Positions 1 to 64,000 of a stretch of DNA of 64,000 nucleotides are shown here, piece after piece. Under the pieces are notes generated by a model. That model searched no databases. It worked only from the letters and a program-made list of their open reading frames with translations, and was not told the origin of the DNA. The stretch is taken from the NCBI RefSeq assembly GCF_028583545.1, contig NZ_CP087106.1, positions 5,315,001-5,379,000 on the forward strand. The letters run 5' to 3'. This DNA is from Methylobacterium sp. NMS14P (GTDB lineage Bacteria > Pseudomonadota > Alphaproteobacteria > Rhizobiales > Beijerinckiaceae). A program made the position numbers and the translations under genes. The stretch's first letter is position 1. Each line of letters starts with the position of its first letter.

Positions 1-39
1 AACAGTCGATGATTAGTGGGCGTCAGTTCAAGATTTCGT

Positions 40-345
40 CTAGCCGCGCATATGTCGCGTCGGCCGGATCATTGTGGCGATCTTGTTCTCGACCTCGCCC
101 AGGACGCTGTTCACAAGGTCAATGGCGCCGTCAACCGTGCCGGTTGTCAGGCTCTCGTTGCGGCTTGTTTCCTGGATGATGCGGAAATTGTCCTCGACGA
201 ACGAGCGGATCTTCTGCTGAACGTCGCCGAACTCCCCCGGATGGGCCGTCTCGTAGAGCAGCGCCAGGGCCAGGTAGGCGCGCCCCACCATGTCCAGCGC
301 CAGGGTCGTGCTGACCTCAGAATGTCCGGCGTCCAAGGGCGACAC
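40..345 (-). CDS. Hypothetical protein, about 101 aa
   Basis: A small, probably cytoplasmic protein that I do not recognise. It looks mostly helical, with an amphipathic pattern (AYLALALLYE, VQQKIRSFVEDNF) and no signal peptide or membrane segment. The residue composition is that of a real protein, whereas the opposite frame is arginine-rich low-complexity translation. The start is a GTG at 345 and its ribosome binding site is weak, so the true start could be one of the internal Met codons. It stands alone next to a gene-poor stretch. Function unknown. Confidence 0.55.
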   Translation of the reverse strand: MSPLDAGHSEVSTTLALDMVGRAYLALALLYETAHPGEFGDVQQKIRSFVEDNFRIIQETSRNESLTTGTVDGAIDLVNSVLGEVENKIATMIRPTRHMRG

Positions 346-692
346 GACGACTGGATTTCCTGTCGGATGTTAGTTTTCTACACTATCATGAACTTTATTT
401 GGCGCCAACCGCGCCGATGATCGGCGATGTGGATTCTGAATTGAATCCGAGCGGCCGACGGCGGCCCTCGGCGGGCAGGAGCGGCGGCGCGGGAATGCCG
501 CGGGCCGGGGTCGGCGCGCCGGCCAACGGGGCCTCGCCGCGGCACGGTCAACGGGTCGCCGGCAGGCCGATCCCCTCCGCCCCGCTCCGGCCGGCGGCCC
601 GTCCCGCGTCGTCCAGCGCGGCGTCGCTGGAGCCGTTCCCGATCGAGTCGCAACGGTGCCGACGACGACTCGGGCAGACAGCCGCGCCATGC

Positions 693-730
693 TCCTTCTC
701 CCGTGTGGGAGAGGGGTGGGATGAGGGACG
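693..730 (+). repeat. Dispersed palindromic repeat, family B (single copy)
   Basis: A hairpin of the form TTCTCCC-gtgt-GGGAGAG followed by a GTGGGATGAGGGACG tail. The same hairpin plus tail recurs as facing pairs near 34391-34530 and 39617-39754. It lies in non-coding DNA, as expected for a REP-like element. Confidence 0.7.
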
Positions 731-916
731 GGGCGCGTCCGGGTCGCGCGCGTTCGCCGCTCGGTCCGGGTCAGTGCCGTCCGGACGGACCCGATCCCTC
801 ACCCGGCCGTCTGCGCGAGCAGCCCCCTCCGGACGGATCGCGGGCCTTCCCGGGATCCGCACCGGGGAGCTCGAGTCGGGCAAGCCCGGGTCCAAGGAAA
901 GGGGATCCGCACGGCG

Positions 917-957
917 CCGATCGGGCTCGGCACTCGCCTCCAGCCGAGCCCGATCGG
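917..957 (-). terminator. Hairpin terminator of the 966-1202 gene
   Basis: A perfect 15-bp inverted repeat (917-931 with 943-957) and an 11-nt loop. It lies 9 bp beyond the stop codon of the minus-strand gene at 966. There is only a short T-containing run after the stem, so termination strength is uncertain. Confidence 0.65.
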
Positions 958-965
958 GAACGGCT

Positions 966-1202
966 CTAGCGGCCGGCGGTGGCCTGACGCCCGGCGCGGT
1001 TCCGGCGCGGCGCCAGATCCTGCTCGATCCGCAGCTTGAGCCCGAGGATCCGGTTGTGCCGCGCCATGGCGAGGAGCGATTCGGCGGTCCCGACATCGCC
1101 GCGCATCCGCAGCGCGTGGGCGGCCAGCGCCATCTGGGCAGCCATCGTCTCCGCCCGATGGGCGGCGTGCGGGAGGTTCTGGGAGAGGGGCGTTCCGGCC
1201 AT
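966..1202 (-). CDS. Hypothetical protein, about 78 aa
   Basis: A short Ala/Arg/Leu-rich helical protein without signal peptide or membrane segment; family not recognised. I start it at the ATG at 1202; an in-frame GTG at 1211 adds three residues. No strong ribosome binding site precedes either. Support comes from the plausible helical composition (ALRMRGDVGTAESLLAMARHNRILGLKLRIEQDL) and from the strong hairpin immediately downstream. The last ten residues are basic and unstructured. Function unknown. Confidence 0.5.
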   Translation of the reverse strand: MAGTPLSQNLPHAAHRAETMAAQMALAAHALRMRGDVGTAESLLAMARHNRILGLKLRIEQDLAPRRNRAGRQATAGR

Positions 1203-1298
1203 GGCTGCCACGGTTCGAGGGCTGGCCCGATCCTCCCGACGATCCGTTAACGATATCTTAATGCCCGCGCCGCGGGACGGGCCGCTCCGCGCGGGCCG

Positions 1299-1580
1299 TC
1301 ACTTCCGGATAGGCAGCCGACCGACCAGCCAGCCGTCCTCGTTGCGCACGAGCAGGGTCCAGGGCGGCTCCTGGCCGCTTCCCGTAATCTCGTCGGCCAT
1401 CTCGGCGATCACGCTACGCGCCTCGTACAGGGCTTCCTCGAGGCCGGCAGCCTCAACCCCCACAAGGTCGTGGATCGTCTCCTCGGCATTTGCGATCTCG
1501 AAGTAGAAACGCGCCGCCAACAGGGTTCTCCTCCGCCGGAACTCTTCGGGGAGTTCAGTTCTATAGATCGGTGTTAGCAT
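1299..1580 (-). CDS. DUF6894 family protein, 93 aa
   Basis: Matches the general layout of the DUF6894 family, which is common in Methylobacterium and relatives: an N-terminal RFYFEIANAEETIHDLVGVE segment (aromatic strand, acidic turn, GVE), a helix rich in Ala/Glu, and a C-terminal strand with VRNEDGWLVGRL. Family function is unknown. The ATG at 1580 is preceded by GGGGAG. An upstream extension of the frame to 1763 is possible but has Arg/Pro-rich non-coding composition, so I exclude it. The gene is divergent from the UDP-glucose dehydrogenase gene. Confidence 0.7.
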   Translation of the reverse strand: MLTPIYRTELPEEFRRRRTLLAARFYFEIANAEETIHDLVGVEAAGLEEALYEARSVIAEMADEITGSGQEPPWTLLVRNEDGWLVGRLPIRK

Positions 1581-1916
1581 CTTAGCCGTTCGCGCTCCCC
1601 GACAAAGCGGTCGGGAAAAAGCAGCCTGTCTTTGACAATTCGGGTGATGCGCCGAGGAAATGTTCGCGCGATCGTCGACCGGCGGCGCCGGGTAAGCCGA
1701 ATGGCGTAGACGCCCGGGGGCCGCCATGGCCGGATGGCGATGTCCGCCGCGGTCCGGTCGCACGTGCGGGCCGGGCCGCGGCGGGTTCGGGCCGGTCCGG
1801 CCGAATCGCCGCCGCTACGCCGGATCGGCAGAGGCGCGTACGCCTAAGATATGATGTTGGTCGCCCTGCCGGGCCGCCGTAGACCCGAGCGTCGGTGCGC
1901 TCGCGGCGAGGATTCC
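1581..1916. promoter_or_regulatory. Divergent intergenic region, 336 bp
   Basis: Separates the minus-strand DUF6894 gene from the plus-strand ugd gene, so it should carry promoters for both. A TTGACA hexamer lies at 1632-1637 and a TATGAT-like AT-rich spot (TAAGATATGATG) near 1846, about 70 bp upstream of ugd. Neither has a convincing partner hexamer. No small gene is visible. Confidence 0.35.
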
Positions 1917-3284
1917 ATGAACATCACGATGGTCGGGTCGGGCTACGTCGGTCTGGTCTCCGGCGCGTGCTTTGCGGATTTCGGCCACACGGTCGTGTGC
2001 GTCGACAGCAATCGCGGCCGGATCGACGCGCTGAATGCCGGTCGGATGCCGATCTACGAGCCGGGCCTCGAGGCCCTCGTCGCCGAGAACGTCCGTCAGG
2101 ATCGCTTGTCGTTCATCACCGACCTTGAGGCGGCCGTCGGGCAGGCGGACGCGGTGTTCATCGCGGTGGGCACGCCCTCCCGCCGCGGCGACGGCTTCGC
2201 CGACCTGAGCTACGTCTACGCGGCCGCCCGGAGCATCGCGCGCGCGCTGCGCGGCTTCACGGTGGTGGTGACCAAGTCGACCGTGCCGGTGGGCACCGGC
2301 GACGAGGTCGAGCGCATCATCCGCGAGACCAATCCCGAGGCGCAGTTCGCGGTCGTGTCGAACCCCGAGTTCCTGCGCGAGGGCGCCGCTATCGCCGACT
2401 TCAAGCGCCCCGACCGCATCGTCGTCGGCACCGATGAGCCGCGGGCCGTGGCGGTCATGGAGCAGATCTACCGCCCGCTCTACCTCAACGCCGCCCCGAT
2501 CGTGGCGATGAGCCGCCGGACCGCCGAGCTGACCAAGTACGCGGCGAACGCGTTCCTGGCGGCGAAGATCACGTTCATCAACGAGGTCGCGGACCTGTGC
2601 GAGGCGGTGGGCGCGGACGTGCAGGCGGTGGCGCGCGGTATCGGCCTGGACAACCGGATCGGGTCGAAGTTCCTGCATGCCGGCCCGGGCTACGGCGGCT
2701 CGTGCTTCCCCAAGGACACGCTGGCGCTAGTCAAGACGGCGCAGGATGCCGGCACGCCGCTGCGGCTGGTCGAGACGGTGGTGGCGGTCAACGACCAGCG
2801 CAAGCGCGCGATGGCGCGCAAAGTGATCAAGGCCTGCGGCGGGTCGGTGCGGGGCAGGACGGTGGCGCTGCTCGGCCTGACCTTCAAGCCGAACACCGAC
2901 GACATGCGCGACGCGCCCTCGCTGGCGATCGTGGCGGGCCTGCAGGACGCCGGCGCCGTGGTCCGCGCCTACGACCCCGAGGGCATGGAGCAGGCGCGGC
3001 CGCTCCTGCCCGGCGTCGCCTTCGCGGAGGATGCCTACCACTGCGCCGAGGGCGCGGACGTGCTGGTCCTCGTCACCGAATGGGACGCGTTCCGGGCCCT
3101 CGACCTCGACCGGCTGCGGGGGGTCATGCAGCGACCGGTCCTCGTGGATCTCCGCAACGTCTACCGGGCCGACGATGTCCGGGCTCGCGGCTTCACCTAC
3201 AGCAGCGTCGGCCGCCCCGCCGAGCCCGGGGACGAGGTCGAGATCCCGCCGGCTCACCATCCCGCGGACGCCGCGACGGCGTGA
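1917..3284 (+). CDS. ugd: UDP-glucose 6-dehydrogenase
   Basis: Oxidises UDP-glucose to UDP-glucuronate with two NAD+, feeding polysaccharide synthesis in the cytoplasm. The 455-aa length is normal. The N-terminal Rossmann motif GSGYVGL is at residues 7-13; the middle segment STVPVGTGDE and the NPEFLREG signature follow; the catalytic cysteine lies in GGSCFPKD (Cys263); the C-terminal UDP-binding domain has TFKPNTDDMRDAPS. I start at the ATG at 1917 because the family begins with MNITMVGSGYVGL; the frame runs 22 codons further upstream without similarity. Probably supplies glucuronate precursors for the cluster beginning at 5176. A UDP-GlcNAc dehydrogenase role cannot be excluded by eye, but the N-terminus is of the UDP-glucose type. 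Confidence 0.95.
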   Translation: MNITMVGSGYVGLVSGACFADFGHTVVCVDSNRGRIDALNAGRMPIYEPGLEALVAENVRQDRLSFITDLEAAVGQADAVFIAVGTPSRRGDGFADLSYVYAAARSIARALRGFTVVVTKSTVPVGTGDEVERIIRETNPEAQFAVVSNPEFLREGAAIADFKRPDRIVVGTDEPRAVAVMEQIYRPLYLNAAPIVAMSRRTAELTKYAANAFLAAKITFINEVADLCEAVGADVQAVARGIGLDNRIGSKFLHAGPGYGGSCFPKDTLALVKTAQDAGTPLRLVETVVAVNDQRKRAMARKVIKACGGSVRGRTVALLGLTFKPNTDDMRDAPSLAIVAGLQDAGAVVRAYDPEGMEQARPLLPGVAFAEDAYHCAEGADVLVLVTEWDAFRALDLDRLRGVMQRPVLVDLRNVYRADDVRARGFTYSSVGRPAEPGDEVEIPPAHHPADAATA

Positions 3285-3542
3285 GGCGGAGCCGGTCGCG
3301 CAGACGCGCGGCCGTCGCCGCCCGGCGGTGCCGACATCGACGGATGGTAGAAGCCTCGACGATCCGCCGGATCGCCGACCCTGCGCGGCCTCTCCGGCGG
3401 CGGAGTGCGCACCGGCGCGCGGGACGGCCGTCCGGCCGGTGCGCGGGGCGACAGGGCGGCGACGCCGATCCGCGGCGTCGCGGCCGCGCCGATCGCGCCA
3501 GGCGGATGGTCCGCCCGCTTCACTGGCAGGTCCGATAAAGAA

Positions 3543-3590
3543 GGGGCCCCCTCGCGGGCCGCCCGAACAGGCGACCCGCGGGGAGGCCCC
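3543..3590 (-). terminator. Intrinsic terminator of the LuxR-type regulator
   Basis: A 21-bp stem with a few mismatches (3543-3563 with 3570-3590) and a 6-nt loop. Read on the minus strand it is followed at once by TTCTTTAT (3542-3535), the usual layout of a Rho-independent terminator. It lies about 70 bp beyond the regulator's stop codon. Confidence 0.7.
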
Positions 3591-3630
3591 GAAGCTCCGT
3601 CCGGCCGGGCCGGACCGAAATTCTGCCCGG

Positions 3631-3654
3631 CCGGCCCCGCCGCGGCGGGGCCGG
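3631..3654 (-). terminator. Hairpin directly after the regulator stop codon
   Basis: A perfect 10-bp GC-only stem (3631-3640 with 3645-3654) and a CGCG loop, 5 bp beyond the regulator stop. There is no clear T-run, so this may protect the mRNA end or act together with the stronger terminator at 3543-3590. Confidence 0.5.
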
Positions 3655-3659
3655 AGCGA

Positions 3660-4487
3660 TCAGGCCGCCGGCGCCTTCACGCTCGCCAGGCTGGAATCTT
3701 CCCGGAGGAAGTACTTGTTGGTCAGGTAGGCGACCTCGGTCCGGTTCTTGGCCTTGAGCTTCTTCATGATGTTGCGGACATGAACCTTCACGGTGCTCTC
3801 GCACATGTTGAGTTCGTACGCGATGATCTTGTTCGGCGTCCCCTTCCGGAGCGCCCGCGCCACGCAGAGCTGGCGAGGCGAGAAGATGTCGTCGTCCCCG
3901 GCCTCGACCGGCTCGTCCACCTTGATGTTGGCCAGCAGGGGGAGGAGGCACTCGGCCGGGATGTAGACGCCGCCGGCCTGCACGAGCTGGAGGGCCTGCA
4001 GGGCGATGTCCACGGAAGTCGTCGTCGGGATGTATCCTTTGACGCCGAGCTTGATGATCCGCACGATCTGGTCGAGGTTCTCGCCGTCCGAGATGACGGC
4101 CACCGGCGGAGCGCCGGCCTCGCCCTGCAGGAACGCCAGTTCCCGCGTGATCTCGGCCCACTCGGTCTCGGTCAGGTTGCCGTCGGGCCGGCAGAGCACG
4201 ACCACGCTCGCGGGGACGAACGGCTTCTGCCGCTTCCACGATTCGATGTCCGCGAAGACTTCGAACGAAGTCTGCCGGTCGGCCTCACTGAGAGAGGCGG
4301 CGAGGCATCGGCCGACGAGCTGCCGTCGATCGATGATGACGATGCGGCTGGAGCGGCCCCGGGACTGGTCCCGTTGCTCGACGACGACCGGGTTGTCACC
4401 GGCATGTGCACCCGAAAAGCCGCCGCGGCTTTCGGCCGTGTCCCGCTCAACGAGGGTGAGCGCGTCTCGAGTACCAAGACTGGCCAT
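3660..4487 (-). CDS. LuxR-type transcription regulator with degenerate receiver
   Basis: A 275-aa DNA-binding regulator. The N-terminal 45 residues are an unstructured extension, then a receiver-like domain (about 48-185), then a LuxR/FixJ helix-turn-helix (about 195-262: SPRQLCVARALRKGTPNKIIAYELNMCESTVKVHVRNIMKKL). The receiver lacks key phosphorylation residues: the acidic pair after strand 1 is IVIIDRR, and strand 3 ends VVVLCRPDG, with no Asp where the acceptor should be. It therefore probably does not respond to phosphorylation and may sense a ligand or partner, as CsgD/VpsT-type biofilm regulators do. No VpsT-like c-di-GMP motif is evident. A strong ribosome binding site (AAAGGAGGT) supports the start. 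Its position beside ugd and the export operon suggests control of polysaccharide synthesis. Confidence 0.85.
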   Translation of the reverse strand: MASLGTRDALTLVERDTAESRGGFSGAHAGDNPVVVEQRDQSRGRSSRIVIIDRRQLVGRCLAASLSEADRQTSFEVFADIESWKRQKPFVPASVVVLCRPDGNLTETEWAEITRELAFLQGEAGAPPVAVISDGENLDQIVRIIKLGVKGYIPTTTSVDIALQALQLVQAGGVYIPAECLLPLLANIKVDEPVEAGDDDIFSPRQLCVARALRKGTPNKIIAYELNMCESTVKVHVRNIMKKLKAKNRTEVAYLTNKYFLREDSSLASVKAPAA

Positions 4488-4495
4488 AGAAAATT

Positions 4496-4504
4496 ACCTC
4501 CTTT
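4496..4504 (-). promoter_or_regulatory. Strong Shine-Dalgarno site of the regulator
   Basis: On the minus strand AAAGGAGGT ends 8 bases before the ATG at 4487. It is an almost perfect anti-16S match and fixes the start of this gene. Confidence 0.8.
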
Positions 4505-4621
4505 CGAAGGAAGCCGAATGTCAGCGATGACGGGATACCCAATGCGCTCGCCGACGGCGTGACACTGAGATACGCGGTGGCGCCGGTCGCCTTGAGGCGA
4601 TTGCCGATGACCACGGATACA

Positions 4622-4650
4622 ATGCTAGCTTTCGTAAAATCGTCTGTAAA
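4622..4650 (-). promoter_or_regulatory. Candidate sigma-70-type promoter of the regulator
   Basis: On the minus strand TTTACA (4650-4645) and TAGCAT (4627-4622) are separated by exactly 17 bp, inside the AT-rich region and about 130 bp upstream of the start codon. It is a consensus-like pair seen by eye; no start site is known. Confidence 0.35.
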
Positions 4651-5175
4651 TACCCTATCTGAACCTAAACGCTTAAATTGCAGGTTTAAATACAATCATC
4701 GCACACTACGTACGTACCCAATGATTTATTTCGTTGCGAGGGGCGGTGCTGATCGAGAAATGCATTCGCAAGGTCATTCGCCGCGGGTCGGTGGTCGGAC
4801 TCAAGATCTTTCTGAATGTAGTCGCTCAAAGACCGGATTTAGAAATACGGAAACTTTGTCTTCTTTACCGCTACTTATTGCCGGGATGTCTCGTTAAGGC
4901 TTCGCAGGCAATTCAGTGATCTGGATGCGATGTCCGTATTCGGGGCGGGAGTATTCGAGCGGTGTAGGCTCGCTGTACCTGACTGAGGCTAAAAGGCAAC
5001 ATGCGTACACGGTTGTTTACCCTGTTCGGGGTCCGAGTACTGATTTCGTTGGTGCGGCGCTGTACCAAACGGCACGCGCCTTCGGTGGAGGGGCCGCCCC
5101 GTGCGGGGTTCGGCGCGACGGGCGAATCACCGGCGGGTCCGTGCCCGGCTCCGGGACCGCCGCGGCGGCGGCGAC

Positions 5176-6426
5176 CTAGTCCAGTCGGACCAGGAGCTCG
5201 CGCATGCCGCCGACATCGACGAAGGTGGCGAGGTCGCGGGCGAGCAGGCCGGCATGCTGCTCCGCGTAGGCCGCCGGCGTCAGCGTCCGCAGGAACGCCG
5301 TCACCGATTCCGCGAGCGGCTCGGGAAACGCCCAGCCCAGGCGCTCCGCCACCGCGTAGCGGCCGGTGGCCGTCGCGGCGCGCGCCAGCGTCAGGGCGCC
5401 GCACAGGCCGCCCTCGTAGAGCCGGTTCGGCAGAAGCCAGTCCGAATTCAGTCCGTCATCGAGGTAATCGACGGCCCAACTGAAGTGGATCCCGCTGTAG
5501 ATCTCCGGAAGATCGCGGGGATTGGCGTAGGCGCCGCGGAACGACATGTTCGGCCGGCCGTCCAGCGTGTCCGCCAGCGTGCGCGGCGAGATGTCCTCCT
5601 CGGAGAGGCGCCCAGCCAGGACGATCCGCACCGAGTCGCCGAGGGCGTCCGCGATGGCGGCGAGGATCGTCAGGCTCCGGCGGCAGCGCAGCGTCCCGAA
5701 CCAGCCGATCACCCAGGGCGGCTCCGCCGTCCGGGTGCGGTCGAGCCGGGTCGCCACCTCGCCGAGGCGGTGGCCCATGACCTTGTTCTCGAGGAGGTGC
5801 CACGCGCCGGCGAAGCCCTGGACGGGGCGGAAATACCGGTCGATGAAGTCCGGGGCGCTGACGACGAGGAGATCGCTGCGGTCGAGGAGCCAGCGCTCGA
5901 CCGCGCGGGCGATCCGCCCCGGGGCGTCCGGCCGGACCATCAGCCGCTGGATGTCGAGCACCTCGTAGACGAGGCGCGCGCGGCTCCCGGCGAGGCGCGC
6001 CGCGGTCCAGGCCACGAGGGCCATGTCGAGGTTGCGCACGTAGATCACGTCCGCGGCGCGCAGGTCGCGCCGTCGGCGCAGCGCCCGGACGATGCCGACG
6101 GCGAGGCGCGGCAGGCGGCGGGCGTAGTTCCGGTCGACGGTCAGGCCGAGGGGGACGATGTCGTCCGCCGCCGGCGCCTCGGCCGCCACCCCGCCGGGGC
6201 GGTCCCGCTCGAAGGCGTACACGACCACCGACCACCCGGCGTCCCGGATAGCGTCGACCCGCTTCCGGACCGTGGGCTCGGCCCTGTCGTGTCCGAAGAA
6301 GGCGACGCGGCCGCGGCGGGCGGCTCGGGAGGCGCTGGCGGAAACCGGGAGGGCCGGGGTCGGTGCGGCCGCGGTCGGCGCGAAGGCCGCCACGCCGTCG
6401 AGGCCCTCGGCGCGCGGGCCGGTCAC
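5176..6426 (-). CDS. Glycosyltransferase, GT4-like
   Basis: A 416-aa probable cytoplasmic glycosyltransferase of the GT-B fold. The N-terminal domain carries GRVAFFGHDRAEPTVRKRVDAIRDAGWSV, a typical start of group-1 transferases; a C-terminal donor-binding domain has WVIGWFGTLRCRRSL and IVLAGRL, then GLNSDWLLPNRLYEGGLCGAL near the nucleotide-binding loop. It starts at the GTG at 6426, overlapping the stop of the Wzc-like gene by 4 bp (GTGA), so the two are translationally coupled. It is the third gene of the minus-strand export operon. Sugar specificity cannot be told. Confidence 0.85.
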   Translation of the reverse strand: MTGPRAEGLDGVAAFAPTAAAPTPALPVSASASRAARRGRVAFFGHDRAEPTVRKRVDAIRDAGWSVVVYAFERDRPGGVAAEAPAADDIVPLGLTVDRNYARRLPRLAVGIVRALRRRRDLRAADVIYVRNLDMALVAWTAARLAGSRARLVYEVLDIQRLMVRPDAPGRIARAVERWLLDRSDLLVVSAPDFIDRYFRPVQGFAGAWHLLENKVMGHRLGEVATRLDRTRTAEPPWVIGWFGTLRCRRSLTILAAIADALGDSVRIVLAGRLSEEDISPRTLADTLDGRPNMSFRGAYANPRDLPEIYSGIHFSWAVDYLDDGLNSDWLLPNRLYEGGLCGALTLARAATATGRYAVAERLGWAFPEPLAESVTAFLRTLTPAAYAEQHAGLLARDLATFVDVGGMRELLVRLD

Positions 6427-8780
6427 GAGGCCGCCTGGGTCGTGTCGCGGCCCTTGCGTCGGGCCGTGGTCCAGCGGGTCAGCGCGCTGCGCAGTCCGCC
6501 ACGCCGGGCCGTCGGGCCGTCGTTGGTCTTGTTGAGCACGACGCCCAGGACGGTGCTGCCGCTCGACTCGAGGTCGTGCACGGCGGCGGCGACGTCGTCG
6601 ATGCTGGTCCGGCCCGCCTCCACCACGATGATCAGGCCGTCGAGCCCGTCGAGGAGCGGCCGGAGGGTGGGGAGCTCGTCCACCGGCGGCAGGTCGACGA
6701 CGACTCGGTCGAGGGCGGGGCGCCCGTCCCCGACCACCGCGGCGACGCCCTCCGGCGTCATCAGGTCGCTGAAATGGGGATCGTTCGGGTGGCGGTTGCC
6801 GCAGGCGAGCAGGCGGACCTCGCCGGGCTGGGGACGCACCGCCTCGGTGGCGCCGCAGCGGCCGGCGAGCACGTCGAGGAGGCCGCGCTGCTCGGTGGCC
6901 TGGCTGAGCCGCGAGAGCGTCCCCTGCCGGACGTCGGCGTCGATCATCAGCACGCGCCCGGAACTTGACCGCACGCGGGCGAGGAGCTGGCCGAGATTGC
7001 TCGCGAACAGGGTCTTGCCCGCGCCGGCCTCCACCGAGGTGACGCCGATCGCGAAGACCGGGCCGCGGCGGTCGCTGCCCAGGACGTGGGCCTTCAGGCT
7101 GTGCAGGCGCTCGACGAACACCGATTGCGGCATGAACCGCACCGCGCTCGCCCGGAACGCCTCGACGCTGGCCGGGCGCTGCGCCTCGTTGGCGTGGGCC
7201 TGCGCCAGCGCCAGCGCCGCCCGGAAGCCGGGCTCGCGCCGCAGCTCGGGGAGGGCGGCGAGGCAGGTCAGGCCGTGGCCGGTCAGCTGCCGGGGCGTGC
7301 GGATCGTGCGGTCGAACCAGTGCCGCGCGAAGGCGCCGCTCACGCCGAACCCGGTGCCGACCAGGAGACCGAGCAGCATGATCAGGCTGCCGCGCGGCGC
7401 GCTCGGGGCTTCCGGCACGGTGGCGGGCGTGATCACGTGGGCGGAGGGCTGCGGATAGGATTGCTGGTTGACGGCGTCGATGTAGCGCTGGAGCAGGTTC
7501 GTGTAGATCTGGTCGTAGGTCTCGGCGGTGCGGTCGAGCTCCTTCGCCTTGACCCGGGCGTTGCTCATGATCAGCGTCTTCGAGATCAGGGCGTCGAAGG
7601 CCGCCGTCATGCTGTCCTCGCGGGCCTTGGCGACCTCGTAATCGTGGTCGAGCGACACGGCGAGGCGCTCGAGCTCGGTGCGCAGCGACTGCCTGGCCGC
7701 CAGGATGTCCCGCTGGATCGCCTGGACCGCCTCGTGGTCGGGGCCGAGGCGGCGCTTCAGGTCGTCGGCGCGCTGCACCAAGTCGACGTACTGCCGGCGC
7801 AGCTGGATGATCACGCTGTCCTTGAAGGCCTCGGTGATCCCCGGATCGGCGATGTCGGAATCGAGGAGCCCGCGGATCTGGTCGCGCACCGCGCGGGCGT
7901 CGACGGTCTTGGACCGGGCGGCGGCCACGGCGGTGTTGAGCTCCTCGACCTGCTGCTCGCCCACGAGGCCGCGCTTGCCGAGGTCGATGATGGTGTGCTC
8001 GGCCTTGTAGGTCTGGGCCTCGCGCGAGGCCTGGCTGGCGCGCTGCTGGAGTTCCTTCAGGCGCGGCAGCATCCACTCGCCGGCGACCTTCCAGACCTGG
8101 GCCCGGTTCTCCAGCTCGGTGCTGACATAGGCCTCGGCCACCGCGTTCGCGACGGCGGCCGCCGTGGCGGGATGGTCGGCGCTGTAGCCGACCTCGATCA
8201 CGTAGGCGGCGCCGATGCGGCTGGCCTCCACGTTCTCGCGCAGCGTCCGCGCCTGGCGCAGCTCCGGGCTGACGGGGGCGGGTTCCTGGACCGGCCGCTC
8301 GGCGCCGACCAGGCGGAGGGGCAGCGCCTTGGCGGCCTTCAGGAACTCCCGGACCTTCGCGACGAGCGGGTGCGTCGGCGCCGCCAGATCCTGCAGGGCC
8401 GACGCGTCGAGCCTGTGCACGGCGGCCAGGGCGATCTTCTCCGAGCGGATGTACTCGACCTGGCTCTCGACCTCGGCGATCTCGAGCGGGGTCCCGGCAT
8501 TCGGCGTGTCGCGGGCCGTCACCGGGCTGGAGCGGCTCTCGATGTAGACGCGGGCCCGGGCGGTGAAGATGGCCGGCGCGGTCGCGACGTAGATCCCGGC
8601 GCAGACCAGCCCGACGGCCGCGAAGGCCAGGATCGACCGCCAGTTCTGCCGCGCGATGGTCAGGATCGAGACCTGGGACTCCGTCTCGGGCGAGAAGGGC
8701 TGGCCGCGCCAGGCTCCGGTCCCACCGGGGCGGGTCGCGCCGATCGGCAGGAAGGACGCGCTGGTCGAGTGTCGGTTCAT
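6423..8780 (-). CDS. Wzc/GumC-like polysaccharide co-polymerase with kinase-like ATPase domain
   Basis: A 785-aa inner-membrane protein controlling polysaccharide polymerisation and export. TM1 is at about residues 50-68, a long periplasmic coiled-coil region follows (about 100-440), and TM2 is at about 464-484. The cytoplasmic P-loop domain has Walker A EAGAGKT (584-590), Walker A' LMIDADVR (611-618) and Walker B VVVDLPP (693-699). The layout is that of a fused bacterial tyrosine kinase, but there is no tyrosine after residue 442, so the usual C-terminal Tyr cluster is missing and the DxRP element is DVRQ. It overlaps the glycosyltransferase gene by 4 bp and lies 98 bp after the Wza-like gene, forming an export operon. 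Confidence 0.9.
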   Translation of the reverse strand: MNRHSTSASFLPIGATRPGGTGAWRGQPFSPETESQVSILTIARQNWRSILAFAAVGLVCAGIYVATAPAIFTARARVYIESRSSPVTARDTPNAGTPLEIAEVESQVEYIRSEKIALAAVHRLDASALQDLAAPTHPLVAKVREFLKAAKALPLRLVGAERPVQEPAPVSPELRQARTLRENVEASRIGAAYVIEVGYSADHPATAAAVANAVAEAYVSTELENRAQVWKVAGEWMLPRLKELQQRASQASREAQTYKAEHTIIDLGKRGLVGEQQVEELNTAVAAARSKTVDARAVRDQIRGLLDSDIADPGITEAFKDSVIIQLRRQYVDLVQRADDLKRRLGPDHEAVQAIQRDILAARQSLRTELERLAVSLDHDYEVAKAREDSMTAAFDALISKTLIMSNARVKAKELDRTAETYDQIYTNLLQRYIDAVNQQSYPQPSAHVITPATVPEAPSAPRGSLIMLLGLLVGTGFGVSGAFARHWFDRTIRTPRQLTGHGLTCLAALPELRREPGFRAALALAQAHANEAQRPASVEAFRASAVRFMPQSVFVERLHSLKAHVLGSDRRGPVFAIGVTSVEAGAGKTLFASNLGQLLARVRSSSGRVLMIDADVRQGTLSRLSQATEQRGLLDVLAGRCGATEAVRPQPGEVRLLACGNRHPNDPHFSDLMTPEGVAAVVGDGRPALDRVVVDLPPVDELPTLRPLLDGLDGLIIVVEAGRTSIDDVAAAVHDLESSGSTVLGVVLNKTNDGPTARRGGLRSALTRWTTARRKGRDTTQAAS

Positions 8781-8878
8781 GGATCTCTCCTCACCGCGGC
8801 GGTCACCGCCTCGGGGCGCTATCCGTCAAAGGGGACGCCGGCTCGGCCCGATGGGCGCGGCGAGCCGGGGTCGGTGGG

Positions 8879-10168
8879 TCAGTTCTGGCCGGCCCCGTCG
8901 CCGACGCCCCGCATGGCGGGATCCGGCTTGAGCGCGATCTCCACGACGTCGCCCGGCAGGAGCTCCGTGTCCTCGGCGGCGTCGATCTGCGTCTTGGCCG
9001 GACCGCTCTGCCGGAAGACCGCGATCGCTGCCTGCGCGCGGCTCCCGGACAGGAGCTGGGCCCGGAGGGCGCCGGTGTAGACCAGCTTGTCGTTGATGCT
9101 GTTCAGGCGCGACCGGAACGTCGCCAGGTTGTTCTCCGCGACCTGGAGCTTCTCCAGGGCGTCCATGGCCTGCACGTCGTCGACCCGCTCGAGCTTGCGG
9201 CCGACCTCGCTCTTGTCGCGCTCGAGCTGGGTGAGCTGGACCGTGGTCTGCAGGGCGCGGGTCGAGGAGAGCAGGACGGCGCGCCGCGCGTCGGTCAGCC
9301 GGGTCGTGACCACGGCGCCGCGCTGGAACAGCGCGCGCACCGTGTCGTAATCCTCGGCGTCGGCGGTGACGCCCTCCTTCTCCTTGACCTGCTGCTCGCT
9401 GAGGCTGGCGAACTGCGTCTGCGCCCGGTTGAGGGAGCGCTGCAGGTGGTCCTTCTCCTTGGCGATGTCGGTCATCTGCACCCGGAGCTGCTGCTCGGCG
9501 AGCTTCTGCGCCGCCGTCGCGCGGCTGCCCGGGGCGACGTCCGCCGGCGGCGCGGCCTTGTCGCCCCGCGACGCGGCGACGATCGTCTTCAGGCGCCAGA
9601 TCGTGGCGGATTCCCGCTGGATGCTCGCCCAGGTGCTGTCGTACTCGGCCCGCAGGTTCGCCGTCTCGACGACGGGGTTCTCCATCCTGAACCGCAGGAG
9701 GTTGTAGCCGCCCGCCAGGGCGATGGCCTGCCGCACGGTCATGCCCGGGTGGAACGGGTGCTCGCCCTGCTTGGTCACGTCGCCGCTCAGGTAGACCGGC
9801 TGGTACTTCGAGATCCGCACCCCGATCTCGTCCGGCTCGAGCACGGCGATCGATTCCTTGCCCTCGGAGTTGCGCTGCCGCACCGCCTTGGCGGGCAGCG
9901 ACTTCTGCAGGCTCTGGCGCAGCTCCGCGACGGTGAGCCCGGCGGCCGGCACGTCCCCGAGCAGCGGGACCATGACGGTGCCGTCGGTGGAGACCGTCGC
10001 CTCCTGCTTGAAGGTCGGGATGCTGAGGGCCGTGACCTCGATCGTGTCGCCGGGCCCGATGCGGTACTCCGCGGTCGCCGGCAGCGCCGACAGGGCGAGC
10101 AGGCACGCCGCGAGACCGGCGCGGGCGGTGGCGCGGGTTGCCGCGGTCTTCGTCGAAATCTTCGACAC
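8879..10168 (-). CDS. Polysaccharide export protein, Wza-like
   Basis: A 429-aa exported protein. Residues 1-33 form a signal peptide ending in ALPATA; there is no lipobox cysteine, so it is not a classical lipoprotein like Wza. The Poly_export domain begins at EYRIGPGDTIEVTAL and includes VSTDGTVMVPLLGDV; an SLBB-like region follows (VYLSGDVTKQGEHPFHPGMTVRQAIALAGG). A long helical, coiled-coil-like stretch (about 190-370) replaces the short Wza tail, which is typical of periplasm-spanning alphaproteobacterial export proteins. First gene of the minus-strand export operon; divergent from the sugar operon at 10516. Confidence 0.88.
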   Translation of the reverse strand: MSKISTKTAATRATARAGLAACLLALSALPATAEYRIGPGDTIEVTALSIPTFKQEATVSTDGTVMVPLLGDVPAAGLTVAELRQSLQKSLPAKAVRQRNSEGKESIAVLEPDEIGVRISKYQPVYLSGDVTKQGEHPFHPGMTVRQAIALAGGYNLLRFRMENPVVETANLRAEYDSTWASIQRESATIWRLKTIVAASRGDKAAPPADVAPGSRATAAQKLAEQQLRVQMTDIAKEKDHLQRSLNRAQTQFASLSEQQVKEKEGVTADAEDYDTVRALFQRGAVVTTRLTDARRAVLLSSTRALQTTVQLTQLERDKSEVGRKLERVDDVQAMDALEKLQVAENNLATFRSRLNSINDKLVYTGALRAQLLSGSRAQAAIAVFRQSGPAKTQIDAAEDTELLPGDVVEIALKPDPAMRGVGDGAGQN

Positions 10169-10515
10169 GCATCGTCCCCTTAAGGCTCGCCCTCGGAACC
10201 CGGGCGCGGCGATCGAGCGGCAGGACCGCGCGCCGGCCTCACGGGCTCATGAGGGCTGAGACGGCATGATGCGTAACGGCCGAGCCAGCCGGGACTCCTC
10301 CAAATGGCGGGCGCGCGCATCCATGCCGGGGCGGGGGCTTCGCCTTTCGACGTAGGCCCCCTGGCCCGAACGGCGCGCCGGCGCCGGGAGGGGCCACACC
10401 GGACGGGCGCCGTTCGCCTTTCGACGGACGAACCGCATCGAAAGCCTGGGTTCCCGGCCGTCCTCAGCTCTGTGCAGTTTTGACGCACAGAAGTTCGGCG
10501 GAAGGAGCGGCGGGT
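10169..10515. promoter_or_regulatory. Divergent promoter region, 347 bp
   Basis: Separates the export operon (minus) from the sugar-nucleotide operon (plus) and should contain both promoters. A 14-bp direct repeat TTCGCCTTTCGACG occurs at 10339-10352 and 10413-10426, exactly 74 bp apart. A short inverted repeat CTGTGC/GCACAG (10470-10475, 10485-10490) ends about 25 bp before the plus-strand start. These may be operator sites. I see no gene. Confidence 0.45.
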
Positions 10516-11064
10516 ATGCCGATTACCGATGCGGATATTGGGCCTGATGTGGGCATCTTCTACCCGGATCTAGTCAATATTTATGGATGCCGAATCGAAA
10601 GCGGTTCGCGCATCGGCCCCTTCGTCGAGATCCAGCGCGGCAGCCAGATCGGCCCGCGCTGCAAGATCTCCTCGCACAGCTTCATCTGCGCGGGCGTCTC
10701 GATCGGGGCCGAGGTGTTCGTCGGCCACGGCGTGGTCTTCACCAACGAGCTCTATCCGGAAGCCACCAACGCGGACGGCAGCCTGAAGCGGGACGGCGAG
10801 TGGGAGCTCGTCGAGACCGTGGTCGAGGCCCGCGCCTCCATCGGCTCCAACGCCACCATCGTGGCGGGGATCACGATCGGCGAGGGCGCCCTGGTGGGCG
10901 CCGGGGCCGTCGTCACCCGGGACGTCCCGGCCTTCGCCATCGTCGCCGGATGCCCCGCACGGGTCGTCGGCGACACGCGCACCAAGCGCGCCGAGAGCGC
11001 CGCGCGCGCCCGTTCCGTCCAGTCGCCGCGGCCCGAGCCGGCCGAGCCTCTGCAGGTTGCTTGA
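10516..11064 (+). CDS. Left-handed beta-helix acyltransferase (WbpD-like)
   Basis: A 182-aa hexapeptide-repeat acetyltransferase. Repeats of the [LIV]-G-x-x-x-x type run from IGPDVGIFY to about residue 150 (SRIGPFVEIQRGSQIGPRCKI, SIGSNATIVAGITIGEGALVGAGAVV), followed by the family end VTRDVPAFAIVAGCPARVVG. It resembles enzymes that N-acetylate 3-amino sugars on UDP-hexuronates or dTDP-hexoses (WbpD, WlbB, FdtC types). Start at the ATG at 10516, preceded by GGAAGGAG; the frame extends 12 codons upstream. First gene of a tightly packed operon; its neighbours encode the matching oxidoreductase and aminotransferase. Confidence 0.9.
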   Translation: MPITDADIGPDVGIFYPDLVNIYGCRIESGSRIGPFVEIQRGSQIGPRCKISSHSFICAGVSIGAEVFVGHGVVFTNELYPEATNADGSLKRDGEWELVETVVEARASIGSNATIVAGITIGEGALVGAGAVVTRDVPAFAIVAGCPARVVGDTRTKRAESAARARSVQSPRPEPAEPLQVA

Positions 11065-11077
11065 GGGAAATGCAGTC

Positions 11078-12106
11078 ATGATCTCGATCGGTATCGTCGG
11101 ATACGGCTACTGGGGGCCGAACCTCGCCCGGTGCACCTCGGAGAGCGAGCGCTGCCAGCTGGTGGCCATCGCCGACCAGTCGCCCGCCGCGCTCGCCCGG
11201 GCCGGCAAGCGCTACCCCGCCGTCCAGCTCCATCAGGACTGGCGCGACCTCGTGGCCGATCCCGCCATCGACGCCGTCATGGTGGCGACGCCGGTGAGCT
11301 CGCACTTCGAGATCGCCATCAACGCGCTGCGGGCCGGCAAGCACGTCTTCATCGAGAAGCCGATCACGCCCTCGGCCTTCGAGGCCCGGCTGCTGATCGA
11401 GGAGGCGGCCAAGCGCAACCTGCGGCTGATGGTCGATCACACCTTCGTCTACACGGGCGCGGTCGAGAAGATCCACGAACTCATCACGACCGACGCCATC
11501 GGCGACGTGTTCTACTACGACTCGACCCGGGTGAACCTCGGCCTGTTCCAGCGCGACGTGAACGTGATCTGGGACCTAGCGGTCCACGACCTCGCCATCC
11601 TCGACCACATCCTGGACCTCGCCCCGGTGGCGATCTCGGCGAGCGGCACCGGCCATTTCAGCGGCCGCCCCGAGAACATGGCCCACCTGACCGTCTTCTA
11701 CCCGCGCGGCGTCGTCGCGCAGATCAACGTCAACTGGCTCGCGCCCGTGAAGGTGCGGCAGACGCTGATCGGCGGCAGCAAGAAGATGATCGTCTACAAC
11801 GACCTCGACCCGATCGAGAAGGTCAAGGTCTACGACCGCGGCGTCACCGTCGGCGGCGGCTCGGACGACATCACCGAGCTGATGGTCTCCTACCGGACCG
11901 GCGACATGTGGTCGCCGCACCTGTCCTTCCGCGAGGCGCTGATCGTCGAGATCGAGCACTTCGCCGACTCCATCGAGAACGGCACCGCGCCCATGACCGA
12001 CGGCCACAGCGGCCTGCGCGTCGTCGAGATGCTCGAAGCCGCCATGCGCTCCCTGCGCCAGAACGGCACCCCCATCGACCTCATGCCACTTGCGAGGGCC
12101 TCGTGA
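11078..12106 (+). CDS. Gfo/Idh/MocA-family sugar-nucleotide oxidoreductase (WbpB/WlbA-like)
   Basis: A 342-aa NAD(P)-dependent oxidoreductase. It has an N-terminal Rossmann fold beginning ISIGIVGYGYWGPN, the family EKP motif (residues 93-95), and a C-terminal alpha/beta substrate domain including WDLAVHDLAILDHIL. In WbpB/WlbA enzymes the reaction is 3-oxidation of a UDP-N-acetyl-hexuronate, giving the keto sugar for the next aminotransferase. The exact substrate here is inferred from the neighbours. Start at 11078 with GAGG upstream; 13 bp after the acyltransferase and overlapping the aminotransferase by 4 bp. Confidence 0.88.
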   Translation: MISIGIVGYGYWGPNLARCTSESERCQLVAIADQSPAALARAGKRYPAVQLHQDWRDLVADPAIDAVMVATPVSSHFEIAINALRAGKHVFIEKPITPSAFEARLLIEEAAKRNLRLMVDHTFVYTGAVEKIHELITTDAIGDVFYYDSTRVNLGLFQRDVNVIWDLAVHDLAILDHILDLAPVAISASGTGHFSGRPENMAHLTVFYPRGVVAQINVNWLAPVKVRQTLIGGSKKMIVYNDLDPIEKVKVYDRGVTVGGGSDDITELMVSYRTGDMWSPHLSFREALIVEIEHFADSIENGTAPMTDGHSGLRVVEMLEAAMRSLRQNGTPIDLMPLARAS

Positions 12107-13218
12107 TCCCCTTCCTCGACCTCAAGGCGCAGTACGCGGCGATCGGCGGCGACGTCGAGACCGCGGTCCTCAACGTCCTGCGCAGCGGCGACTTCGTCCT
12201 CGGCCCGGCGGTCAGCGCCTTCGAGGCGGCCTTCGCCGAAGCCTGCGGCGCCCGCCACGCGGTCGCCGTGAGCAGCGGCACCGCGGCCCTGCACCTCGCC
12301 CTGCTCGCCCTCGACATCGGTCCGGGCGACGAGGTGATCACGGTCTCGTCGACCTTCGTGGCGACGGTGGCGGCGGTGCTGTACGCCGGCGCAACCCCGG
12401 TCCTCGTCGACATCGACCCGGTCGACTGGACCATGGACCCGGCCCTGGTCGAGGCGGCGATCACGCCCCGCACCAAGGCGATCCTGCCGGTGCACCTGCA
12501 CGGCCGGATGGCCGATCTCGACGCGCTGGGCGCCATCGCCCAGCGCCACGGGATCGCCCTCGTCGAGGACGCCGCCCAGGCGCACCTCGCCGAGCGCGGC
12601 GGCCGCAAGGCCGGCACGATCGGGGATCTCGGCTGCTTCAGCTTCTACCCCGGCAAGAATCTCGGGGCCTACGGCGAGGGCGGCGCCATCGTCACGGACC
12701 GGGACGACCTCGCCGAGGCGGCCCGCTGCCTGCGCGACTGGGGCCAGCAGGGCAAGTACAACCACGTCCGCCACGGCTTCAACCTGCGCATGGACGGCGT
12801 CCAGGGCGCGGTGCTGGGGGTCAAGCTCCCGCACCTGGAGGGCTGGACCCGCGCCCGCCAGGCGGTGGCGGCGGAGTACGGGGCGCGGCTCGCGGGCCTC
12901 GGCCTGGAGCTCCCGGCCCCCGCCGGCCTCGACCACGTGTTCCACGTCTACGCCGTGTCGACGGCGGACCGCGAGGGGCTGCGCCAGTACCTCAACGCGG
13001 CCGGCATCGCCACCGGCATCCACTACCCCGTCCCGGTCCACCGGCAGCCCGCCTACAGCCACCTCGACGACGGTGCCGGCCGCCTGCCGGTCACCGAGCG
13101 GCTGGCCGCCCGGACCCTGTCCCTCCCGATGTTCCCCGAGATGACGTCCGCGCAGATCGACACTGTCTGCCGGGCCGTCACCAGCTACTGCGAGGTCGCC
13201 GATGCCCAAGCTGCGTGA
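12103..13218 (+). CDS. DegT/DnrJ/EryC1/StrS aminotransferase (WbpE-like)
   Basis: A 371-aa PLP-dependent sugar aminotransferase. It shows SSGTAALHLAL (phosphate-binding part, about residues 57-67), VEDAAQAHLA (Asp156) and the Schiff-base lysine in CFSFYPGKNLGAYGEGGAI (Lys185). The GTG start at 12103 overlaps the preceding stop (GTGA), so translation is coupled. With the oxidoreductase and acyltransferase just upstream it forms the oxidation, transamination and N-acetylation trio that makes a 3-acetamido sugar nucleotide. A quinovosamine or 4-amino specificity cannot be excluded. Confidence 0.9.
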   Translation: MIPFLDLKAQYAAIGGDVETAVLNVLRSGDFVLGPAVSAFEAAFAEACGARHAVAVSSGTAALHLALLALDIGPGDEVITVSSTFVATVAAVLYAGATPVLVDIDPVDWTMDPALVEAAITPRTKAILPVHLHGRMADLDALGAIAQRHGIALVEDAAQAHLAERGGRKAGTIGDLGCFSFYPGKNLGAYGEGGAIVTDRDDLAEAARCLRDWGQQGKYNHVRHGFNLRMDGVQGAVLGVKLPHLEGWTRARQAVAAEYGARLAGLGLELPAPAGLDHVFHVYAVSTADREGLRQYLNAAGIATGIHYPVPVHRQPAYSHLDDGAGRLPVTERLAARTLSLPMFPEMTSAQIDTVCRAVTSYCEVADAQAA

Positions 13219-14233
13219 GGTCACCAAGGGAAGCCGGTTCAGCGGCGACCTGCGCGGGACCCGGATCCTGGTCACCGGCGGATCGGGCTTCATCGGCTCC
13301 CACATCATCGACCTGCTGGTCGAGGCCGGCTGCGACGAGATCGTGGCCATCGACAACATGATCCGCGGCCGCCCCGAGAATCTCGGGGACGCCCTCGGCT
13401 CCGGCCGCGTCCGCCTCGTCCAGGGCGACATCCGCGACCGCGCCCTGATGGACACGCTGGTCAAGGGCACCGACGTGGTGTTCCACCAGGCGGCCCTCCG
13501 GATCACGCAGTGCGCCGCGGAGCCGCGCCACGCCTTCGAGGTGATGGCCGCCGCGACCTTCAACCTGCTGGAGAGCTGCGTCGAGGCCGGCGTCGCCAAG
13601 GTGGTGATGGCTTCCTCGGCCTCCGTGTACGGGATGGCGGAAGTCTTCCCGACGACCGAGAAGCACCATCCCTACGACAACCGGACCCTGTACGGCGCCG
13701 CCAAGTCCTTCGGCGAGGGTCTGCTGCGCTCGTTCAACGACATGCACGGGCTCGACTACGTCGCGCTCCGGTACTTCAACGCCTACGGCCCGCGGATGGA
13801 CCTGACCGGCCGCTACACCGAGGTCATGGTCCGCTGGATGCAGCGCCTGGCCGAGGGCCAGTCGCCGATCGTGTTCGGCGACGGCCTGCAGACCATGGAC
13901 CTCGTCCATGTCCGCGACATCGCCCGGGCCAATATCCTGTCGGCGATCTCGCCGGCCACCGACGTGGTGCTCAACGTCGGCACCGGCGTCGAGACCTCGC
14001 TGGTCGACCTCGCCGGCCACCTCACCCGGATCATGGGCCGGGACGGCACGCCGCTGGTCCACGAGGCCGAGCGGGCCGTCAACCCGGTGCCCCGGCGCCT
14101 CTGCGATACGAGCCTCGCCAAGGAGCTGATCGGCTTCGAGGCGAAGATCGGGGCCGCCGAGGGCCTCGCCGACCTCGTCGCCTGGTGGCAGGACGAGTCC
14201 CGCTCGGATCACCTGCGGCGGGCGCTCGCATGA
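13202..14233 (+). CDS. NAD-dependent sugar-nucleotide epimerase/dehydratase
   Basis: A 343-aa extended short-chain dehydrogenase of the UDP-glucose 4-epimerase group. It has the nucleotide-binding motif TGGSGFIG (25-32), the catalytic Ser/Tyr/Lys set in SSASVYG and YGAAK (Tyr164, Lys168) and RYFNAYGPR. It overlaps the aminotransferase by 17 bp and the next aminotransferase by 4 bp. It may be a C4-epimerase or a 4,6-dehydratase supplying the second aminotransferase; I cannot decide from the motifs. Confidence 0.88.
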   Translation: MPKLREVTKGSRFSGDLRGTRILVTGGSGFIGSHIIDLLVEAGCDEIVAIDNMIRGRPENLGDALGSGRVRLVQGDIRDRALMDTLVKGTDVVFHQAALRITQCAAEPRHAFEVMAAATFNLLESCVEAGVAKVVMASSASVYGMAEVFPTTEKHHPYDNRTLYGAAKSFGEGLLRSFNDMHGLDYVALRYFNAYGPRMDLTGRYTEVMVRWMQRLAEGQSPIVFGDGLQTMDLVHVRDIARANILSAISPATDVVLNVGTGVETSLVDLAGHLTRIMGRDGTPLVHEAERAVNPVPRRLCDTSLAKELIGFEAKIGAAEGLADLVAWWQDESRSDHLRRALA

Positions 14234-15378
14234 TCCCGATCGCCAAGCCCGAAGTCGGCGACCCCGAGGCCGAGGCCGCCGCCGCCGTCGTCCGCTCCGG
14301 ATGGCTGACCCAGGGGCCGCAGGTCGCGGCCTTCGAGACGGAGTTCGCCGCGATCGTCGGCGCGCCCCACGCCTGCGCGGTCTCGAACTGCACGACCGCG
14401 CTGCATCTCGCGCTCCTCGCCGTCGGGGTCGGCCCCGGCGACGAGGTGGTGACGGTGAGCCACAGCTTCATCGCCACCGCCAACGCCATCGCCCAGTGCG
14501 GGGCCACGCCCGTCTTCGTCGACATCGACCCGGCGACCTACAACATGGCCCCGGACGCGGCCGCGGCGGCGATCACCGAGAAGACGAAGGCGATCGTCTG
14601 CGTCCACCAGATGGGCATGCCCTGCGACCTGGAGGCGATCGCGGCGATCGGGCGCCGGTCCGGCATCCCGGTGATCGAGGACGCGGCCTGCGCTATCGGC
14701 TCCGAGCGGCTCCAGGGCGACGTCTGGCGGCCGATCGGCAGCCCGGCGGGCGACATCGCCTGTTTCTCGTTCCACCCGCGCAAGGTGCTGACCACCGGCG
14801 ACGGCGGCATGATCACCACCGCCAACGCCGCCTGGGACCGGACCTTCCGGCTGCTGCGCCAGCACGGGATGAGCGTCTCCGACATCGCCCGCCACGGCAG
14901 CGCCAAGGTGGTGGTCGAGGAGTACTCCGTCGCGGGCTTCAACTACCGGATGACGGACGTGCAGGCGGCCATCGGCCGGCAGCAGCTGAAGCGGCTGCCC
15001 GACCTGATCGCCCGGCGCCGCGCCCTCGCCGACGGCTACCGCGCGCGGCTGGCCGACCTCCCCGGGGTGACGCCGCCGCCCGAGCCGATGGGGCTGCGCA
15101 GCAACTGGCAGAGCTACTGCGTCCGCCTCCCCGACGACGCGGACCAGCAGGCGGTCATGCAGGCCATGCTCGACCGCGGCATCGCCACCCGCCGGGGCAT
15201 CATGTGCGCGCATCTGGAGCCGCCCTACGCGGAGGCGCCGCGGCGGTTCGCGCTGCCCGAATCCGAGCGGGCGCGCGACCACGCGATCCTGCTGCCGCTC
15301 TACGCGGCGATGACGGAGGCGGAGCAGGACCAGGTCGTCGACGGCCTGCGCGCCGCCCTGCGCGCCGCCGCGCGATGA
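14230..15378 (+). CDS. Second DegT/DnrJ/EryC1/StrS aminotransferase
   Basis: A 382-aa PLP aminotransferase. It begins IPIAKPEVGDPEAEAAAAVVRS and has SNCTTALHLAL (about 52-62), VIEDAACAIGS and the PLP lysine in FHPRKVLTTGDGGMI (Lys185). This lysine context is that of 4-amino sugar synthases (PglE/ArnB type). It differs clearly from the upstream paralogue, which suggests two amino groups or two amino sugars in the product. ATG start overlaps the epimerase stop by 4 bp and its own stop overlaps the deacetylase start. Confidence 0.9.
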   Translation: MIPIAKPEVGDPEAEAAAAVVRSGWLTQGPQVAAFETEFAAIVGAPHACAVSNCTTALHLALLAVGVGPGDEVVTVSHSFIATANAIAQCGATPVFVDIDPATYNMAPDAAAAAITEKTKAIVCVHQMGMPCDLEAIAAIGRRSGIPVIEDAACAIGSERLQGDVWRPIGSPAGDIACFSFHPRKVLTTGDGGMITTANAAWDRTFRLLRQHGMSVSDIARHGSAKVVVEEYSVAGFNYRMTDVQAAIGRQQLKRLPDLIARRRALADGYRARLADLPGVTPPPEPMGLRSNWQSYCVRLPDDADQQAVMQAMLDRGIATRRGIMCAHLEPPYAEAPRRFALPESERARDHAILLPLYAAMTEAEQDQVVDGLRAALRAAAR

Positions 15379-16217
15379 GCCCGGCCGGTCCCCGCGTCGC
15401 CGAGGCCGGACGCGGCACGCTGCGCGCGCTGAAGCGCACGGCCCGCGCGGTCGGGATCACCCGCGGCCGCGCGGCCGCGGCCCGCATGGTCACCGAGCGC
15501 TACGCCCTCGCGGTCAGCGGACGGACACGGGTGCGCCCCGGGGGACGGATCCTCTGCTACCATTCCCTCGGCGAGCCGAGCTACGGCGTCAACGACGTCA
15601 GCCCGGCCCGTTTCCGGAGGCAGATCGATGCCGCGCTCTGGGCTGGCTACCGGTTCGTGCCGGCCGATGTCATCGCCGAGACCGGCGGGACGCCGCACGA
15701 CCTGGCGATCACCTTCGACGACGCCTGCAAGTCGGTCCTGACCGTCGGTGCCCCGATCCTGAGCGCCCTCGGCCTGCCCTGGTCCCTGTTCGTCGTGTCC
15801 GGCTGGTGCGAGGCGATCGGGACCGGCCGCTCCGACGCCTACCTGTCGTGGCGGGAGGTGGAGGCCTTGGCAACCGCGGGGGCGCAGATCGGGAGCCATT
15901 CCGTCACGCATCCCAACTTCGGCACGCTCGCGCCGGACCAGGCGGCCGACGAGCTGGCGCGGTCCCGCGAGACGATCGGTCGCCGCCTCGGGATCGAGCC
16001 CACGAGCTTCGCCATCCCGCTGGGGCAGTCGATGAACTGGAGCCCAGCGGCGCACCGACTCGCCGGCGAGGCCGGCTACCGGACGATCTACGCCCAGGCC
16101 GAGGAGACACGCCCGGCCGGAACGGTCGCCCGCTCGTTCGTGACCCGCTTCGACGACGCGATCGTCTTCCGCGGCCTGCTCCGCGGCCGCTTCGACGCCT
16201 GGGAGGAATGGGTTTGA
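15375..16217 (+). CDS. Polysaccharide deacetylase family protein
   Basis: A 280-aa NodB-fold (CE4) hydrolase. The conserved metal and catalytic motifs are ITFDDACKS (TFDD at 113-116) and SHSVTHPNF (174-180); the usual RPP motif appears replaced by SFAIPLGQS. It probably removes N-acetyl or other acyl groups from the polysaccharide or a lipid-linked intermediate. There is no signal peptide: a basic 50-residue N-terminus precedes the domain, so it is probably cytoplasmic. ATG start overlaps the aminotransferase stop by 4 bp. Confidence 0.85.
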   Translation: MSPAGPRVAEAGRGTLRALKRTARAVGITRGRAAAARMVTERYALAVSGRTRVRPGGRILCYHSLGEPSYGVNDVSPARFRRQIDAALWAGYRFVPADVIAETGGTPHDLAITFDDACKSVLTVGAPILSALGLPWSLFVVSGWCEAIGTGRSDAYLSWREVEALATAGAQIGSHSVTHPNFGTLAPDQAADELARSRETIGRRLGIEPTSFAIPLGQSMNWSPAAHRLAGEAGYRTIYAQAEETRPAGTVARSFVTRFDDAIVFRGLLRGRFDAWEEWV

Positions 16218-16269
16218 GGCGCCTGCGCGCCCGACCCGCGATGGACACGCATGGGGGCTGAGGAGACCG

Positions 16270-17223
16270 ATGGACAGGACTGGTCAGACACGCGTCTCGG
16301 TGATCGTACCGACCTACAACAGACCCCAGCTGCTCCGCGTCGCGCTGGCGAGCATCCGCCACCTCGAGGCGCCCGACCTGACCTTCGAGATCCTGGTCGG
16401 CGACAACGGGTCGGCGCCGGAGACGCCCGGCATCGCGGCCGAGTTCGGCGCGGTCTACATGAAAGTGACGAAGCGCGGGGCGAGCGCGGCGCGCAATGCC
16501 GGCCTCCAGGCGGCGACCGGCGATTACATCGCGTTTCTCGACGACGACGACGCGTGGATGCCCTCGAACATCCGGCCCCAGCTCGCCCTGCTGGACGCCG
16601 ACCCGAGCCTGGACGGTGCCCTGGGTCAGGCCTGCACCACCGATGCCAGTCTCGAGCAGCCCGGCGCGCCCTGGCCGGTGGAAGATCCCGGCCGCGGTGA
16701 CGGCCTGCTCCGCGCCATGCTCAGCGGCTACTTCCCGCAACTGGGCACGCTCGTGGTGCGCCGGCGCGTGCGCGAACTGATCGGCCTGTTCGACGAGGCC
16801 CTAATCGGCGGTCAGGATCTCGACTGGCAGTTGCGGATCGCACGTCGGCGCACGCTCGCCTGCACGCTGGTGCCGGTCCTCCTGTTCCGCGGCCGGGTGC
16901 ACGGCTCCTACGACCAGCTTCAGTACAAGCGCCTGTGGTATGACCGCTTCATCTTCCTGCGCCACAGCATTCCGGAATGGCGGATCTGGAACTCGCCGCT
17001 CCACTTCCTGCGGGCCTACAAGGGCACGCTCCAGCACCCCTACTGGTACTTCGTCACCGTCACGATCGCGGCCGCGGCGGCGGGGCAGCGGAAGCAGGCT
17101 CTGCGGGCCGTGCGGGGCGCCTTCTCGGTCTTCCCGCTCCTGACCGCCGTGCACGTGGTCACCCGGCGCGACTTCCGGCGCGCCATCCTTGCCTCGGCCC
17201 TGAGGCTGCACAAGACGGCGTGA
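16270..17223 (+). CDS. Glycosyltransferase family 2
   Basis: A 317-aa GT-A transferase. It starts VSVIVPTYNRPQLLRVALASI, has ILVGDNGS, GASAARNAGL and the metal-binding acidic run FLDDDDAW (about 90-95), and IGGQDLDWQLRIARR in the acceptor region. The start is supported by GAGGAG just upstream. It is the last gene of the plus-strand sugar operon and is followed by a 25-bp perfect hairpin. Donor and acceptor sugars are unknown. Confidence 0.9.
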   Translation: MDRTGQTRVSVIVPTYNRPQLLRVALASIRHLEAPDLTFEILVGDNGSAPETPGIAAEFGAVYMKVTKRGASAARNAGLQAATGDYIAFLDDDDAWMPSNIRPQLALLDADPSLDGALGQACTTDASLEQPGAPWPVEDPGRGDGLLRAMLSGYFPQLGTLVVRRRVRELIGLFDEALIGGQDLDWQLRIARRRTLACTLVPVLLFRGRVHGSYDQLQYKRLWYDRFIFLRHSIPEWRIWNSPLHFLRAYKGTLQHPYWYFVTVTIAAAAAGQRKQALRAVRGAFSVFPLLTAVHVVTRRDFRRAILASALRLHKTA

Positions 17224-17284
17224 CGGCCCTGCCGGCACGCGTCCGGCACGCGTCCGGCCGCGGGCGGCACCCCGAACGGCAAAC

Positions 17285-17341
17285 CGATCGCACACGAAGC
17301 GGGCGCGGCTGGAATGGCCGCGCCCGCTTCGTGTGCGATCG
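17285..17341. terminator. Very strong bidirectional hairpin
   Basis: A perfect 25-bp inverted repeat (17285-17309 with 17317-17341) and a 7-nt loop. It lies between two convergent glycosyltransferase genes (stops at 17223 and 17398), so it can end transcription of both. There is no long T-run on either side. The stem is exceptionally long compared with other hairpins in the window. Confidence 0.85.
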
Positions 17342-17397
17342 TGCGTGAATGACGCCGAGGGCCGCTCCCGGCTTCCCGGGACCGGCCGTCCCAGGCT

Positions 17398-18486
17398 TCA
17401 GGCCGTCATCGTCCGGGAAAACTTGTCCTCCGGCCACCAGCCGAACAGCTCTCCGACCTTGAACGGATCGAAATCGCCGGTGCTCGCCTGCTGCGCCCCG
17501 GTATGCGCGGTCTGCGCGGTCCGCATCCGGCGCACGGCCTGGGCGAAGCCCCGCCCGAGCAGCCGCTTCACGTGGAACTTGATCCACGGCATCGACCGCC
17601 AGGCCGAGGCGTTGATCTCGGAGGCGAAGGCGATGCAATCCTTCATCCCGGCGATGTCGCCGCGCTCGAAGGCGAGCCCGGCCATCCAGCCCGTCTGCAC
17701 GATCAGGCGGCCCTGCATGGCGCCGATCAGCTTCGCGGCCTCCTCCGGGGCGACGCGCCGCTCTGTCAGGACCGTCCGGGCGGTGGCGAGCTGCTCCCGA
17801 AGGTCGCTGAGGGGACGGCTCATGTAGGCGGTGGACATGTTGGTGTCGTGACGGCGGTAATAAGCCTGCACAGTGTTGAGCGCCGCCACGGAGGATTGCG
17901 TGGCGATCCGCATCCAGATCTCCATGTCGCAGGTGCTGGGAAACCGCGGATCGAGGCCGCCGACCTGGTGCTGCACGGACGTGCGGATCAGGGCGGTCGG
18001 GGACGCGACGCCGCACCAGTGCAGGCAGGACCGCTCCAGGAACTCCGACCCGGACAGCACGACGTAGTCGAACGAGGGTCCGAAGCGCTCGCGCCCGGTG
18101 GTGAAATCGCCCGACACGACCCGGGCCAGCCCGTAGGCCATCGCGACCTCCGGGTGCCGGTCCATCACGCCGGCCGCGCGGGCCAGGGCGCCCTCGGTGA
18201 GCGCGTCGTCGGCCGACAGGAGCAGCGTGTACTTGGACTCGGCCCAGTCCATGACGCCGACATTGGCGGTGCCGACTAGGCCCTTGTTCTGCGCGTTCCG
18301 GTGGTAGGTGATCCGGCCGTCCCGGGCGGCCAGGGCCTGGCCTACGGCCGGCGTGTCGTCCTGCGACGCATCGTCGACGATCAGGATCCGGACGTCGACG
18401 CCCCCCTGCGCGAGCACGGTCGCGACGCACGACTCCAAGTAATGGGCATAGTTGTAGCACGGGATGACGACGTCGACACTCGACAT
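17398..18486 (-). CDS. Glycosyltransferase family 2
   Basis: A 362-aa GT-A transferase: VDVVIPCYNYAHYLESCVATV at the N-terminus, ILIVDDASQDDT, GLVGTANVGV and LLLSADDALTEGAL (DxD position, about 90-100), then MEIWMRIATQ in the acceptor part. The C-terminal third is a helical extension of unclear role. It lies 53 bp downstream of the ABC ATPase gene on the same strand, so it is probably cotranscribed with the exporter. Confidence 0.9.
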   Translation of the reverse strand: MSSVDVVIPCYNYAHYLESCVATVLAQGGVDVRILIVDDASQDDTPAVGQALAARDGRITYHRNAQNKGLVGTANVGVMDWAESKYTLLLSADDALTEGALARAAGVMDRHPEVAMAYGLARVVSGDFTTGRERFGPSFDYVVLSGSEFLERSCLHWCGVASPTALIRTSVQHQVGGLDPRFPSTCDMEIWMRIATQSSVAALNTVQAYYRRHDTNMSTAYMSRPLSDLREQLATARTVLTERRVAPEEAAKLIGAMQGRLIVQTGWMAGLAFERGDIAGMKDCIAFASEINASAWRSMPWIKFHVKRLLGRGFAQAVRRMRTAQTAHTGAQQASTGDFDPFKVGELFGWWPEDKFSRTMTA

Positions 18487-18539
18487 GGGCGGCTCCGCGG
18501 CTTGCCTTGAGGGGATGATCGGCCTTCGCGCCTGGGCGC

Positions 18540-19799
18540 TCAGCCTGTGAGGATGTCCGTCGGCGCGCGGGCCCCGTCACGATGTCTCAGGCTCCAGGTC
18601 CCCGCCTCGTGGAACACGCCGAAGACGTCGGGCGCGAAGACGGGGTGCTCGATGTGGAAGCGGCCGCCGATCTTGGCCGCGAGGAGCCGCTCGAAGCCGC
18701 GCTGCCGGACCACCATCGAGACCGTGTAGGTGTCGGCGGTCAGGGTCAGCGGCGGCGTCAGCAGCTCCACCTCGCCCTCGCCCGAGAGGGCGGTAGGGCC
18801 AGCGCCGTCCGCCTGCGTGCTGAAATTGCAGCAGAGCAGCTCGTCGGACCGGGTGATCGAGAACAGGACGTGCGGGTCGGCGACCGGCTCGGCGGCGCTG
18901 TAGCGGGCCCGGATCCGCATCCGCTCGCCGTGGCGGAACAGCGTCCGCGGCGCGCCAGATTCGTCGGTGATCGTCACGTCGCTGATCTGGACCGGCTGAT
19001 CGCCGCTCTCCGAGCGGAACCAGGAGGCGTCGGCGAGATAGCTGTCCCGCTCGTAGTAGCCCAGGCCCTCGTCGGTGGGGCCGTCGTAGGCGACGCGGCC
19101 GCCCTTGATGTAGATCACCCGCTCGCACATGGTCTTGATGCTGAACATGTTGTGCGAGACCAGCAGGATCGTCGAACCCTTGCCCTGGAGGCGCCGGGCG
19201 AAGTCCATGCACTTGCGCTGGAAGGTGTAGTCGCCCACCGCCAGCACCTCGTCGAGGAGCAGGATATCGGGCTCGAGGTGCGCGGCGACCGAGAAGGCCA
19301 GCCGGACATACATGCCGCTGGAGTAGCGCTTCACCGGCATGTCGATGAAGTCGCCGATCTCCGAGAACGCGACGATCGCGTCGAACTTCGCGGCGATCTC
19401 CCGACGGTCCATCCCGAGGATCGAGCCGTAGAGGAAGATGTTCTCGCGGCCGGTCAGCTCCCGGTGGAAGCCGGTGCCGACCTCGAGCAGGGCCCCGACC
19501 CGGCCCTCGAGGCGGATCCGGCCGGTGGTCGGCGCGGCGATCCGCGACAGGAGCTTGAGAAGCGTGCTCTTGCCGGCCCCGTTGAGGCCGATGATGCCGA
19601 CATTCTCGCCGTGCCGGATGCCGAAGCTCACCTCCTTCAGCGCCCAGAAGCTCTCCTGCGACGGGCGCGCCTCGGAGCGGCGGGTCATCAGGCCGCGGAC
19701 GCCCTCGGTGAGCGCGTCGCGCAGCGAGTTCTGGTGCGCGGCGCGCGGGGCGCGCCAGTACTGCTTGCCGATATCCTGAACGCTGATTGCCATCGACAT
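18540..19799 (-). CDS. Polysaccharide ABC transporter ATP-binding protein, Wzt-like with C-terminal domain
   Basis: A 419-aa ATPase. Walker A GLNGAGKST (71-79), signature YSSGM (159-163), Walker B ILLLDEVLAVGD (about 179-190) and switch His216. This is the KpsT/RfbE/TagH type used for exporting O-antigen, capsule or teichoic acid. Beyond the ATPase, residues 260-419 form a Wzt-like beta-rich domain that in O9a-type systems binds the non-reducing-end cap of the finished chain. The start at 19799 overlaps the permease stop by one base (TGATG), giving coupled translation. Confidence 0.92.
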   Translation of the reverse strand: MSMAISVQDIGKQYWRAPRAAHQNSLRDALTEGVRGLMTRRSEARPSQESFWALKEVSFGIRHGENVGIIGLNGAGKSTLLKLLSRIAAPTTGRIRLEGRVGALLEVGTGFHRELTGRENIFLYGSILGMDRREIAAKFDAIVAFSEIGDFIDMPVKRYSSGMYVRLAFSVAAHLEPDILLLDEVLAVGDYTFQRKCMDFARRLQGKGSTILLVSHNMFSIKTMCERVIYIKGGRVAYDGPTDEGLGYYERDSYLADASWFRSESGDQPVQISDVTITDESGAPRTLFRHGERMRIRARYSAAEPVADPHVLFSITRSDELLCCNFSTQADGAGPTALSGEGEVELLTPPLTLTADTYTVSMVVRQRGFERLLAAKIGGRFHIEHPVFAPDVFGVFHEAGTWSLRHRDGARAPTDILTG

Positions 19800-20695
19800 C
19801 AGATTACATCCGCGAAGGAGCGCTCCATGCGCTGGAAGAAGATCAGCCCGCTGACGAGCAGGGCGAGCGCGGCCGTGACCGACACCGCGACCGCGAAGGC
19901 GTCGGGCGGCGTCCCGCCCAGGATGGCGAACCGGAACGCCTCGATCAGGCCGACCATCGGGTTGAGCGCGTAGACCCAGCGCACCGAGGCGGGCACGATG
20001 CTCGACGCGTAGACGATCGGCGAGGCGTACATCCAGATCTGGATCAGGAACGGCAGCGTGTGCTTGATGTCCCGGAAGCGGACGTTGACCGGCCCGAGCC
20101 AGAGGCTCACCCCGAGGGCGAGCATCGCCGTGACGACCAGGGTCGGGACCGCCAGCACGAGGTGCCAGTCCGGCACCGCCCCGTAACAGAGCATCAGGAC
20201 CAGCAGCACGCCGAGGGCGATGGCGAAGTCGACCATCGGCGACACCACCGTCGCGAGCGGGATGACCAGCCGCGGGAAGTAGATCTTCCGGATGAGCTCG
20301 GCCTCGGCCACGAGGCCGTTGGCGCTGCGCCGCACCGCCTCGGAGAAATACGTCCACAGGACGACCGCGCTGCCGGCGAAGAGTGCGTAGGGAGCGCCGT
20401 CGGTGGGGATCTTGGCGAAGTGGCCGAAGATCACCGTGAAGATCAGCACGGTGAAGAGCGGCTGCGCGATCGCCCAGCAAGCGCCGAGGGCGGTCTGCCG
20501 GTAGAGCACCTTCAGGTCCCGCACGATGAGGACCCGCAGCAGGTCGCGATACTGCCAGAGGCCGGCGGCGTCGAAGGTGACGATCCTGTCGTCGGGCGCG
20601 ATCTCGGTCACCCGCAGCGCCGACGGGTCGGTCCGCTGTTCGGCCGGCCCGCATTCCGACGGGCCGAGGGCAAGCGCATCCAAAGATTTCATCAT
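19799..20695 (-). CDS. Polysaccharide ABC transporter permease, ABC-2 type (Wzm-like)
   Basis: A 298-aa inner-membrane protein with six predicted membrane segments and typical features of the family: DLKVLYRQTALGACWAIAQPL, the cytoplasmic VNVRFRDIKH motif, and ASPIVYASSIVPASVRWVYALNPM. Pairs with the ATPase just downstream to move undecaprenyl-linked glycan across the inner membrane. I start at the ATG at 20695; an in-frame ATG follows immediately and the frame also extends to 20890, so the exact start is uncertain. Divergent from the ExoA-like glycosyltransferase. Confidence 0.88.
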   Translation of the reverse strand: MMKSLDALALGPSECGPAEQRTDPSALRVTEIAPDDRIVTFDAAGLWQYRDLLRVLIVRDLKVLYRQTALGACWAIAQPLFTVLIFTVIFGHFAKIPTDGAPYALFAGSAVVLWTYFSEAVRRSANGLVAEAELIRKIYFPRLVIPLATVVSPMVDFAIALGVLLVLMLCYGAVPDWHLVLAVPTLVVTAMLALGVSLWLGPVNVRFRDIKHTLPFLIQIWMYASPIVYASSIVPASVRWVYALNPMVGLIEAFRFAILGGTPPDAFAVAVSVTAALALLVSGLIFFQRMERSFADVI

Positions 20696-20998
20696 TCGAG
20701 GCGGTCCCGCATGACGCTCCGAGCCCGTGGTCGAGCTCGCGGGATCCGGTGCGAATCGGAGGTTGAGCCGGCCGGTCATCCCGCCGGAACGGGCTAACAT
20801 CGCGGTGCGGCGGTCAGAATTACACCTTTCGTCGTATCGGTCCGGCCGACTGAAGTGGTGGTTGTGATCAACGACCGTAATCGTAGCCAATCACGACAAA
20901 TGAGATCTCGGGGGCGCGCCGCGTGCGGCGTCGGTCCCCGTCCGGGACGCCCGGCTCTGATCGGCCGGCGACCGGGTCCAGGTTTCGGGAGAACCGCC
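20696..20998. promoter_or_regulatory. Divergent promoter region, 303 bp
   Basis: Between the exporter genes (minus) and the ExoA-like glycosyltransferase (plus). The part 20810-20910 is AT-richer than its surroundings and is the likely promoter area. Both flanking reading frames extend into it, but the extensions lack family similarity. No further gene is visible. Confidence 0.4.
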
Positions 20999-22066
20999 AT
21001 GCAGGACCCCGTGAGCGCCGCCGGCGCTCCGCTCGTGACGATCGCCATGCCGGCCTTGAACGAGGCCGCGCACATCGCCGACGCCATCGCGTCGGTGCTG
21101 CCCGACCGGGACGCGATCGCCTGCGAGCTGCTGGTGCTGGACGGTGGCAGTCGCGACGACACCTGCGCGATCGTCGCGGCCCTGAGCGCCCGGGACCCGC
21201 GCATCCGGCTCGTCCACAACGAGCGCCGCATCCAGGCGGCGGCGATCAACCTCGCCGCGCGGCTGGCACATCCCGCCTCCGCCTACCTCGTCCGCGCCGA
21301 TTGCCACGCCGTCTATCCGGAGGGGTTCGTGCAGAATCTCGTCCGCACGATGCGCCTGCGCGAGGCCGTCTCGGTGGTCGTGCCGCTCCGGACCGTCGGG
21401 GTCACGCCGCTGCAGCGGGCGATCGCGGCCGCGCAGAACAGCCGCCTCGGCAACGGCGGCTCGGCCCACCGGCAGGGCGGCATCTCGGGCTACGTCGCCC
21501 ACGGCCACCACGCGGCCTTCGACCGGCGCGAGTTCCTGCGGGTGGGCGGCTACGACGAGAGCTTCACCCACAACGAGGATGCCGAGCTCGACCGGCGGCT
21601 CTGCGCCGCGGGCGGGCGGATCTACCTCGCCGCCGAGCTCGCCATCACGTACTTCCCGCGCGCCTGCCTCGGCAGTCTTGCCCGGCAGTACCTCCAGTAC
21701 GGGCGCGGCTGCGCGCGGACCCTCGAGAAGCACGCCAGCCTGCCGCGCCCGCGCCAGATCCTGCCGGCCCTGGTCCTGCTCTACGCCGTCGCAGCCCTGC
21801 CGCTGGCGGTCCTGATGCCCGCCCTGCTGGTTCCCCTGCTGCTCTATGCCGGGGTCTGCGCCCTGAGCGGCCTCGCCCTGGCGCTCAAGGCGCGGGAGCC
21901 CGTCCTGGTCATGAGCGGCCCCGCGGCCGTGACCATGCACCTGTCCTGGGCGGCGGGGTTCCTGTCCTATCCGGGCTACCGGCGGACGCTGCTCCGGGCC
22001 GCCCTGCGCCGGAAGCGCCGCCTGCTCGGCCTCCCGCCGGGATCCGACGCGGCGCGCGTCAACTGA
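20999..22066 (+). CDS. Glycosyltransferase family 2, ExoA-like
   Basis: A 355-aa membrane-associated transferase resembling the succinoglycan enzyme ExoA. The N-terminus has VTIAMPALNEAAHIADAI and LLVLDGGSRDDT; YLVRADCHAVYP carries the DxD-like site, GGISGYVAHGHHAAFDR and NEDAELDRRL the acceptor region. The C-terminal part has at least two hydrophobic membrane segments (about 265-325). Start at the ATG at 20999, preceded by GGGAG; a 48-codon upstream extension is unlikely. A strong hairpin follows the gene. Confidence 0.88.
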   Translation: MQDPVSAAGAPLVTIAMPALNEAAHIADAIASVLPDRDAIACELLVLDGGSRDDTCAIVAALSARDPRIRLVHNERRIQAAAINLAARLAHPASAYLVRADCHAVYPEGFVQNLVRTMRLREAVSVVVPLRTVGVTPLQRAIAAAQNSRLGNGGSAHRQGGISGYVAHGHHAAFDRREFLRVGGYDESFTHNEDAELDRRLCAAGGRIYLAAELAITYFPRACLGSLARQYLQYGRGCARTLEKHASLPRPRQILPALVLLYAVAALPLAVLMPALLVPLLLYAGVCALSGLALALKAREPVLVMSGPAAVTMHLSWAAGFLSYPGYRRTLLRAALRRKRRLLGLPPGSDAARVN

Positions 22067-22081
22067 CCGGCCGAGGCCCCA

Positions 22082-22116
22082 TCGTCCGCGCCCCGGCCTG
22101 TTCGGGGCGCGGACGA
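22082..22116 (+). terminator. Terminator of the ExoA-like gene
   Basis: A perfect 13-bp GC-rich stem (22082-22094 with 22104-22116) and a 9-nt loop, 16 bp after the stop codon of the glycosyltransferase. It separates this gene from gpmI. Confidence 0.7.
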
Positions 22117-22281
22117 GGCATGTCATAAGCCCGACGCTCTCACGCATCCGTCGCCCGTTGACCCTTCGGGGCGGTGGTCTCGCGCGGCCAAGGCGATTAT
22201 CGACACGCGCAACGATCCGGCCGCGTCAGGGCCCGGAGACCGGCCGCGCGCCGCGCGCGGCAGCCTAGGAGAGTTGTGACC

Positions 22282-23820
22282 GTGCCCGACAGTACCCCGC
22301 GTCCCGTGATGCTCGCGATCCTCGACGGCTGGGGTCTGCGGGACGCGGTGGCCGACAACGCCGTCCACCAGGCCCGGACGCCGGTCTTCGACGCGCTGAT
22401 GCGGGAGCGTCCCCGGGCGCGGCTGAAGACCTTCGGCGCCGATGTCGGCCTGCCAGAGGGGCAGATGGGCAATTCCGAGGTCGGCCACCTCAACATCGGG
22501 GCGGGCCGGGTGGTCCTGCAGGACCTCCCGCGGATCGACGCGGCGGTCGCCGACGGCTCCCTCGCCCGGAACCCGGCCCTGATCCGGTTCATCGAGGCGC
22601 TGCGCGCGTCGGGGGGAGCCTGCCACCTCGTCGGCCTGCTGTCGCCCGGCGGCGTCCACGCGCACCAGGACCACGCCGTGGCGCTGGCGCGCGCGCTGAC
22701 GACGGCCGGCATCCCGGTCCGGCTCCACGGCTTCACCGACGGGCGCGACATGCCGCCCCGCTCCGCCGCCACCTGCGTCGCCGACGTCGAGGCCACCCTC
22801 CCGAAGGGCGCCCGCATCGCCACCCTGTGCGGCCGCTATTTCGGGATGGACCGCGACCGGCGCTGGGAGCGGGTCCAGAGGGCCTACGACGCCCTCACGG
22901 AGGCGCGCGGGACCCGGTTCGAGCGGGCCGGGCAGGCGGTCGCCGCGTCCTACGCGCAGGACGTGTCCGACGAGTTCATGCGGCCCGCGATCATCGGCGA
23001 CTATGCCGGCATGCGGGACGGCGACGGCATCCTGAGCTTCAACTTCCGCGCCGACCGGACCCGGCAGATCCTGGAGGCGCTCCTCGACCCGGCCTTCGCG
23101 GGTTTCGACCGCGCGCGCACGGTCCGGTTCGCCGCCGCCCTGGGGATCGTCCAGTACAGCGTCGAGATCGACGCCTTCGCCGAGACCCTGTTCGGGGCCC
23201 TCGACCTGCCGAACGGCCTCGGCGAGACCGTGGCCCGGGCCGGGCGCGCGCAGCTGCGCATGGCCGAGACGGAGAAGTACCCGCACGTCACCTACTTCAT
23301 GAACGGCGGCCGCGAGGAGCCCTTCGCGGGGCAGGACGCGATCCTCGTGCCCTCGCCGAAGGTCGCGACCTACGACCTGCAGCCGGAGATGTCGGCGCCG
23401 GAACTCACCGACCGCGCCGTGGAGGCGATCGGCTCCGGGCGCTACGACCTGATCATCCTGAACTTCGCCAACCCCGACATGGTCGGCCACACCGGCAGCC
23501 TCGCGGCCGCCGTGACGGCGGTGGAGACCGTCGACACCTGCCTCGGCCGCGTCGTCGAGGCGGTGACGGCCCAGGGCGGGGCGCTGCTGGTGACCGCCGA
23601 CCACGGCAACTGCGAGATGATGCGCGATCCCGAGACCGGCGAGCCCCACACCGCCCACACCCTCAACCCGGTGCCCGCCGTGCTGGTCGGCGTCGACGGC
23701 GTGACCCTGGCCGACGGCCGCCTGGCGGACGTGGCGCCGACGCTCCTCGACCTGATGGGACTGGACCAGCCGGCCGAGATGACCGGCACGTCGCTGATCC
23801 GCCCGCGGGGCCAGGGCTGA
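22282..23820 (+). CDS. gpmI: 2,3-bisphosphoglycerate-independent phosphoglycerate mutase
   Basis: Interconverts 3- and 2-phosphoglycerate in glycolysis and gluconeogenesis. About 512 aa, the usual length for the Mn-dependent enzyme. It has LAILDGWGLRD (metal-binding Asp15), the nucleophile in MGNSEVGHLNIG (Ser65), HGFTDGRDMPP, GRYFGMDRD and the C-terminal metal site TADHGNCEMM. Two in-frame GTG codons (22276 and 22282) follow an AGGAG; the second has the better spacing. A housekeeping gene inserted between polysaccharide genes. It has its own upstream non-coding region and is probably an independent unit. Confidence 0.95.
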   Translation: MPDSTPRPVMLAILDGWGLRDAVADNAVHQARTPVFDALMRERPRARLKTFGADVGLPEGQMGNSEVGHLNIGAGRVVLQDLPRIDAAVADGSLARNPALIRFIEALRASGGACHLVGLLSPGGVHAHQDHAVALARALTTAGIPVRLHGFTDGRDMPPRSAATCVADVEATLPKGARIATLCGRYFGMDRDRRWERVQRAYDALTEARGTRFERAGQAVAASYAQDVSDEFMRPAIIGDYAGMRDGDGILSFNFRADRTRQILEALLDPAFAGFDRARTVRFAAALGIVQYSVEIDAFAETLFGALDLPNGLGETVARAGRAQLRMAETEKYPHVTYFMNGGREEPFAGQDAILVPSPKVATYDLQPEMSAPELTDRAVEAIGSGRYDLIILNFANPDMVGHTGSLAAAVTAVETVDTCLGRVVEAVTAQGGALLVTADHGNCEMMRDPETGEPHTAHTLNPVPAVLVGVDGVTLADGRLADVAPTLLDLMGLDQPAEMTGTSLIRPRGQG

Positions 23821-23953
23821 GGCCCGGGGCCGGCGGCACGCCGCCTGCAACGCCCGGGCTGTCATGCGCGCCGTCCCTGCGTTACCTCCCGCCACGGGGC
23901 CGGTCCGTCCCAGCGTGGTGCGAGGTCGTGGTGCGTCTGACCGGTTCTAGGAC

Positions 23954-25369
23954 ATGATCGCCCGGCACAGCCTGATCTACGTCGGCTCGCGGGGCTTCGC
24001 GGCCGCCCTGAACATGGCCTCCGTGGCGGTGTTCACGCGGCTCGCGCCGGTGGAGAGCTACGGCACCTACCTGTACGTCCTGTCGTGGGCGCTGGTGCTC
24101 TACGGGGCGACCTGCCAGTGGCCGAAATTCGCGTTCTTCGCCCTCTACGACGAGGCGCGCGAGCCCGCGCAGGTCGGCACCGTGGTGCGGATCCTGGGCG
24201 GCACGCTGCTCCTCGCCGGGCTCGGCAGCGCGCTCGCGGCCGCCCTCGGGCTGATGCCGGCGCGGATGGCGGCCGCGATCCTGGCCCTCGCCTTCGGGAC
24301 CACCCTGTTCGAGGGATCCACCGAGATCGCCCGGACCCGCCTGCGGGCCGGGGCGGTGGCGGCCTCGGTGATGAGCCGCGCCGTCCTGATCCTGGCCCTC
24401 GGAAGCCTGGCGCTGCACCTCTCGCAGGATCCCCTGCACCTCGCCTTCGCGGTGGCGGCCGCGAACGCCCTGGCGTCGCTCCCGGCCGCGGCCACGATCG
24501 CCCCGATGATGCCCGGCCGCGGCAGCCGGGCGGAGGCCCTGCGGCTGTTCGCCTACGGCTGGCCGCTGGTGCTCTCCTTCGGAACGGCGGCGCTCGCCCA
24601 GAGCCTCGACCGGCTGATCATCGCCAAGACGGTGGGACCGGCCGGGCTCGGCGCCTACGGGGCCCTGGCCGACTTCCTGAAGCAGAGCTTCATCGTGTTC
24701 GGCGAGGCGATCGCCCTGTCGCTGATCTCGATCGCCAAGCGCGAGGCGCGGGTGGGCGGGATGGCGGCGGCCTCCGGGGTGCTGCGCGACGCCGCCCGGG
24801 CCATGACGCTGATCGCGGCCTTCGGGGCGGTGTTCTTCCTGTGCTTCGACGACCTGGTCGTCGCGGTGCTGCTCGGGCCCGACTACCGGGCCGAGGCGCG
24901 CGAGCTCGCCCCGGTGCTGATCCTGGCGAGCATCCTGATGATGTTCCGCGCCTACTATTTCGGGCAGGTGATCTACTTCGCCCGCTCCAGCGGCCTCGAG
25001 GCGGCCGCGGCCTTCGCGACCCTCGCCGCCGTCGCCGCGCTGTCGCTCCTGCTGATCCCGCGCTTCGGCGCCGCCGGGGCGGCCCTCGCCTTCGCGGGCG
25101 GCCAGAGCGCGGCCTGCCTCGTGCTGGTGCTCGGCGCCCGCCGGACCGGCACGACGATGCCGACGCCGCTCGCCGACATGGCCGGCATCGCCGGGATCGC
25201 GCTGGCCTGCGGCGCGGTGAATGCCGGCATCGCCCTGGTCCCCGGCGGGCTGATGCCGCCGGGGCAGGCCCTGCGCCTCGTCCTGCTCGTCGCCGCGGCC
25301 GGGGTGACGGCGTGGCGCTACGACGTGCTCGGCTTCGCCGGCGCGATCCGTCACCGCCTCGCTGCCTGA
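23954..25369 (+). CDS. Polysaccharide flippase, Wzx-like (MVF/PST superfamily)
   Basis: A 471-aa polytopic inner-membrane protein with about 12-14 hydrophobic segments. It starts ARHSLIYVGSRGFAAALNMASVAVFTRLAPVESYGTYLYVLSW, the usual opening of O-antigen and exopolysaccharide flippases; the middle part GWPLVLSFGTAALAQSLDRLIIAKTVGPAGLGAYGALADF is the second typical repeat. It would flip undecaprenyl-linked repeat units. It is followed 10 bp later by the FemAB-like gene. A Wzx-type flippase beside an ABC exporter suggests two glycans or a mixed region. Confidence 0.88.
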   Translation: MIARHSLIYVGSRGFAAALNMASVAVFTRLAPVESYGTYLYVLSWALVLYGATCQWPKFAFFALYDEAREPAQVGTVVRILGGTLLLAGLGSALAAALGLMPARMAAAILALAFGTTLFEGSTEIARTRLRAGAVAASVMSRAVLILALGSLALHLSQDPLHLAFAVAAANALASLPAAATIAPMMPGRGSRAEALRLFAYGWPLVLSFGTAALAQSLDRLIIAKTVGPAGLGAYGALADFLKQSFIVFGEAIALSLISIAKREARVGGMAAASGVLRDAARAMTLIAAFGAVFFLCFDDLVVAVLLGPDYRAEARELAPVLILASILMMFRAYYFGQVIYFARSSGLEAAAAFATLAAVAALSLLLIPRFGAAGAALAFAGGQSAACLVLVLGARRTGTTMPTPLADMAGIAGIALACGAVNAGIALVPGGLMPPGQALRLVLLVAAAGVTAWRYDVLGFAGAIRHRLAA

Positions 25370-25379
25370 CGGTCCGGCG

Positions 25380-26609
25380 ATGGCTGGCACCGCGGCAGAC
25401 ACGGCCCCAGACACCGCCGCGCTACCTGGGGGCCTCGTGGCGGCGGTCCGGCCCCTCGACGGCGCGGCGGCCTGGATCTCGGCCTGGCGGGCCCTGGGCC
25501 CGGCGTCCCTGATCCGGAACCCGTTCTACGAGGCGGGCTACGCCCTCGCCGCCCGGGAGGCCTTCGGGGCCGGCGTCCGGCTCCTCCTCGTCGCCGACCG
25601 GCCCCCCGAGGCACCGGGGGCCCGGCTCGTCGCCGCCTGGCCGTTCCGGCCGTCGCGCCGCCGCTGGGGCGTGCCGCTGCCGGTGCTCATGGGCTGGACC
25701 CACGGCTACGCGCCGTTCGGGGCGCCGCTCCTCGACGGCGCCGCGCCGGAGGCCGCCCTGGCGGGGCTGCTCGCCGCGCCGGGCGCCCTCGGCCTGCCGC
25801 CGCGCCTCCTCCTGCCGAACGCCCCCGCGGACGGCCCCCTGCCGGAGCTCCTGACGGCGCGGGGCGGGCGCAGCGCCGCCTACTGGCCGCACGACCGCGG
25901 CCTGCTCGACCTCACCGGGCTCGGGCCGCCGGCGCGGGCCTCCTATCTCGGGCACCTCTCCGGGCAGCGCCGCCGCAAGCTCCGCCGCGCCCGCGCGCGC
26001 CTGGAGGCGGCGGGGCCCGTGACCTTCGAGATCCTCGCCGCGCCCGAATCCCTCGGCCCGGCCTTCGACGCGCACGTCGCCCTGGAAACCGCCGGCTGGA
26101 AGGGGCAGGCCGGCACGAGCCTCGCGCAGCGGCCGGCGGAGATCGCGTTCCTGCGCGCCGCCCTGGCCGGTCTCGGCGCCGATCGCGGGGCCGCGGACGG
26201 CGTGCGGATCGCGCGCCTGCACCGGGGAGACCAACTCCTGGCCTCCCTGATCCTGCCGGTCACTGGCCGGGAGGCCTGGGTCCTGAAGATCGCCAACGAC
26301 GAGACGAGGCCGGAGACCGCGCCGGGCGTCCAGCTCGTCCACCGGCTGACCGAGGCGGTGGCCGCGGGCGACTGGCCGATCGACCGGATCGATTCCTGCG
26401 CGCCGCCGGGCTTCGCCCTCGGCACCACCTTCTGGACCGAGCGCCGGCCGATCGCCCATCTGCTGGTGGAGGCGGGCCGCGATCCGCTGTTCCCGGTGGC
26501 CCGGACCCTGGAGCGGGCCCGGGAGGGCGTCGCCCGGGCGCGTGTCACCATCCGAAGCGGGCGATCTGCTCCAGCCGCGCCCGCGTCGCCGCCGCGTCGC
26601 GGCCCATGA
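25380..26609 (+). CDS. GNAT/FemAB-like acyltransferase (BcsL-type)
   Basis: A 409-aa protein of the Acetyltransf_6 (FemAB-like) group that is common in polysaccharide clusters. Seen: FYEAGYALAAREAFGAGVRLLLV, the basic stretch SGQRRRKLRRARARLEA, ALETAGWKGQAGTSL and IARLHRGDQLLASLILPV, which fit the double-GNAT fold. It may acylate the glycan or a precursor. It lies 10 bp after the flippase, so they are cotranscribed. Its last 65 bp overlap the end of a convergent small gene. The C-terminal 20 residues are Pro/Arg-rich. Confidence 0.75.
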   Translation: MAGTAADTAPDTAALPGGLVAAVRPLDGAAAWISAWRALGPASLIRNPFYEAGYALAAREAFGAGVRLLLVADRPPEAPGARLVAAWPFRPSRRRWGVPLPVLMGWTHGYAPFGAPLLDGAAPEAALAGLLAAPGALGLPPRLLLPNAPADGPLPELLTARGGRSAAYWPHDRGLLDLTGLGPPARASYLGHLSGQRRRKLRRARARLEAAGPVTFEILAAPESLGPAFDAHVALETAGWKGQAGTSLAQRPAEIAFLRAALAGLGADRGAADGVRIARLHRGDQLLASLILPVTGREAWVLKIANDETRPETAPGVQLVHRLTEAVAAGDWPIDRIDSCAPPGFALGTTFWTERRPIAHLLVEAGRDPLFPVARTLERAREGVARARVTIRSGRSAPAAPASPPRRGP

Positions 26610-26901
26610 CGGCGATCCGTCCGGACAGGTCGTAGCAGGTCGCGCAGAACGGCAGCTGCAGCAGCGCGTACCCGTCGTCGCGCGCCCGGGCGACGGAGGC
26701 GACGAGGCACGGCAGGACCGGCCCGTCGGGCGGCCCGGCGAGGCAGTCGGCCCTTGGGCTGCCGAAGGCCGGGCGGTTCGGCCAGGTCAGCAGGAGGGTG
26801 GTGCCGCCCCGGCGGTCCGGGGCCGGCGGCAGGGTGTAGCTGCGCAGGAACAGCGCGCAGGCCGCGAGGAGGAGGACCGGCAGGATCAGGGCTGTGCGCA
26901 T
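26545..26901 (-). CDS. Small putative lipoprotein or membrane-anchored protein, 118 aa
   Basis: Begins with a hydrophobic segment ending in a lipobox-like LLAAC (Cys at about residue 15), so it may be a lipoprotein or a membrane-anchored protein. The rest is soluble and has paired cysteines near FCATCYD. I do not recognise the family. It converges on the FemAB-like gene and overlaps its 3' end by 65 bp. The next minus-strand gene starts upstream and ends 18 bp before it, so the pair may be an operon. Confidence 0.6.
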   Translation of the reverse strand: MRTALILPVLLLAACALFLRSYTLPPAPDRRGGTTLLLTWPNRPAFGSPRADCLAGPPDGPVLPCLVASVARARDDGYALLQLPFCATCYDLSGRIAVMGRDAAATRARLEQIARFGW

Positions 26902-26919
26902 CGGCGGCCTCCGGACGCC

Positions 26920-27210
26920 TCAATCCCCCACGTCGAAGCGCGTCCGATAGAACACCTCGCGGCCGGCGCCGTCGATCACCCGGACGGCCTCGGCCGGCTC
27001 GCCCGAGCGCTGCGGCACCCGGGCGCGGGCGAACAGCCGCAGGGCCCGCTCCTGCGCGCTCTCCAGGCTGCCGACCCGCACGGAGATCCGCGTCTGGATC
27101 TCGTCCGGCTCCGGTCCGAGGACTTCGATGTGGAAGGTCTCGCGCACGGGTATCCGCCTGATCGAGGGGCTCTCAGCGCCGGATATCGTGATCCGGCCGG
27201 CGGCCGCCAT
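26920..27210 (-). CDS. Hypothetical protein, up to 96 aa
   Basis: A small beta-rich protein, apparently cytoplasmic: FHIEVLGPEPDEIQTRISVRVGSLESAQERALRLFAR and VIDGAGREVFYRTRFDV. The pattern of strands, a helix and a closing strand is similar to small DUFs that read as signal or amino-acid-usage domains, but I cannot name it. The start could be the ATG at 27210 or an internal GTG near RRIPVRETF. It lies 18 bp before the putative lipoprotein gene. Confidence 0.55.
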   Translation of the reverse strand: MAAAGRITISGAESPSIRRIPVRETFHIEVLGPEPDEIQTRISVRVGSLESAQERALRLFARARVPQRSGEPAEAVRVIDGAGREVFYRTRFDVGD

Positions 27211-27436
27211 AGCATGTTCCGGTTCGCTGTCGGGTTGGATCGCTCGGCTTCAATCCATCGCTCCCGCCGTCGCGGGCACGCTCCACAGCCCCGATCGCGG
27301 CACCGCCGCACGGCTTCGTCCGCGGGCCGTGACGGAACGCCCGCGGCCGGTCTCGGCACGAAGTCCAATTGCCCCGCGGCCCGCCTCGGCTCTAAGAGGT
27401 CCGCTTCGCCCGAGGAGACATCACCGGAGGAACCCC

Positions 27437-27739
27437 GTGGACCCGCTCAAGGCCGCCGCCGCGACGCTTCTCTGCCTCGCCCTGTTCTGGCTGGCCTTCC
27501 GGCTGACCCGGCGCCTGGTCGATCTCGCCATCGCGGGGGGCTACGCCGAGGAGCGCCGGCGGCTCGCTGAGGAGGAGGCCGCTCAGGCCGAGGCGGGCGC
27601 CGTCCCGCAGGCCTCGGCCATCCGGGCGACCCCCGCGAGCTTGGCTTCGAACAGGGACCAGTCATCCGCCGCGGCGATCGGCGCCCACAACGCCTCCACC
27701 TCGTCGATCAGGAGCGTGCAGGGCGCCTCCGCGAAGTAG
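27437..27739 (+). CDS. Small single-span membrane protein, 100 aa
   Basis: A GTG start at 27437 with a good GGAGG six bases upstream. Residues about 5-26 form one membrane helix (AAAATLLCLALFWLAFRL), followed by a basic and acidic helical stretch (about 27-55). The last 45 residues are Ala/Ser-rich and lie on the strand opposite the 3' end of selO, a 157-bp convergent overlap. Either the protein really ends there or its true stop was lost by a frameshift. Family unknown. Confidence 0.5.
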   Translation: MDPLKAAAATLLCLALFWLAFRLTRRLVDLAIAGGYAEERRRLAEEEAAQAEAGAVPQASAIRATPASLASNRDQSSAAAIGAHNASTSSIRSVQGASAK

Positions 27740-29010
27740 GGGTGGTCGAGCCGCGCCCCCGGGGCGGGCGCGAGCGGCTCCAGCGCGGCCCGCACCGGCG
27801 CGAAGGCCTCGGACCGGTACTGCGCGGCGGCCGGCCCGTCCTCGGCCCGCCCGGCGCTGGCGAGCCCGCCGTACCAGTCGAAGAAGAACCGCTCGAAAGG
27901 CGCCCGCGTCTCGGCGAGGAACCGCCAGACCGCCGAGACCAGCCGGTCGGTCTCCGGCCGCGGCGCCGCGGCGAGGCCGAGGCGGCGGAACAGGGCCTCG
28001 GCGAACGCCTCCTGCAGGGCCGGGCCGAAGCCCGAGAGGGCGGATTCGAGGCGCGCCTGGGGCGCCAGCGCCAGCAGGCAGTCGGCCAGCCGGGCCAGGT
28101 TCCAGAACAGCGCCTCCGGCTGCCGGCCGAAACTGTAGAGCCCGGTCTCGTCGAAGTAGGCGGCGGTGAAGTCCGGGTCGAAATGCGGCAGGAAGCGCCA
28201 CGGCCCGTAATCGAAGCTCTCGCCGGTGACGTTGATGTTGTCGCTGTTGAGCACCCCGTGGACGAAACCGGCGGCCGCCCATTGCGCCCCCGTCCGGGCG
28301 ACCCGGGCGACCACGTCCTCGAGGAAGGCGACGGCGCGATCCTCCAGGCCGTCGCGCCAGAGTTCCGGCCGGTGGGTCGCGATCGTGTGGTCGAGCAGCC
28401 GGGCGATGTTGTCCGGCTCGCCGAGCGCCAGGAAGCGCTGGAAGGTCCCGATGCGGATGTGTCCGTGGGACAGGCGCACCAGCACCGAGGAGCGCGCCGG
28501 CGAGGGCTCGTCGCCGCGCACGAGATCCTCGCCGGTCTCGATCAGGCTGAAGCTCTTCGAGGTGTAGACGCCCTGCGCCTCCAGGAGGGCGGTGGCCAGC
28601 ACCTCGCGCACCCCGCCCTTGAGGGTGAGCCGCCCGTCGGCGCCGCGCGACCAGGGCGTGGTGCCGCTGCCCTTGGTGCCGAGGTCGAGGAGGCGCCCGT
28701 CCAGGCGGTCGTGCAGCTGTGCGAACAGGAAGCCGCGCCCGTCGCCGAGCTCCGGATTGTAGGAGCGGAACTGATGGCCGTGGTAGCGCAGGGCCAGCGG
28801 CGTCTCGAAGCTGCCCGGCAGGGGCTCGAACCGGCCGAAATGGGCGATCCACGCCGCCTCGGACAGCCCGCCCAGGCCGACCCGCTCCGCCCAGGCCCGG
28901 TTGCGGTAGCGCAGGATCGTCCGCGGGAACCGGGCCGGCGTCACGGGATCGAAGAAGGCGGGCCCGAGATCGGCGTGGCGGCGGGAGGGCGTGAAGGCGG
29001 TGTCGTCCAT
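27583..29010 (-). CDS. selO: Protein adenylyltransferase SelO (YdiU/UPF0061)
   Basis: A 475-aa pseudokinase-fold enzyme that transfers AMP from ATP to Ser, Thr or Tyr of target proteins; in E. coli it acts in redox stress. Features: LRYHGHQFRSYNPELGDGRG, the nucleotide-binding GTKGSGTTPWSRG..LTLKGGVRE, HGHIRIGTFQRF, and the metal-binding GVLNSDNINVTGESFDYGPW. The usual C-terminal CSSC redox motif is not visible (the end is EACGTAPASA). The start is the ATG at 29010, giving MDDTAF; the open frame continues upstream into a repeat and is not coding. Confidence 0.92.
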   Translation of the reverse strand: MDDTAFTPSRRHADLGPAFFDPVTPARFPRTILRYRNRAWAERVGLGGLSEAAWIAHFGRFEPLPGSFETPLALRYHGHQFRSYNPELGDGRGFLFAQLHDRLDGRLLDLGTKGSGTTPWSRGADGRLTLKGGVREVLATALLEAQGVYTSKSFSLIETGEDLVRGDEPSPARSSVLVRLSHGHIRIGTFQRFLALGEPDNIARLLDHTIATHRPELWRDGLEDRAVAFLEDVVARVARTGAQWAAAGFVHGVLNSDNINVTGESFDYGPWRFLPHFDPDFTAAYFDETGLYSFGRQPEALFWNLARLADCLLALAPQARLESALSGFGPALQEAFAEALFRRLGLAAAPRPETDRLVSAVWRFLAETRAPFERFFFDWYGGLASAGRAEDGPAAAQYRSEAFAPVRAALEPLAPAPGARLDHPYFAEAPCTLLIDEVEALWAPIAAADDWSLFEAKLAGVARMAEACGTAPASA

Positions 29011-29084
29011 GCGGCGGCGCGTCTCTCCGGTCGGGGATGAGTCCCGTCGTACCAAGCGAGCGGGACGCGATCCGTTGCCGATCC

Positions 29085-29185
29085 CGTCGTCGCGAGCGGA
29101 GCGAAGCAACCCCATGCAGCGGGGCATCGGTCGCGCGCGGCCCCGCCTGGATCGCTTCGCTCCGCTCGCGAAGACGGCGGCCGAC
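29085..29185. repeat. Dispersed palindromic repeat, family A (copy 1)
   Basis: About 90 bp with inverted ends: GCGAGCGGAGCGAAGC on the left and GCTTCGCTCCGCTCGCGAAGACG on the right. Four more related copies lie near 59185, 59985, 61240 and 63728. It sits between trmL and selO in non-coding DNA, upstream of selO. Confidence 0.75.
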
Positions 29186-29215
29186 CCGGGAGGCGTCACG
29201 ATCCTAGAGATCTGG

Positions 29216-29674
29216 TCATGCCGTCCCGGACACCTGCCGCAGGGCCTCGCCGGCGATCATCGCGGCCGCGACCGCGACGTTGAGCGAGCGCAGGCCCGGC
29301 CGGATCGGCACCACGATCCGCGCGTCGGCCGTTGCGTGCACCGCCTCCGGCACGCCGGCGGATTCGCGCCCGACCATCAGGCAATCGTCGGGGCCGAAGG
29401 CGAAGTCCGTGTAGGGCACGGCGCCCGCCGTGGTGGCGAGGACGAGCCGGATCCCGGCCTCGGCCCGCCACGCCGCGAAGGCCGCGAAGGAGCGGTGCCG
29501 GGTGATCGCCACGTGGTCGAGGTAGTCGAGGCCCGAGCGGCGCAGGTGGCGGTCCGAGACGTCGAAGCCCGCGGGCTCCACGATCTCCACCGCCAGCCCG
29601 AGGCAGGCGGCCATGCGCAGCATCGTGCCGGTGTTCTGAGGAATGTCGGGCTGGTAGAGGGCGAGGCGGAGCAT
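29216..29674 (-). CDS. trmL: tRNA (cytidine(34)-2'-O)-methyltransferase
   Basis: A 152-aa SPOUT-class methyltransferase that modifies the wobble base of tRNA-Leu. It begins LRLALYQPDIPQNTGTMLR, has LMVGRESAGVPE and the knot-forming RPGLRSLNVAVAAAM. Length and motifs match TrmL/CspR closely. The start at 29674 removes a 23-residue upstream extension of the frame that lacks similarity. Confidence 0.93.
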   Translation of the reverse strand: MLRLALYQPDIPQNTGTMLRMAACLGLAVEIVEPAGFDVSDRHLRRSGLDYLDHVAITRHRSFAAFAAWRAEAGIRLVLATTAGAVPYTDFAFGPDDCLMVGRESAGVPEAVHATADARIVVPIRPGLRSLNVAVAAAMIAGEALRQVSGTA

Positions 29675-29854
29675 GGCGCCGGCCTTGTGCGGGGCGGAAG
29701 GCCCCGCCGTCAAAGCCCGCCGGGGCAGACGCGCAGCTGGCAAACCGCCGTGCCGGCCCCGGCCCGCGCCGAGTCAGCGCGGAACTTAAGCCCCGCCAGA
29801 ACCTTGAGGCGGCGCCACCCCCCTGTGCGGCCCCCGTCTGAAAGACCTGCTCCG

Positions 29855-30358
29855 ATGCGCACCCCGCTCCTCGCCTCGGCCCTCCTGCTGGCCGGCCTCG
29901 CCACCGCCTCGGCGCAGACCGACGGCGCCAAGCCGGACGGCGGCGCCGCCGCGACCCCGGTCCCCGGCCAGCCCGCCACCATGGCCGACAGCCTGCGCCC
30001 GACCTTCGTGGCCCAGGCCCCCGACGACATGGTCGCCAGCAAGCTGATCGGCTCCAGCGTCGTCAACGGCGCCAACGAGACCATCGGGCAGATCGCCGAC
30101 TTCGTCCTCGACCAGAAGGGTGCCGTGAAGGCCTGGATCATCGGGGTCGGCGGCTTCCTGGGGATCGGCTCGAAATACGTCGCGGTCGACCCGTCCGTGC
30201 TCAAGCTCGACCGCACCGACGGCAAGACCCTCCAGGCGCGGATCGACACGACCAAGGACCAGCTCCGGGCGGCGCCGGAATACGTCTATCTCGGCAAGGA
30301 GCCGCCGAAGGGCGCCGCGCCGGCGAGCCCCGCGGGGGAGCCGGCGTCGAAGCCGTAG
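29855..30358 (+). CDS. Exported PRC-barrel domain protein
   Basis: A 167-aa protein with a signal peptide (residues 1-20, ending ATASA). A PRC-barrel domain covers about residues 58-130: MVASKLIGSSVVNGANETIGQIADFVLDQKGAVKAWIIGVGGFLGIGSKYVAVD. Such proteins are abundant in Methylobacterium and Rhizobiales and are thought to act in the periplasm; their role is unknown. The C-terminus is Pro/Ala-rich. Confidence 0.85.
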   Translation: MRTPLLASALLLAGLATASAQTDGAKPDGGAAATPVPGQPATMADSLRPTFVAQAPDDMVASKLIGSSVVNGANETIGQIADFVLDQKGAVKAWIIGVGGFLGIGSKYVAVDPSVLKLDRTDGKTLQARIDTTKDQLRAAPEYVYLGKEPPKGAAPASPAGEPASKP

Positions 30359-30463
30359 CGGTCGCGCCGGCGCGGCGCCGGGCGGCCGGCGGCACCGCGC
30401 CGGCTTGCCTCCGCGCGCCGTTGTGTGCTGTGCCGGCCTCCCCCGGAGGTCGGAACCCGTCCC

Positions 30464-31045
30464 ATGCGCCGCGCCCTCGTCCCGCTTCTCGCCTTCTGCC
30501 TCGGCCTCATCGGCCTCACCGGGGCGGCGGTGTTCGCGTTCCTGCCCGACAAGGCGCCGGTGGGCGTGCCGAGCGTCGGCGGCCCGTTCACGCTGGTGAA
30601 CCAGGACGGGCGCACCGTCACCGAGCGCGACTTCGCCGGCGCGACCCACCTCGTGTTCTTCGGCTTCACCCACTGCCCGGACGTGTGCCCGACCACCCTG
30701 CAGCAGATCTCCGACGTGCTGGCGGCCCTGGGGCCGAAGGGCAAGTCCATGCGGGTCGCCTTCGTCACGGTGGATCCCGAGCGCGACGATCCGGCGAGCC
30801 TGAAGACCTACCTGTCGAGCTTCGACCCCCGCATCACCGGCCTCACAGGCACGCCCGAGCAGGTCACCGCCACCGAGAAGGCGTACCGGGCCTACGCCCG
30901 CAAGGTGCCGGCCAAGGACAACGACTACACGATGGAGCACACCGCGCTCGTCTACGTCATGGACGCGCAGAATCGCTTCGTCGGCGCCCTCGACCTGACC
31001 CGGCCGGCCGACGAGGTCGCCGCGCAGCTCGCCAAGAAGATCTGA
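30464..31045 (+). CDS. SCO1/SenC family protein
   Basis: A 193-aa membrane-anchored thioredoxin-fold protein. One membrane helix (residues about 5-26), then the copper-binding FTHCPDVCPTTLQ (Cys71 and Cys75) and later a conserved His in MEHTALVYV. SCO proteins deliver copper to the CuA centre of cytochrome oxidase or reduce it. No oxidase genes lie nearby. Start at 30464 with GGAGGT 13 bp upstream. Confidence 0.92.
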   Translation: MRRALVPLLAFCLGLIGLTGAAVFAFLPDKAPVGVPSVGGPFTLVNQDGRTVTERDFAGATHLVFFGFTHCPDVCPTTLQQISDVLAALGPKGKSMRVAFVTVDPERDDPASLKTYLSSFDPRITGLTGTPEQVTATEKAYRAYARKVPAKDNDYTMEHTALVYVMDAQNRFVGALDLTRPADEVAAQLAKKI

Positions 31046-31072
31046 CCGGGGGCGTGCCCGGCCGGCCGCGCC

Positions 31073-31714
31073 TCAGAGCGTCATCCCGGCATGGAAGCGG
31101 TCGGGAGAGAGCGGCAGCAGGAACTGCACGCCGAATCCGCCCTCGAAGTAGCGGACCAGCCGGCCCGGCGTGCTGCCCACCGTGACGGCGGCGCCGAGGG
31201 GCAGCGGCACCGGGCAGGAGATCGCCACGCCCGACATCGAGATGTCGATGAGGCGCGCCCTGATCTCGCGGACCCCCTCGACGCGCAGGACCACCGCCGT
31301 GTTGGTCGGCACGAGGCGCTCGTGCGAGCGGCCCTCCGGCAGGCCCAGCATCTCCCGGTTCGCCAGCCAGGTGAGCTGGGAGGCGAGCTTGTCGCGCTTG
31401 CGCGCTGTGGCGTTGAGCTGGACCGCGAACCCGTCCGGGCAGGTGCGGGCGACGACGCCCTCGATGCGGCCGATATGCTCCAGGTAGAGCACCACGCGCT
31501 CGCCGACCGCGCCCTTGACCGCGCAGGTCAGCCGCACGCCGCCCGGCGACATGTCCACGGTCTGGCAGGGATATTCCCGGCGGTCGGCCAGCATGTAGCG
31601 GCCGAGCACGGCGACCGGCACGCGCTGGTGGCGGCGCTGGTCGGCGGCGCCGCGCGCCGGCTCGGCGGCGAGGCCGCGCAGATCAGTTCCGGCGGTGGCC
31701 TCGACCGCGATCAT
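31073..31714 (-). CDS. Tandem PilZ domain protein
   Basis: A 213-aa protein with two PilZ-like domains. The first (about 28-115) has the RRHQRVPV motif and DMSPGGVRL, matching the RxxxR and D/NxSxxG c-di-GMP-binding motifs. The second (about 130-205) has LIDISMSGVAI but no clear RxxxR, so it may not bind ligand. It is probably a cytoplasmic c-di-GMP effector, possibly linked to motility or polysaccharide synthesis. Stands alone and converges with the SCO gene. Confidence 0.85.
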   Translation of the reverse strand: MIAVEATAGTDLRGLAAEPARGAADQRRHQRVPVAVLGRYMLADRREYPCQTVDMSPGGVRLTCAVKGAVGERVVLYLEHIGRIEGVVARTCPDGFAVQLNATARKRDKLASQLTWLANREMLGLPEGRSHERLVPTNTAVVLRVEGVREIRARLIDISMSGVAISCPVPLPLGAAVTVGSTPGRLVRYFEGGFGVQFLLPLSPDRFHAGMTL

Positions 31715-31944
31715 TCCGAGATTGGTCCTGCGCCGGGAGAATGGCCGGTGCAGACTAGGCTCGGACTGTTACGAAACCCTTTTTCCCTGCTTCGCGGTCT
31801 ATCGGCCTTGTAGAAACATCCACTGTCGAGCGCGGCCGCGCCGTGCGCGATCGACTTGTACGCCGAAGATGTCCTCGGGCGCGCGCGCCGATTCGATCGA
31901 ACTGGCCGGCGCGCTCCGGGCGTAACCTTGGACGAATACGGTTC

Positions 31945-32544
31945 TCAGGCGCGCCCGCCGGCGTGGACGAGGAGGTGGCCGTGGCGCACCGGACCGGGGT
32001 AGCCCGCGCTCGTGCGCACGGCGGTGCGGGCGGGCGGCACCGGCTCGGCCCGGCGACTGGGCAGGATGCGCAGGGAGGTGGTCTCGGCCTCCACCAGCGG
32101 GCGCAGGCCGAGCCAGTGCGGCGCGCCGTCGAGGCTGAGGGTGCCGAGGGCGCGGACCTGCGTCCGGCCGCGGTGGCGCAGGGGCAGGAGCAGGAGTTCG
32201 AGATCCGCCGCCTCGCCGGCCGCGTTGGTGCCGCGCAGGCCCGCCACGACGCCCAGCGTGTCGCTGGCCACGATCTCGACGATCCGCCAGGGATCCGTCG
32301 CCCGGGAGCCCCACAGCCGGGCGAAGGGCTCGCCCTTCAGCTCGCGGCCGTACAGGGCGCAGACCCGCGTCCCCGCGAGCCGGACGCTCGCGGAGCGGCT
32401 CGGCATGTCGAGTTCCAGGATCAGACTGTCGGCGAGAAGGTGCCGGATCTCGCCCGGCTCGATCTCGGCGCGTTCCGGCGCGGCCCGTTCTCCGCGCAGG
32501 CGCTCCCAGTAGGCATGGAGCATGCGGCTGGTGGGATGCTTCAT
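31945..32544 (-). CDS. PAS domain protein (PAS_5 type)
   Basis: A 199-aa protein similar to the PAS_5 family of alphaproteobacteria: MLHAYWERLRGERAAPERAEIEPGEIRHLLADSLILELD, followed by the PAS core RLAGTRVCALYGRELKGEPFARLW, and the last strand PHWLGLRPLVEAETTSLRILPSRR. Single-domain PAS_5 proteins are common in Methylobacterium and Bradyrhizobium; their signal and partner are unknown. The start may also be six codons further upstream. Confidence 0.75.
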   Translation of the reverse strand: MKHPTSRMLHAYWERLRGERAAPERAEIEPGEIRHLLADSLILELDMPSRSASVRLAGTRVCALYGRELKGEPFARLWGSRATDPWRIVEIVASDTLGVVAGLRGTNAAGEAADLELLLLPLRHRGRTQVRALGTLSLDGAPHWLGLRPLVEAETTSLRILPSRRAEPVPPARTAVRTSAGYPGPVRHGHLLVHAGGRA

Positions 32545-32891
32545 CGGTGTCCCGATTCTCAACGCCTGTGGTTCATCCCCGGATCATTCTGGCACATCCG
32601 CGGGGGTGTGACCGGCCGATCCGGGCGTTCACCGCGTCCGGGCGCACGGGCCGTGCCGGCCCCGCACCCGCGCGTCGCCGGGCCACCGACGACGCACCGG
32701 GCGGGGGGTAGCGCGTCGGGGCCGGCGACACAATCGTAGCACCCTGCCGGGCGCGCCGCGGCGATCCGGGCGTAATCCGGCCTGCAGACGGGCCGGTGCA
32801 CGGCGACGGACCGCGATCCGGACGGTCTTTGCGAGCTTCAATACGTCGCCGGGGCTTGCCCGATCGCGCCGCACGCCGACATGGTGCGGCG
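32545..32891. promoter_or_regulatory. Divergent intergenic region, 347 bp
   Basis: Between the PAS protein gene (minus) and the rhomboid gene (plus). Frames in this interval are Arg/Pro/Gly-rich and unconvincing. It should hold promoters for both genes; I see no strong motif. Confidence 0.4.
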
Positions 32892-33713
32892 ATGGATGCC
32901 TCCCCCGATTTCCCGCGGCAGAGCCGCGTGCCCGTGTTCAACATGCCGGGGGTGGTCACGCTCTCGATCGGGCTGCTCCTGGCGATCCAGGCGGTGCGCG
33001 AGTTCCTGCTGCCGGACACCTGGGACATCCGCCTCGTCCTCGACCTCGCGCTGGTGCCGGCGCGCTGGACCCTCTGGTTCGATCCCGGCCGGGCCGCCGA
33101 GGTGATCCGCGCCGCCGGCGATACGGGCGATCCCGGCCTGGAGGCGGCCCGCGAGGCCTTCGCCCGCTACATCGTGGGCGAGCACGCCCTCCAGCCCTGG
33201 ACGCTCGTCACCTACGGGCTGCTGCACGGCTCGTGGATGCACGTGATCTTCAACAGCGTCTGGCTCGCGGCCTTCGGCGCCCCGGTGGCGCGCCGCTGCG
33301 GCGCCCTGCGCTGGTGCGTGCTCGCGCTGGCCGGCACGGCGGCCGGCGGACTTCTCCACATCCTGATCGACCCGCTGAGCGCGGGGCCGCTGGTCGGCGC
33401 CTCGGCGGGAATCTCGGCCCTGATGGCCGCCGCCGCCCGGTTCGTGTTCCAGCCGCCGGTCTCGGGCTACGGCGCGCCGGCGTGGCAGGTGCCGCCGCCC
33501 CGGCCCGCCGAGACGATCCCGGAGCTGCTGCGCAACCGCACCGCGGTGTCGTTCCTGGTGATCTGGCTGCTGACCAACCTGCTCTTCGGCCTCGTCAGCG
33601 TGCCGCTCGTCGGCGAGAACGCCGCCATCGCCTGGGACGCCCATCTCGGCGGCTTCATCGCGGGCTTCTTCCTGTTCCCCCTGGTGGATCCCCGGGAGCC
33701 GCGCCGGCACTGA
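32892..33713 (+). CDS. Rhomboid family intramembrane serine protease
   Basis: A 273-aa polytopic protein with about six membrane segments. The catalytic dyad is present: GASAGISALM (Ser171) and DAHLGGFIAG (His251); the supporting HxxxN in HVIFN (His117, Asn121) is also there. It would cut membrane-protein substrates; these are unknown. The start at 32892 is chosen over an upstream GTG because it begins just before the first membrane segment. Confidence 0.9.
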   Translation: MDASPDFPRQSRVPVFNMPGVVTLSIGLLLAIQAVREFLLPDTWDIRLVLDLALVPARWTLWFDPGRAAEVIRAAGDTGDPGLEAAREAFARYIVGEHALQPWTLVTYGLLHGSWMHVIFNSVWLAAFGAPVARRCGALRWCVLALAGTAAGGLLHILIDPLSAGPLVGASAGISALMAAAARFVFQPPVSGYGAPAWQVPPPRPAETIPELLRNRTAVSFLVIWLLTNLLFGLVSVPLVGENAAIAWDAHLGGFIAGFFLFPLVDPREPRRH

Positions 33714-33863
33714 GTCCCGCCCTCAGCGTCCGGCACCTTGCCATCCGGCCGGATCAGTCACACACTCGCCACAATGTGAACGAGCCGGGCCAACCCGGTC
33801 GAGAACGCCATCAGGGCGCCGCGGGCTGACGGCGCACCGGACGCGTCACATAGGGAGAGAGCC

Positions 33864-34295
33864 ATGACCGTCGCACGCATCCTCGCCGAGAAGGGTAGCT
33901 CCGTCGTCACCGTGAGCCCCGACAAGACCCTCGATGAGGTGATCCAGATCCTCGCCGACAAGCGGATCGGCGCCCTCGTGGTCGCCCATGCCGACGGGAC
34001 GGTGGCGGGCATTATCTCCGAGCGGGACATCATGCGGGCGCTCGCCCGTCACGGGGGCTCGGCCTTCGACGCGCCGGTCTCGGCGCACATGACCACCGCG
34101 GTCACGACCTGCGGCCGGACCACCACGATCGAGGAGGTCATGACCCTCATGACCGACGGGCGCTTCCGCCACGTGCCGGTCTGCGAGGACGGGCAGCTGA
34201 TCGGCCTGGTCTCGATCGGCGACGTGGTGGCGCGCAAGATCGCCACTGTCGAGGCCGAGCACCAGGCTCTGCGCGACTACATCACCATGGCGTAG
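33864..34295 (+). CDS. CBS-domain protein
   Basis: A 143-aa protein made of two CBS domains (about 8-65 and 75-130): VSPDKTLDEVIQILADKRIGALVV and TTIEEVMTLMTDGRFRHVPVCEDGQLIGLVSIGDVV. The pair forms a Bateman module that binds adenosine nucleotides. Single-Bateman proteins of this type are common in Rhizobiales; their target is unknown. Good ribosome binding site (GGGAGAG). Confidence 0.9.
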   Translation: MTVARILAEKGSSVVTVSPDKTLDEVIQILADKRIGALVVAHADGTVAGIISERDIMRALARHGGSAFDAPVSAHMTTAVTTCGRTTTIEEVMTLMTDGRFRHVPVCEDGQLIGLVSIGDVVARKIATVEAEHQALRDYITMA

Positions 34296-34390
34296 GGGCG
34301 CCGGAACCGCGCGTTTTCGTCCCTCGCTCCGGGCTGCTTGCCGATCCACACATCCGCCTTGGCAAGATGGTTTCAGGATCGGGCGCCGGT

Positions 34391-34530
34391 CCCCTCTCCC
34401 GTGCGGGAGAGGGACAGGGTGAGGGACGAGAACTTACAGAATGAGGCGCCCCCTGTTGGCGCATCGATCGCGTGCCCTATTCGGGGAGTTCTCGTCCCTC
34501 ACCCCAACCCTCTCCCGCACGGGAGAGGGG
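34391..34530. repeat. Facing pair of family B palindromic repeats
   Basis: Two 43-bp arms, 34391-34433 and 34488-34530, are near-perfect reverse complements that differ only in a CAGG versus TTGG stretch. Each arm holds a short CTCTCCCG/CGGGAGAG hairpin plus a GTGAGGGACGAGAAC tail. They flank 54 bp. The whole sits in the 344-bp gap (34296-34639) between the CBS gene and phoD, which has no gene. Confidence 0.8.
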
Positions 34531-34639
34531 GGCCGTCGCGCTCCTTCATCAGCGTCGGTCTCCACGGGAGATCTGTGAACATCATCGCCTCTTCAGGGTC
34601 GGGGGAGCCCGGATCCTGTCGTTCCTCTCTGCGCCCGCC

Positions 34640-36211
34640 TCACGCCTTCACGGGATCGAGCGTGACGTGCCAGAGGTCGGTGTCGGCCGCGTCCTTGAGC
34701 GTCACCGTCATCTGCTCGGTGGCGCCGTCCACCGCCACGTGGCCGAAGAACTGGTAGCCGGCGGCCGGCGACAGGTTCACCTGCCCCTTGTCGGGCGCCT
34801 TCACGTAGCGCAGCTGCGGCCCGAACGTGTTGTCCAGCGCGTTCGGCCCGAAGGTGCCGGCGTGCAGCGGCCCGGAGACGAACTCCCAGAACGGGTCGAA
34901 ATCCTGGAACTGCGCCTTGTCGGGGTCGTAGTAGTGGGCGGCCGTATAGTGCACGTCGGCCGTGAGCCAGACCGTGTTGCGGATCCCCGCGCTCTTGATG
35001 AAGCGCAGGAGGTCGGCGATCTCCAGCTCGCGCCCGAGCGGCGGCCCGTCGCCCTGCGCTACCGCCTCCGAGCCGAAATTGCGGTCGGTGTCGTAGGTCA
35101 CCACGAGGCCGAGTGGCATGTCGGCGGCGATCACCTTCCAGGTCGCGCGGGACTCGAGCAGCGCCCGCTTCAGCCACGCGATCTGCTGCGGCCCGAGGAA
35201 GTAGGACTCGGGCCCGTATTCCGTCTGCCGGTTCTCGCCGTTCGGGCCCCGGTAGGAGCGCATGTCGAGCATGAACACGTCGACCAGCGGGCCGTAGCCG
35301 ATCTTGCGGTAGACCCGGCCGGGCTCCGACGGCTCGAAGCGCATCGGCATGTACTCGTGGAAGGCCTTCGCCGCGCGCAGCTGCAGGGCCAGCACGTTCG
35401 GGTCGGCGTACTTCTTCTTCAGGTGCTCGGCCCGGGTCAGCGGCTCCCCCGGCCACCAGTTGTTGGTGACCTCGTGGTCGTCCCACTGGGCCAGGATCGG
35501 CACGGCGGCGTTCATCGCCAGCACGTTCCGGTCGGTGAGGTTGTACTTGTGCCGGCCCCGGAACTCCGCGAGCGTCTCGGCCGGCTTGGCGACCTCCTCG
35601 GTCACCCGGTTGCGCCACAGGCTGCCGTCGGGGAGCTTCACCTCGGACTGGATCGGCCCGTCGGCGTAGATCGTGTCGCCGGAATGGATGAAGAAGTCCG
35701 GCCGGTTCTTCAGGATGGCGGAGTAGATCGTCATGCCGCCGCGGGCGTCGTCGATGCCCCAGCCCTGGCCCGCCGTGTCGCCCGACCAGCAGAACGAGAC
35801 CGAGCGCCGGTCCGCCGGCGCGGTCCGGAACCGCCCGACCTGGGCCGGCCCGACGATGGTCGGCGCGGCGACGTCCTCCAGGCGGACCCGGTAGAACACG
35901 TCCTGGCCGGCCGGCAGCCCGGTCAGCGCCACCTTCACGGTGCCGTCGGTCTCCGGCAGGGCGTCGGCGAAGACACCGCCGCGGATGTCGGCGAAGCTCT
36001 CGGTGGTCGCCCACTCGACGATCGCCCGGGCCGGCCGGTCGGACCGGGCCCAGACCACCGCCGAGTCGGTGCCGACGTCGCCCGACTGGAGGCCGTGGGT
36101 CAGGAGCGGCCGGTCGGCGGCGCGGCTCAGGCCGGGCCGCCCGAGGCCCGAGGCCAGCCCGACGAGGCCGGCGCCTCCGGACAGCAGGATCTGACGGCGA
36201 CTCGTATACAT
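34640..36211 (-). CDS. phoD: Alkaline phosphatase D
   Basis: A 523-aa exported phosphodiesterase/phosphatase. The N-terminus YTSRRQILLSGGAGLVGLASG is a twin-arginine-type signal, expected because PhoD folds with its metals in the cytoplasm. Metal-site motifs: SGDTIYADGP, WDDHEVTNNWW, and the C-terminal TADVHYTAAHYYD. It releases phosphate from esters under phosphate limitation. The start at 36211 is preceded by GGAGG. The SD lies in a palindromic TGGAGG-t-CCTCCA (36212-36224). Confidence 0.93.
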   Translation of the reverse strand: MYTSRRQILLSGGAGLVGLASGLGRPGLSRAADRPLLTHGLQSGDVGTDSAVVWARSDRPARAIVEWATTESFADIRGGVFADALPETDGTVKVALTGLPAGQDVFYRVRLEDVAAPTIVGPAQVGRFRTAPADRRSVSFCWSGDTAGQGWGIDDARGGMTIYSAILKNRPDFFIHSGDTIYADGPIQSEVKLPDGSLWRNRVTEEVAKPAETLAEFRGRHKYNLTDRNVLAMNAAVPILAQWDDHEVTNNWWPGEPLTRAEHLKKKYADPNVLALQLRAAKAFHEYMPMRFEPSEPGRVYRKIGYGPLVDVFMLDMRSYRGPNGENRQTEYGPESYFLGPQQIAWLKRALLESRATWKVIAADMPLGLVVTYDTDRNFGSEAVAQGDGPPLGRELEIADLLRFIKSAGIRNTVWLTADVHYTAAHYYDPDKAQFQDFDPFWEFVSGPLHAGTFGPNALDNTFGPQLRYVKAPDKGQVNLSPAAGYQFFGHVAVDGATEQMTVTLKDAADTDLWHVTLDPVKA

Positions 36212-36299
36212 TGGAGGTCCTCCAGCATGCACGGCGCCCATCGCAGGCGGCCGCGACAGCCGGATGACGGCCTCCTCCGGACGGAGCGCGGCCGAACCC

Positions 36300-37286
36300 T
36301 CAGGCCCGCGCGGCCGCACCCTCCAGCACGGCCCGGATCCGGGGCAGGGCGGCGCGGGCGGCGCGGTGACCGAGAGCGATGCCCTCCGCGGCCCGGTGGA
36401 AGTCGAACAGCCCGAAGGCGGCGAGATCCGGGCCGATGGCCACGTCCGGCGGGTCGCGCTCCAGCCGCGCCCGCGAGATCCGGTCCTGCGTGGTGTTGAA
36501 CGCGTCGAGCACCACCCGGGCGATGCCCGGCACGGCGATCTCGGGCTCGGGCCGGTCGAAGCCCGGCAGGCGCCCGCGCACGACCTGCAGGAAGCCCCGG
36601 CGCGGCGGGGCCGGGTGCGGCGCCTCGCGCACCACCGGTCCGCCGGTGTCGCCGTTGAGGTTCACGCAGATGACGAGGTCGGCCCCGAGCGCGCGGGCGA
36701 GCGCCACCGGCACCGGGTTGACCAGGGTCCCGTCCATCAGCACCCGGCCGTCATGGGCCACCGGCGGGAACAGGCCGGGGATCGCGTAGGAGGCGCGCAC
36801 GGCGTCCACCGCCGGGCCCTCGGTGAGGCTGACCTCGTGGCCGGTCCCGTACTCGGTGGCGACGCAGCCGAAGCGGATCGGCAGCGTCTCGATGCGGCGC
36901 TCGCCGAGATCCGCGGCGAGGCGCTGGCGCAGGCGGTTGCCGGCGATCAGGCCGGAGCCCGGCAGGCGGGGGTCGATGAGCCCCACGACCCGGCGCCGGG
37001 TCAGCGCCCGGGCGAAGGCCTCGAGCCGGTCGAGGCGCCCGGCCGCGTAGCAGGCGCCGACCACGGCGCCGATGGAGCAGCCGGCCACCACGGTCGGCGT
37101 GATGCCGCCTTCCTCCAGGGCGCGGATCACCCCGATATGCGCCCAGCCCCGGGCCGAGCCGCCCCCGAGGGCGAGTCCGACCTGCGGGCCAGGGCTCGGC
37201 GGCGGGCGGACCGGCTCGACGGTTCCGGGCGGGAAATGCGGGTCGGCAGACTCGTCTTGCCACCGCGTGGCAAGAGGGCGGTTCAT
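36300..37286 (-). CDS. Patatin-like phospholipase (RssA-like)
   Basis: A 328-aa serine acyl hydrolase. Oxyanion loop [10 protein letters not shown] (about 41-50), nucleophile elbow GCSIG (Ser71) and the catalytic Asp in [11 protein letters not shown]. It has no signal peptide. Start at the ATG at 37286, which overlaps the hisI stop by 4 bp (ATGA), so translation is coupled to hisI. Substrate is unknown; phospholipid or acyl-protein is likely. Confidence 0.9.
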
Positions 37287-37705
37287 CGCCCGGCGGCTTT
37301 CAGGACGACCCGGCCGTCCGCCTCCCGGACGACGCTGCGGTAGAAGCAGTCGCGCCGGCCGGTGTGGCAGCAGCCGCCGTCGCCGCCGACCTCGACGCGG
37401 ATCAGCAGGGCGTCCTGGTCGCAGTCCACCCGCATCTCGACGACGCGCTGGATCTGGCCGCTGGTCGCGCCCTTGTGCCAGAGCTCCCGGCGCGAGCGCG
37501 ACCAGTACCACGCCTCGCCGGTCTCGAGGGTGCGCGCCAGCGACTCGGCATTCATGTGGGCGAGCATCAGCACCTGCCCGTCCCGCGCGTCGACCGCGAT
37601 GCAGGCGACGAGGCCGTCGCGGTCGAACCGGGGCGTGAGGGCCGCACCCTCTTCGATCTCGGCGCGGGTGCCGGGGGGAGCGAAGGCGATGTCGCGCGCG
37701 GTCAT
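37283..37705 (-). CDS. hisI: Phosphoribosyl-AMP cyclohydrolase
   Basis: Opens the purine ring of phosphoribosyl-AMP in step 3 of histidine synthesis. The 140-aa stand-alone form. Key motifs: [15 protein letters not shown], the Mg/Zn site VDCDQDALL and [11 protein letters not shown] with paired cysteines. No other his genes are nearby. It is 20 bp after folE on the same strand and coupled to the patatin gene. Confidence 0.96.
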
Positions 37706-37725
37706 GGTCGTGACGTCGCCCGGGG

Positions 37726-38484
37726 CTACTTGGCGCCGCCGCGCACCAGGGTCAGGAAGCGGACCTGCTCGTTGGCGTTGTCCTTGAAGACGCCGCGGAA
37801 CTGGCTGGTGATGGTCGAGACGCCGGCCTTCTGGACGCCGCGCATCGCCATGCAGAGATGCTCGGCCTCGACCATCACGGCGACGCCGCGGGGCTTGAGG
37901 ATGCTCTCGATCACGTCGGCGATCTGGGCGGTCATGGTCTCCTGCGTCTGCAGGCGGCGGGCGAAGGTGTCGACCACGCGGGCGAGCTTCGACAGGCCGA
38001 CCACGCCCCGGGTCGGGTAGTAGGCGATGTGGGCGAGGCCCATGAACGGCACCATGTGGTGCTCGCAGTGGGAGTGGAACGGGATGTCGCGCACCAGCAC
38101 GATGTCCGAGTAGCCCTCGACCTCCTCGAAGACGCGCTCAAGCAGCTTCTCCGCGTCGACCGCGTAGCCGCCGAACAGCTGCTCGTAGGCCTTGGTGACC
38201 CGGGCCGGTGTGTCGAGCAGGCCCTCGCGGGTCGGGTCGTCGCCGGCCCAGCGCAGGAGCGTGCGCACGGCGGCCTCGGCCTCGGCGCGGCTCGGGCGGC
38301 CGGTCTCGATCCCGTCCGGGACGCGGGTCGCGGAGGCCGGCTCGGGCGCCACCTCGACGGGACGGCCGTCATCCACCGGCCGATTGTCATTGCGCATGCC
38401 GTTCAGCCCTTGCCCGTCGATCCCGTTCCGGTCGAAACCCTGGCCGTCGCCCTGATACGACAGGGATTTGAGCGCGGCATCCAT
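37726..38484 (-). CDS. folE: GTP cyclohydrolase I
   Basis: Converts GTP to 7,8-dihydroneopterin triphosphate for folate and methylotrophy-linked pterins. About 252 aa. Zinc ligands are in [12 protein letters not shown] and LCMAMRGVQ; the substrate motif [19 protein letters not shown] is present. A 60-residue Gly/Asn-rich N-terminal extension precedes the core. I start at the ATG at 38484 because GGAG lies five bases upstream; ATGs further upstream lack a site. Followed by hisI. Confidence 0.95.
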
Positions 38485-38784
38485 GGCATCTCCGGCCCGC
38501 GCGATGCGGGATTTCATCGGGGTGCTGTCGGGCTTGGCGTACATCGTCGGATCGCGTCGGGCGTTCGAGGGAAGATCCCGGGCTCGAAAAGGTTTCAAGC
38601 CGGCGCCCCGGGATGGACGAAAGGCCGTGGGAACCACCGTGGCCGTGGGCGCGACCCTGGTCGACGGCCCGCCTCCTCGCGAAGCGGCCGTATCGCGCCT
38701 ATATCATCGTTCGCGGGGCAACGCGCAATGCGCGTCGCACGCGGCAGAGTCCCGATGGACATTGTGCCTCCGGCCGAGGACCCG

Positions 38785-39228
38785 ATGCTCGACGACATCT
38801 ACAACCGCCGTATCCTGGAACTCGCCGCCGACATCCCCCGGCTCGGCCGGCTCGAGAACCCGGACGCGAGCGCCACGGCCCACTCGCGCCTGTGCGGCTC
38901 GACCGTGACGGTCGACCTCGTCCTGGGCGAGGACGGCCGGGTCGCGGATTTCGCCCAGGAGGTGCGGGCCTGCGCCCTCGGGCAGGCCTCCTCGTCGCTG
39001 ATGGGCCGGCACGTGGTCGGCGCCAGCGCGGACGAGTTGCGCGGCGTCCGCGCGGCCATGCGGTCCATGCTCAAGGAGAACGGCCCGGCGCCCGACGGCG
39101 CGTGGTCGGACCTCGCGGTGCTGGAGCCGGTGCGGGACTTCAAGGCGCGCCACGCCTCGACGCTCCTGACCTTCGACGCGGTGGTGGACGCCCTCGATCA
39201 GATCGCCGCCAAGCGGCAGGCCGCCTGA
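38785..39228 (+). CDS. NifU-like iron-sulfur cluster scaffold
   Basis: A 147-aa IscU/NifU-N-fold protein. It begins LDDIYNRRILELAADIPRLGRLENPDASA, with cluster-ligand cysteines in RLCGSTVTV and VRACALGQASSSL. The third IscU cysteine is missing (RHASTLLTFDAV), as in the alphaproteobacterial subgroup linked to YidD. Probably a scaffold or carrier for Fe-S clusters; the function of this subgroup is poorly defined. Start at 38785 with GAGGA upstream; an alternative ATG is at 38755. It ends 4 bp before yidD. Confidence 0.85.
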   Translation: MLDDIYNRRILELAADIPRLGRLENPDASATAHSRLCGSTVTVDLVLGEDGRVADFAQEVRACALGQASSSLMGRHVVGASADELRGVRAAMRSMLKENGPAPDGAWSDLAVLEPVRDFKARHASTLLTFDAVVDALDQIAAKRQAA

Positions 39229-39232
39229 CGGC

Positions 39233-39565
39233 ATGGTCCGGCGCGCCGCCCACTGGGCGATCCGCGGCTACCAGCTGACGCTGTCGGGCCTGGTCGGCCG
39301 CCAGTGCCGCCACTGGCCGAGCTGCTCCGAGTACACCGACACGGCCATCGCCCGGCACGGGTTCTGGCCCGGCGGCTGGATGGGCTTCGCCCGGATCTGC
39401 CGCTGCGGGCCGTTCGGCACGCACGGCATCGACCTCGTCCCGGAGCGCCTGCCCGCGGGGGCGGCGTGGTACCGCCCCTGGACCTACGGCCGCTGGCGCG
39501 GCGTCGAGGCGCCGCCGTCACCGTTCGCCTGCGAGGCGGTGGCGCGGGAGGTCGACGCGCGGTAG
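39233..39565 (+). CDS. yidD: Membrane protein insertion efficiency factor YidD
   Basis: A 110-aa member of the YidD/DUF37 family, which helps YidC-dependent insertion of membrane proteins at the inner membrane. Typical motifs: AIRGYQLTLSGLVGRQCRHWPSCSEYT, then GFARICRCGPFG. The conserved cysteines are present. It follows the NifU-like gene by 4 bp, a linkage commonly kept in Rhizobiales. The parS site lies 15 bp downstream of its stop. Confidence 0.93.
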   Translation: MVRRAAHWAIRGYQLTLSGLVGRQCRHWPSCSEYTDTAIARHGFWPGGWMGFARICRCGPFGTHGIDLVPERLPAGAAWYRPWTYGRWRGVEAPPSPFACEAVAREVDAR

Positions 39566-39580
39566 GTGGCGTTCCTGTTT

Positions 39581-39596
39581 TGTTTCACGTGAAACA
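39581..39596. other. parS: parS centromere site (ParB-binding)
   Basis: The 16-bp palindrome TGTTTCACGTGAAACA matches the nearly universal chromosomal parS consensus at all positions. It is bound by ParB and used in chromosome segregation, usually within some tens of kilobases of oriC. No parA/parB gene is in this window. It lies intergenically between yidD and a facing pair of family B repeats. Confidence 0.85.
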
Positions 39597-39616
39597 CGGC
39601 CTCGACGAGCGCGGGC

Positions 39617-39754
39617 CCCCTCTCCCGTTCGGGAGAGGGACAGGGTGAGGGACGTGCGCCATCCGGAGAAGGCGCGACTGCCCCGACGTCGCCGGCGTGC
39701 CCGACCCTGAAAAGTCTACTCCGTCACCCCAACCCTCTCCCGCACGGGAGAGGG
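39617..39754. repeat. Facing pair of family B palindromic repeats (second locus)
   Basis: Arms 39617-39654 (plus orientation) and 39723-39754 (reverse complement), each with the CTCTCCCG/CGGGAGAG hairpin and GTGAGGGACG-type tail. The arrangement copies the locus at 34391-34530, with a 68-bp spacer. No gene lies in the surrounding gap. Confidence 0.75.
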
Positions 39755-39833
39755 AGCAGGTCGCGCTCCGTCATGGGCCGCAAACCTGCGGCGCCCATAG
39801 CCCTGCGGGGGGAGGCGACCGTCCGTCCCGCGC

Positions 39834-40867
<1,034 letters not shown>

Positions 40868-40871
<4 letters not shown>

Positions 40872-41983
40872 GCGTCGCTCCTGCTGCGCGGAAAGCCGTT
40901 CTGGTGGAGGAGATCGCGCCAGACGCCGTCTGTTCCGAAGGCGCCGGACTTCGAGACGACCGGCAGGCCGTCCCAGCGGCCGCCCCGGAGGGTGGAGCGG
41001 GGCAGGCCGGGCGCGACCTGCCCGGTGACGTCGAGGCGCGCGGCGGAGAGGGCGAGGCAGAGCGCCTTCAGGGTCTCGCCGCCGGCGACCAGCAGCGTGC
41101 CGGGCCGCGGGATGCGGTCGATCACGCCCGCGAAGGCGGCGGCGATCCGCGCCGCGGCGTCCTCGCGGGCGGTGCCCTCGGGCAGCGCGAGGCTCGCGAG
41201 GACGACGCCGTCGCGGTCGAGGCGCGCGGCCACCGCGGCGGCAGGGTCGGGGTCGCTCGCCGACAGGACGAGGTGGTGGGTGCCGCAGGCCGCGAGCTGC
41301 GCCGCGGTCTCGGGTCGGTCCGAGCCGAACAGGCCGAGGACCGGGCCGGCGAGGCGGTCGTCGCCCGGCGCCACCGCGCCGCGCGCCAGGGCGGCGGCGA
41401 GGCCGCCGCTGCCGCACCACAGGACCGGACCGTCTGCCGGCAGCGCCGCGACGGCGGCGAGGTCCTCGTCCGTCCGGGCATCGTAGACGGCGACGCCGTC
41501 CACCGGACCGTCCGCCACCGACGCCCGGCGGGCGGAGAGACCGGCCTCGCACAGGGCCCGCGCCATGTCCCCCGAGACTGGCTCGAAGCCCGCGCCGCGC
41601 CGGGCGAGCTGCCGTCCACCCTCCGTGCGGCGTCCCTGATACGGGAAGGCCGGCGCCACGACGCAGCGCTGCCAGGTCCCGGTCCGCAGCACCGCCGCGA
41701 GCTCGGCCGCCCAGGGGCCGCGCAGCAGGCTGTCGACCTTCTTGAAGGCGATGCCGGCCCCGTCCAGCCGGGGCGCGAGGGCGCCGACGATCCGCCCGGC
41801 GGCCTCCGCCGACATTTCCCGCGTTCCGGAATCGATCGCCAGGCAGCCGGTCGGGCTCCCGGCGGCCTCCGCGGCCAGGATCTCGGGCCACGCCACAGGA
41901 ATCGCCCCGCACAGCCCGGTGAAGCCCGCGGCCGTGTCGAGGGTGCCGGTGAGATCGTCGGCGATGAGGCGCAGGCAGGTCAT
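40868..41983 (-). CDS. Four-carbon acid sugar kinase (DUF1537, DtnK/OtnK type)
   Basis: A 371-aa two-domain kinase. The N-terminal substrate domain has LRLIADDLTGTLDTAAGF and IAFKKVDSLLRGPWAAEL; the C-terminal nucleotide domain has LLVAGGETLKALCLAL and the closing LPVVSKSGAFGTDGVWRDLL. The family phosphorylates D-threonate, D-erythronate or 3-oxo-tetronates at O4. Partner PdxA2 is translated from an overlapping start, so the two probably act in sequence. An operator-like motif lies 63 bp upstream (42046-42064). Confidence 0.9.
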
Positions 41984-42045
41984 GTCGGGCGGATCATGGC
42001 GGGAGCCTCGCCGGCCGCGCCGCCCGGCCGAGCGCGGCTCGCGTG

Positions 42046-42064
42046 CTTGTTGTCAGGTTGTCGC
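42046..42064. promoter_or_regulatory. Operator-like motif upstream of the kinase gene
   Basis: A 19-bp sequence beginning CTTGTTG and ending AGGTTGTCGC. It matches the motif at 43016-43034 at 15 of 19 positions. Each copy ends 63-64 bp from the start codon of its gene. Probable binding site of the neighbouring GntR regulator. Confidence 0.5.
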
Positions 42065-42092
42065 GAGGCATACAGACCGGCCGGCGCGGCGG

Positions 42093-42917
42093 TCAAGCGG
42101 GCGGCGCGGTGGCGCCGGCCCCCGCGGGCCGGCCGAGCGCGAGATCGAGGAGCCGCCCCTCGAACAGCCGGTCGCGGGACGCGGCGATGTGGGCGGCCAT
42201 GCGGCCGCGGGCGCCCGCGCCGTCGCCGCCCTCGATCGCCGCGAAGATCCCGCGGTGCTCCGCCAGCACGCCGCGCAGGCCGGAGCGCGGGCCCTGCAGG
42301 GCGAGGCCGTGGATCGTCATGCCCACGGCGACGTGGGATTGCAGGGCCTCCAGGCAGGCCGCGTAGTAGTGGTTGTTCGAGGCCGCCGCGATCGCGTGGT
42401 GGAAGGCGAAATCGGCGTCCGCCCGGTGCTGCTCCTGCCGGGTCGCGACCGCGAGACGGTCCAGAGCTGCCGCGATCCGGTCGAGGGCCGCCGCGTCGCG
42501 GCGCAGCGCGGCTTGGTAGGCGGCCTCCGGCTCGAGGGTGAGGCGGAACTCGTAGCAGCGCTGGATATCGGCGACGCTCTCCACGGGGGCGAAGCCCGGG
42601 GCCGGGCGCGCCGGCCGCGCCCGCACGAAGCTGCCAGCCCCCTGTCGCGAGACGATCGCGCCCTCGCGGCGCAGCCGGTCGAGGGCGGCCCGCACAACCG
42701 GGCGCGAGACCTGGAAGCGCCCCGCGAGGTCGTGCTCGCTCGGGAGCCGCGCGTCGGGCCCGTAGGTGCCGTTGGCGATGCCCGTGCGGATCGCCTCATA
42801 GAGGCCGTCGGCCAGGGAGGCGGGCCGTGCCGGCCCCGCGCCGCGGACCGCCCGCCGCCCGGGCGACTCCGCCGGGTCGGGGGAGCCGGACAGGGAAGGG
42901 GACATCGCTGACGACAT
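42093..42917 (-). CDS. GntR family regulator, FadR subfamily
   Basis: A 274-aa repressor-type protein. The winged helix-turn-helix (about 35-100) is LADGLYEAIRTGIANGTYGPDARLPSEHDLAGRFQVSRPVVRAALDRLRREGAIVSRQGAGSFV; the C-terminal FCD domain (about 115-250) has metal-binding-type residues in ADADFAFHHAIAAAS and EHRGIFAAIEGGD. Start at the ATG at 42917, with GGAGG eight bases upstream. Divergent from the KdgT-like permease and upstream of the kinase; likely controls this island in response to the acid sugar or its phosphate. Confidence 0.9.
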   Translation of the reverse strand: MSSAMSPSLSGSPDPAESPGRRAVRGAGPARPASLADGLYEAIRTGIANGTYGPDARLPSEHDLAGRFQVSRPVVRAALDRLRREGAIVSRQGAGSFVRARPARPAPGFAPVESVADIQRCYEFRLTLEPEAAYQAALRRDAAALDRIAAALDRLAVATRQEQHRADADFAFHHAIAAASNNHYYAACLEALQSHVAVGMTIHGLALQGPRSGLRGVLAEHRGIFAAIEGGDGAGARGRMAAHIAASRDRLFEGRLLDLALGRPAGAGATAPPA

Positions 42918-43015
42918 CCGGGACGCCTCCGTGGATCGAGCCGGGCCGCGCCGAGTCGGCGATGAGCCCGCGGAGTTGTCAACATTTGCACCGTTCCGGC
43001 CGCGAGTTGCGCGGA

Positions 43016-43034
43016 CTTGTCGAAAGGTTGTAGC
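43016..43034. promoter_or_regulatory. Operator-like motif upstream of the permease gene
   Basis: A 19-bp sequence CTTGTCGAAAGGTTGTAGC, partner of the motif at 42046-42064. It ends 63 bp before the permease ATG. A 9-bp palindrome GTTGTCAAC lies 33 bp further upstream (42975-42983), between it and the GntR gene, and may be an additional site. Confidence 0.5.
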
Positions 43035-43097
43035 AGCCCGCCCGGGGGGTAAGCGGGTGCCAGGGCTCGGGACAGGGCGGCACCGGAAGGGCGACCC

Positions 43098-44102
43098 ATG
43101 CAGATTCCCATCAAGCGCTCCCTGGAGCGCGTGCCCGGCGGCCTGATGGTGGTGCCGCTGTTCCTGGGCGCGATCCTCCACACGCTCTTCCCGAACACCG
43201 CGACCTTCTTCGGCTCGTTCACCGGCGCGCTGTTCAACGGCGCGCTGCCGATCCTGGCGGTGTTCTTCGTCTGCATGGGCGCGGGCATCGATTTCCGCGC
43301 CACCCCGGCGATCGCCCGCAAGGGCGGCGTCCTGCTGGCCGCCAAGGTCGGCATCGCGGCGATCATGGGCGTGGTGTTCGGCCAGCTCCTCGGCGAGGCG
43401 CCGGTGGTGGGCGGGGCCTTCGCGGGGATCTCGACGCTGGCGATCGTCGCCGCCATGAACGACACCAACGGCGGGCTCTACCTCGCGCTGATGGGGCAGT
43501 TCGGCCGCCCGAAGGATGCCGGCGCCTACGCGATCATGAGCCTCGAATCCGGGCCGTTCCTCACCATGGTGACCCTCGGGCTGGCGGGCCTGTCGGCCTT
43601 CCCGTGGCCGACGCTGGTGGGCAGCATCCTGCCGCTGCTGATCGGGATGATCCTCGGCAACCTCGACCGCGACATGCGCGCCTTCCTGTCGGGGGCGGCG
43701 CCGGTGATGATCCCGTTCTTCGCCTTCGCCCTCGGCTTCGGACTCGACCTCGCCAAGATCTGGCAGGCGGGCCTCCTCGGCATCGGCCTCGGCGTGGCGG
43801 TGGTGGCGATCACCGGGGCCGGCCTGTTCGTCGCCGACCGGCTCACCGGGGGCAACGGCGTGGCGGGCGTCGCCGCCGCCTCGACGGCCGGCAACGCCGC
43901 CGCCGTGCCGGCGATCATCGCGGCCGCCAACCCGGCCTACAGGGAGGCCGCCGGCCCCGCCACCGTGCTGGTGGCGGCGAGCGTGGTGGTCACGGCGCTG
44001 CTGGTGCCGCTGCTGACCGCCTTCGTGGCGGCGCGGGTCCGCCCGGACGCGGCCGAAGCGGATCCGGCGCCGGTCCCCACCCCCGCGCCGACCGCGCCCT
44101 GA
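43098..44102 (+). CDS. 2-keto-3-deoxygluconate permease family transporter (KdgT-like)
   Basis: A 334-aa inner-membrane carrier with about ten hydrophobic segments. It starts [30 protein letters not shown] and shows [22 protein letters not shown] and [22 protein letters not shown], all typical for the KdgT family. KdgT takes up 2-keto-3-deoxygluconate; here the context (DUF1537 kinase, PdxA2) points to uptake of a four-carbon sugar acid instead. GGAAGG precedes the ATG. A hairpin follows. Confidence 0.92.
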
Positions 44103-44105
44103 TCC

Positions 44106-44137
44106 GTCGCGCGGGCCGGCCGCCCGTCCCGCGCGAC
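44106..44137 (+). terminator. Terminator of the permease gene
   Basis: A 10-bp GC-rich stem (44106-44115 with 44128-44137) and a 12-nt loop, just after the stop codon. There is no long T-run. Confidence 0.55.
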
Positions 44138-44224
44138 CGGCGGCAACCGAAATCTTCGAGTCCGGTTGTCCCTCCAGGGAGCGCGGCACGGCCGCGCCTG
44201 ACGGCGAACCGGAGCGGGCACAGC

Positions 44225-44395
44225 ATGTCGACCGAAATCAGAGGCAAGACGCATATCGACATCTACGACCGCGCCACCCGCGAGGAGTGGGCGCAGCGTT
44301 TCGGCGTCAGCGAGGAGCGGCTTCGCAAGGCGGTGACGATGGTCGGGAGCCGGATCACCAGCGTCGCCGCCTATCTCGACAAGCCGGCCTCCTGA
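44225..44395 (+). CDS. DUF3606 domain protein, 56 aa
   Basis: A tiny protein fitting the DUF3606 family: THIDIYDRATREEWAQRFGVSEERLRKAVTMVGSRITSVAAYL. These are helix-turn-helix-like small proteins common in Rhizobiales; their function is unknown. Start at the ATG at 44225. Ends 10 bp before the DUF2934 gene, and both may be cotranscribed. Confidence 0.85.
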   Translation: MSTEIRGKTHIDIYDRATREEWAQRFGVSEERLRKAVTMVGSRITSVAAYLDKPAS

Positions 44396-44405
44396 GACCG
44401 GCGTC

Positions 44406-44729
44406 GTGGAAGTGCCCCCCGATTTCCGTCCGCCTCCGGATCATCCGATGGCGGGGACACAGACGCCCGGGTCCGAGTCCGGCCCCGCGCCGGGGCCCGC
44501 ATCCGGGGCCGACGAGGCGGCACCGCAGCCTTCGGCACGGTCGCCCGACACGATCACGTTCGAGCAGATCCGCGAGCGGGCCTACGAACTCTGGGAGCGC
44601 AACCACCGGCCCGAGGGCTTCGAGATCGAGTTCTGGCTGCTGGCCGAGCGCGAATTGCGCAAGGAGCGGGATCGCCAGAAGGCCGAGGCGGCGCCGGCAG
44701 CTCCGAGATCCGATCCGCCGCCGGCCTGA
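44406..44729 (+). CDS. DUF2934 domain protein, 107 aa
   Basis: The C-terminal half holds the DUF2934 core: ITFEQIRERAYELWERNHRPEGFEIEFWLLAERELRKE. The first 45 residues are Pro/Gly/Ala-rich and disordered. The start is a GTG at 44406; an ATG at 44448 would give a 93-aa form. Function unknown. A strong hairpin follows. Confidence 0.8.
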   Translation: MEVPPDFRPPPDHPMAGTQTPGSESGPAPGPASGADEAAPQPSARSPDTITFEQIRERAYELWERNHRPEGFEIEFWLLAERELRKERDRQKAEAAPAAPRSDPPPA

Positions 44730-44752
44730 CGGCGTTCGACCGTCTCCAGAGA

Positions 44753-44782
44753 CGGCCCCGGGTCGCGGCGGACCCGGGGCCG
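44753..44782. terminator. Bidirectional terminator hairpin
   Basis: A perfect 12-bp stem (44753-44764 with 44771-44782) and a GCGGCG loop between two convergent genes (DUF2934 and the soluble chemoreceptor). Confidence 0.7.
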
Positions 44783-44790
44783 GTCGGCCG

Positions 44791-46035
44791 TCAGGCCTCG
44801 ATCGCCGTCCGGGCTTCCTTCACCGCCGCCTCGAAGGCCACGAACGCCGTGGTCGCCGAGTCCCAGGCCTGGCCGCGCACGTGGCGGACAAGGGCGGCCG
44901 CCTGCTCGCGGGCCTGCGCCAGGGGCGTCTCGATGGCGGGCGGCCGCGTCGCGTCGGCGGGGACCCCCTCCGGCGGCGTGTCGGTCGAGCGCATGCCGAC
45001 CAGGGTCGCCGCGATGGCGCGCCGCCACGCGGCGCAGTCCGCCGACAGGCGGATCACCCGCTGATCCGCGGTGGCTCCGGTCTGCCGGTCGAGCAGGGTG
45101 CGGCCGAGATCCTCGATCCGTCCGAGCTGCGCGAGGGCGTCGCCGATCTCCCGGCGCGCCTTGTCGGTCCCTTCCGCGATGCGGCCGACGTTCTGGGCGA
45201 TGTCGCCGGTGGCCTGCATCTGCTGGCCGAGGATCTCCGAGGCCTCGCGCATCTGCGCCGCGACGTTCGCGACGGCGCCGCTCTCGGCCTCCACGCGGGC
45301 GTTGGCCCGCACCATCGCGGCCGCGCCGGCCTCGACGGCGTGGCGGCTGCGCGACACGGCGGCCTGCATCGCCGCCATTTCCTCGCGCAGGCCGCTGACC
45401 CGCGCCCGGATCTCGTCCGTCGCCTTGGCGGTCTGCGCCGACAGCGTCTTCACCTCGGCGGCGACCACCGCGAAGCCGCGCCCGGCCTCGCCGGCCCGCG
45501 CCGCCTCGATCGTGGCGTTGAGCGCCAGCAGGTTGGTCTGGGCCGAGATCGCCGCGATGGTGCCGGCCATCTCCTCGATCCGCAGCGCGGCGGTCGAGAA
45601 GCTGTCGAGCCGGCCGCCGATCTCCTCGGTGCCCTCCTCGATCCCGCGCATGCCGTCGGTGGCCCGGTGCAGGTCGCCCACGCAGGTGGCGATGCCGGCC
45701 CGGGCCGTCTCAGCCATCTCGGCCGCCGACGACGAGCGGGCGGCGATCTCACCGGTGGTCGCGGCGAGTTCCTCGCTGGCGGCCGCGATGAGGCGGGCCT
45801 GCTCGGCGGTGCCGGAGGCGTCGTGGGTCATCCAGCCGATCGAGGTGCCGGCATCGGACGCGGAGGCGGACAGGCGCGCCAGGAGAGCCAGCCACTCCCG
45901 ATCGACGGCCGGTTCCGTGACGGGACTTGGGGCCGTCTCGACCGGCGCGACAACCGCCGTCTCGACCGGTGCGGTCGCCGTCACCGGGGTTGCTAGCGCG
46001 TCAGGGGTCTGACGCTGCCGGCGCAAACTGAACAT
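44791..46035 (-). CDS. Soluble methyl-accepting chemotaxis protein
   Basis: A 414-aa chemoreceptor without membrane segments. The first 45 residues are Pro/Thr/Val-rich and disordered. The conserved signalling tip is [36 protein letters not shown] (about 165-200), with methylation-helix patterns around it. After about residue 310 comes a helical domain beginning [17 protein letters not shown] that could be a divergent CZB-like zinc domain, although the usual His residues are not clear. Cytoplasmic sensor; ligand unknown. Confidence 0.88.
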
Positions 46036-46164
46036 GCGGGCCTCTCCGACACTCTAATCGGGGCGCATGGTCACACAGAACCTTCAACCAATGGTGAAGG
46101 ATAGACTAGTCTCTCGGCAAGCGTTGCGGGGCATCGTGCGGCGCAACAGGTCTTCTTCGAGAAG

Positions 46165-46200
46165 TTGCGCCCCCAGATAGCGCTCTATCAGGGGGCGCAA
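46165..46200 (-). terminator. Terminator of rne
   Basis: A 16-position stem: a 10-bp TTGCGCCCCC arm (46165-46174 with 46191-46200), one A-A mismatch, then 5 further pairs closed by a CGCT tetraloop. It lies 4 bp beyond the rne stop codon on the minus strand. Confidence 0.75.
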
Positions 46201-46204
46201 TGCT

Positions 46205-49200
46205 TCATTCGCCTGTCAGGGCCGCCTTGGTGCGGGACCACCACCCGGCGCGCTTCGGCCGATCCGGATCGGACGGGGGCGTCAGCACGATCGCCACGGG
46301 CTCGGGCGCCGGCTCGGTGGGGGCGGCCCCGGGCGACGCGGTCTCGGGCGACGCGGCTTCGTGCGACGGGGCTTCGGCCTGCGCTCCGACGGTCTCCCGA
46401 TCGGCCGCCGGTGCCGCGGACTCGGCCGGGGCCACCGGCAGGTCCACCGCGGTCTCGGCGTAGGCGGACGGTGCCGGCGCCGCCTCGACCGCCTCGGCCA
46501 CCGCCTGGGCGCTCACCGGCTCCTCCGCCGACAGGGCGACGACGTCGCCCGCGGCCTCCGGCGCGTCGTCCTTCTCGGACGCCTCGCGGGAGCGGCCCTC
46601 GCTGCGCCCGCGCCCGCCCCGGCGTCCGCGGCGACGGCGACGGCCGCTCTCGTCCTCGGACCGGGCCGCCTCGTCCGAACCGGCCACGGTCTCGTCGGCC
46701 TCGCCGGCCTCCGCGGCGACGGCCGCGGCGGGAGCCTCGGTCCCGGCCGGCTGCTCGCCGTCCCAGTCCCCGTCGCTTCTCTCCTCGTCCGAACGGGCGC
46801 CGTCCTGCTGGTCGTCCTGCTGGTCGTCCTGATCGTCGTCGCCGCGATCGTCCTCGGCACGGCCCTCCTGGCGGCCGCCGCGCCGGCGGCGGCGCCGGCG
46901 CCGGCGGCGGCCCTCACCCTCCTCGCGCGACCCGTCCTCGCGGGCCTCGGCGCGGCCCTCGTCGGCCTCGCCCTCGGCTTCCGTCTCGACCTCGGCCTCG
47001 TCGGCTTCCTCGTCCTCGTCTTCGAACTCCATCGCGGGCGAGATCGCCTGGGCGCGCACGCCCGTCACCGGGCCCTCCGCCCGCTGGGCCGGCTCGCCGC
47101 GGTCGAGCTGGAACGGGGTGGTGGCCGCCAGCCGCTCGTCGGCCGCGATCGTGATCGTCACGCCGAAGCGCACCTCGAGCTCGCGCAGGTGCCCGCGCTT
47201 CTGGTTGAGGATGTAGAGCGCGATCTCGGTGCGGGTGCGCAGGACGAGGTTGTGGCTCGCCGACTTGAGCAGCACCTCCTCGATCGAGCGCAGAATGTGC
47301 AGCGCCACCGACGCGGTGGCGCGGACGAAGCCCGAGCCGCCGCAATGGGCACAGGGGATCGAGGAGGATTCGAGCACGCCGGTGCGGATGCGCTGGCGGC
47401 TCATCTCCAGCAGGCCGAAGGGCGAGATCCGGCCGACCTGAATGCGGGCGCGGTCGTTCTTCAGGCACTCGTTGAGCTTCTTCTCGACGGCGCGGTTGTT
47501 CCGCTTCTCTTCCATGTCGATGAAGTCGATGACGATCAGGCCCGCGAGGTCGCGCAGACGGAGTTGGCGGGCGACCTCCTCGGCGGCCTCCAGGTTCGTC
47601 TTGAGGGCGGTGTCCTCGATGTCGTGCTCGCGGGTGGCGCGGCCGGAGTTCACGTCGATCGAGACGAGCGCCTCGGTCGGGTTGATCACGAGGTAGCCGC
47701 CGGACTTCAGCGAGACGTGCGTGGAGAACATCGCGTCGAGCTGCTGCTCGACGCCGAAGCGGGCGAAGATGGGCGTCGAGTCGCGGTAGGGCTTCACGAC
47801 CTTGGACTGGCCGGGCATCAGCATCCGCATGAAGTCCTTGGCCTCGCGGTAGGCGTCCTCGCCGGCGACCAGAACCTCGTCCAGATCCTTGTTGTAGAGG
47901 TCGCGGATGGCGCGCTTGATCAGCGAGCCCTCCTCGTAGACCAGGGCGGGCGCCATGGAGGTCAGGGTCAGCTCCCGGACCGACTCCCACAGGCGCATCA
48001 GGTACTCGAAGTCGCGGGCGATCTCGGGCTTGGAGCGCGAGGCGCCGGCGGTGCGCAGGATGACGCCCATCCCCTCGGGCACCTCCAGATCCTGCACGAC
48101 CTCCTTGAGGCGCTTGCGGTCGGCCGCCGAGGTGATCTTGCGGGAGATGCCGCCGCCGCGGCCGGTGTTGGGCATCAGCACCGAGTAGCGGCCGGCGAGC
48201 GACAGGTAGGTGGTGAGCGCCGCGCCCTTCGTGCCGCGCTCCTCCTTGACCACCTGCACCAGGATGATCTGGCGGCGCTTGATCACCTCCTGGATCTTGT
48301 ACTGGCGGCGGTAGTGGCGCGGGCGCTCGGGGATCTCGGCCAGCGCGTCGCCGTTGCCGCCGACCTGGGCGATCTTGGGCTCGGCGTCGGGATCGTCGGA
48401 TTCCTCGTCCGAATCGTCGTCATCGTCGTCGGACTCGTCCTCGTCGTCCTCCGACTCGTCCTCATCCTCGTCGTCGTCCGAATCCTCGTCGTCGTCCTCG
48501 GAGGCCTCGTCCGCCGCGTCGGCGGCGGTCGGCGCGGGCTCCTCGGCCTCGCTCTCGTCCGTCACGATCGCGTGCGCGACGGTGTCGCCCGGCGCGTCGG
48601 ACACGGTCAGCGCCTCCGCCACGGCGATGCGGGCCTCCGGCTCGGACGGGGCCTCCGGCTCGGACGGGGCAGAGGCGGCGGCGACCGGCTCGGACGCGGC
48701 GGGGGCCGCCTGCGCCTCGACCGGAGCGGTCTCGGCCGCGGGCTCGGCGGCCTGCGCCGGCTCGCCTTCCGCCGGGATGTCGCCGGCGGCGGCCTCGGAG
48801 GCGAGGGCCTCCTGCACGGCCTCGGGGTTCTCGGACAGGGTGTCGGGCTGGACGGCCGGGTCGATCCCCGACTCGTCCCGGATCTCGGCCTGCTCCTCGC
48901 CCCGGTCCTCGATCTCGGACGCCGCGTGCGTGTCCTCGGCGCTCACGGTCTCGTCGGCGCCGCGGGCGCGGGCCTCGGCGCGGCGGCCGCGGGACCGGCG
49001 CGACGACGACCGGCGGCGGCGCTCCTCGCGCTCGCGGTGCTCCTCGGCGTCGCGGGCCTCCTCCTCGAGGAGCGCCTGCCGGTCGGCCAGCGGGATCTGG
49101 TAGTAGTCGGGGTGGATCTCGTTGAAGGCCAGGAAGCCGTGGCGGTTGCCGCCATACTCGACGAACGCCGCCTGGAGCGACGGCTCCACCCGGGTGACCT

Positions 49201-49336
49201 TCGCGAGGTAGATGTTGCCGCGCAGCTGACGCCGGTTGGCGGCTTCGAAGTCGAACTCCTCGACCCTAGACCCGTGGACCGTGACGACCCGGGTCTCCTC
49301 CGGGTGCATCGCGTCGATCAGCATTTTGTTGGCCAT
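46205..49336 (-). CDS. rne: Ribonuclease E/G family endoribonuclease
   Basis: A 1043-aa protein that processes rRNA and degrades mRNA at the membrane or in the degradosome. The N-terminal S1 domain (beginning LIDAMHPEETRVVTV) is interrupted after about residue 85 by a roughly 250-residue Glu/Asp/Ala-rich insertion and resumes at YRRQYKIQEVIKRRQ. The catalytic core has VSIDVNSGRATRE and LIVIDFIDMEEKRN; the zinc-link is PCAHCGGSG. The C-terminal 320 residues are disordered, with Arg-rich (RRRRRRRRRGGRQ) and acidic blocks that would bind RNA and partners. Followed by a clear terminator. Confidence 0.95.
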   Translation of the reverse strand: MANKMLIDAMHPEETRVVTVHGSRVEEFDFEAANRRQLRGNIYLAKVTRVEPSLQAAFVEYGGNRHGFLAFNEIHPDYYQIPLADRQALLEEEARDAEEHREREERRRRSSSRRSRGRRAEARARGADETVSAEDTHAASEIEDRGEEQAEIRDESGIDPAVQPDTLSENPEAVQEALASEAAAGDIPAEGEPAQAAEPAAETAPVEAQAAPAASEPVAAASAPSEPEAPSEPEARIAVAEALTVSDAPGDTVAHAIVTDESEAEEPAPTAADAADEASEDDDEDSDDDEDEDESEDDEDESDDDDDDSDEESDDPDAEPKIAQVGGNGDALAEIPERPRHYRRQYKIQEVIKRRQIILVQVVKEERGTKGAALTTYLSLAGRYSVLMPNTGRGGGISRKITSAADRKRLKEVVQDLEVPEGMGVILRTAGASRSKPEIARDFEYLMRLWESVRELTLTSMAPALVYEEGSLIKRAIRDLYNKDLDEVLVAGEDAYREAKDFMRMLMPGQSKVVKPYRDSTPIFARFGVEQQLDAMFSTHVSLKSGGYLVINPTEALVSIDVNSGRATREHDIEDTALKTNLEAAEEVARQLRLRDLAGLIVIDFIDMEEKRNNRAVEKKLNECLKNDRARIQVGRISPFGLLEMSRQRIRTGVLESSSIPCAHCGGSGFVRATASVALHILRSIEEVLLKSASHNLVLRTRTEIALYILNQKRGHLRELEVRFGVTITIAADERLAATTPFQLDRGEPAQRAEGPVTGVRAQAISPAMEFEDEDEEADEAEVETEAEGEADEGRAEAREDGSREEGEGRRRRRRRRRRGGRQEGRAEDDRGDDDQDDQQDDQQDGARSDEERSDGDWDGEQPAGTEAPAAAVAAEAGEADETVAGSDEAARSEDESGRRRRRGRRGGRGRSEGRSREASEKDDAPEAAGDVVALSAEEPVSAQAVAEAVEAAPAPSAYAETAVDLPVAPAESAAPAADRETVGAQAEAPSHEAASPETASPGAAPTEPAPEPVAIVLTPPSDPDRPKRAGWWSRTKAALTGE

Positions 49337-49918
49337 GTCGGACTCTCGGCATGGCGGCCGACGTCGTTCTCCGTGCCCGTGGTCCCGGCGGCGCCTCGCC
49401 CGACGTCAAACCTGTCGGGCGGGATGCCGGCCTCGTCGCCGAGGCGGATGGGTTCGAGGGGAAATTGCCGTCAACCGCCGTTCGGCGCCCTGGGCGCCTG
49501 GGGTTGAAACAGGCCGGGCGGACGGACGGACCGGTACGACGCGCCTCTTGCGCCTCCGGGGCACGCGCAGCTCTATGCTGGGCCGTGCGTCCGTCCATCG
49601 TGGTCCCGACCTCGCGAAACAATCTCGGCCGGCGGGGGACCGGCCGTGAATTCCTGGGTGCGGCGGAGGAACTCCGCCGCGTCGTGCGACACCTGTCCGA
49701 CCGCGGGCGGCACATGCCGCCGCCAGACGGACCGACAGGGCCCGCCGCGACACCGCGACCGCTTTCGCGAGGAATTCGGTCACGTCCGCGGGCCGTTGCG
49801 GCGACCGGCGGGACCGGAGAGGGGTCGACATCATTACAGACCGCCGCGCGGATTTGGCAAGGGTCAACGTGAATAGATGTCACGGGCCTGTCACGGCCGC
49901 GTCGCGACAGGCGTGTAC
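49337..49918. promoter_or_regulatory. rne leader/promoter region, 582 bp
   Basis: No credible gene: frames on both strands are Arg/Pro/Ala-rich. It precedes rne, so it probably encodes the rne promoter and a long 5' leader, as in other proteobacteria where RNase E autoregulates through its leader. That role is an inference. The right end is the 3' flank of glcF. Confidence 0.4.
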
Positions 49919-51259
49919 CTACTCCGCCGCCTCGAGCCGCGGCGCCACCCCGGCGAGCGCCGCGGGCTTCGGGCCGCCGGTGGCCCAGTCGAGCAGCTCG
50001 ACCGTGTGGACGATCGGGATGCCGGTGCCCTTCCCGATCTGCGTGGCGCAGCCGATGTTGCCGGTGGCGATCACGTCGGGGCGCACGCGCTCGATGTTGG
50101 CGACCTTCCGGGCGCGCAGCTTCGCGGCCAGCTCCGGCTGCAGGATGTTGTAGGTCCCCGCCGAGCCGCAGCAGATGTGGCCCTCGGGCACGTCCTTCAC
50201 GGTGAAGCCCGCGCGCTTCAGCAGCGTCTTGGGCTCCAGGCGGATGCCCTGGCCGTGCTGCATCGAGCAGGCGGAGTGGTAGGCCACCACCAGGTCGGTC
50301 TCGGCGACGGGGGCCAGATCGAGCAGCGCGAGGTACTCGGTCACGTCCTTGGCCAGGCTCGAGACCCGCAGCGCCTTCTCGGCGTAGGCCGGGTCGTCGC
50401 GGAACATGAAGCCGTAATCCTTGATGGTCGTGCCGCAGCCCGAGGCCGTGACCAGGATCGCGTCGAGGCCCTTGGCGATCTCGGCGTCCCAGGCGTCGAT
50501 CGCCTGCTTGGCGTGGGCGTGGGCCGAATCCTCCTTCCCCATGTGGTGGGTCAGCGCCCCGCAGCAGCCCTCGTTCGCGTGGACGACCTCGATCCCGTGC
50601 CGGTTGAGCAGCCGGATCGCGGCGGCGTTGAAGTCCGGCCGCAGCACGCTCTGGGCGCAGCCGCGGAGCAGGGCGACGCGCCGGGGAGGCGTCTCGGCCG
50701 CCTGTCCGCGCGCCGGCGGGAATCGGCCGGGCCGGTTCGTCGGCTCGCGGGGCGGCGTCCCGGCGGGCGCGAGGTCGAGCATGGCCGCGAGGCGGTTGCC
50801 GACCCGCGGCAGCCGGGCCACCAGTCCCCGGAACGGGGCGCCGAGCTTGGCAGCGGTGAGCGCGAGGCGGAAGCGGCCCGGGTAGGGCAGGACCTGGGCG
50901 AGCAGCGCCCGCAGGAACCGGTCGCTGGCGGGGCGCGCGTAGGTCTCCTCGATATGCGCCCGGGCGTGGTCGACGAGGTGCATGTAGTGCACCCCCGACG
51001 GGCAGGTGGTCATGCAGGACAGGCACGACAGGCAGCGGTCGACGTGCTTGACCACCTCCTGCGAGGCCGGCTTGCCGCCCTCCAGCATGTCCTTGATCAG
51101 GTAGATCCGCCCGCGCGGGGAGTCGAGCTCGTCTCCGAGCAGCAGGTAGGTCGGGCAGGTCGCCGTGCAGAAGCCGCAATGCACACAGGTCCGCAGGATC
51201 TTCTCCGACGCCGCCATGGCGGGATCGGCGAGCTGGGCGGGGGCGAAGTTGGTCTGCAC
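49919..51259 (-). CDS. glcF: Glycolate oxidase iron-sulfur subunit
   Basis: About 446 aa. Two 4Fe-4S ferredoxin motifs, CVHCGFCTATCP and CLSCLSCMTTCP, followed by two CCG domains (NEGCCGAL; HICCGSAG). GlcF passes electrons from the flavin subunits to the quinone pool during glycolate oxidation to glyoxylate. The start is given as the GTG at 51259 with GAGGA upstream and the family start MQTNF; a GTG seven codons upstream is possible. A 90-residue Pro/Arg-rich linker (about 150-195) is present. It follows glcE; glcD is not adjacent. Confidence 0.92.
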   Translation of the reverse strand: MQTNFAPAQLADPAMAASEKILRTCVHCGFCTATCPTYLLLGDELDSPRGRIYLIKDMLEGGKPASQEVVKHVDRCLSCLSCMTTCPSGVHYMHLVDHARAHIEETYARPASDRFLRALLAQVLPYPGRFRLALTAAKLGAPFRGLVARLPRVGNRLAAMLDLAPAGTPPREPTNRPGRFPPARGQAAETPPRRVALLRGCAQSVLRPDFNAAAIRLLNRHGIEVVHANEGCCGALTHHMGKEDSAHAHAKQAIDAWDAEIAKGLDAILVTASGCGTTIKDYGFMFRDDPAYAEKALRVSSLAKDVTEYLALLDLAPVAETDLVVAYHSACSMQHGQGIRLEPKTLLKRAGFTVKDVPEGHICCGSAGTYNILQPELAAKLRARKVANIERVRPDVIATGNIGCATQIGKGTGIPIVHTVELLDWATGGPKPAALAGVAPRLEAAE

Positions 51260-51317
51260 GGTTCGCGTCCTCGGCGCCACGCCTCCCCACGGTCGGGGAG
51301 GGGCGGGATCTGAAGCT

Positions 51318-52535
51318 TCAGAGTCCGGCGTACATCCGGCCGGGGTTGAGCACCCCGGCGGGATCGTGCGCCGCCTTGATGCCGGCGGTGAGCCGCATCA
51401 GCGGCTCGGCCAGCGGCTCGAACACCGGCACGGCGGCGCGGACCGCGTCGGGCGCGCGGACCAGGGTGGCGTGGCCGCCCTGCGCCCGCACTGCCCGGCG
51501 CACCGTCGCGGCGCCGGCATCGCCCGACGAGTCGGTGGCGAGCCAGATCAGGCCGCCGCCCCAGTCGAAGAACCAGCGCGCGTCGCGCTCGGCCGCGACC
51601 GCCGCCGCCAGGGCCGGCCCGCGGGTCGGCGCGGTGGAGATCCGCCAGAGGGCGGCCTCCCGCGGCTCGGCGAGCGCCGCCGCGTCGCGCACCGACCGCC
51701 AGAGGGCGGCGCCGGCCGCGCCGTCCACGGTCTCGGGTTGGCCGTAGCGCTTCAGCAGGCGGCGCAGCTCGCCGGTCCGGTAGTCGATGGAGTCGGAGAA
51801 GCCCTCGAGGCGCATCAGGGTCCGCGCCTCAGGGGCGCCGATCCCCGCCGGCAGGTGCGCGGCGCCCGTGAGTTCGAAGGGCGAGCCCAGCGCCTCCGAC
51901 AGGGCGGTCACAGCCCGAGCGTCGTCCAGGCCGGAGAAGACCAGGGTCGCCACCCGCTCGCAGGCGGGCAGCACCTTGAAGGTGATTTCGGTGAGCAGGC
52001 CCAGCGTGCCGTGGGCGCCGGCCGTCAGCTTCACGAGGTCGAGGCCGGTGACGTTCTTCATCACCCGGCCGCCCGACTTAATCGCCTCGCCGCGCCCGTT
52101 GACGAAGCGCACGCCGATCAGGCTGTCCCGGGCGGCGCCGGCGTTGATCCGCCGCGGGCCGGCATTGTTGATCGCCGCCACGGCCCCGAGGGTCGGCGCG
52201 CCGGAGCTGCCGTAGAGGCCGCGCAGGTCCATCGGCTCGAAGGGCAGCATCTGACCGCGGGAGGCGAGCAGCGCCTCGACCTCAGCGAGCGGCGTCCCGG
52301 CCCGGGCCGCCACCACCATCTCGGCGGGCTCGTAGAGCGTGACGCCGGTGAGCGCCCTCGCCGAGAGGGTCGCGCTGTCCTGCGCGGGCCGGCCGAGTCC
52401 CGCGGCGGTGCCGCCGCCGGCGAGGCGCAGGCGCTCGCCGCGCCCGGCGGCCGCCCGCACGATCTCCCCGGCCTCCGCCTCCGTGCCGGGCTCGTACACG
52501 CCCATCGTTCCCGTCCCGGTCCTGTTTGTATCCAT
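51318..52535 (-). CDS. glcE: Glycolate oxidase FAD-binding subunit
   Basis: A 405-aa PCMH-type FAD protein. Motifs: VRAAAGRGERLRLAGGGTAAGLG, the FAD region LYGSSGAPTLGAVAAINNAGPRRINAGAARDSLIGVRFV and VMKNVTGLDLVKLTAGAHGTLGLLTEITFKVLP. It works with GlcD and GlcF. The alternative ATG at 52505 gives a 395-aa form that matches the family start better. It precedes glcF by 38-58 bp. The usual first gene glcD is replaced by a flippase gene upstream. Confidence 0.92.
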   Translation of the reverse strand: MDTNRTGTGTMGVYEPGTEAEAGEIVRAAAGRGERLRLAGGGTAAGLGRPAQDSATLSARALTGVTLYEPAEMVVAARAGTPLAEVEALLASRGQMLPFEPMDLRGLYGSSGAPTLGAVAAINNAGPRRINAGAARDSLIGVRFVNGRGEAIKSGGRVMKNVTGLDLVKLTAGAHGTLGLLTEITFKVLPACERVATLVFSGLDDARAVTALSEALGSPFELTGAAHLPAGIGAPEARTLMRLEGFSDSIDYRTGELRRLLKRYGQPETVDGAAGAALWRSVRDAAALAEPREAALWRISTAPTRGPALAAAVAAERDARWFFDWGGGLIWLATDSSGDAGAATVRRAVRAQGGHATLVRAPDAVRAAVPVFEPLAEPLMRLTAGIKAAHDPAGVLNPGRMYAGL

Positions 52536-52629
52536 TCCAGGACGGGTGTCGCCGGATCCGGCGGCGGATTCAAGCGGAGGTGGAGTCGCGGGGTTTCAGC
52601 GGCGGGATTTCCATTGCGGCGCCGTGAAC

Positions 52630-54072
52630 CTAACCCGCCGCCACGGTCCGCGCCGGGCGCAGGCGCGCGAGGACCTGACGGCGCAGGCCGGCGATGTCGA
52701 AGATCCACACCAGCGCCCCGTAGAGGGCCATCCCGGCCGGGACCAGGACCGCCAGCGCGGTCGCGGGCGGCATCTGCCGGAAGGGGGCGAGGGCGAGGCC
52801 CATCGCCGCGCAGGCGAGCGCCGCGACGCCGATCTCCCCCCAGGGCAGCGCGATCCGCTCCGCGCCGGTGAGGGCGCGCCAGCCGAGCCACAGGCCGGCG
52901 GCGGCGAGCCCGGCGGTCTGCGCCAGCGCGACGCCGAGGCCGCCCATCCGGTCCGGCAGGACGAGGAGCCCGGCCCCGTTCACCGCGAGGCCGACCAGGG
53001 CGGCGGCGACCACCGGCAGGGTCCGGCGACGGATCTGGAAGACCGGGTTGAGGGCGTAGAACATCATCGCGAGGCAGAACAGGCCCGGCATCAGCACGGT
53101 GCTGTAGGTCTCGAACGGCCCGCGATAGGCGTCCGGCACCACCAGCCCCTGGAGGGCCGGCAGCACCGCCCAGAAGCCGACCGCGCAGGGCGCCAGCAGG
53201 GCGAACACGGTGCCGGCATTGGCGGCGACCTGCGCCTCGGCGGCGGCGCGGCCGCTCTGCTCCTCGGCCTGCACGGCGAGCTGGAACAGCAGCAGGTCGA
53301 GGGCGGTGCCCAGCGTCATCAGCGAGCGCGAGGTGACGTCGGCCGCCAGGGCGAAGTAGCCGGCCTCGGCGAAGCCGGCCTGGCCCGCGATGGCGCCGCG
53401 GTTGACGAAGGTGAGGCATTGATAGGCGGTGTTGGCGGCGATGAGCGGCAGGCCGTAGCGCGCGAAGACCCGCCAGGTCGCCGACAGGCGCGGCCGCTCG
53501 AGGGGCGTGCGCGGGTCCCGCAGGGGGTGGCGCAGCACCACGACCGCGAGGAGCTGGCTCAGCCCCGCCGCCGCCAGCACCCAGGCCGGCTGGGGCAGCC
53601 ACCACGCCGCCGCCGCCATCATGGCGAAGGACAGGACGTTCTTCACCGCCACGAGGCCGAGATAGAGCTTGCCGTCGAACCGCGCCCGGGCGAGGGCCGC
53701 GTGGTAGTCGAACACGCCGATGCCCAGGGCCGCGAGGCCGGTGCCGCACAGGACCGCCTCGCGCCCGTCGGCGCCGCCGGCGAAGCCGAACGCCCCGCAC
53801 AGGGCCGCGGCGGCCAGGAGCAGAGCGCCGATGCGCAGGTAGGCCCGGTCGAGCCCGTGTCGGATCCACGGCGCGTCGACGCGCACGCGCCCCGAGTAGA
53901 ACCGCGTCGCCGACAGGCGCAGCCACTCGAACAGCACCGTGTTCAGCACGATGGCGCCGGTGGTCGCGAGGGCGAACCGGCCGAAATCCGCCGGGCCCAG
54001 CAGCTTGGCGATCAGCAGGCCGAGGACGAAGTTGAGCCCCGCATTGATGACGAAGGCGACGATCACGGCCAT
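52630..54072 (-). CDS. Polysaccharide flippase, Wzx/MATE-like (second)
   Basis: A 480-aa polytopic membrane protein with about 12-14 hydrophobic segments: VIVAFVINAGLNFVLGLLIAKLLGPADFGRFALATTGAIVLN at the start, YGLPLIAANTAYQCLTFVNRGAIAGQAGFAEAGYFALAADV in the middle. A lipid-linked oligosaccharide flippase role is likely, but the glycan is unknown since no other sugar genes are near. Start at 54072. Weak ribosome binding site. Confidence 0.85.
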   Translation of the reverse strand: MAVIVAFVINAGLNFVLGLLIAKLLGPADFGRFALATTGAIVLNTVLFEWLRLSATRFYSGRVRVDAPWIRHGLDRAYLRIGALLLAAAALCGAFGFAGGADGREAVLCGTGLAALGIGVFDYHAALARARFDGKLYLGLVAVKNVLSFAMMAAAAWWLPQPAWVLAAAGLSQLLAVVVLRHPLRDPRTPLERPRLSATWRVFARYGLPLIAANTAYQCLTFVNRGAIAGQAGFAEAGYFALAADVTSRSLMTLGTALDLLLFQLAVQAEEQSGRAAAEAQVAANAGTVFALLAPCAVGFWAVLPALQGLVVPDAYRGPFETYSTVLMPGLFCLAMMFYALNPVFQIRRRTLPVVAAALVGLAVNGAGLLVLPDRMGGLGVALAQTAGLAAAGLWLGWRALTGAERIALPWGEIGVAALACAAMGLALAPFRQMPPATALAVLVPAGMALYGALVWIFDIAGLRRQVLARLRPARTVAAG

Positions 54073-54197
54073 GGACGGCGACTCATGCGCGGCGGGATTG
54101 CCCCCGCCCGTTGCGTACGCTGTAGCGCGCGAGCCGTAAGACTCCCCTAAACGGGCGAGATATGGGCGGCGACCCGCGGGGGGCCGGCACCGTCCCG

Positions 54198-56297
54198 TCA
54201 GGCGGCCCGGACGGTGTCGAGGAAGCGCGCGACCTCGGCGGTGAGAGTCTCGGATTGCCGCGACAGCGCGGACGCCGCCGCGAGCACCGCGGCGGCCGCG
54301 CGGCCGGTCTCCTCGGCGGCCCCGGCGACGCCCAGGATGGTGCTGGTCACTGCGCCGGTGCCGACGGCCGCCTGCCCGACGTTGCGGACGATCTCCCGGG
54401 TGGCCGATCCCTGCTCCTCCACCGCCGCCGCGATCGCGCTCGCCACGCCGCTGATCTCCTGGATCCGCCCCGTGATCGCGCCGATCGCCGCGACGGCCCC
54501 GCCGGTCGCGCCCTGGATGCCGGCGATCTGGCCGGCGATCTCCTCGGTCGCCCGGGCGGTCTGCGCCGCCAGCGCCTTCACCTCGCCGGCGACGACCGCG
54601 AAGCCATGACCCGCCTCGCCGGCGCGGGCGGCCTCGATGGTGGCGTTGAGCGCCAGCAGATTGGTCTGCCCGGCGATCGCCGCGATCAGCCCGATCACGT
54701 CGCCGATCCGCGCGACCGCGCCGCTCAGGTCCCGGACCAGCGCGCCTGTCTGCCCCGCCTCCGAGACGGCCCCCTGGGCGAGCCTGGTCGATCCCTCGAC
54801 CTGCCGGCCGATCTCCTCCACGGAGGCGCCGAGTTCCTCGGCCGCCGCCGCCACGGTGCTGACGTTGGCGGCGGCCTCCTCGGCGGCGGCCGCCACGGTG
54901 CTGGACTGGCTGGCGGTCTGGGTCGCGGTGGCCGTCATGGTCTGCGCCGTACCCTGCAGCGCGGCGGCCGAGTCCGAGACCTGGGCGATGATGCCGCCGA
55001 CCGCCTGCTCGAAGCGCTCGGCCATCGCCCGCAGGTCGGACCGGCGCCGCGCCTCCGCCGCCAGCCGCGCCTCCGCGGCCTCGGACTCGAGCTGCCGGCT
55101 GCGGATGAGGTTGTCCTTGAACACCTGGACGGCCCGCGCCATCGCGCCGATCTCGTTGCGGTAGGTGCGCGCCGGGACCGTGACGGCGGCGTCCCCGTCG
55201 GCCAGCGCCCGCATCGTCGCGGTCAGCGCCCGGAGCGGGCGCAGCACGCCGCCGAACAGGGTCCACAGGCCGAGGGCCACCAGCAGGATCACCGCCAGCA
55301 ACGCCGCCCCGCTGCGCGCGACGTCGCCCCGGGCTGCCTCGGCGAGGGCCTCGGCGCGCGCCACCATCGCGTCGAGGGCCGCGTCGCAGAGGGCCACGAG
55401 GGAGCGCTGGTTCTCGGTGTTGCGGTCGCGCAGCTCCGCGAACGTGTGGCGCGGGGGCGCGTGCGTGCTGAGCGCGTCGAACACTGCCCGCGCGATGGCC
55501 CCGGTCTCGCCCTCGAAATTGTCGGCCCTCGCCCGCTCGAACGCGGCCCGCACCGTCTCCGAGACGTCGGCCGCGGCCTCGGTCGTGCGCCGCCACGCCG
55601 ACAGCAGCTCGGTCCGCTCCTCCGCCGCCGCCACAGTCTCGGGCAGGGACCACGACGTCCCGGCGACCAGGGAGGCCTGCACCCGCACCGCGACGTTGCC
55701 GCTGGCCACGCGCGTGTCCCAGGCCGCCTGCTTGAGGGCGAGAGAGCGCTGCAGGACGGGATCGGACCGGGGAATGGAATCGTCGACCGCCTTCAGCGTG
55801 GCCGTCAGGGCCCCGAGCAGGTCCTGGAAGGCGGCCATCGCGGCGTCCCGCAGCGCCGGGTCGCGCCGGGCCTTCGGCAGCCTGAGGGCCGCGTCGATGC
55901 GGGGGCGCAGGGCCGCCATCGCCTCCTGCGCCGCGTTCAGGCGATCGAGCGTCGCGCTGACCGCCGGCTCGGCCAGATCGCCCAGGCTGCGCTGAGCCCG
56001 GCGGTAATTCTCCGTCAGCGCCTGCCGGCTGCCCGCGATGGTCGACAGGGTCTTCGCGTCCGCGGGCGCCTCACCCCCGAGGGCCAGGGTCGATCCGCGC
56101 TCGAGTCGCAGTGGCAGGATCGCCCTGAGGAGACCCTGGCTCGCCTGCGCCAGGGTCACGGCGCGCGCCGCACCCGCCGCCTGCGCCCGCGCGTCGACGA
56201 GTGTCCGGACCGCGTTGCCCAGCGCCATGCAGGCCATGATGACGATCACCAGGCACAGCAGCGTCCGGATCGAGAAGCGTCCCAGCCAGTGACTCAT
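54198..56297 (-). CDS. Membrane methyl-accepting chemotaxis protein with HAMP
   Basis: A 699-aa chemoreceptor. TM1 at about 11-30, a large helical periplasmic sensor (about 31-305), TM2 at about 306-328, HAMP ([44 protein letters not shown]), and the signalling domain with [36 protein letters not shown]. No PAS or dCache motif is recognisable in the periplasmic part, which looks like a long helical bundle. Ligand unknown. The gene is preceded by an AT-rich region. Confidence 0.93.
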
Positions 56298-56733
56298 GGT
56301 AAAATCTCAGGACCCGCGATGCTTTATCCTAAAACGTGAGGTTTCGTCCGGCAATCGATCGATCCGTGTCGCCGTAATAAACAGATCAATGCGCGATAAT
56401 CTAGGATTTTCGAGGATAGATACGAATTAATTCGGGATAGATACTTGTTCTGGGCGGTCGTGCGGAATTTCGACGTGCTGGAAGCAGCGTAATATCTGAG
56501 GGCGCTGCGGGGCTGCTCACGCTCTCGGATCGGCGGATCTGGCATCTCGCGGCCGCGACGGCGAAGAGCCCCGGGGCCGAACGCGGCCGGCCTGCCGGCA
56601 CTTGCCGCGCGGGTCCGGCGAAGCCGTTCAGGGCGGGCCGCGAGGACGGACCGGTCCGATCGGACCGGGATGGCGGCGCGATCCCTGCCGACCCGCGGGC
56701 AGCCCGCGGGCCGGCGGCGTCCCTGCGCGTCGC
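56298..56733. promoter_or_regulatory. AT-rich upstream region of the chemoreceptor, 436 bp
   Basis: The interval 56310-56470 is much lower in GC than its neighbours and probably holds the chemoreceptor promoter. It includes near-identical short direct repeats GGATAGATAC at 56413-56422 and 56437-56446. The remainder towards 56733 is GC-rich with no convincing gene. Confidence 0.45.
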
Positions 56734-57240
56734 CTACAGCGCGCGCTCGTAGCGCCACGCCTCCATCCCGTCCTCGTAATAGTCCGGCCGCACGGCGAAG
56801 CGGGTGTAGCCCCGGCGCTCGTAGAGGCGGATGCCGGCGCCGTTGTCGGCGCGCACCTCCAGCCGCAGCCGGTCGCAGCCCTCGGCGCGGGCGCGGGCCT
56901 CCGCGGCATCGAGGAGCCGGCCGCCGAGGCCGAGGCCGCCGCGGTTCGGCGCCACCGCGATCGAGGCCAGTCGGGCGATCCGGCTGCCGCGCCGCCGCTC
57001 CAGCACCGCGGCGCCGACGAGCACCGGAACGGGATCCCGGTCCGGCGGGTCGATCAGGGCCGCCAGCACGTCCATGGTGGGCGAGCGGATCGCGTGGCGG
57101 ATCGCCCGGCGCTCGGCCCGGTCCGTGGCGAAGGCGGCGTGCTCCAGGGCGACCAGGGCGTCGAGATCGGCGAGCGTGGCGATGCGGATCGTCGGCTCGG
57201 GGAGCCCGTCGCCGACCGGGTTGCGCAGGGGGGCGCTCAC
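56734..57240 (-). CDS. GNAT N-acetyltransferase, RimI-like
   Basis: A 168-aa acetyltransferase. The GNAT fold: IRIATLADLDALVALEHAAF at the N-terminus, IARLASIAVAPNRGGLGLGGRLLDAAEARAR (acetyl-CoA loop R/QxxGxG/A), and LEVRADNGAGIRLYERRGYTRFAVRPDYYEDG. Similar to RimI-type protein N-acetylases, substrate unknown. The start is a GTG at 57240. The start codon lies in a 14-bp tandem duplication; the first copy (GTG at 57254) is in another frame and runs into a stop after five codons. Confidence 0.85.
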   Translation of the reverse strand: MSAPLRNPVGDGLPEPTIRIATLADLDALVALEHAAFATDRAERRAIRHAIRSPTMDVLAALIDPPDRDPVPVLVGAAVLERRRGSRIARLASIAVAPNRGGLGLGGRLLDAAEARARAEGCDRLRLEVRADNGAGIRLYERRGYTRFAVRPDYYEDGMEAWRYERAL

Positions 57241-57254
57241 AGGGGGGCGCTCAC

Positions 57255-57973
57255 GCCTTCGCCGTCGCGCTGGATCTGTTCGGCCCGGCCATCGCTCGCT
57301 CGCCTGAGTACTCTGCCCCCTCCGGTGAGATGCCCGCTTCCGCCCCGCTTGGGAAGCCCGCACGGCCCGCGGCGCGCCGGCGGGATGCGGCGTTTTTGCA
57401 ACGGACCGCGCGGGGTGTGGATTCCGGGCAGAAAAGCCGGCGCTCCGGGGCGGTTTCCCCTTGTCGCGCGGGGCCCGTCTCCGTATATGCGCCGTGCCCA
57501 ATTTCGCACGTGCCTGTGGCCGCGTGTCGGTTGGTGGGCATCCGGTCAACTGCCGGACAGCCGCCAGGGGTCTTAAAGGATCGATGGTCGCAAGGGTGGA
57601 TCCCTACGGCCGGCATCCAGGTGGCGACACCGGACCCCGACAACAACCGGCAGCCGGAGGCGAAACCGGCGAACCCCGCTCTCCACGGGGGACGCAGCTT
57701 AAAGCAACGACGAACGGGCTTTTTTGGTCTCGTCGGCCCTCCAAAGGCCGGCACCGAAGAGGCTTGTTTCTCTTTGCCCGGCGTGCGGTGGGGGTCCTCC
57801 CTTCCAATCCACGGCAGCTTCCGGGTGCTCTGCGCCCGCACTGACGCACGCGTCTCCAAAGCGCGTGGGTCCGCGCGACGCATCGCCCCCTGACGCCGGC
57901 GGTCCCTTCGGGCCGTCATCTTCGACAGCGCGCCCCGCGAAGGGCGCTCGCGAACCCGTGCCGGGAGACGACC
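57255..57973 (+). promoter_or_regulatory. Long structured leader upstream of ornithine decarboxylase, 719 bp
   Basis: No convincing gene. Several local stem-loops lie at 57630-57930, including one around GTCGGCCCTCCAAAGGCCGGC and one around CGAACGGGCTTTTTTGG. Alphaproteobacterial ornithine decarboxylase genes often carry the speF leader RNA motif, so this stretch is the natural place for it. I cannot confirm the motif by eye. It also includes the promoter of the GNAT gene on the minus strand. Confidence 0.4.
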
Positions 57974-59140
57974 ATGACCGACCGCATCCGTGACTTCCTG
58001 CGCGTGCGCCGCGACCTCGGTCAGGACGAGGGCCCCGTGATGGTCCTCGATCTCGACGTCGTGCGCGACAACTACACCGCGTTCGCGCGGTCCCTGCCGG
58101 ACACCCGCGTGTTCTACGCCGTGAAGGCGAACCCGGCCCCCGAGGTGCTGCGCCTGCTCGCCGAGATGGGCTCGTGCTTCGACACCGCCTCCGTCGCCGA
58201 GATGGAGATGGTGCTGGCCGCCGGCGCCACCGCCGACCGGATCTCCTTCGGCAACACCATCAAGAAGGAGCGCTGCATCGGCCGCGCCCTGAAGCTCGGC
58301 ATCCGCCTGTTCGCGGTGGACTGCCAGGCCGAGGTCGAGAAGATCGTCCGGGCCGCCGAGGCCGTCGACGTGCCGGCCGGCGAGATCCGGGTGTTCTGCC
58401 GCATCCTGTGCGACGGCGCGGGCGCCGACTGGCCGCTCTCGCGCAAGTTCGGCTGCGTGCCCGAGATGGCCGCGGACGTGCTGGAGCACGCCCATCGCCA
58501 GGGGCTTGAGGCCTACGGCATCTCGTTCCATGTCGGCTCGCAGCAGGGCAACACCGAGGCCTGGGACGGTGCGCTCGGCTCCGCGGCGGCGATCTTCCGC
58601 GAGTGCGCGGAGCGCGGCATCGGCCTGTCGATGGTCAATCTCGGCGGCGGCTTCCCGACCAAGTACCTCAAGGCGGTGCCGGGCGTGGAGAGCTACGGCG
58701 AGGCGATCTTCCGGGGTCTGACCAAGCATTTCGGCAACCAGATCCCCGAGACGATCATCGAGCCGGGCCGCGGCATGGTCGGCAATGCCGGCCTGATCGA
58801 GGCCGAGGTCGTGCTCGTGTCGAAGAAGTCCGCCGAGGCCGACGAGGTCCGGTGGGTCTACCTCGACATCGGCAAGTTCGGCGGTCTCGCCGAGACCATG
58901 GACGAGGCGATCCGCTACCCGATCCGCACCGCGCGGGACGGGGACGCGACCGAGCCGTGCGTGATCGCCGGCCCGACCTGCGACTCGGTGGACGTGCTCT
59001 ACGAGCGGCAGCTCTACCCGCTGCCGGTCTCGCTCTCGATCGGCGACAAGGTGCTGATCGAGGGCGCGGGCGCCTACACCACCACCTACGCGGCGGTGGC
59101 CTTCAACGGCTTCCCGCCCCTTCAGCAGATCGTCATCTGA
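57974..59140 (+). CDS. Ornithine decarboxylase, PLP alanine-racemase fold
   Basis: A 388-aa type III-fold decarboxylase (Orn/DAP/Arg decarboxylase 2). PLP lysine in FYAVKANP (Lys51), VGSQQ and VNLGGGFP for phosphate binding, EPGRGMVG, and the catalytic Cys in GPTCDSVDVLYE near the C-terminus. This is the pattern of ornithine (or ornithine/lysine) decarboxylases producing putrescine (or cadaverine). The last motif has CDSVD, as in ODC. GGGAGA lies six bases upstream. Long leader upstream. Confidence 0.9.
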   Translation: MTDRIRDFLRVRRDLGQDEGPVMVLDLDVVRDNYTAFARSLPDTRVFYAVKANPAPEVLRLLAEMGSCFDTASVAEMEMVLAAGATADRISFGNTIKKERCIGRALKLGIRLFAVDCQAEVEKIVRAAEAVDVPAGEIRVFCRILCDGAGADWPLSRKFGCVPEMAADVLEHAHRQGLEAYGISFHVGSQQGNTEAWDGALGSAAAIFRECAERGIGLSMVNLGGGFPTKYLKAVPGVESYGEAIFRGLTKHFGNQIPETIIEPGRGMVGNAGLIEAEVVLVSKKSAEADEVRWVYLDIGKFGGLAETMDEAIRYPIRTARDGDATEPCVIAGPTCDSVDVLYERQLYPLPVSLSIGDKVLIEGAGAYTTTYAAVAFNGFPPLQQIVI

Positions 59141-59184
59141 TTCTTCTTAGGATCGAGACGGGTTCCGGTCGAGGCCGCGGAGAC

Positions 59185-59280
59185 GTCGCCGTCTCTGCGA
59201 GCGGAGCGTAGCAGTCCAGTGGCGCCGTGCCGATTGAGGTCGCGCAGCCCTGGGTCACTTCGCTCCGCTCGTGATGACGG
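59185..59280. repeat. Family A palindromic repeat (copy 2)
   Basis: Left end TGCGAGCGGAGCGTAGCAG, right end CTTCGCTCCGCTCGTGATGACGG, about 90 bp. It sits between the ornithine decarboxylase and GNAT genes, oriented like copies 3 and 4. Confidence 0.75.
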
Positions 59281-59391
59281 CGCGGGCGACCTGGCCGGAC
59301 CCGGACATCCACCGCCGCATCGACGGAGGGCTTCGGCCGCCCGTCGGAATCCACCGCTTCTCCCGCTTGCCGGCCCGGGGAGGGCACAGCC

Positions 59392-59943
59392 ATGATCGAG
59401 ATCCGCGCGGAGCATCTCCACGACGTCCCGGCGCGCGAGCGCCTGCTCGACGCGTGCTTTCCCGGCAACCGACGCGCCAAGACCTCGGAGCGCCTGCGCG
59501 AGGGCCGCCTGCCGGCCCGCGGCCTCGCCTTTGCGGCGACCCGGGCGGGGCGCCTCGTCGGCACCCTGCGGCTGTGGCACGTCGAGGCCGGGCTCGCCCG
59601 CCCGGCGCTGCTGCTCGGCCCGCTCGCCGTCGATCCGGCGATCCAGGGGCAGGGGCTCGGCTCGGTGATGATGCAGGCGGCCCTCGGCCGGGCGGAATCC
59701 CTCGGCCACGGCGCCGTGCTGCTGGTCGGCGACGCGCCCTACTACGCCCGCTTCGGATTCGACCGGGCGCTCGTGGACGGCCTGACCCTGCCGGGGCCGT
59801 TCGAGCGCGCGCGCTTCCTCGGTCTCGAGCTGCGCGCGGGCGCGCTGGCGGGCTCCGAGGGGTTGGTCCGGGCGACCGGCGTGCCGGCGCCGGTGGGCGC
59901 GGTGGCCGACGAGGCGGGGGTGGCGCGACGACGCGCTGCCTGA
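59392..59943 (+). CDS. GNAT N-acetyltransferase, YhbS-like
   Basis: A 183-aa GNAT protein. LRLWHVEAGLARPALLLGPLAVDPAIQGQGLGSVMMQAAL is the acetyl-CoA-binding core (QGQGLG); VLLVGDAPYYARFGF is the following strand-loop typical of the YhbS group. Substrate unknown. Preceded and followed by family A repeats, with DgcN downstream. Confidence 0.85.
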   Translation: MIEIRAEHLHDVPARERLLDACFPGNRRAKTSERLREGRLPARGLAFAATRAGRLVGTLRLWHVEAGLARPALLLGPLAVDPAIQGQGLGSVMMQAALGRAESLGHGAVLLVGDAPYYARFGFDRALVDGLTLPGPFERARFLGLELRAGALAGSEGLVRATGVPAPVGAVADEAGVARRRAA

Positions 59944-59984
59944 ACGGGGCTTCGGCGCTCCGCCGATCTGAGGCGACGAACCGT

Positions 59985-60075
59985 CTTTGCGAGCGGAGCG
60001 AAGCAATCCAGTCGGCGCCACGCTTCCCGACGTCGCGCTGCCCTGGGTCGCTTCGCTGCGCTCGCGATGACGGCG
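59985..60075. repeat. Family A palindromic repeat (copy 3)
   Basis: Left end TTTGCGAGCGGAGCGAAGCA, right end TCGCTTCGCTGCGCTCGCGA then TGACGG. It lies in the 257-bp gap between the GNAT gene and dgcN. The right arm differs from the left by a single base, as in copies 4 and 2. Confidence 0.8.
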
Positions 60076-60200
60076 TGCAGAGCCGGTATGCTCCGTGGGG
60101 CGGCCGCATCGACCGCCTTGGCCAGCCCCATGCATTGCGCACGCCGCCCGCGATCCCGCATAGACGGTCCGCCGGCCTCCCGGAGAAGGTTGCTCGACCG

Positions 60201-61214
60201 ATGCAGATCGCCACGCCCTACCTGATGTTCCTGGGCGACGTGCCCGACACGCTGGCGGCCAAGACCGCCTACGGGATCAAGGACTGGCGCCCCGAATGGT
60301 GCGTCGGCCAGATGCGACTGCCCGGCTGCGCCGCCGATCTCGGCATCCCCGACATGACCCTGCCCGAGGCCCTGGCGAAGGGCTGCCGGACTCTGGTGAT
60401 CGGCGTCGTCAACGCCGGCGGCGTGCTGCCGGACCACTGGGTCAAGGAGATCGTGGCGGCGATCGAGGCCGGCCTCGACGTGGCGAGCGGCCTGCACGTC
60501 AAGCTCGGGACGGTCCCGGCTATCGCGGAGGCCGCCGCCCGCCGCGGCCGCCAGCTCCACGACGTCCGCCACACCGACGAGCGCTTCCCCACCGGCAAGG
60601 GCACGAAGCGGACGGGGCGGCGCCTGCTCACCGTCGGCACCGACTGCTCGGTTGGCAAGAAGTACACCGTGCTGGCCCTGGAGCGCGGCATGCGCGAGCG
60701 CGGCCTCGACGCCGATTTCCGCGCCACAGGCCAGACCGGCGTGTTCATCTCCGGCCGGGGCGTCGCCATCGACGCCGTCGTGGCCGACTTCATCTCCGGC
60801 GCCGTCGAGACGATCTCGCCCGAGGCCGCCCCGAACCACTGGGACCTGATCGAGGGCCAGGGTTCGCTCTACCACCCGTCCTTCGCGGGCGTGAGCCTCG
60901 GCCTGCTGCACGGCGCGCAGGCCGACGCCTTCGTGGTCTGCCACGAGCCGACCCGCACCAACATGCGCGGCGTGAAGCACCCCCTGCCGACTATCCGGCA
61001 GGTGATCGACCTGACCGTGCAGCTCGGCAGCCTGACCAACCCGGCGATCAAGCCGGTGGGCATCGCGGTGAACACCCAGGCGCTCGCCGAGGGCGAGGCC
61101 CGGGCGCTCCTGGACAAGCTCGGGACCGAGCACGGCCTGCCCGCCACCGACCCGGTGCGCTTCGGCGTCGACGGGCTGGTCGACCGGATCGTCGCCGACT
61201 TCCCGGCGATCTGA
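60201..61214 (+). CDS. dgcN: D-glutamate N-acetyltransferase DgcN (DUF1611)
   Basis: A 337-aa protein of the DUF1611 family. A P-loop-like GTDCSVGKKYT is at about residues 146-156; an N-terminal Rossmann-like half comes first. DgcN acetylates D-glutamate, and the product is racemised by DgcA. The adjacent enolase-superfamily gene fits this pair exactly. Start at the ATG at 60201. A family A repeat lies between this gene and dgcA. Confidence 0.85.
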   Translation: MQIATPYLMFLGDVPDTLAAKTAYGIKDWRPEWCVGQMRLPGCAADLGIPDMTLPEALAKGCRTLVIGVVNAGGVLPDHWVKEIVAAIEAGLDVASGLHVKLGTVPAIAEAAARRGRQLHDVRHTDERFPTGKGTKRTGRRLLTVGTDCSVGKKYTVLALERGMRERGLDADFRATGQTGVFISGRGVAIDAVVADFISGAVETISPEAAPNHWDLIEGQGSLYHPSFAGVSLGLLHGAQADAFVVCHEPTRTNMRGVKHPLPTIRQVIDLTVQLGSLTNPAIKPVGIAVNTQALAEGEARALLDKLGTEHGLPATDPVRFGVDGLVDRIVADFPAI

Positions 61215-61239
61215 TGCCGCTCTCATCTGCGGGCTCTGA

Positions 61240-61331
61240 CGCCGTCCTTGCGAGCGGGGCGAAGCGATCCAGCAGCGCCACGCCGACCGGCCGCGCTGCC
61301 CTGGGTCACTTCGCTGCGCTCGTGATGACGG
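61240..61331. repeat. Family A palindromic repeat (copy 4), inside the dgcN-dgcA pair
   Basis: Left end TTGCGAGCGGGGCGAAGCGA, right end ACTTCGCTGCGCTCGTGATGACGG. It occupies most of the 156-bp gap between dgcN and dgcA. If these two genes are one operon, the repeat is transcribed and folds as an internal hairpin. Confidence 0.8.
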
Positions 61332-61370
61332 GTGGCATCGATCGCAGGCTTCAACCGGAGACCGTCTGAC

Positions 61371-62354
61371 ATGTCCCGCCGCCTGACCCTCGCCGTCGAG
61401 CGCTTTCCCATCGCCGGCGCCTTCACCATCTCGCGCGGCAGCCGCACCGAGATCGCCGTCGTGGTGGCGACGATCGCGGACGGCGACACGGTCGGGCGCG
61501 GCGAGTGCGTGCCCTATCCGCGCTACGGCGAGAGCGTCGAGAGCGTCAGCGCCCTGATCGCGGGTCAGGCGGAGGCGATCGCGGCCGGGATCGGGCGGGA
61601 CGCGCTCACGACCCGCATGAAGGCGGGCGCCGCGCGCAACGCCCTCGACTGCGCGCTGTTCGACCTCGAGGCGAAGCGCCAGGGCCGTCCCGCCTGGGAG
61701 ATCGCGGGTCTCGCCGAGCCCCGGCCGGCGATCACCGCCTACACGCTGAGCCTCGGCACGCCGGAGAGCATGGGCGAGGCGGCCCGCAAGGCGGCGTACC
61801 GGCCGCTGCTGAAGGTCAAGCTCGGCGGGGACGGCGATCCGGAGCGCATCGCCGCGGTGCGGGCCGGCGCGCCGGAATCCCGGCTGATCGTCGACGCCAA
61901 CGAGGCGTGGCGGCCCGAGAACGTCGAGGCCAACCTCGAGGCCTGCCTGAAGGCGGGCGTCGCGCTGATCGAGCAGCCGCTGCCGGCCGACGCCGACGCC
62001 CTGCTGGCCGAGATCCCCCACCCGGTGCCGGTCTGCGCCGACGAGAGTCTCCACGACCGCGCCGGCCTCGACGCGCTGGCCGGGCGCTACGACGCGATCA
62101 ACATCAAGCTCGACAAGACCGGCGGCCTGACCGAGGCGGTGCTCCTCGCCCGCGAGGCGCGGGCCCGGGGGCTCTCGATCATGGTCGGCTGCATGCTCGG
62201 CACCTCGCTGGGTATGGCGCCGGCGGCCCTGCTCGCCAACGACGCGGAGTTCGTCGACCTCGACGGGCCGCTTCTGCTGGCCCGCGACCGCGACCCGCCG
62301 CTGCGCTACGAGGGCAGCCTGATGCACCCGCCCGCGCCGGAGCTGTGGGGGTAG
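61371..62354 (+). CDS. dgcA: N-acetyl-D-glutamate racemase DgcA (enolase superfamily)
   Basis: A 327-aa dipeptide-epimerase-like enzyme. Catalytic lysines in LKVKLGG (KxK, about 148-150) and INIKLDKTGG (Lys246); metal ligands in IVDANEAW (Asp175), IEQPLP (Glu201) and CADES (Asp224). The residue pattern is that of dipeptide epimerases, so an L-Ala-D/L-Glu epimerase activity is also conceivable, but the neighbouring dgcN favours N-acetyl-glutamate racemisation. Start at the ATG at 61371. Confidence 0.85.
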   Translation: MSRRLTLAVERFPIAGAFTISRGSRTEIAVVVATIADGDTVGRGECVPYPRYGESVESVSALIAGQAEAIAAGIGRDALTTRMKAGAARNALDCALFDLEAKRQGRPAWEIAGLAEPRPAITAYTLSLGTPESMGEAARKAAYRPLLKVKLGGDGDPERIAAVRAGAPESRLIVDANEAWRPENVEANLEACLKAGVALIEQPLPADADALLAEIPHPVPVCADESLHDRAGLDALAGRYDAINIKLDKTGGLTEAVLLAREARARGLSIMVGCMLGTSLGMAPAALLANDAEFVDLDGPLLLARDRDPPLRYEGSLMHPPAPELWG

Positions 62355-62630
62355 GGCAGGGGCAGGGCGCTCGTCGCCCGCGGTCCCGAGACGGCCCCGC
62401 GCGAGGTCCCGAGGCTCGACCTTGTGGAGATCTCGGCCGGCGAGGATAGGGATTGCCCCGCCTGTCACCGCCGGGGCCTCACAGAGGGTTTGGGATTAGG
62501 TATACCAGAAGGCTTGCCTTCCTCTCGCCCGGCTGCCATCCATCGCAAGTGCGCTCGGGGCGTGGCGTGGACGCGCTGTTCCCAGCAGCCAGACAACACA
62601 CAGCAAGTCTCAATGCTGGGGAGGAACGAC

Positions 62631-63680
62631 GTGGCCAAGAACATCCTGATCCTGGGGGCCTCCTACGGCTCGCTCCTGGGAACCAAGCTCCTGATGGCCG
62701 GTCACAACGTGACCCTGGTGTGCCGGCGCAAGACCGCGGACCTGATCAACCGCGAGGGGACCGAGGTCCGCATCAAGCTGCGCGACGAGAAGGAGCACCG
62801 CGCGATCCACTCGCGCGACCTGCCCGGCAAGGTCGACGCGATGCCGCCGGAAGACGTCGACGTGTCGCGCTACGACCTCGTCGGCCTCGCCATGCAGGAG
62901 CCGCAGTACAACAACCACACGATCCGCGTCCTCATGATCAAGATCGCGGCGGCGAAGCTGCCGTGCCTGTCGATCATGAACATGCCGCCGCTGCCCTACC
63001 TCAAGCGGATCCCGGCGCTCGCCGCCATGGACCTCGAGGATGCCTACACCAATGCCGGCGTGTGGGACCGATTCGAGCCGGGTCTGGTGTCGCTCTGCTC
63101 CCCCGACCCGCAGGCCTTCCGGCCGCCTGAGGAGGAGGCGAACGTCCTCCACGTCGGCCTGCCCACGAACTTCAAGGCCGCGACCTTCGCGGACGAGGCC
63201 CACAACCGGCTGCTCCGCGAGCTCGAGGCCGACATCGACGCCGTGCGCCTCGACGGGCACGACGTGCCGGTGAAGCTCAAGGTGTTCGACTCGCTGTTCG
63301 TGCCGCTCGCCAAGTGGTCGATGCTGCTGACCGGCAATTACCGGTGCATCACCCCGGGCGAGCCGCAATCGATCCACGACGCCGTCCACGGCGATCTGGC
63401 GCGCTCGCGGGCGATCTACGACCACGTCGACGGCATCGCCCGGAAGCTCGGCGCCGACCCGGCCGACCAGGTGCCGTTCGAGAAGTACGCCAAGGCCGCC
63501 GAGAGCCTGCTGAAGCCGTCCTCGGCGGCGCGGGCCGTGGCGAACGGCGCGCCCTACATCGAGCGGGTCGACCTGCTGGTGAAGCTGATCTCGCACCAGC
63601 TCGGCGAGCCGAACGCCGAGATCGACCGCACCGTCGAGACCGTCGACCGCAAGCTCGACGAGCGCATCATCGAGGGCTGA
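62631..63680 (+). CDS. Ketopantoate reductase-like protein (ApbA/PanE family)
   Basis: A 349-aa NAD(P)-binding protein. It has the N-terminal Rossmann motif ILILGASYGSLLGTKLLMAGHNVTLVCR, then the middle domain QEPQYNNHTIRVLMIKIAAAKLPCLSIMNMPPLPYL and a helical C-terminal dimer domain. It resembles 2-dehydropantoate 2-reductase but the catalytic Lys and other PanE signatures are not obvious, so it may reduce another 2-oxo acid. Start: GTG at 62631 with GGGAGG seven bases upstream; an ATG at 62613 lacks such a site. Confidence 0.75.
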   Translation: MAKNILILGASYGSLLGTKLLMAGHNVTLVCRRKTADLINREGTEVRIKLRDEKEHRAIHSRDLPGKVDAMPPEDVDVSRYDLVGLAMQEPQYNNHTIRVLMIKIAAAKLPCLSIMNMPPLPYLKRIPALAAMDLEDAYTNAGVWDRFEPGLVSLCSPDPQAFRPPEEEANVLHVGLPTNFKAATFADEAHNRLLRELEADIDAVRLDGHDVPVKLKVFDSLFVPLAKWSMLLTGNYRCITPGEPQSIHDAVHGDLARSRAIYDHVDGIARKLGADPADQVPFEKYAKAAESLLKPSSAARAVANGAPYIERVDLLVKLISHQLGEPNAEIDRTVETVDRKLDERIIEG

Positions 63681-63727
63681 CGGGCACGTCATCGGGCGCG
63701 GCGCCGCGCGGCGTCGCGCTGTGCACT

Positions 63728-63825
63728 CCGTCATCACGAGCGGAGCGAAGTGACCCAGGGCGGCGCGCCGTCGGTCGGCGTGGCGCTCCTGGATCGCTTC
63801 GCTCGCGCTCGCAAAGACGGTCGGC
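63728..63825. repeat. Family A palindromic repeat (copy 5), reversed
   Basis: Starts CGTCATCACGAGCGGAGCGA and ends CGCTTCGCTCGCGCTCGCAAAGACGG. It is in the opposite orientation to copies 2-4. It lies between the convergent ketopantoate reductase-like gene and the partial gene at the right edge. Confidence 0.8.
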
Positions 63826-63834
63826 GCGCCTTCC

Positions 63835-64000
63835 TTACTCCGCCAGATCCAGGAAGTGCCGCCCCTGGCGGTCGTCGATCTCGAGGATCCAGAGATCGGA
63901 ATCGAACCGGATCTCCTTGGTCAGGCGCTCCTCCACGTCGAGCGGGCTGCCGCCGGTGACGATCGCGGCGAAGCGGCGGTCACCGCTCTCCTCGGCCTCG
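63835..64000 (-). CDS. Partial hypothetical protein (5' end beyond the window)
   Basis: The last 54 codons and stop of a gene that enters from the right edge on the minus strand. The visible part reads as a compact soluble domain: RRFAAIVTGGSPLDVEERL, KEIRFDSDLWILEIDD, then HFLDLAE and a TAA stop at 63835. I do not recognise the family. It converges on the ketopantoate reductase-like gene with a family A repeat between them. Confidence 0.6.
   Translation of the reverse strand, partial: EAEESGDRRFAAIVTGGSPLDVEERLTKEIRFDSDLWILEIDDRQGRHFLDLAE

Follow-up and report, generated by a model that had tools for sequence, protein, structure and literature searches.

The 16-mer TGTTTCACGTGAAACA at positions 39581-39596 of the window (the whole 64,000-nucleotide stretch analysed, C1:5,315,001-5,379,000 of a contig of 6,268,579 bp, one of three in the genome) is, judging from its sequence, very probably a docking site for a protein that helps to separate newly copied chromosomes. 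We consider it likely that it is a genuine parS of the host ParABS system that lies farthest out on the right arm in an array of some ten sites and acts as an auxiliary loading point for ParB and SMC. Taken by itself, the window site is ordinary for a parS; what stands out is the array to which it belongs, which is unusually wide, conserved and clade-limited, occurring in part of the genus.

The sequence-only reading had described a perfect match to the parS consensus that was unlikely to occur by chance, and both statements were borne out. The site (no strand assigned) is a perfect 16-bp palindrome with zero mismatches, conserved 3' of yidD, and is the sole match in the window with up to three mismatches; 100 dinucleotide shuffles gave an expectation of 0.03 matches per window even at three mismatches. 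A gap of 15 bp separates it from the preceding stop codon, that of yidD (39233-39565, + strand; membrane protein insertion efficiency factor, Pfam PF01809, ORF list), and a gap of 237 bp separates its other side from the end of a convergent gene of the pdxA family (39834-40865, - strand; Pfam PF04166). Further 5' lie a NifU_N/IscU-like gene, which is a neighbour only (38755-39228, + strand; Pfam PF01592), and folE, a neighbouring GTP cyclohydrolase I gene within the region used for the tree below (37726-38637, - strand; Pfam PF01227). Sliding 16-mers and the alignment picked out two T's immediately 5' of parS (39579-39580, + strand): TTTGTTTCACGTGAAA was present in all nine parS-bearing relatives, and a longer T-rich stretch in fewer. 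Between parS and pdxA, at 39608-39765, a palindromic element rich in CTCTCCCG, which by eye looks REP-like, is present twice in inverted orientation. Elsewhere in the window, Rfam matches barely over the gathering score were obtained for an ar45 sRNA (57496-57723) and, adjoining it, a speF leader (57731-57856).

Mapping of all parS matches, which had been suggested as a check, returned ten parS-like sites genome-wide at a limit of two mismatches, and every one of them is on the 6.27-Mb contig that also carries the window and parAB. All ten fell inside 1.02 Mb (C1:4,333,582-5,354,596) and zero sites were found in the remaining 5.9 Mb; the parS pattern read backwards gave 0 matches in the whole genome at the same threshold, against ten for parS. 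Three sites are exact (C1:4,333,582, 4,696,411 and 5,354,581, the last being the window site), five have the asymmetric form TGTTTCACGGGAAACA (C1:4,493,705, 4,803,132, 4,959,485 (reversed), 4,990,551 and 5,188,099) and two have one outermost base changed (C1:4,686,607 and 4,883,215). An extra weak site at 4,710,388 appeared when a contiguous 1.264 Mb was scanned with up to three mismatches. Relative to hemE, the ten sites stand at about -530, -370, -177, -168, -61, +19, +95, +126, +324 and +490 kb. The window site is the outermost of the ten on its arm, and the next parS is 166 kb off. Outside the window, the parS at C1:4883215-4883238 directly abuts TTAACCAT, a word that we take to resemble a CtrA half-site. 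TTAA was found within 25 bp of 10 of 44 parS sites versus 1.1% of random positions, a comparison in which orthologues were counted and the random positions were not spacer-matched.

parA and parB were correctly reported as absent from the window. The only ParB_N protein encoded on the 6.27-Mb contig comes from a gene at C1:4,697,894-4,698,814 (above the Pfam cut-off), immediately preceded by a ParA-like ORF (4,697,002-4,697,859), so that a cognate pair, with ParA recognised by eye, shares the replicon of the window parS at a distance of 656 kb. An exact parS sits inside the 5' end of the ORF preceding the ParA-like ORF; from their sequences, and by eye, we take the ParA-like ORF to be ParA and the ORF before it to be GidB/RsmG. 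The host ParB is canonical: it matched Caulobacter ParB 6t1f with a phmmer E value of 2.4e-68 and carries the parS-reading residues R173 and G201. Together with T179, these residues (Caulobacter numbering, PMC7383237; mapped by eye via alignment to 6t1f) were unchanged in 30 of 30 aligned genomes. Residue 184 (same numbering; loci L222-L251), one of four specificity positions according to an excerpt of PMC7383237, is N in the 17 genomes with an array (see below) and in G028, and Q in the other 12.

Synteny places the presumed oriC in the spacer between hemE (C1:4,862,956-4,864,053) and a divergent kinase-PPPase gene. hemE lies beside a UPF0093 (HemJ-type) gene, and we take this hemJ-type/hemE/kinase-PPPase layout to be the usual alphaproteobacterial oriC setting. 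The spacer contains a short T-rich run, a CtrA-type box (TTAA-N7-TTAA) at C1:4,864,291 and, at C1:4,864,496, a one-mismatch DnaA-type box. Taken alone, these boxes are weak evidence, because the scanned 1.264 Mb holds eight further CtrA-type boxes (nine in all) and 24 unclustered DnaA-type boxes, no 800-bp stretch containing more than one of the latter. Strand composition does not pin oriC, its indicators disagreeing or showing no clean turn: the cumulative GC skew minimum in sampled stretches lay near 5.22-5.32 Mb, the strand bias of the KOPS motif GGGNAGGG had its origin-side turn at roughly 4.48-4.74 Mb, and no clear turn in strand composition emerged from trained 7- and 8-mers. The terminus-side turn of KOPS was sharp (1.67-1.78 Mb), and its antipode at about 4.8-4.9 Mb coincides with hemE if the arms are equal. 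dnaA lies at the contig start, which on a circular contig would put it 1.57 Mb from parAB; in alphaproteobacteria dnaA is no marker of oriC. One 16S motif was found at 4,999,548, between hemE and the window. The search by GC skew and genes proposed in the sequence-only reading thus located dnaA and parAB, but skew left oriC unplaced.

With oriC placed by synteny, the window parS is 490 kb away, or 7.8% of 6,268,579 bp, and therefore inside the ori domain, conventionally set at 20% of the chromosome (PMC7022226, in part). The description of the site as origin-proximal consequently holds in one sense, that it belongs to the ori-containing fifth if oriC is at hemE; "near oriC" is nevertheless loose, because no other parS of the array lies farther out on that arm, the distances to oriC and parAB being 490 kb and 656 kb.

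The yidD-linked site is strongly conserved within one clade. The closest YidD relatives among named genomes were from Methylobacterium species, and an exact parS just 3' of yidD was found in nine of 80 loci (the best 80 of 362 found in named genomes), all within the 19 closest. M. fujisawaense (L137) has TGTTTCAGCTGAAGCA at the parS position, an eroded form. L184 has a three-mismatch match elsewhere in its yidD locus, and the remaining loci of the 80 had no parS with up to three mismatches. In L152, TATTTCCCGTGAAATA (6376-6391) lies somewhat further 3' of yidD and resembles the Noc-binding NBS; it is probably due to decay or chance. A tree of the folE-yidD region, built from 23 loci plus the window, put every one of the ten exact copies in a single 12-member clade (support 0.992) whose branches sum to a length of about 1.0. 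The site was eroded in L137 and missing in L147 within this clade. These losses, together with its presence as an exact word in nine of the 80 loci, indicate that the window parS is not indispensable.

An alignment of 25 of the 80 loci showed that the spacer around parS otherwise hardly aligns. In the spacer 3' of parS (39597-39833 only; the L143 locus ends 123 bp past parS), 0 of 222 16-mers occurred in more than two of the nine parS-bearing relatives, against all nine for parS. The share of 16-mers common to all nine was 0/318 in yidD, 13/459 in the NifU-like gene, 79/897 in folE and 28/102 in the folE/NifU spacer. Strong conservation is therefore not unique to parS, since 16-mers of folE and of the folE/NifU spacer are also kept. 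The retention of parS next to a diverged spacer points to purifying selection, in a comparison conditioned on retention because the nine relatives were chosen for having the site. The folE/NifU-like spacer of the window (38638-38754) has a higher share of common 16-mers than folE, the NifU-like gene or yidD and contains a conserved element. Of five large-contig relatives, four had an exact yidD parS, at +388 (G002), +394 (G050), -525 (G010) and +892 kb (G026) from hemE; in G007, yidD lies about 460 kb from hemE and is without parS. Genome G026, with its yidD parS (C1:2073777) 892 kb from hemE and an asymmetric parS (C1:3799954) 2.6 Mb off, represents either a rearranged chromosome with parS sites retained or a misassembly; given these distances, there is no strict distance rule, or the G026 assembly is wrong.

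The asymmetric word TGTTTCACGGGAAACA accounts for five of the ten sites in the genome, and its retention beside perfect sites is the less expected part. The altered base is an NBS-type C at position 6 of one half-site (numbering and NBS-type C6 from PMC7383237, in part). The flanks of 34 exact or half-altered sites from five relatives were compared with those of the ten sites here; several matches rest on one flank, and that of G007 5,165,475 is weak and offset. All 20 sites matched to asymmetric sites were still asymmetric, and by eye 18 of them had the same orientation to their flanks, the exceptions being G007 4,504,719 and G026 3,799,954. Exact sites gave 12 matches: those of the parAB-linked site (5/5) and of the yidD site (4/4) were all exact, and the site at 4,333,582 had three, one of them asymmetric and the others exact. 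No counterpart here was obtained for two of the G007 sites. The doubly altered word TGTTTCCCGGGAAACA was found neither in the host genome nor in the listed portion (75 of 144) of the sites from 19 relatives. The site G007:C2:4504719 (locus L261) is embedded in a 32-bp near-palindrome with an 8-bp stem extension that adjoins an A tract, and resembles an intrinsic terminator on the other strand.

A change in ParB at position 173, 179 or 201 was rejected as the cause of the asymmetric sites, as none occurred among the 30 genomes. Tolerance of C6 by ParB is plausible, because G201 in the Caulobacter structure is unable to contact position 6 specifically (excerpt of PMC7383237). The parS of Thermus thermophilus, TGTTTCCCGTGAAACA, is the asymmetric form on the other strand, and the Thermus ParB bound it specifically by EMSA with competitors (PMC4409726, in part); the form is thus known to work (excerpts of PMC4409726 and PMC7022226). 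Thermus is listed as having one such site (PMC7022226, in part), whereas in the host the asymmetric form coexists with perfect sites in an array. A literature text search found the asymmetric word as letters only in PMC4409726 and PMC7022226. The form shares the NBS-type C at position 6 with the Noc binding site in one half only (PMC7383237, in part), but unlike NBS it keeps G at position 1 in both halves, and the host ParB is without a Noc-type residue at 173 or 201. A Noc/NBS identity was rejected, as neither A1 with C6 in both half-sites nor Q173/R201 was found.

The array is confined to part of the genus. Counting exact and TGTTTCACGGGAAACA sites over 59 genus genomes, 17 carry five to nine, 41 carry zero to two, and G047 carries five. 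In a midpoint-rooted ParB tree of 30 of these genomes, shown without support values, the 17 array genomes grouped together, with G047 outside. Twelve low-count genomes had one to three parS sites each at up to two mismatches; these were picked for their low counts and are biased when taken alone, whereas the 17/41/1 counts cover all 59. In an order-wide sample, the asymmetric word occurred in four of 100 other genomes, once each. The genome sets overlap, identical contig positions recurring between them, and are not independent.

The host system resembles the chromosomal parS systems of Caulobacter, Bacillus and Pseudomonas in the 16-bp word, in the canonical ParB residues, and in having several sites in the ori-containing fifth with parAB in the same region. 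It differs in its spread of about 1.02 Mb and in an exact site 490 kb from oriC. Caulobacter has five strong parS sites within 5 kb, and a second cluster there is best tolerated within about 500 kb, counted from the native parS and not from ori (excerpt of PMC5815017). A single parS is functional in Pseudomonas when placed between about -200 and +450 kb relative to oriC; positions +545 and +552 mark the outermost limit (excerpt of PMC5098823). The native host set, from -530 to +490 kb, is wider in total than either range reported in these excerpts. There is no paradox in a rim site 490 kb out, because the Caulobacter distance is counted from native parS and the next parS here is 166 kb off, and because parS was moved by 650 kb in V. 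cholerae and by 400 kb in Caulobacter with no defect described in the excerpt of PMC5098823. P. aeruginosa likewise has ten sites, of which eight belong to the ori domain; perfect and mismatched sites both occur there, and the six beyond the four near oriC carry two mismatches each (PMC4368675, in part). In the host, unlike P. aeruginosa, the two outermost sites are perfect and seven mismatched sites lie between them, five being one variant.

The main rival to an auxiliary parS is a near-neutral by-product: parS words would have arisen where extra copies are harmless, and the window site would be bound by ParB without contributing, drifting in and out. We regard this as possible, though unlikely. 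The losses speak for it, with an exact site in one subclade only among the 80 loci and eroded or missing copies in two of its members. So does the finding in Pseudomonas that one oriC-near parS suffices and that the six outer sites cannot replace those four (PMC4368675, in part), as well as the tolerance of a second parS cluster within about 500 kb in Caulobacter (PMC5815017, in part). Conservation speaks against it: the word is letter-perfect in ten of 12 clade members, window included, despite a diverged spacer, which is hard to reconcile with neutrality. A local transcription element, in which ParB or another palindrome-reading factor insulates or regulates the convergent yidD and pdxA, is improbable. 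Such a role would fit a parS retained between convergent genes, 15 bp beyond the end of yidD, but there is no terminator layout (the T tract precedes the palindrome) and the same word stands in other surroundings at other parS sites. A T-rich tract 3' of the palindrome was found at eight of 44 parS sites versus 0.5% of random positions; all eight came from two orthologous sets, and a general part for parS in intrinsic terminators was rejected on that ground.

Two further explanations have next to nothing in their favour. The sequence-only reading had allowed for a chromid with a ParB of this type, and the 542-kb contig C2 does encode its own ParB_N protein; the window, however, lies on the 6.27-Mb contig, no parS with up to two mismatches was found on C2 or C3, and the site adjoins a NifU-like/yidD gene pair that is conserved in relatives. 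A C2 chromid or plasmid centromere was therefore rejected, and a plasmid site or a relic of an integrated replicon is extremely improbable. A chance match without a role is just as hard to credit and was also rejected, given the shuffle expectation, the genome-wide array set against zero control matches, and the conservation of the site.

For an auxiliary parS, the behaviour of the ParB family suggests that the chromosomal ParB, a CTP-dependent clamp, would load at the window site, slide a few kb into the flanking DNA and recruit SMC; the ParB-bound domain proposed in the sequence-only reading would form in this way. The site would most likely serve for auxiliary loading, by which the origin-domain complex reaches farther out along the arm, while sites nearer oriC and parAB would do the actual pulling. 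A broader proposal, which we put forward only tentatively, is that one group within the genus expanded its centromere from few parS sites near parAB to as many as ten over about 1 Mb. The inner half-altered sites would be held asymmetric by selection, and the exact rims (about -530/+490 kb) would be separate ParB/SMC loading points that set the reach of the origin domain on each arm.

A literature search returned, among the matches listed, no title on parS in Methylobacterium or Methylorubrum. An excerpt of PMC7333895 names two open questions: what makes parS sites cluster, and what makes their number differ from species to species. Groups within one genus differ sharply here (five to nine sites versus zero to two, with one exception), and matching parS sites can be traced through chromosome rearrangements; the question of parS number thereby becomes directly testable.
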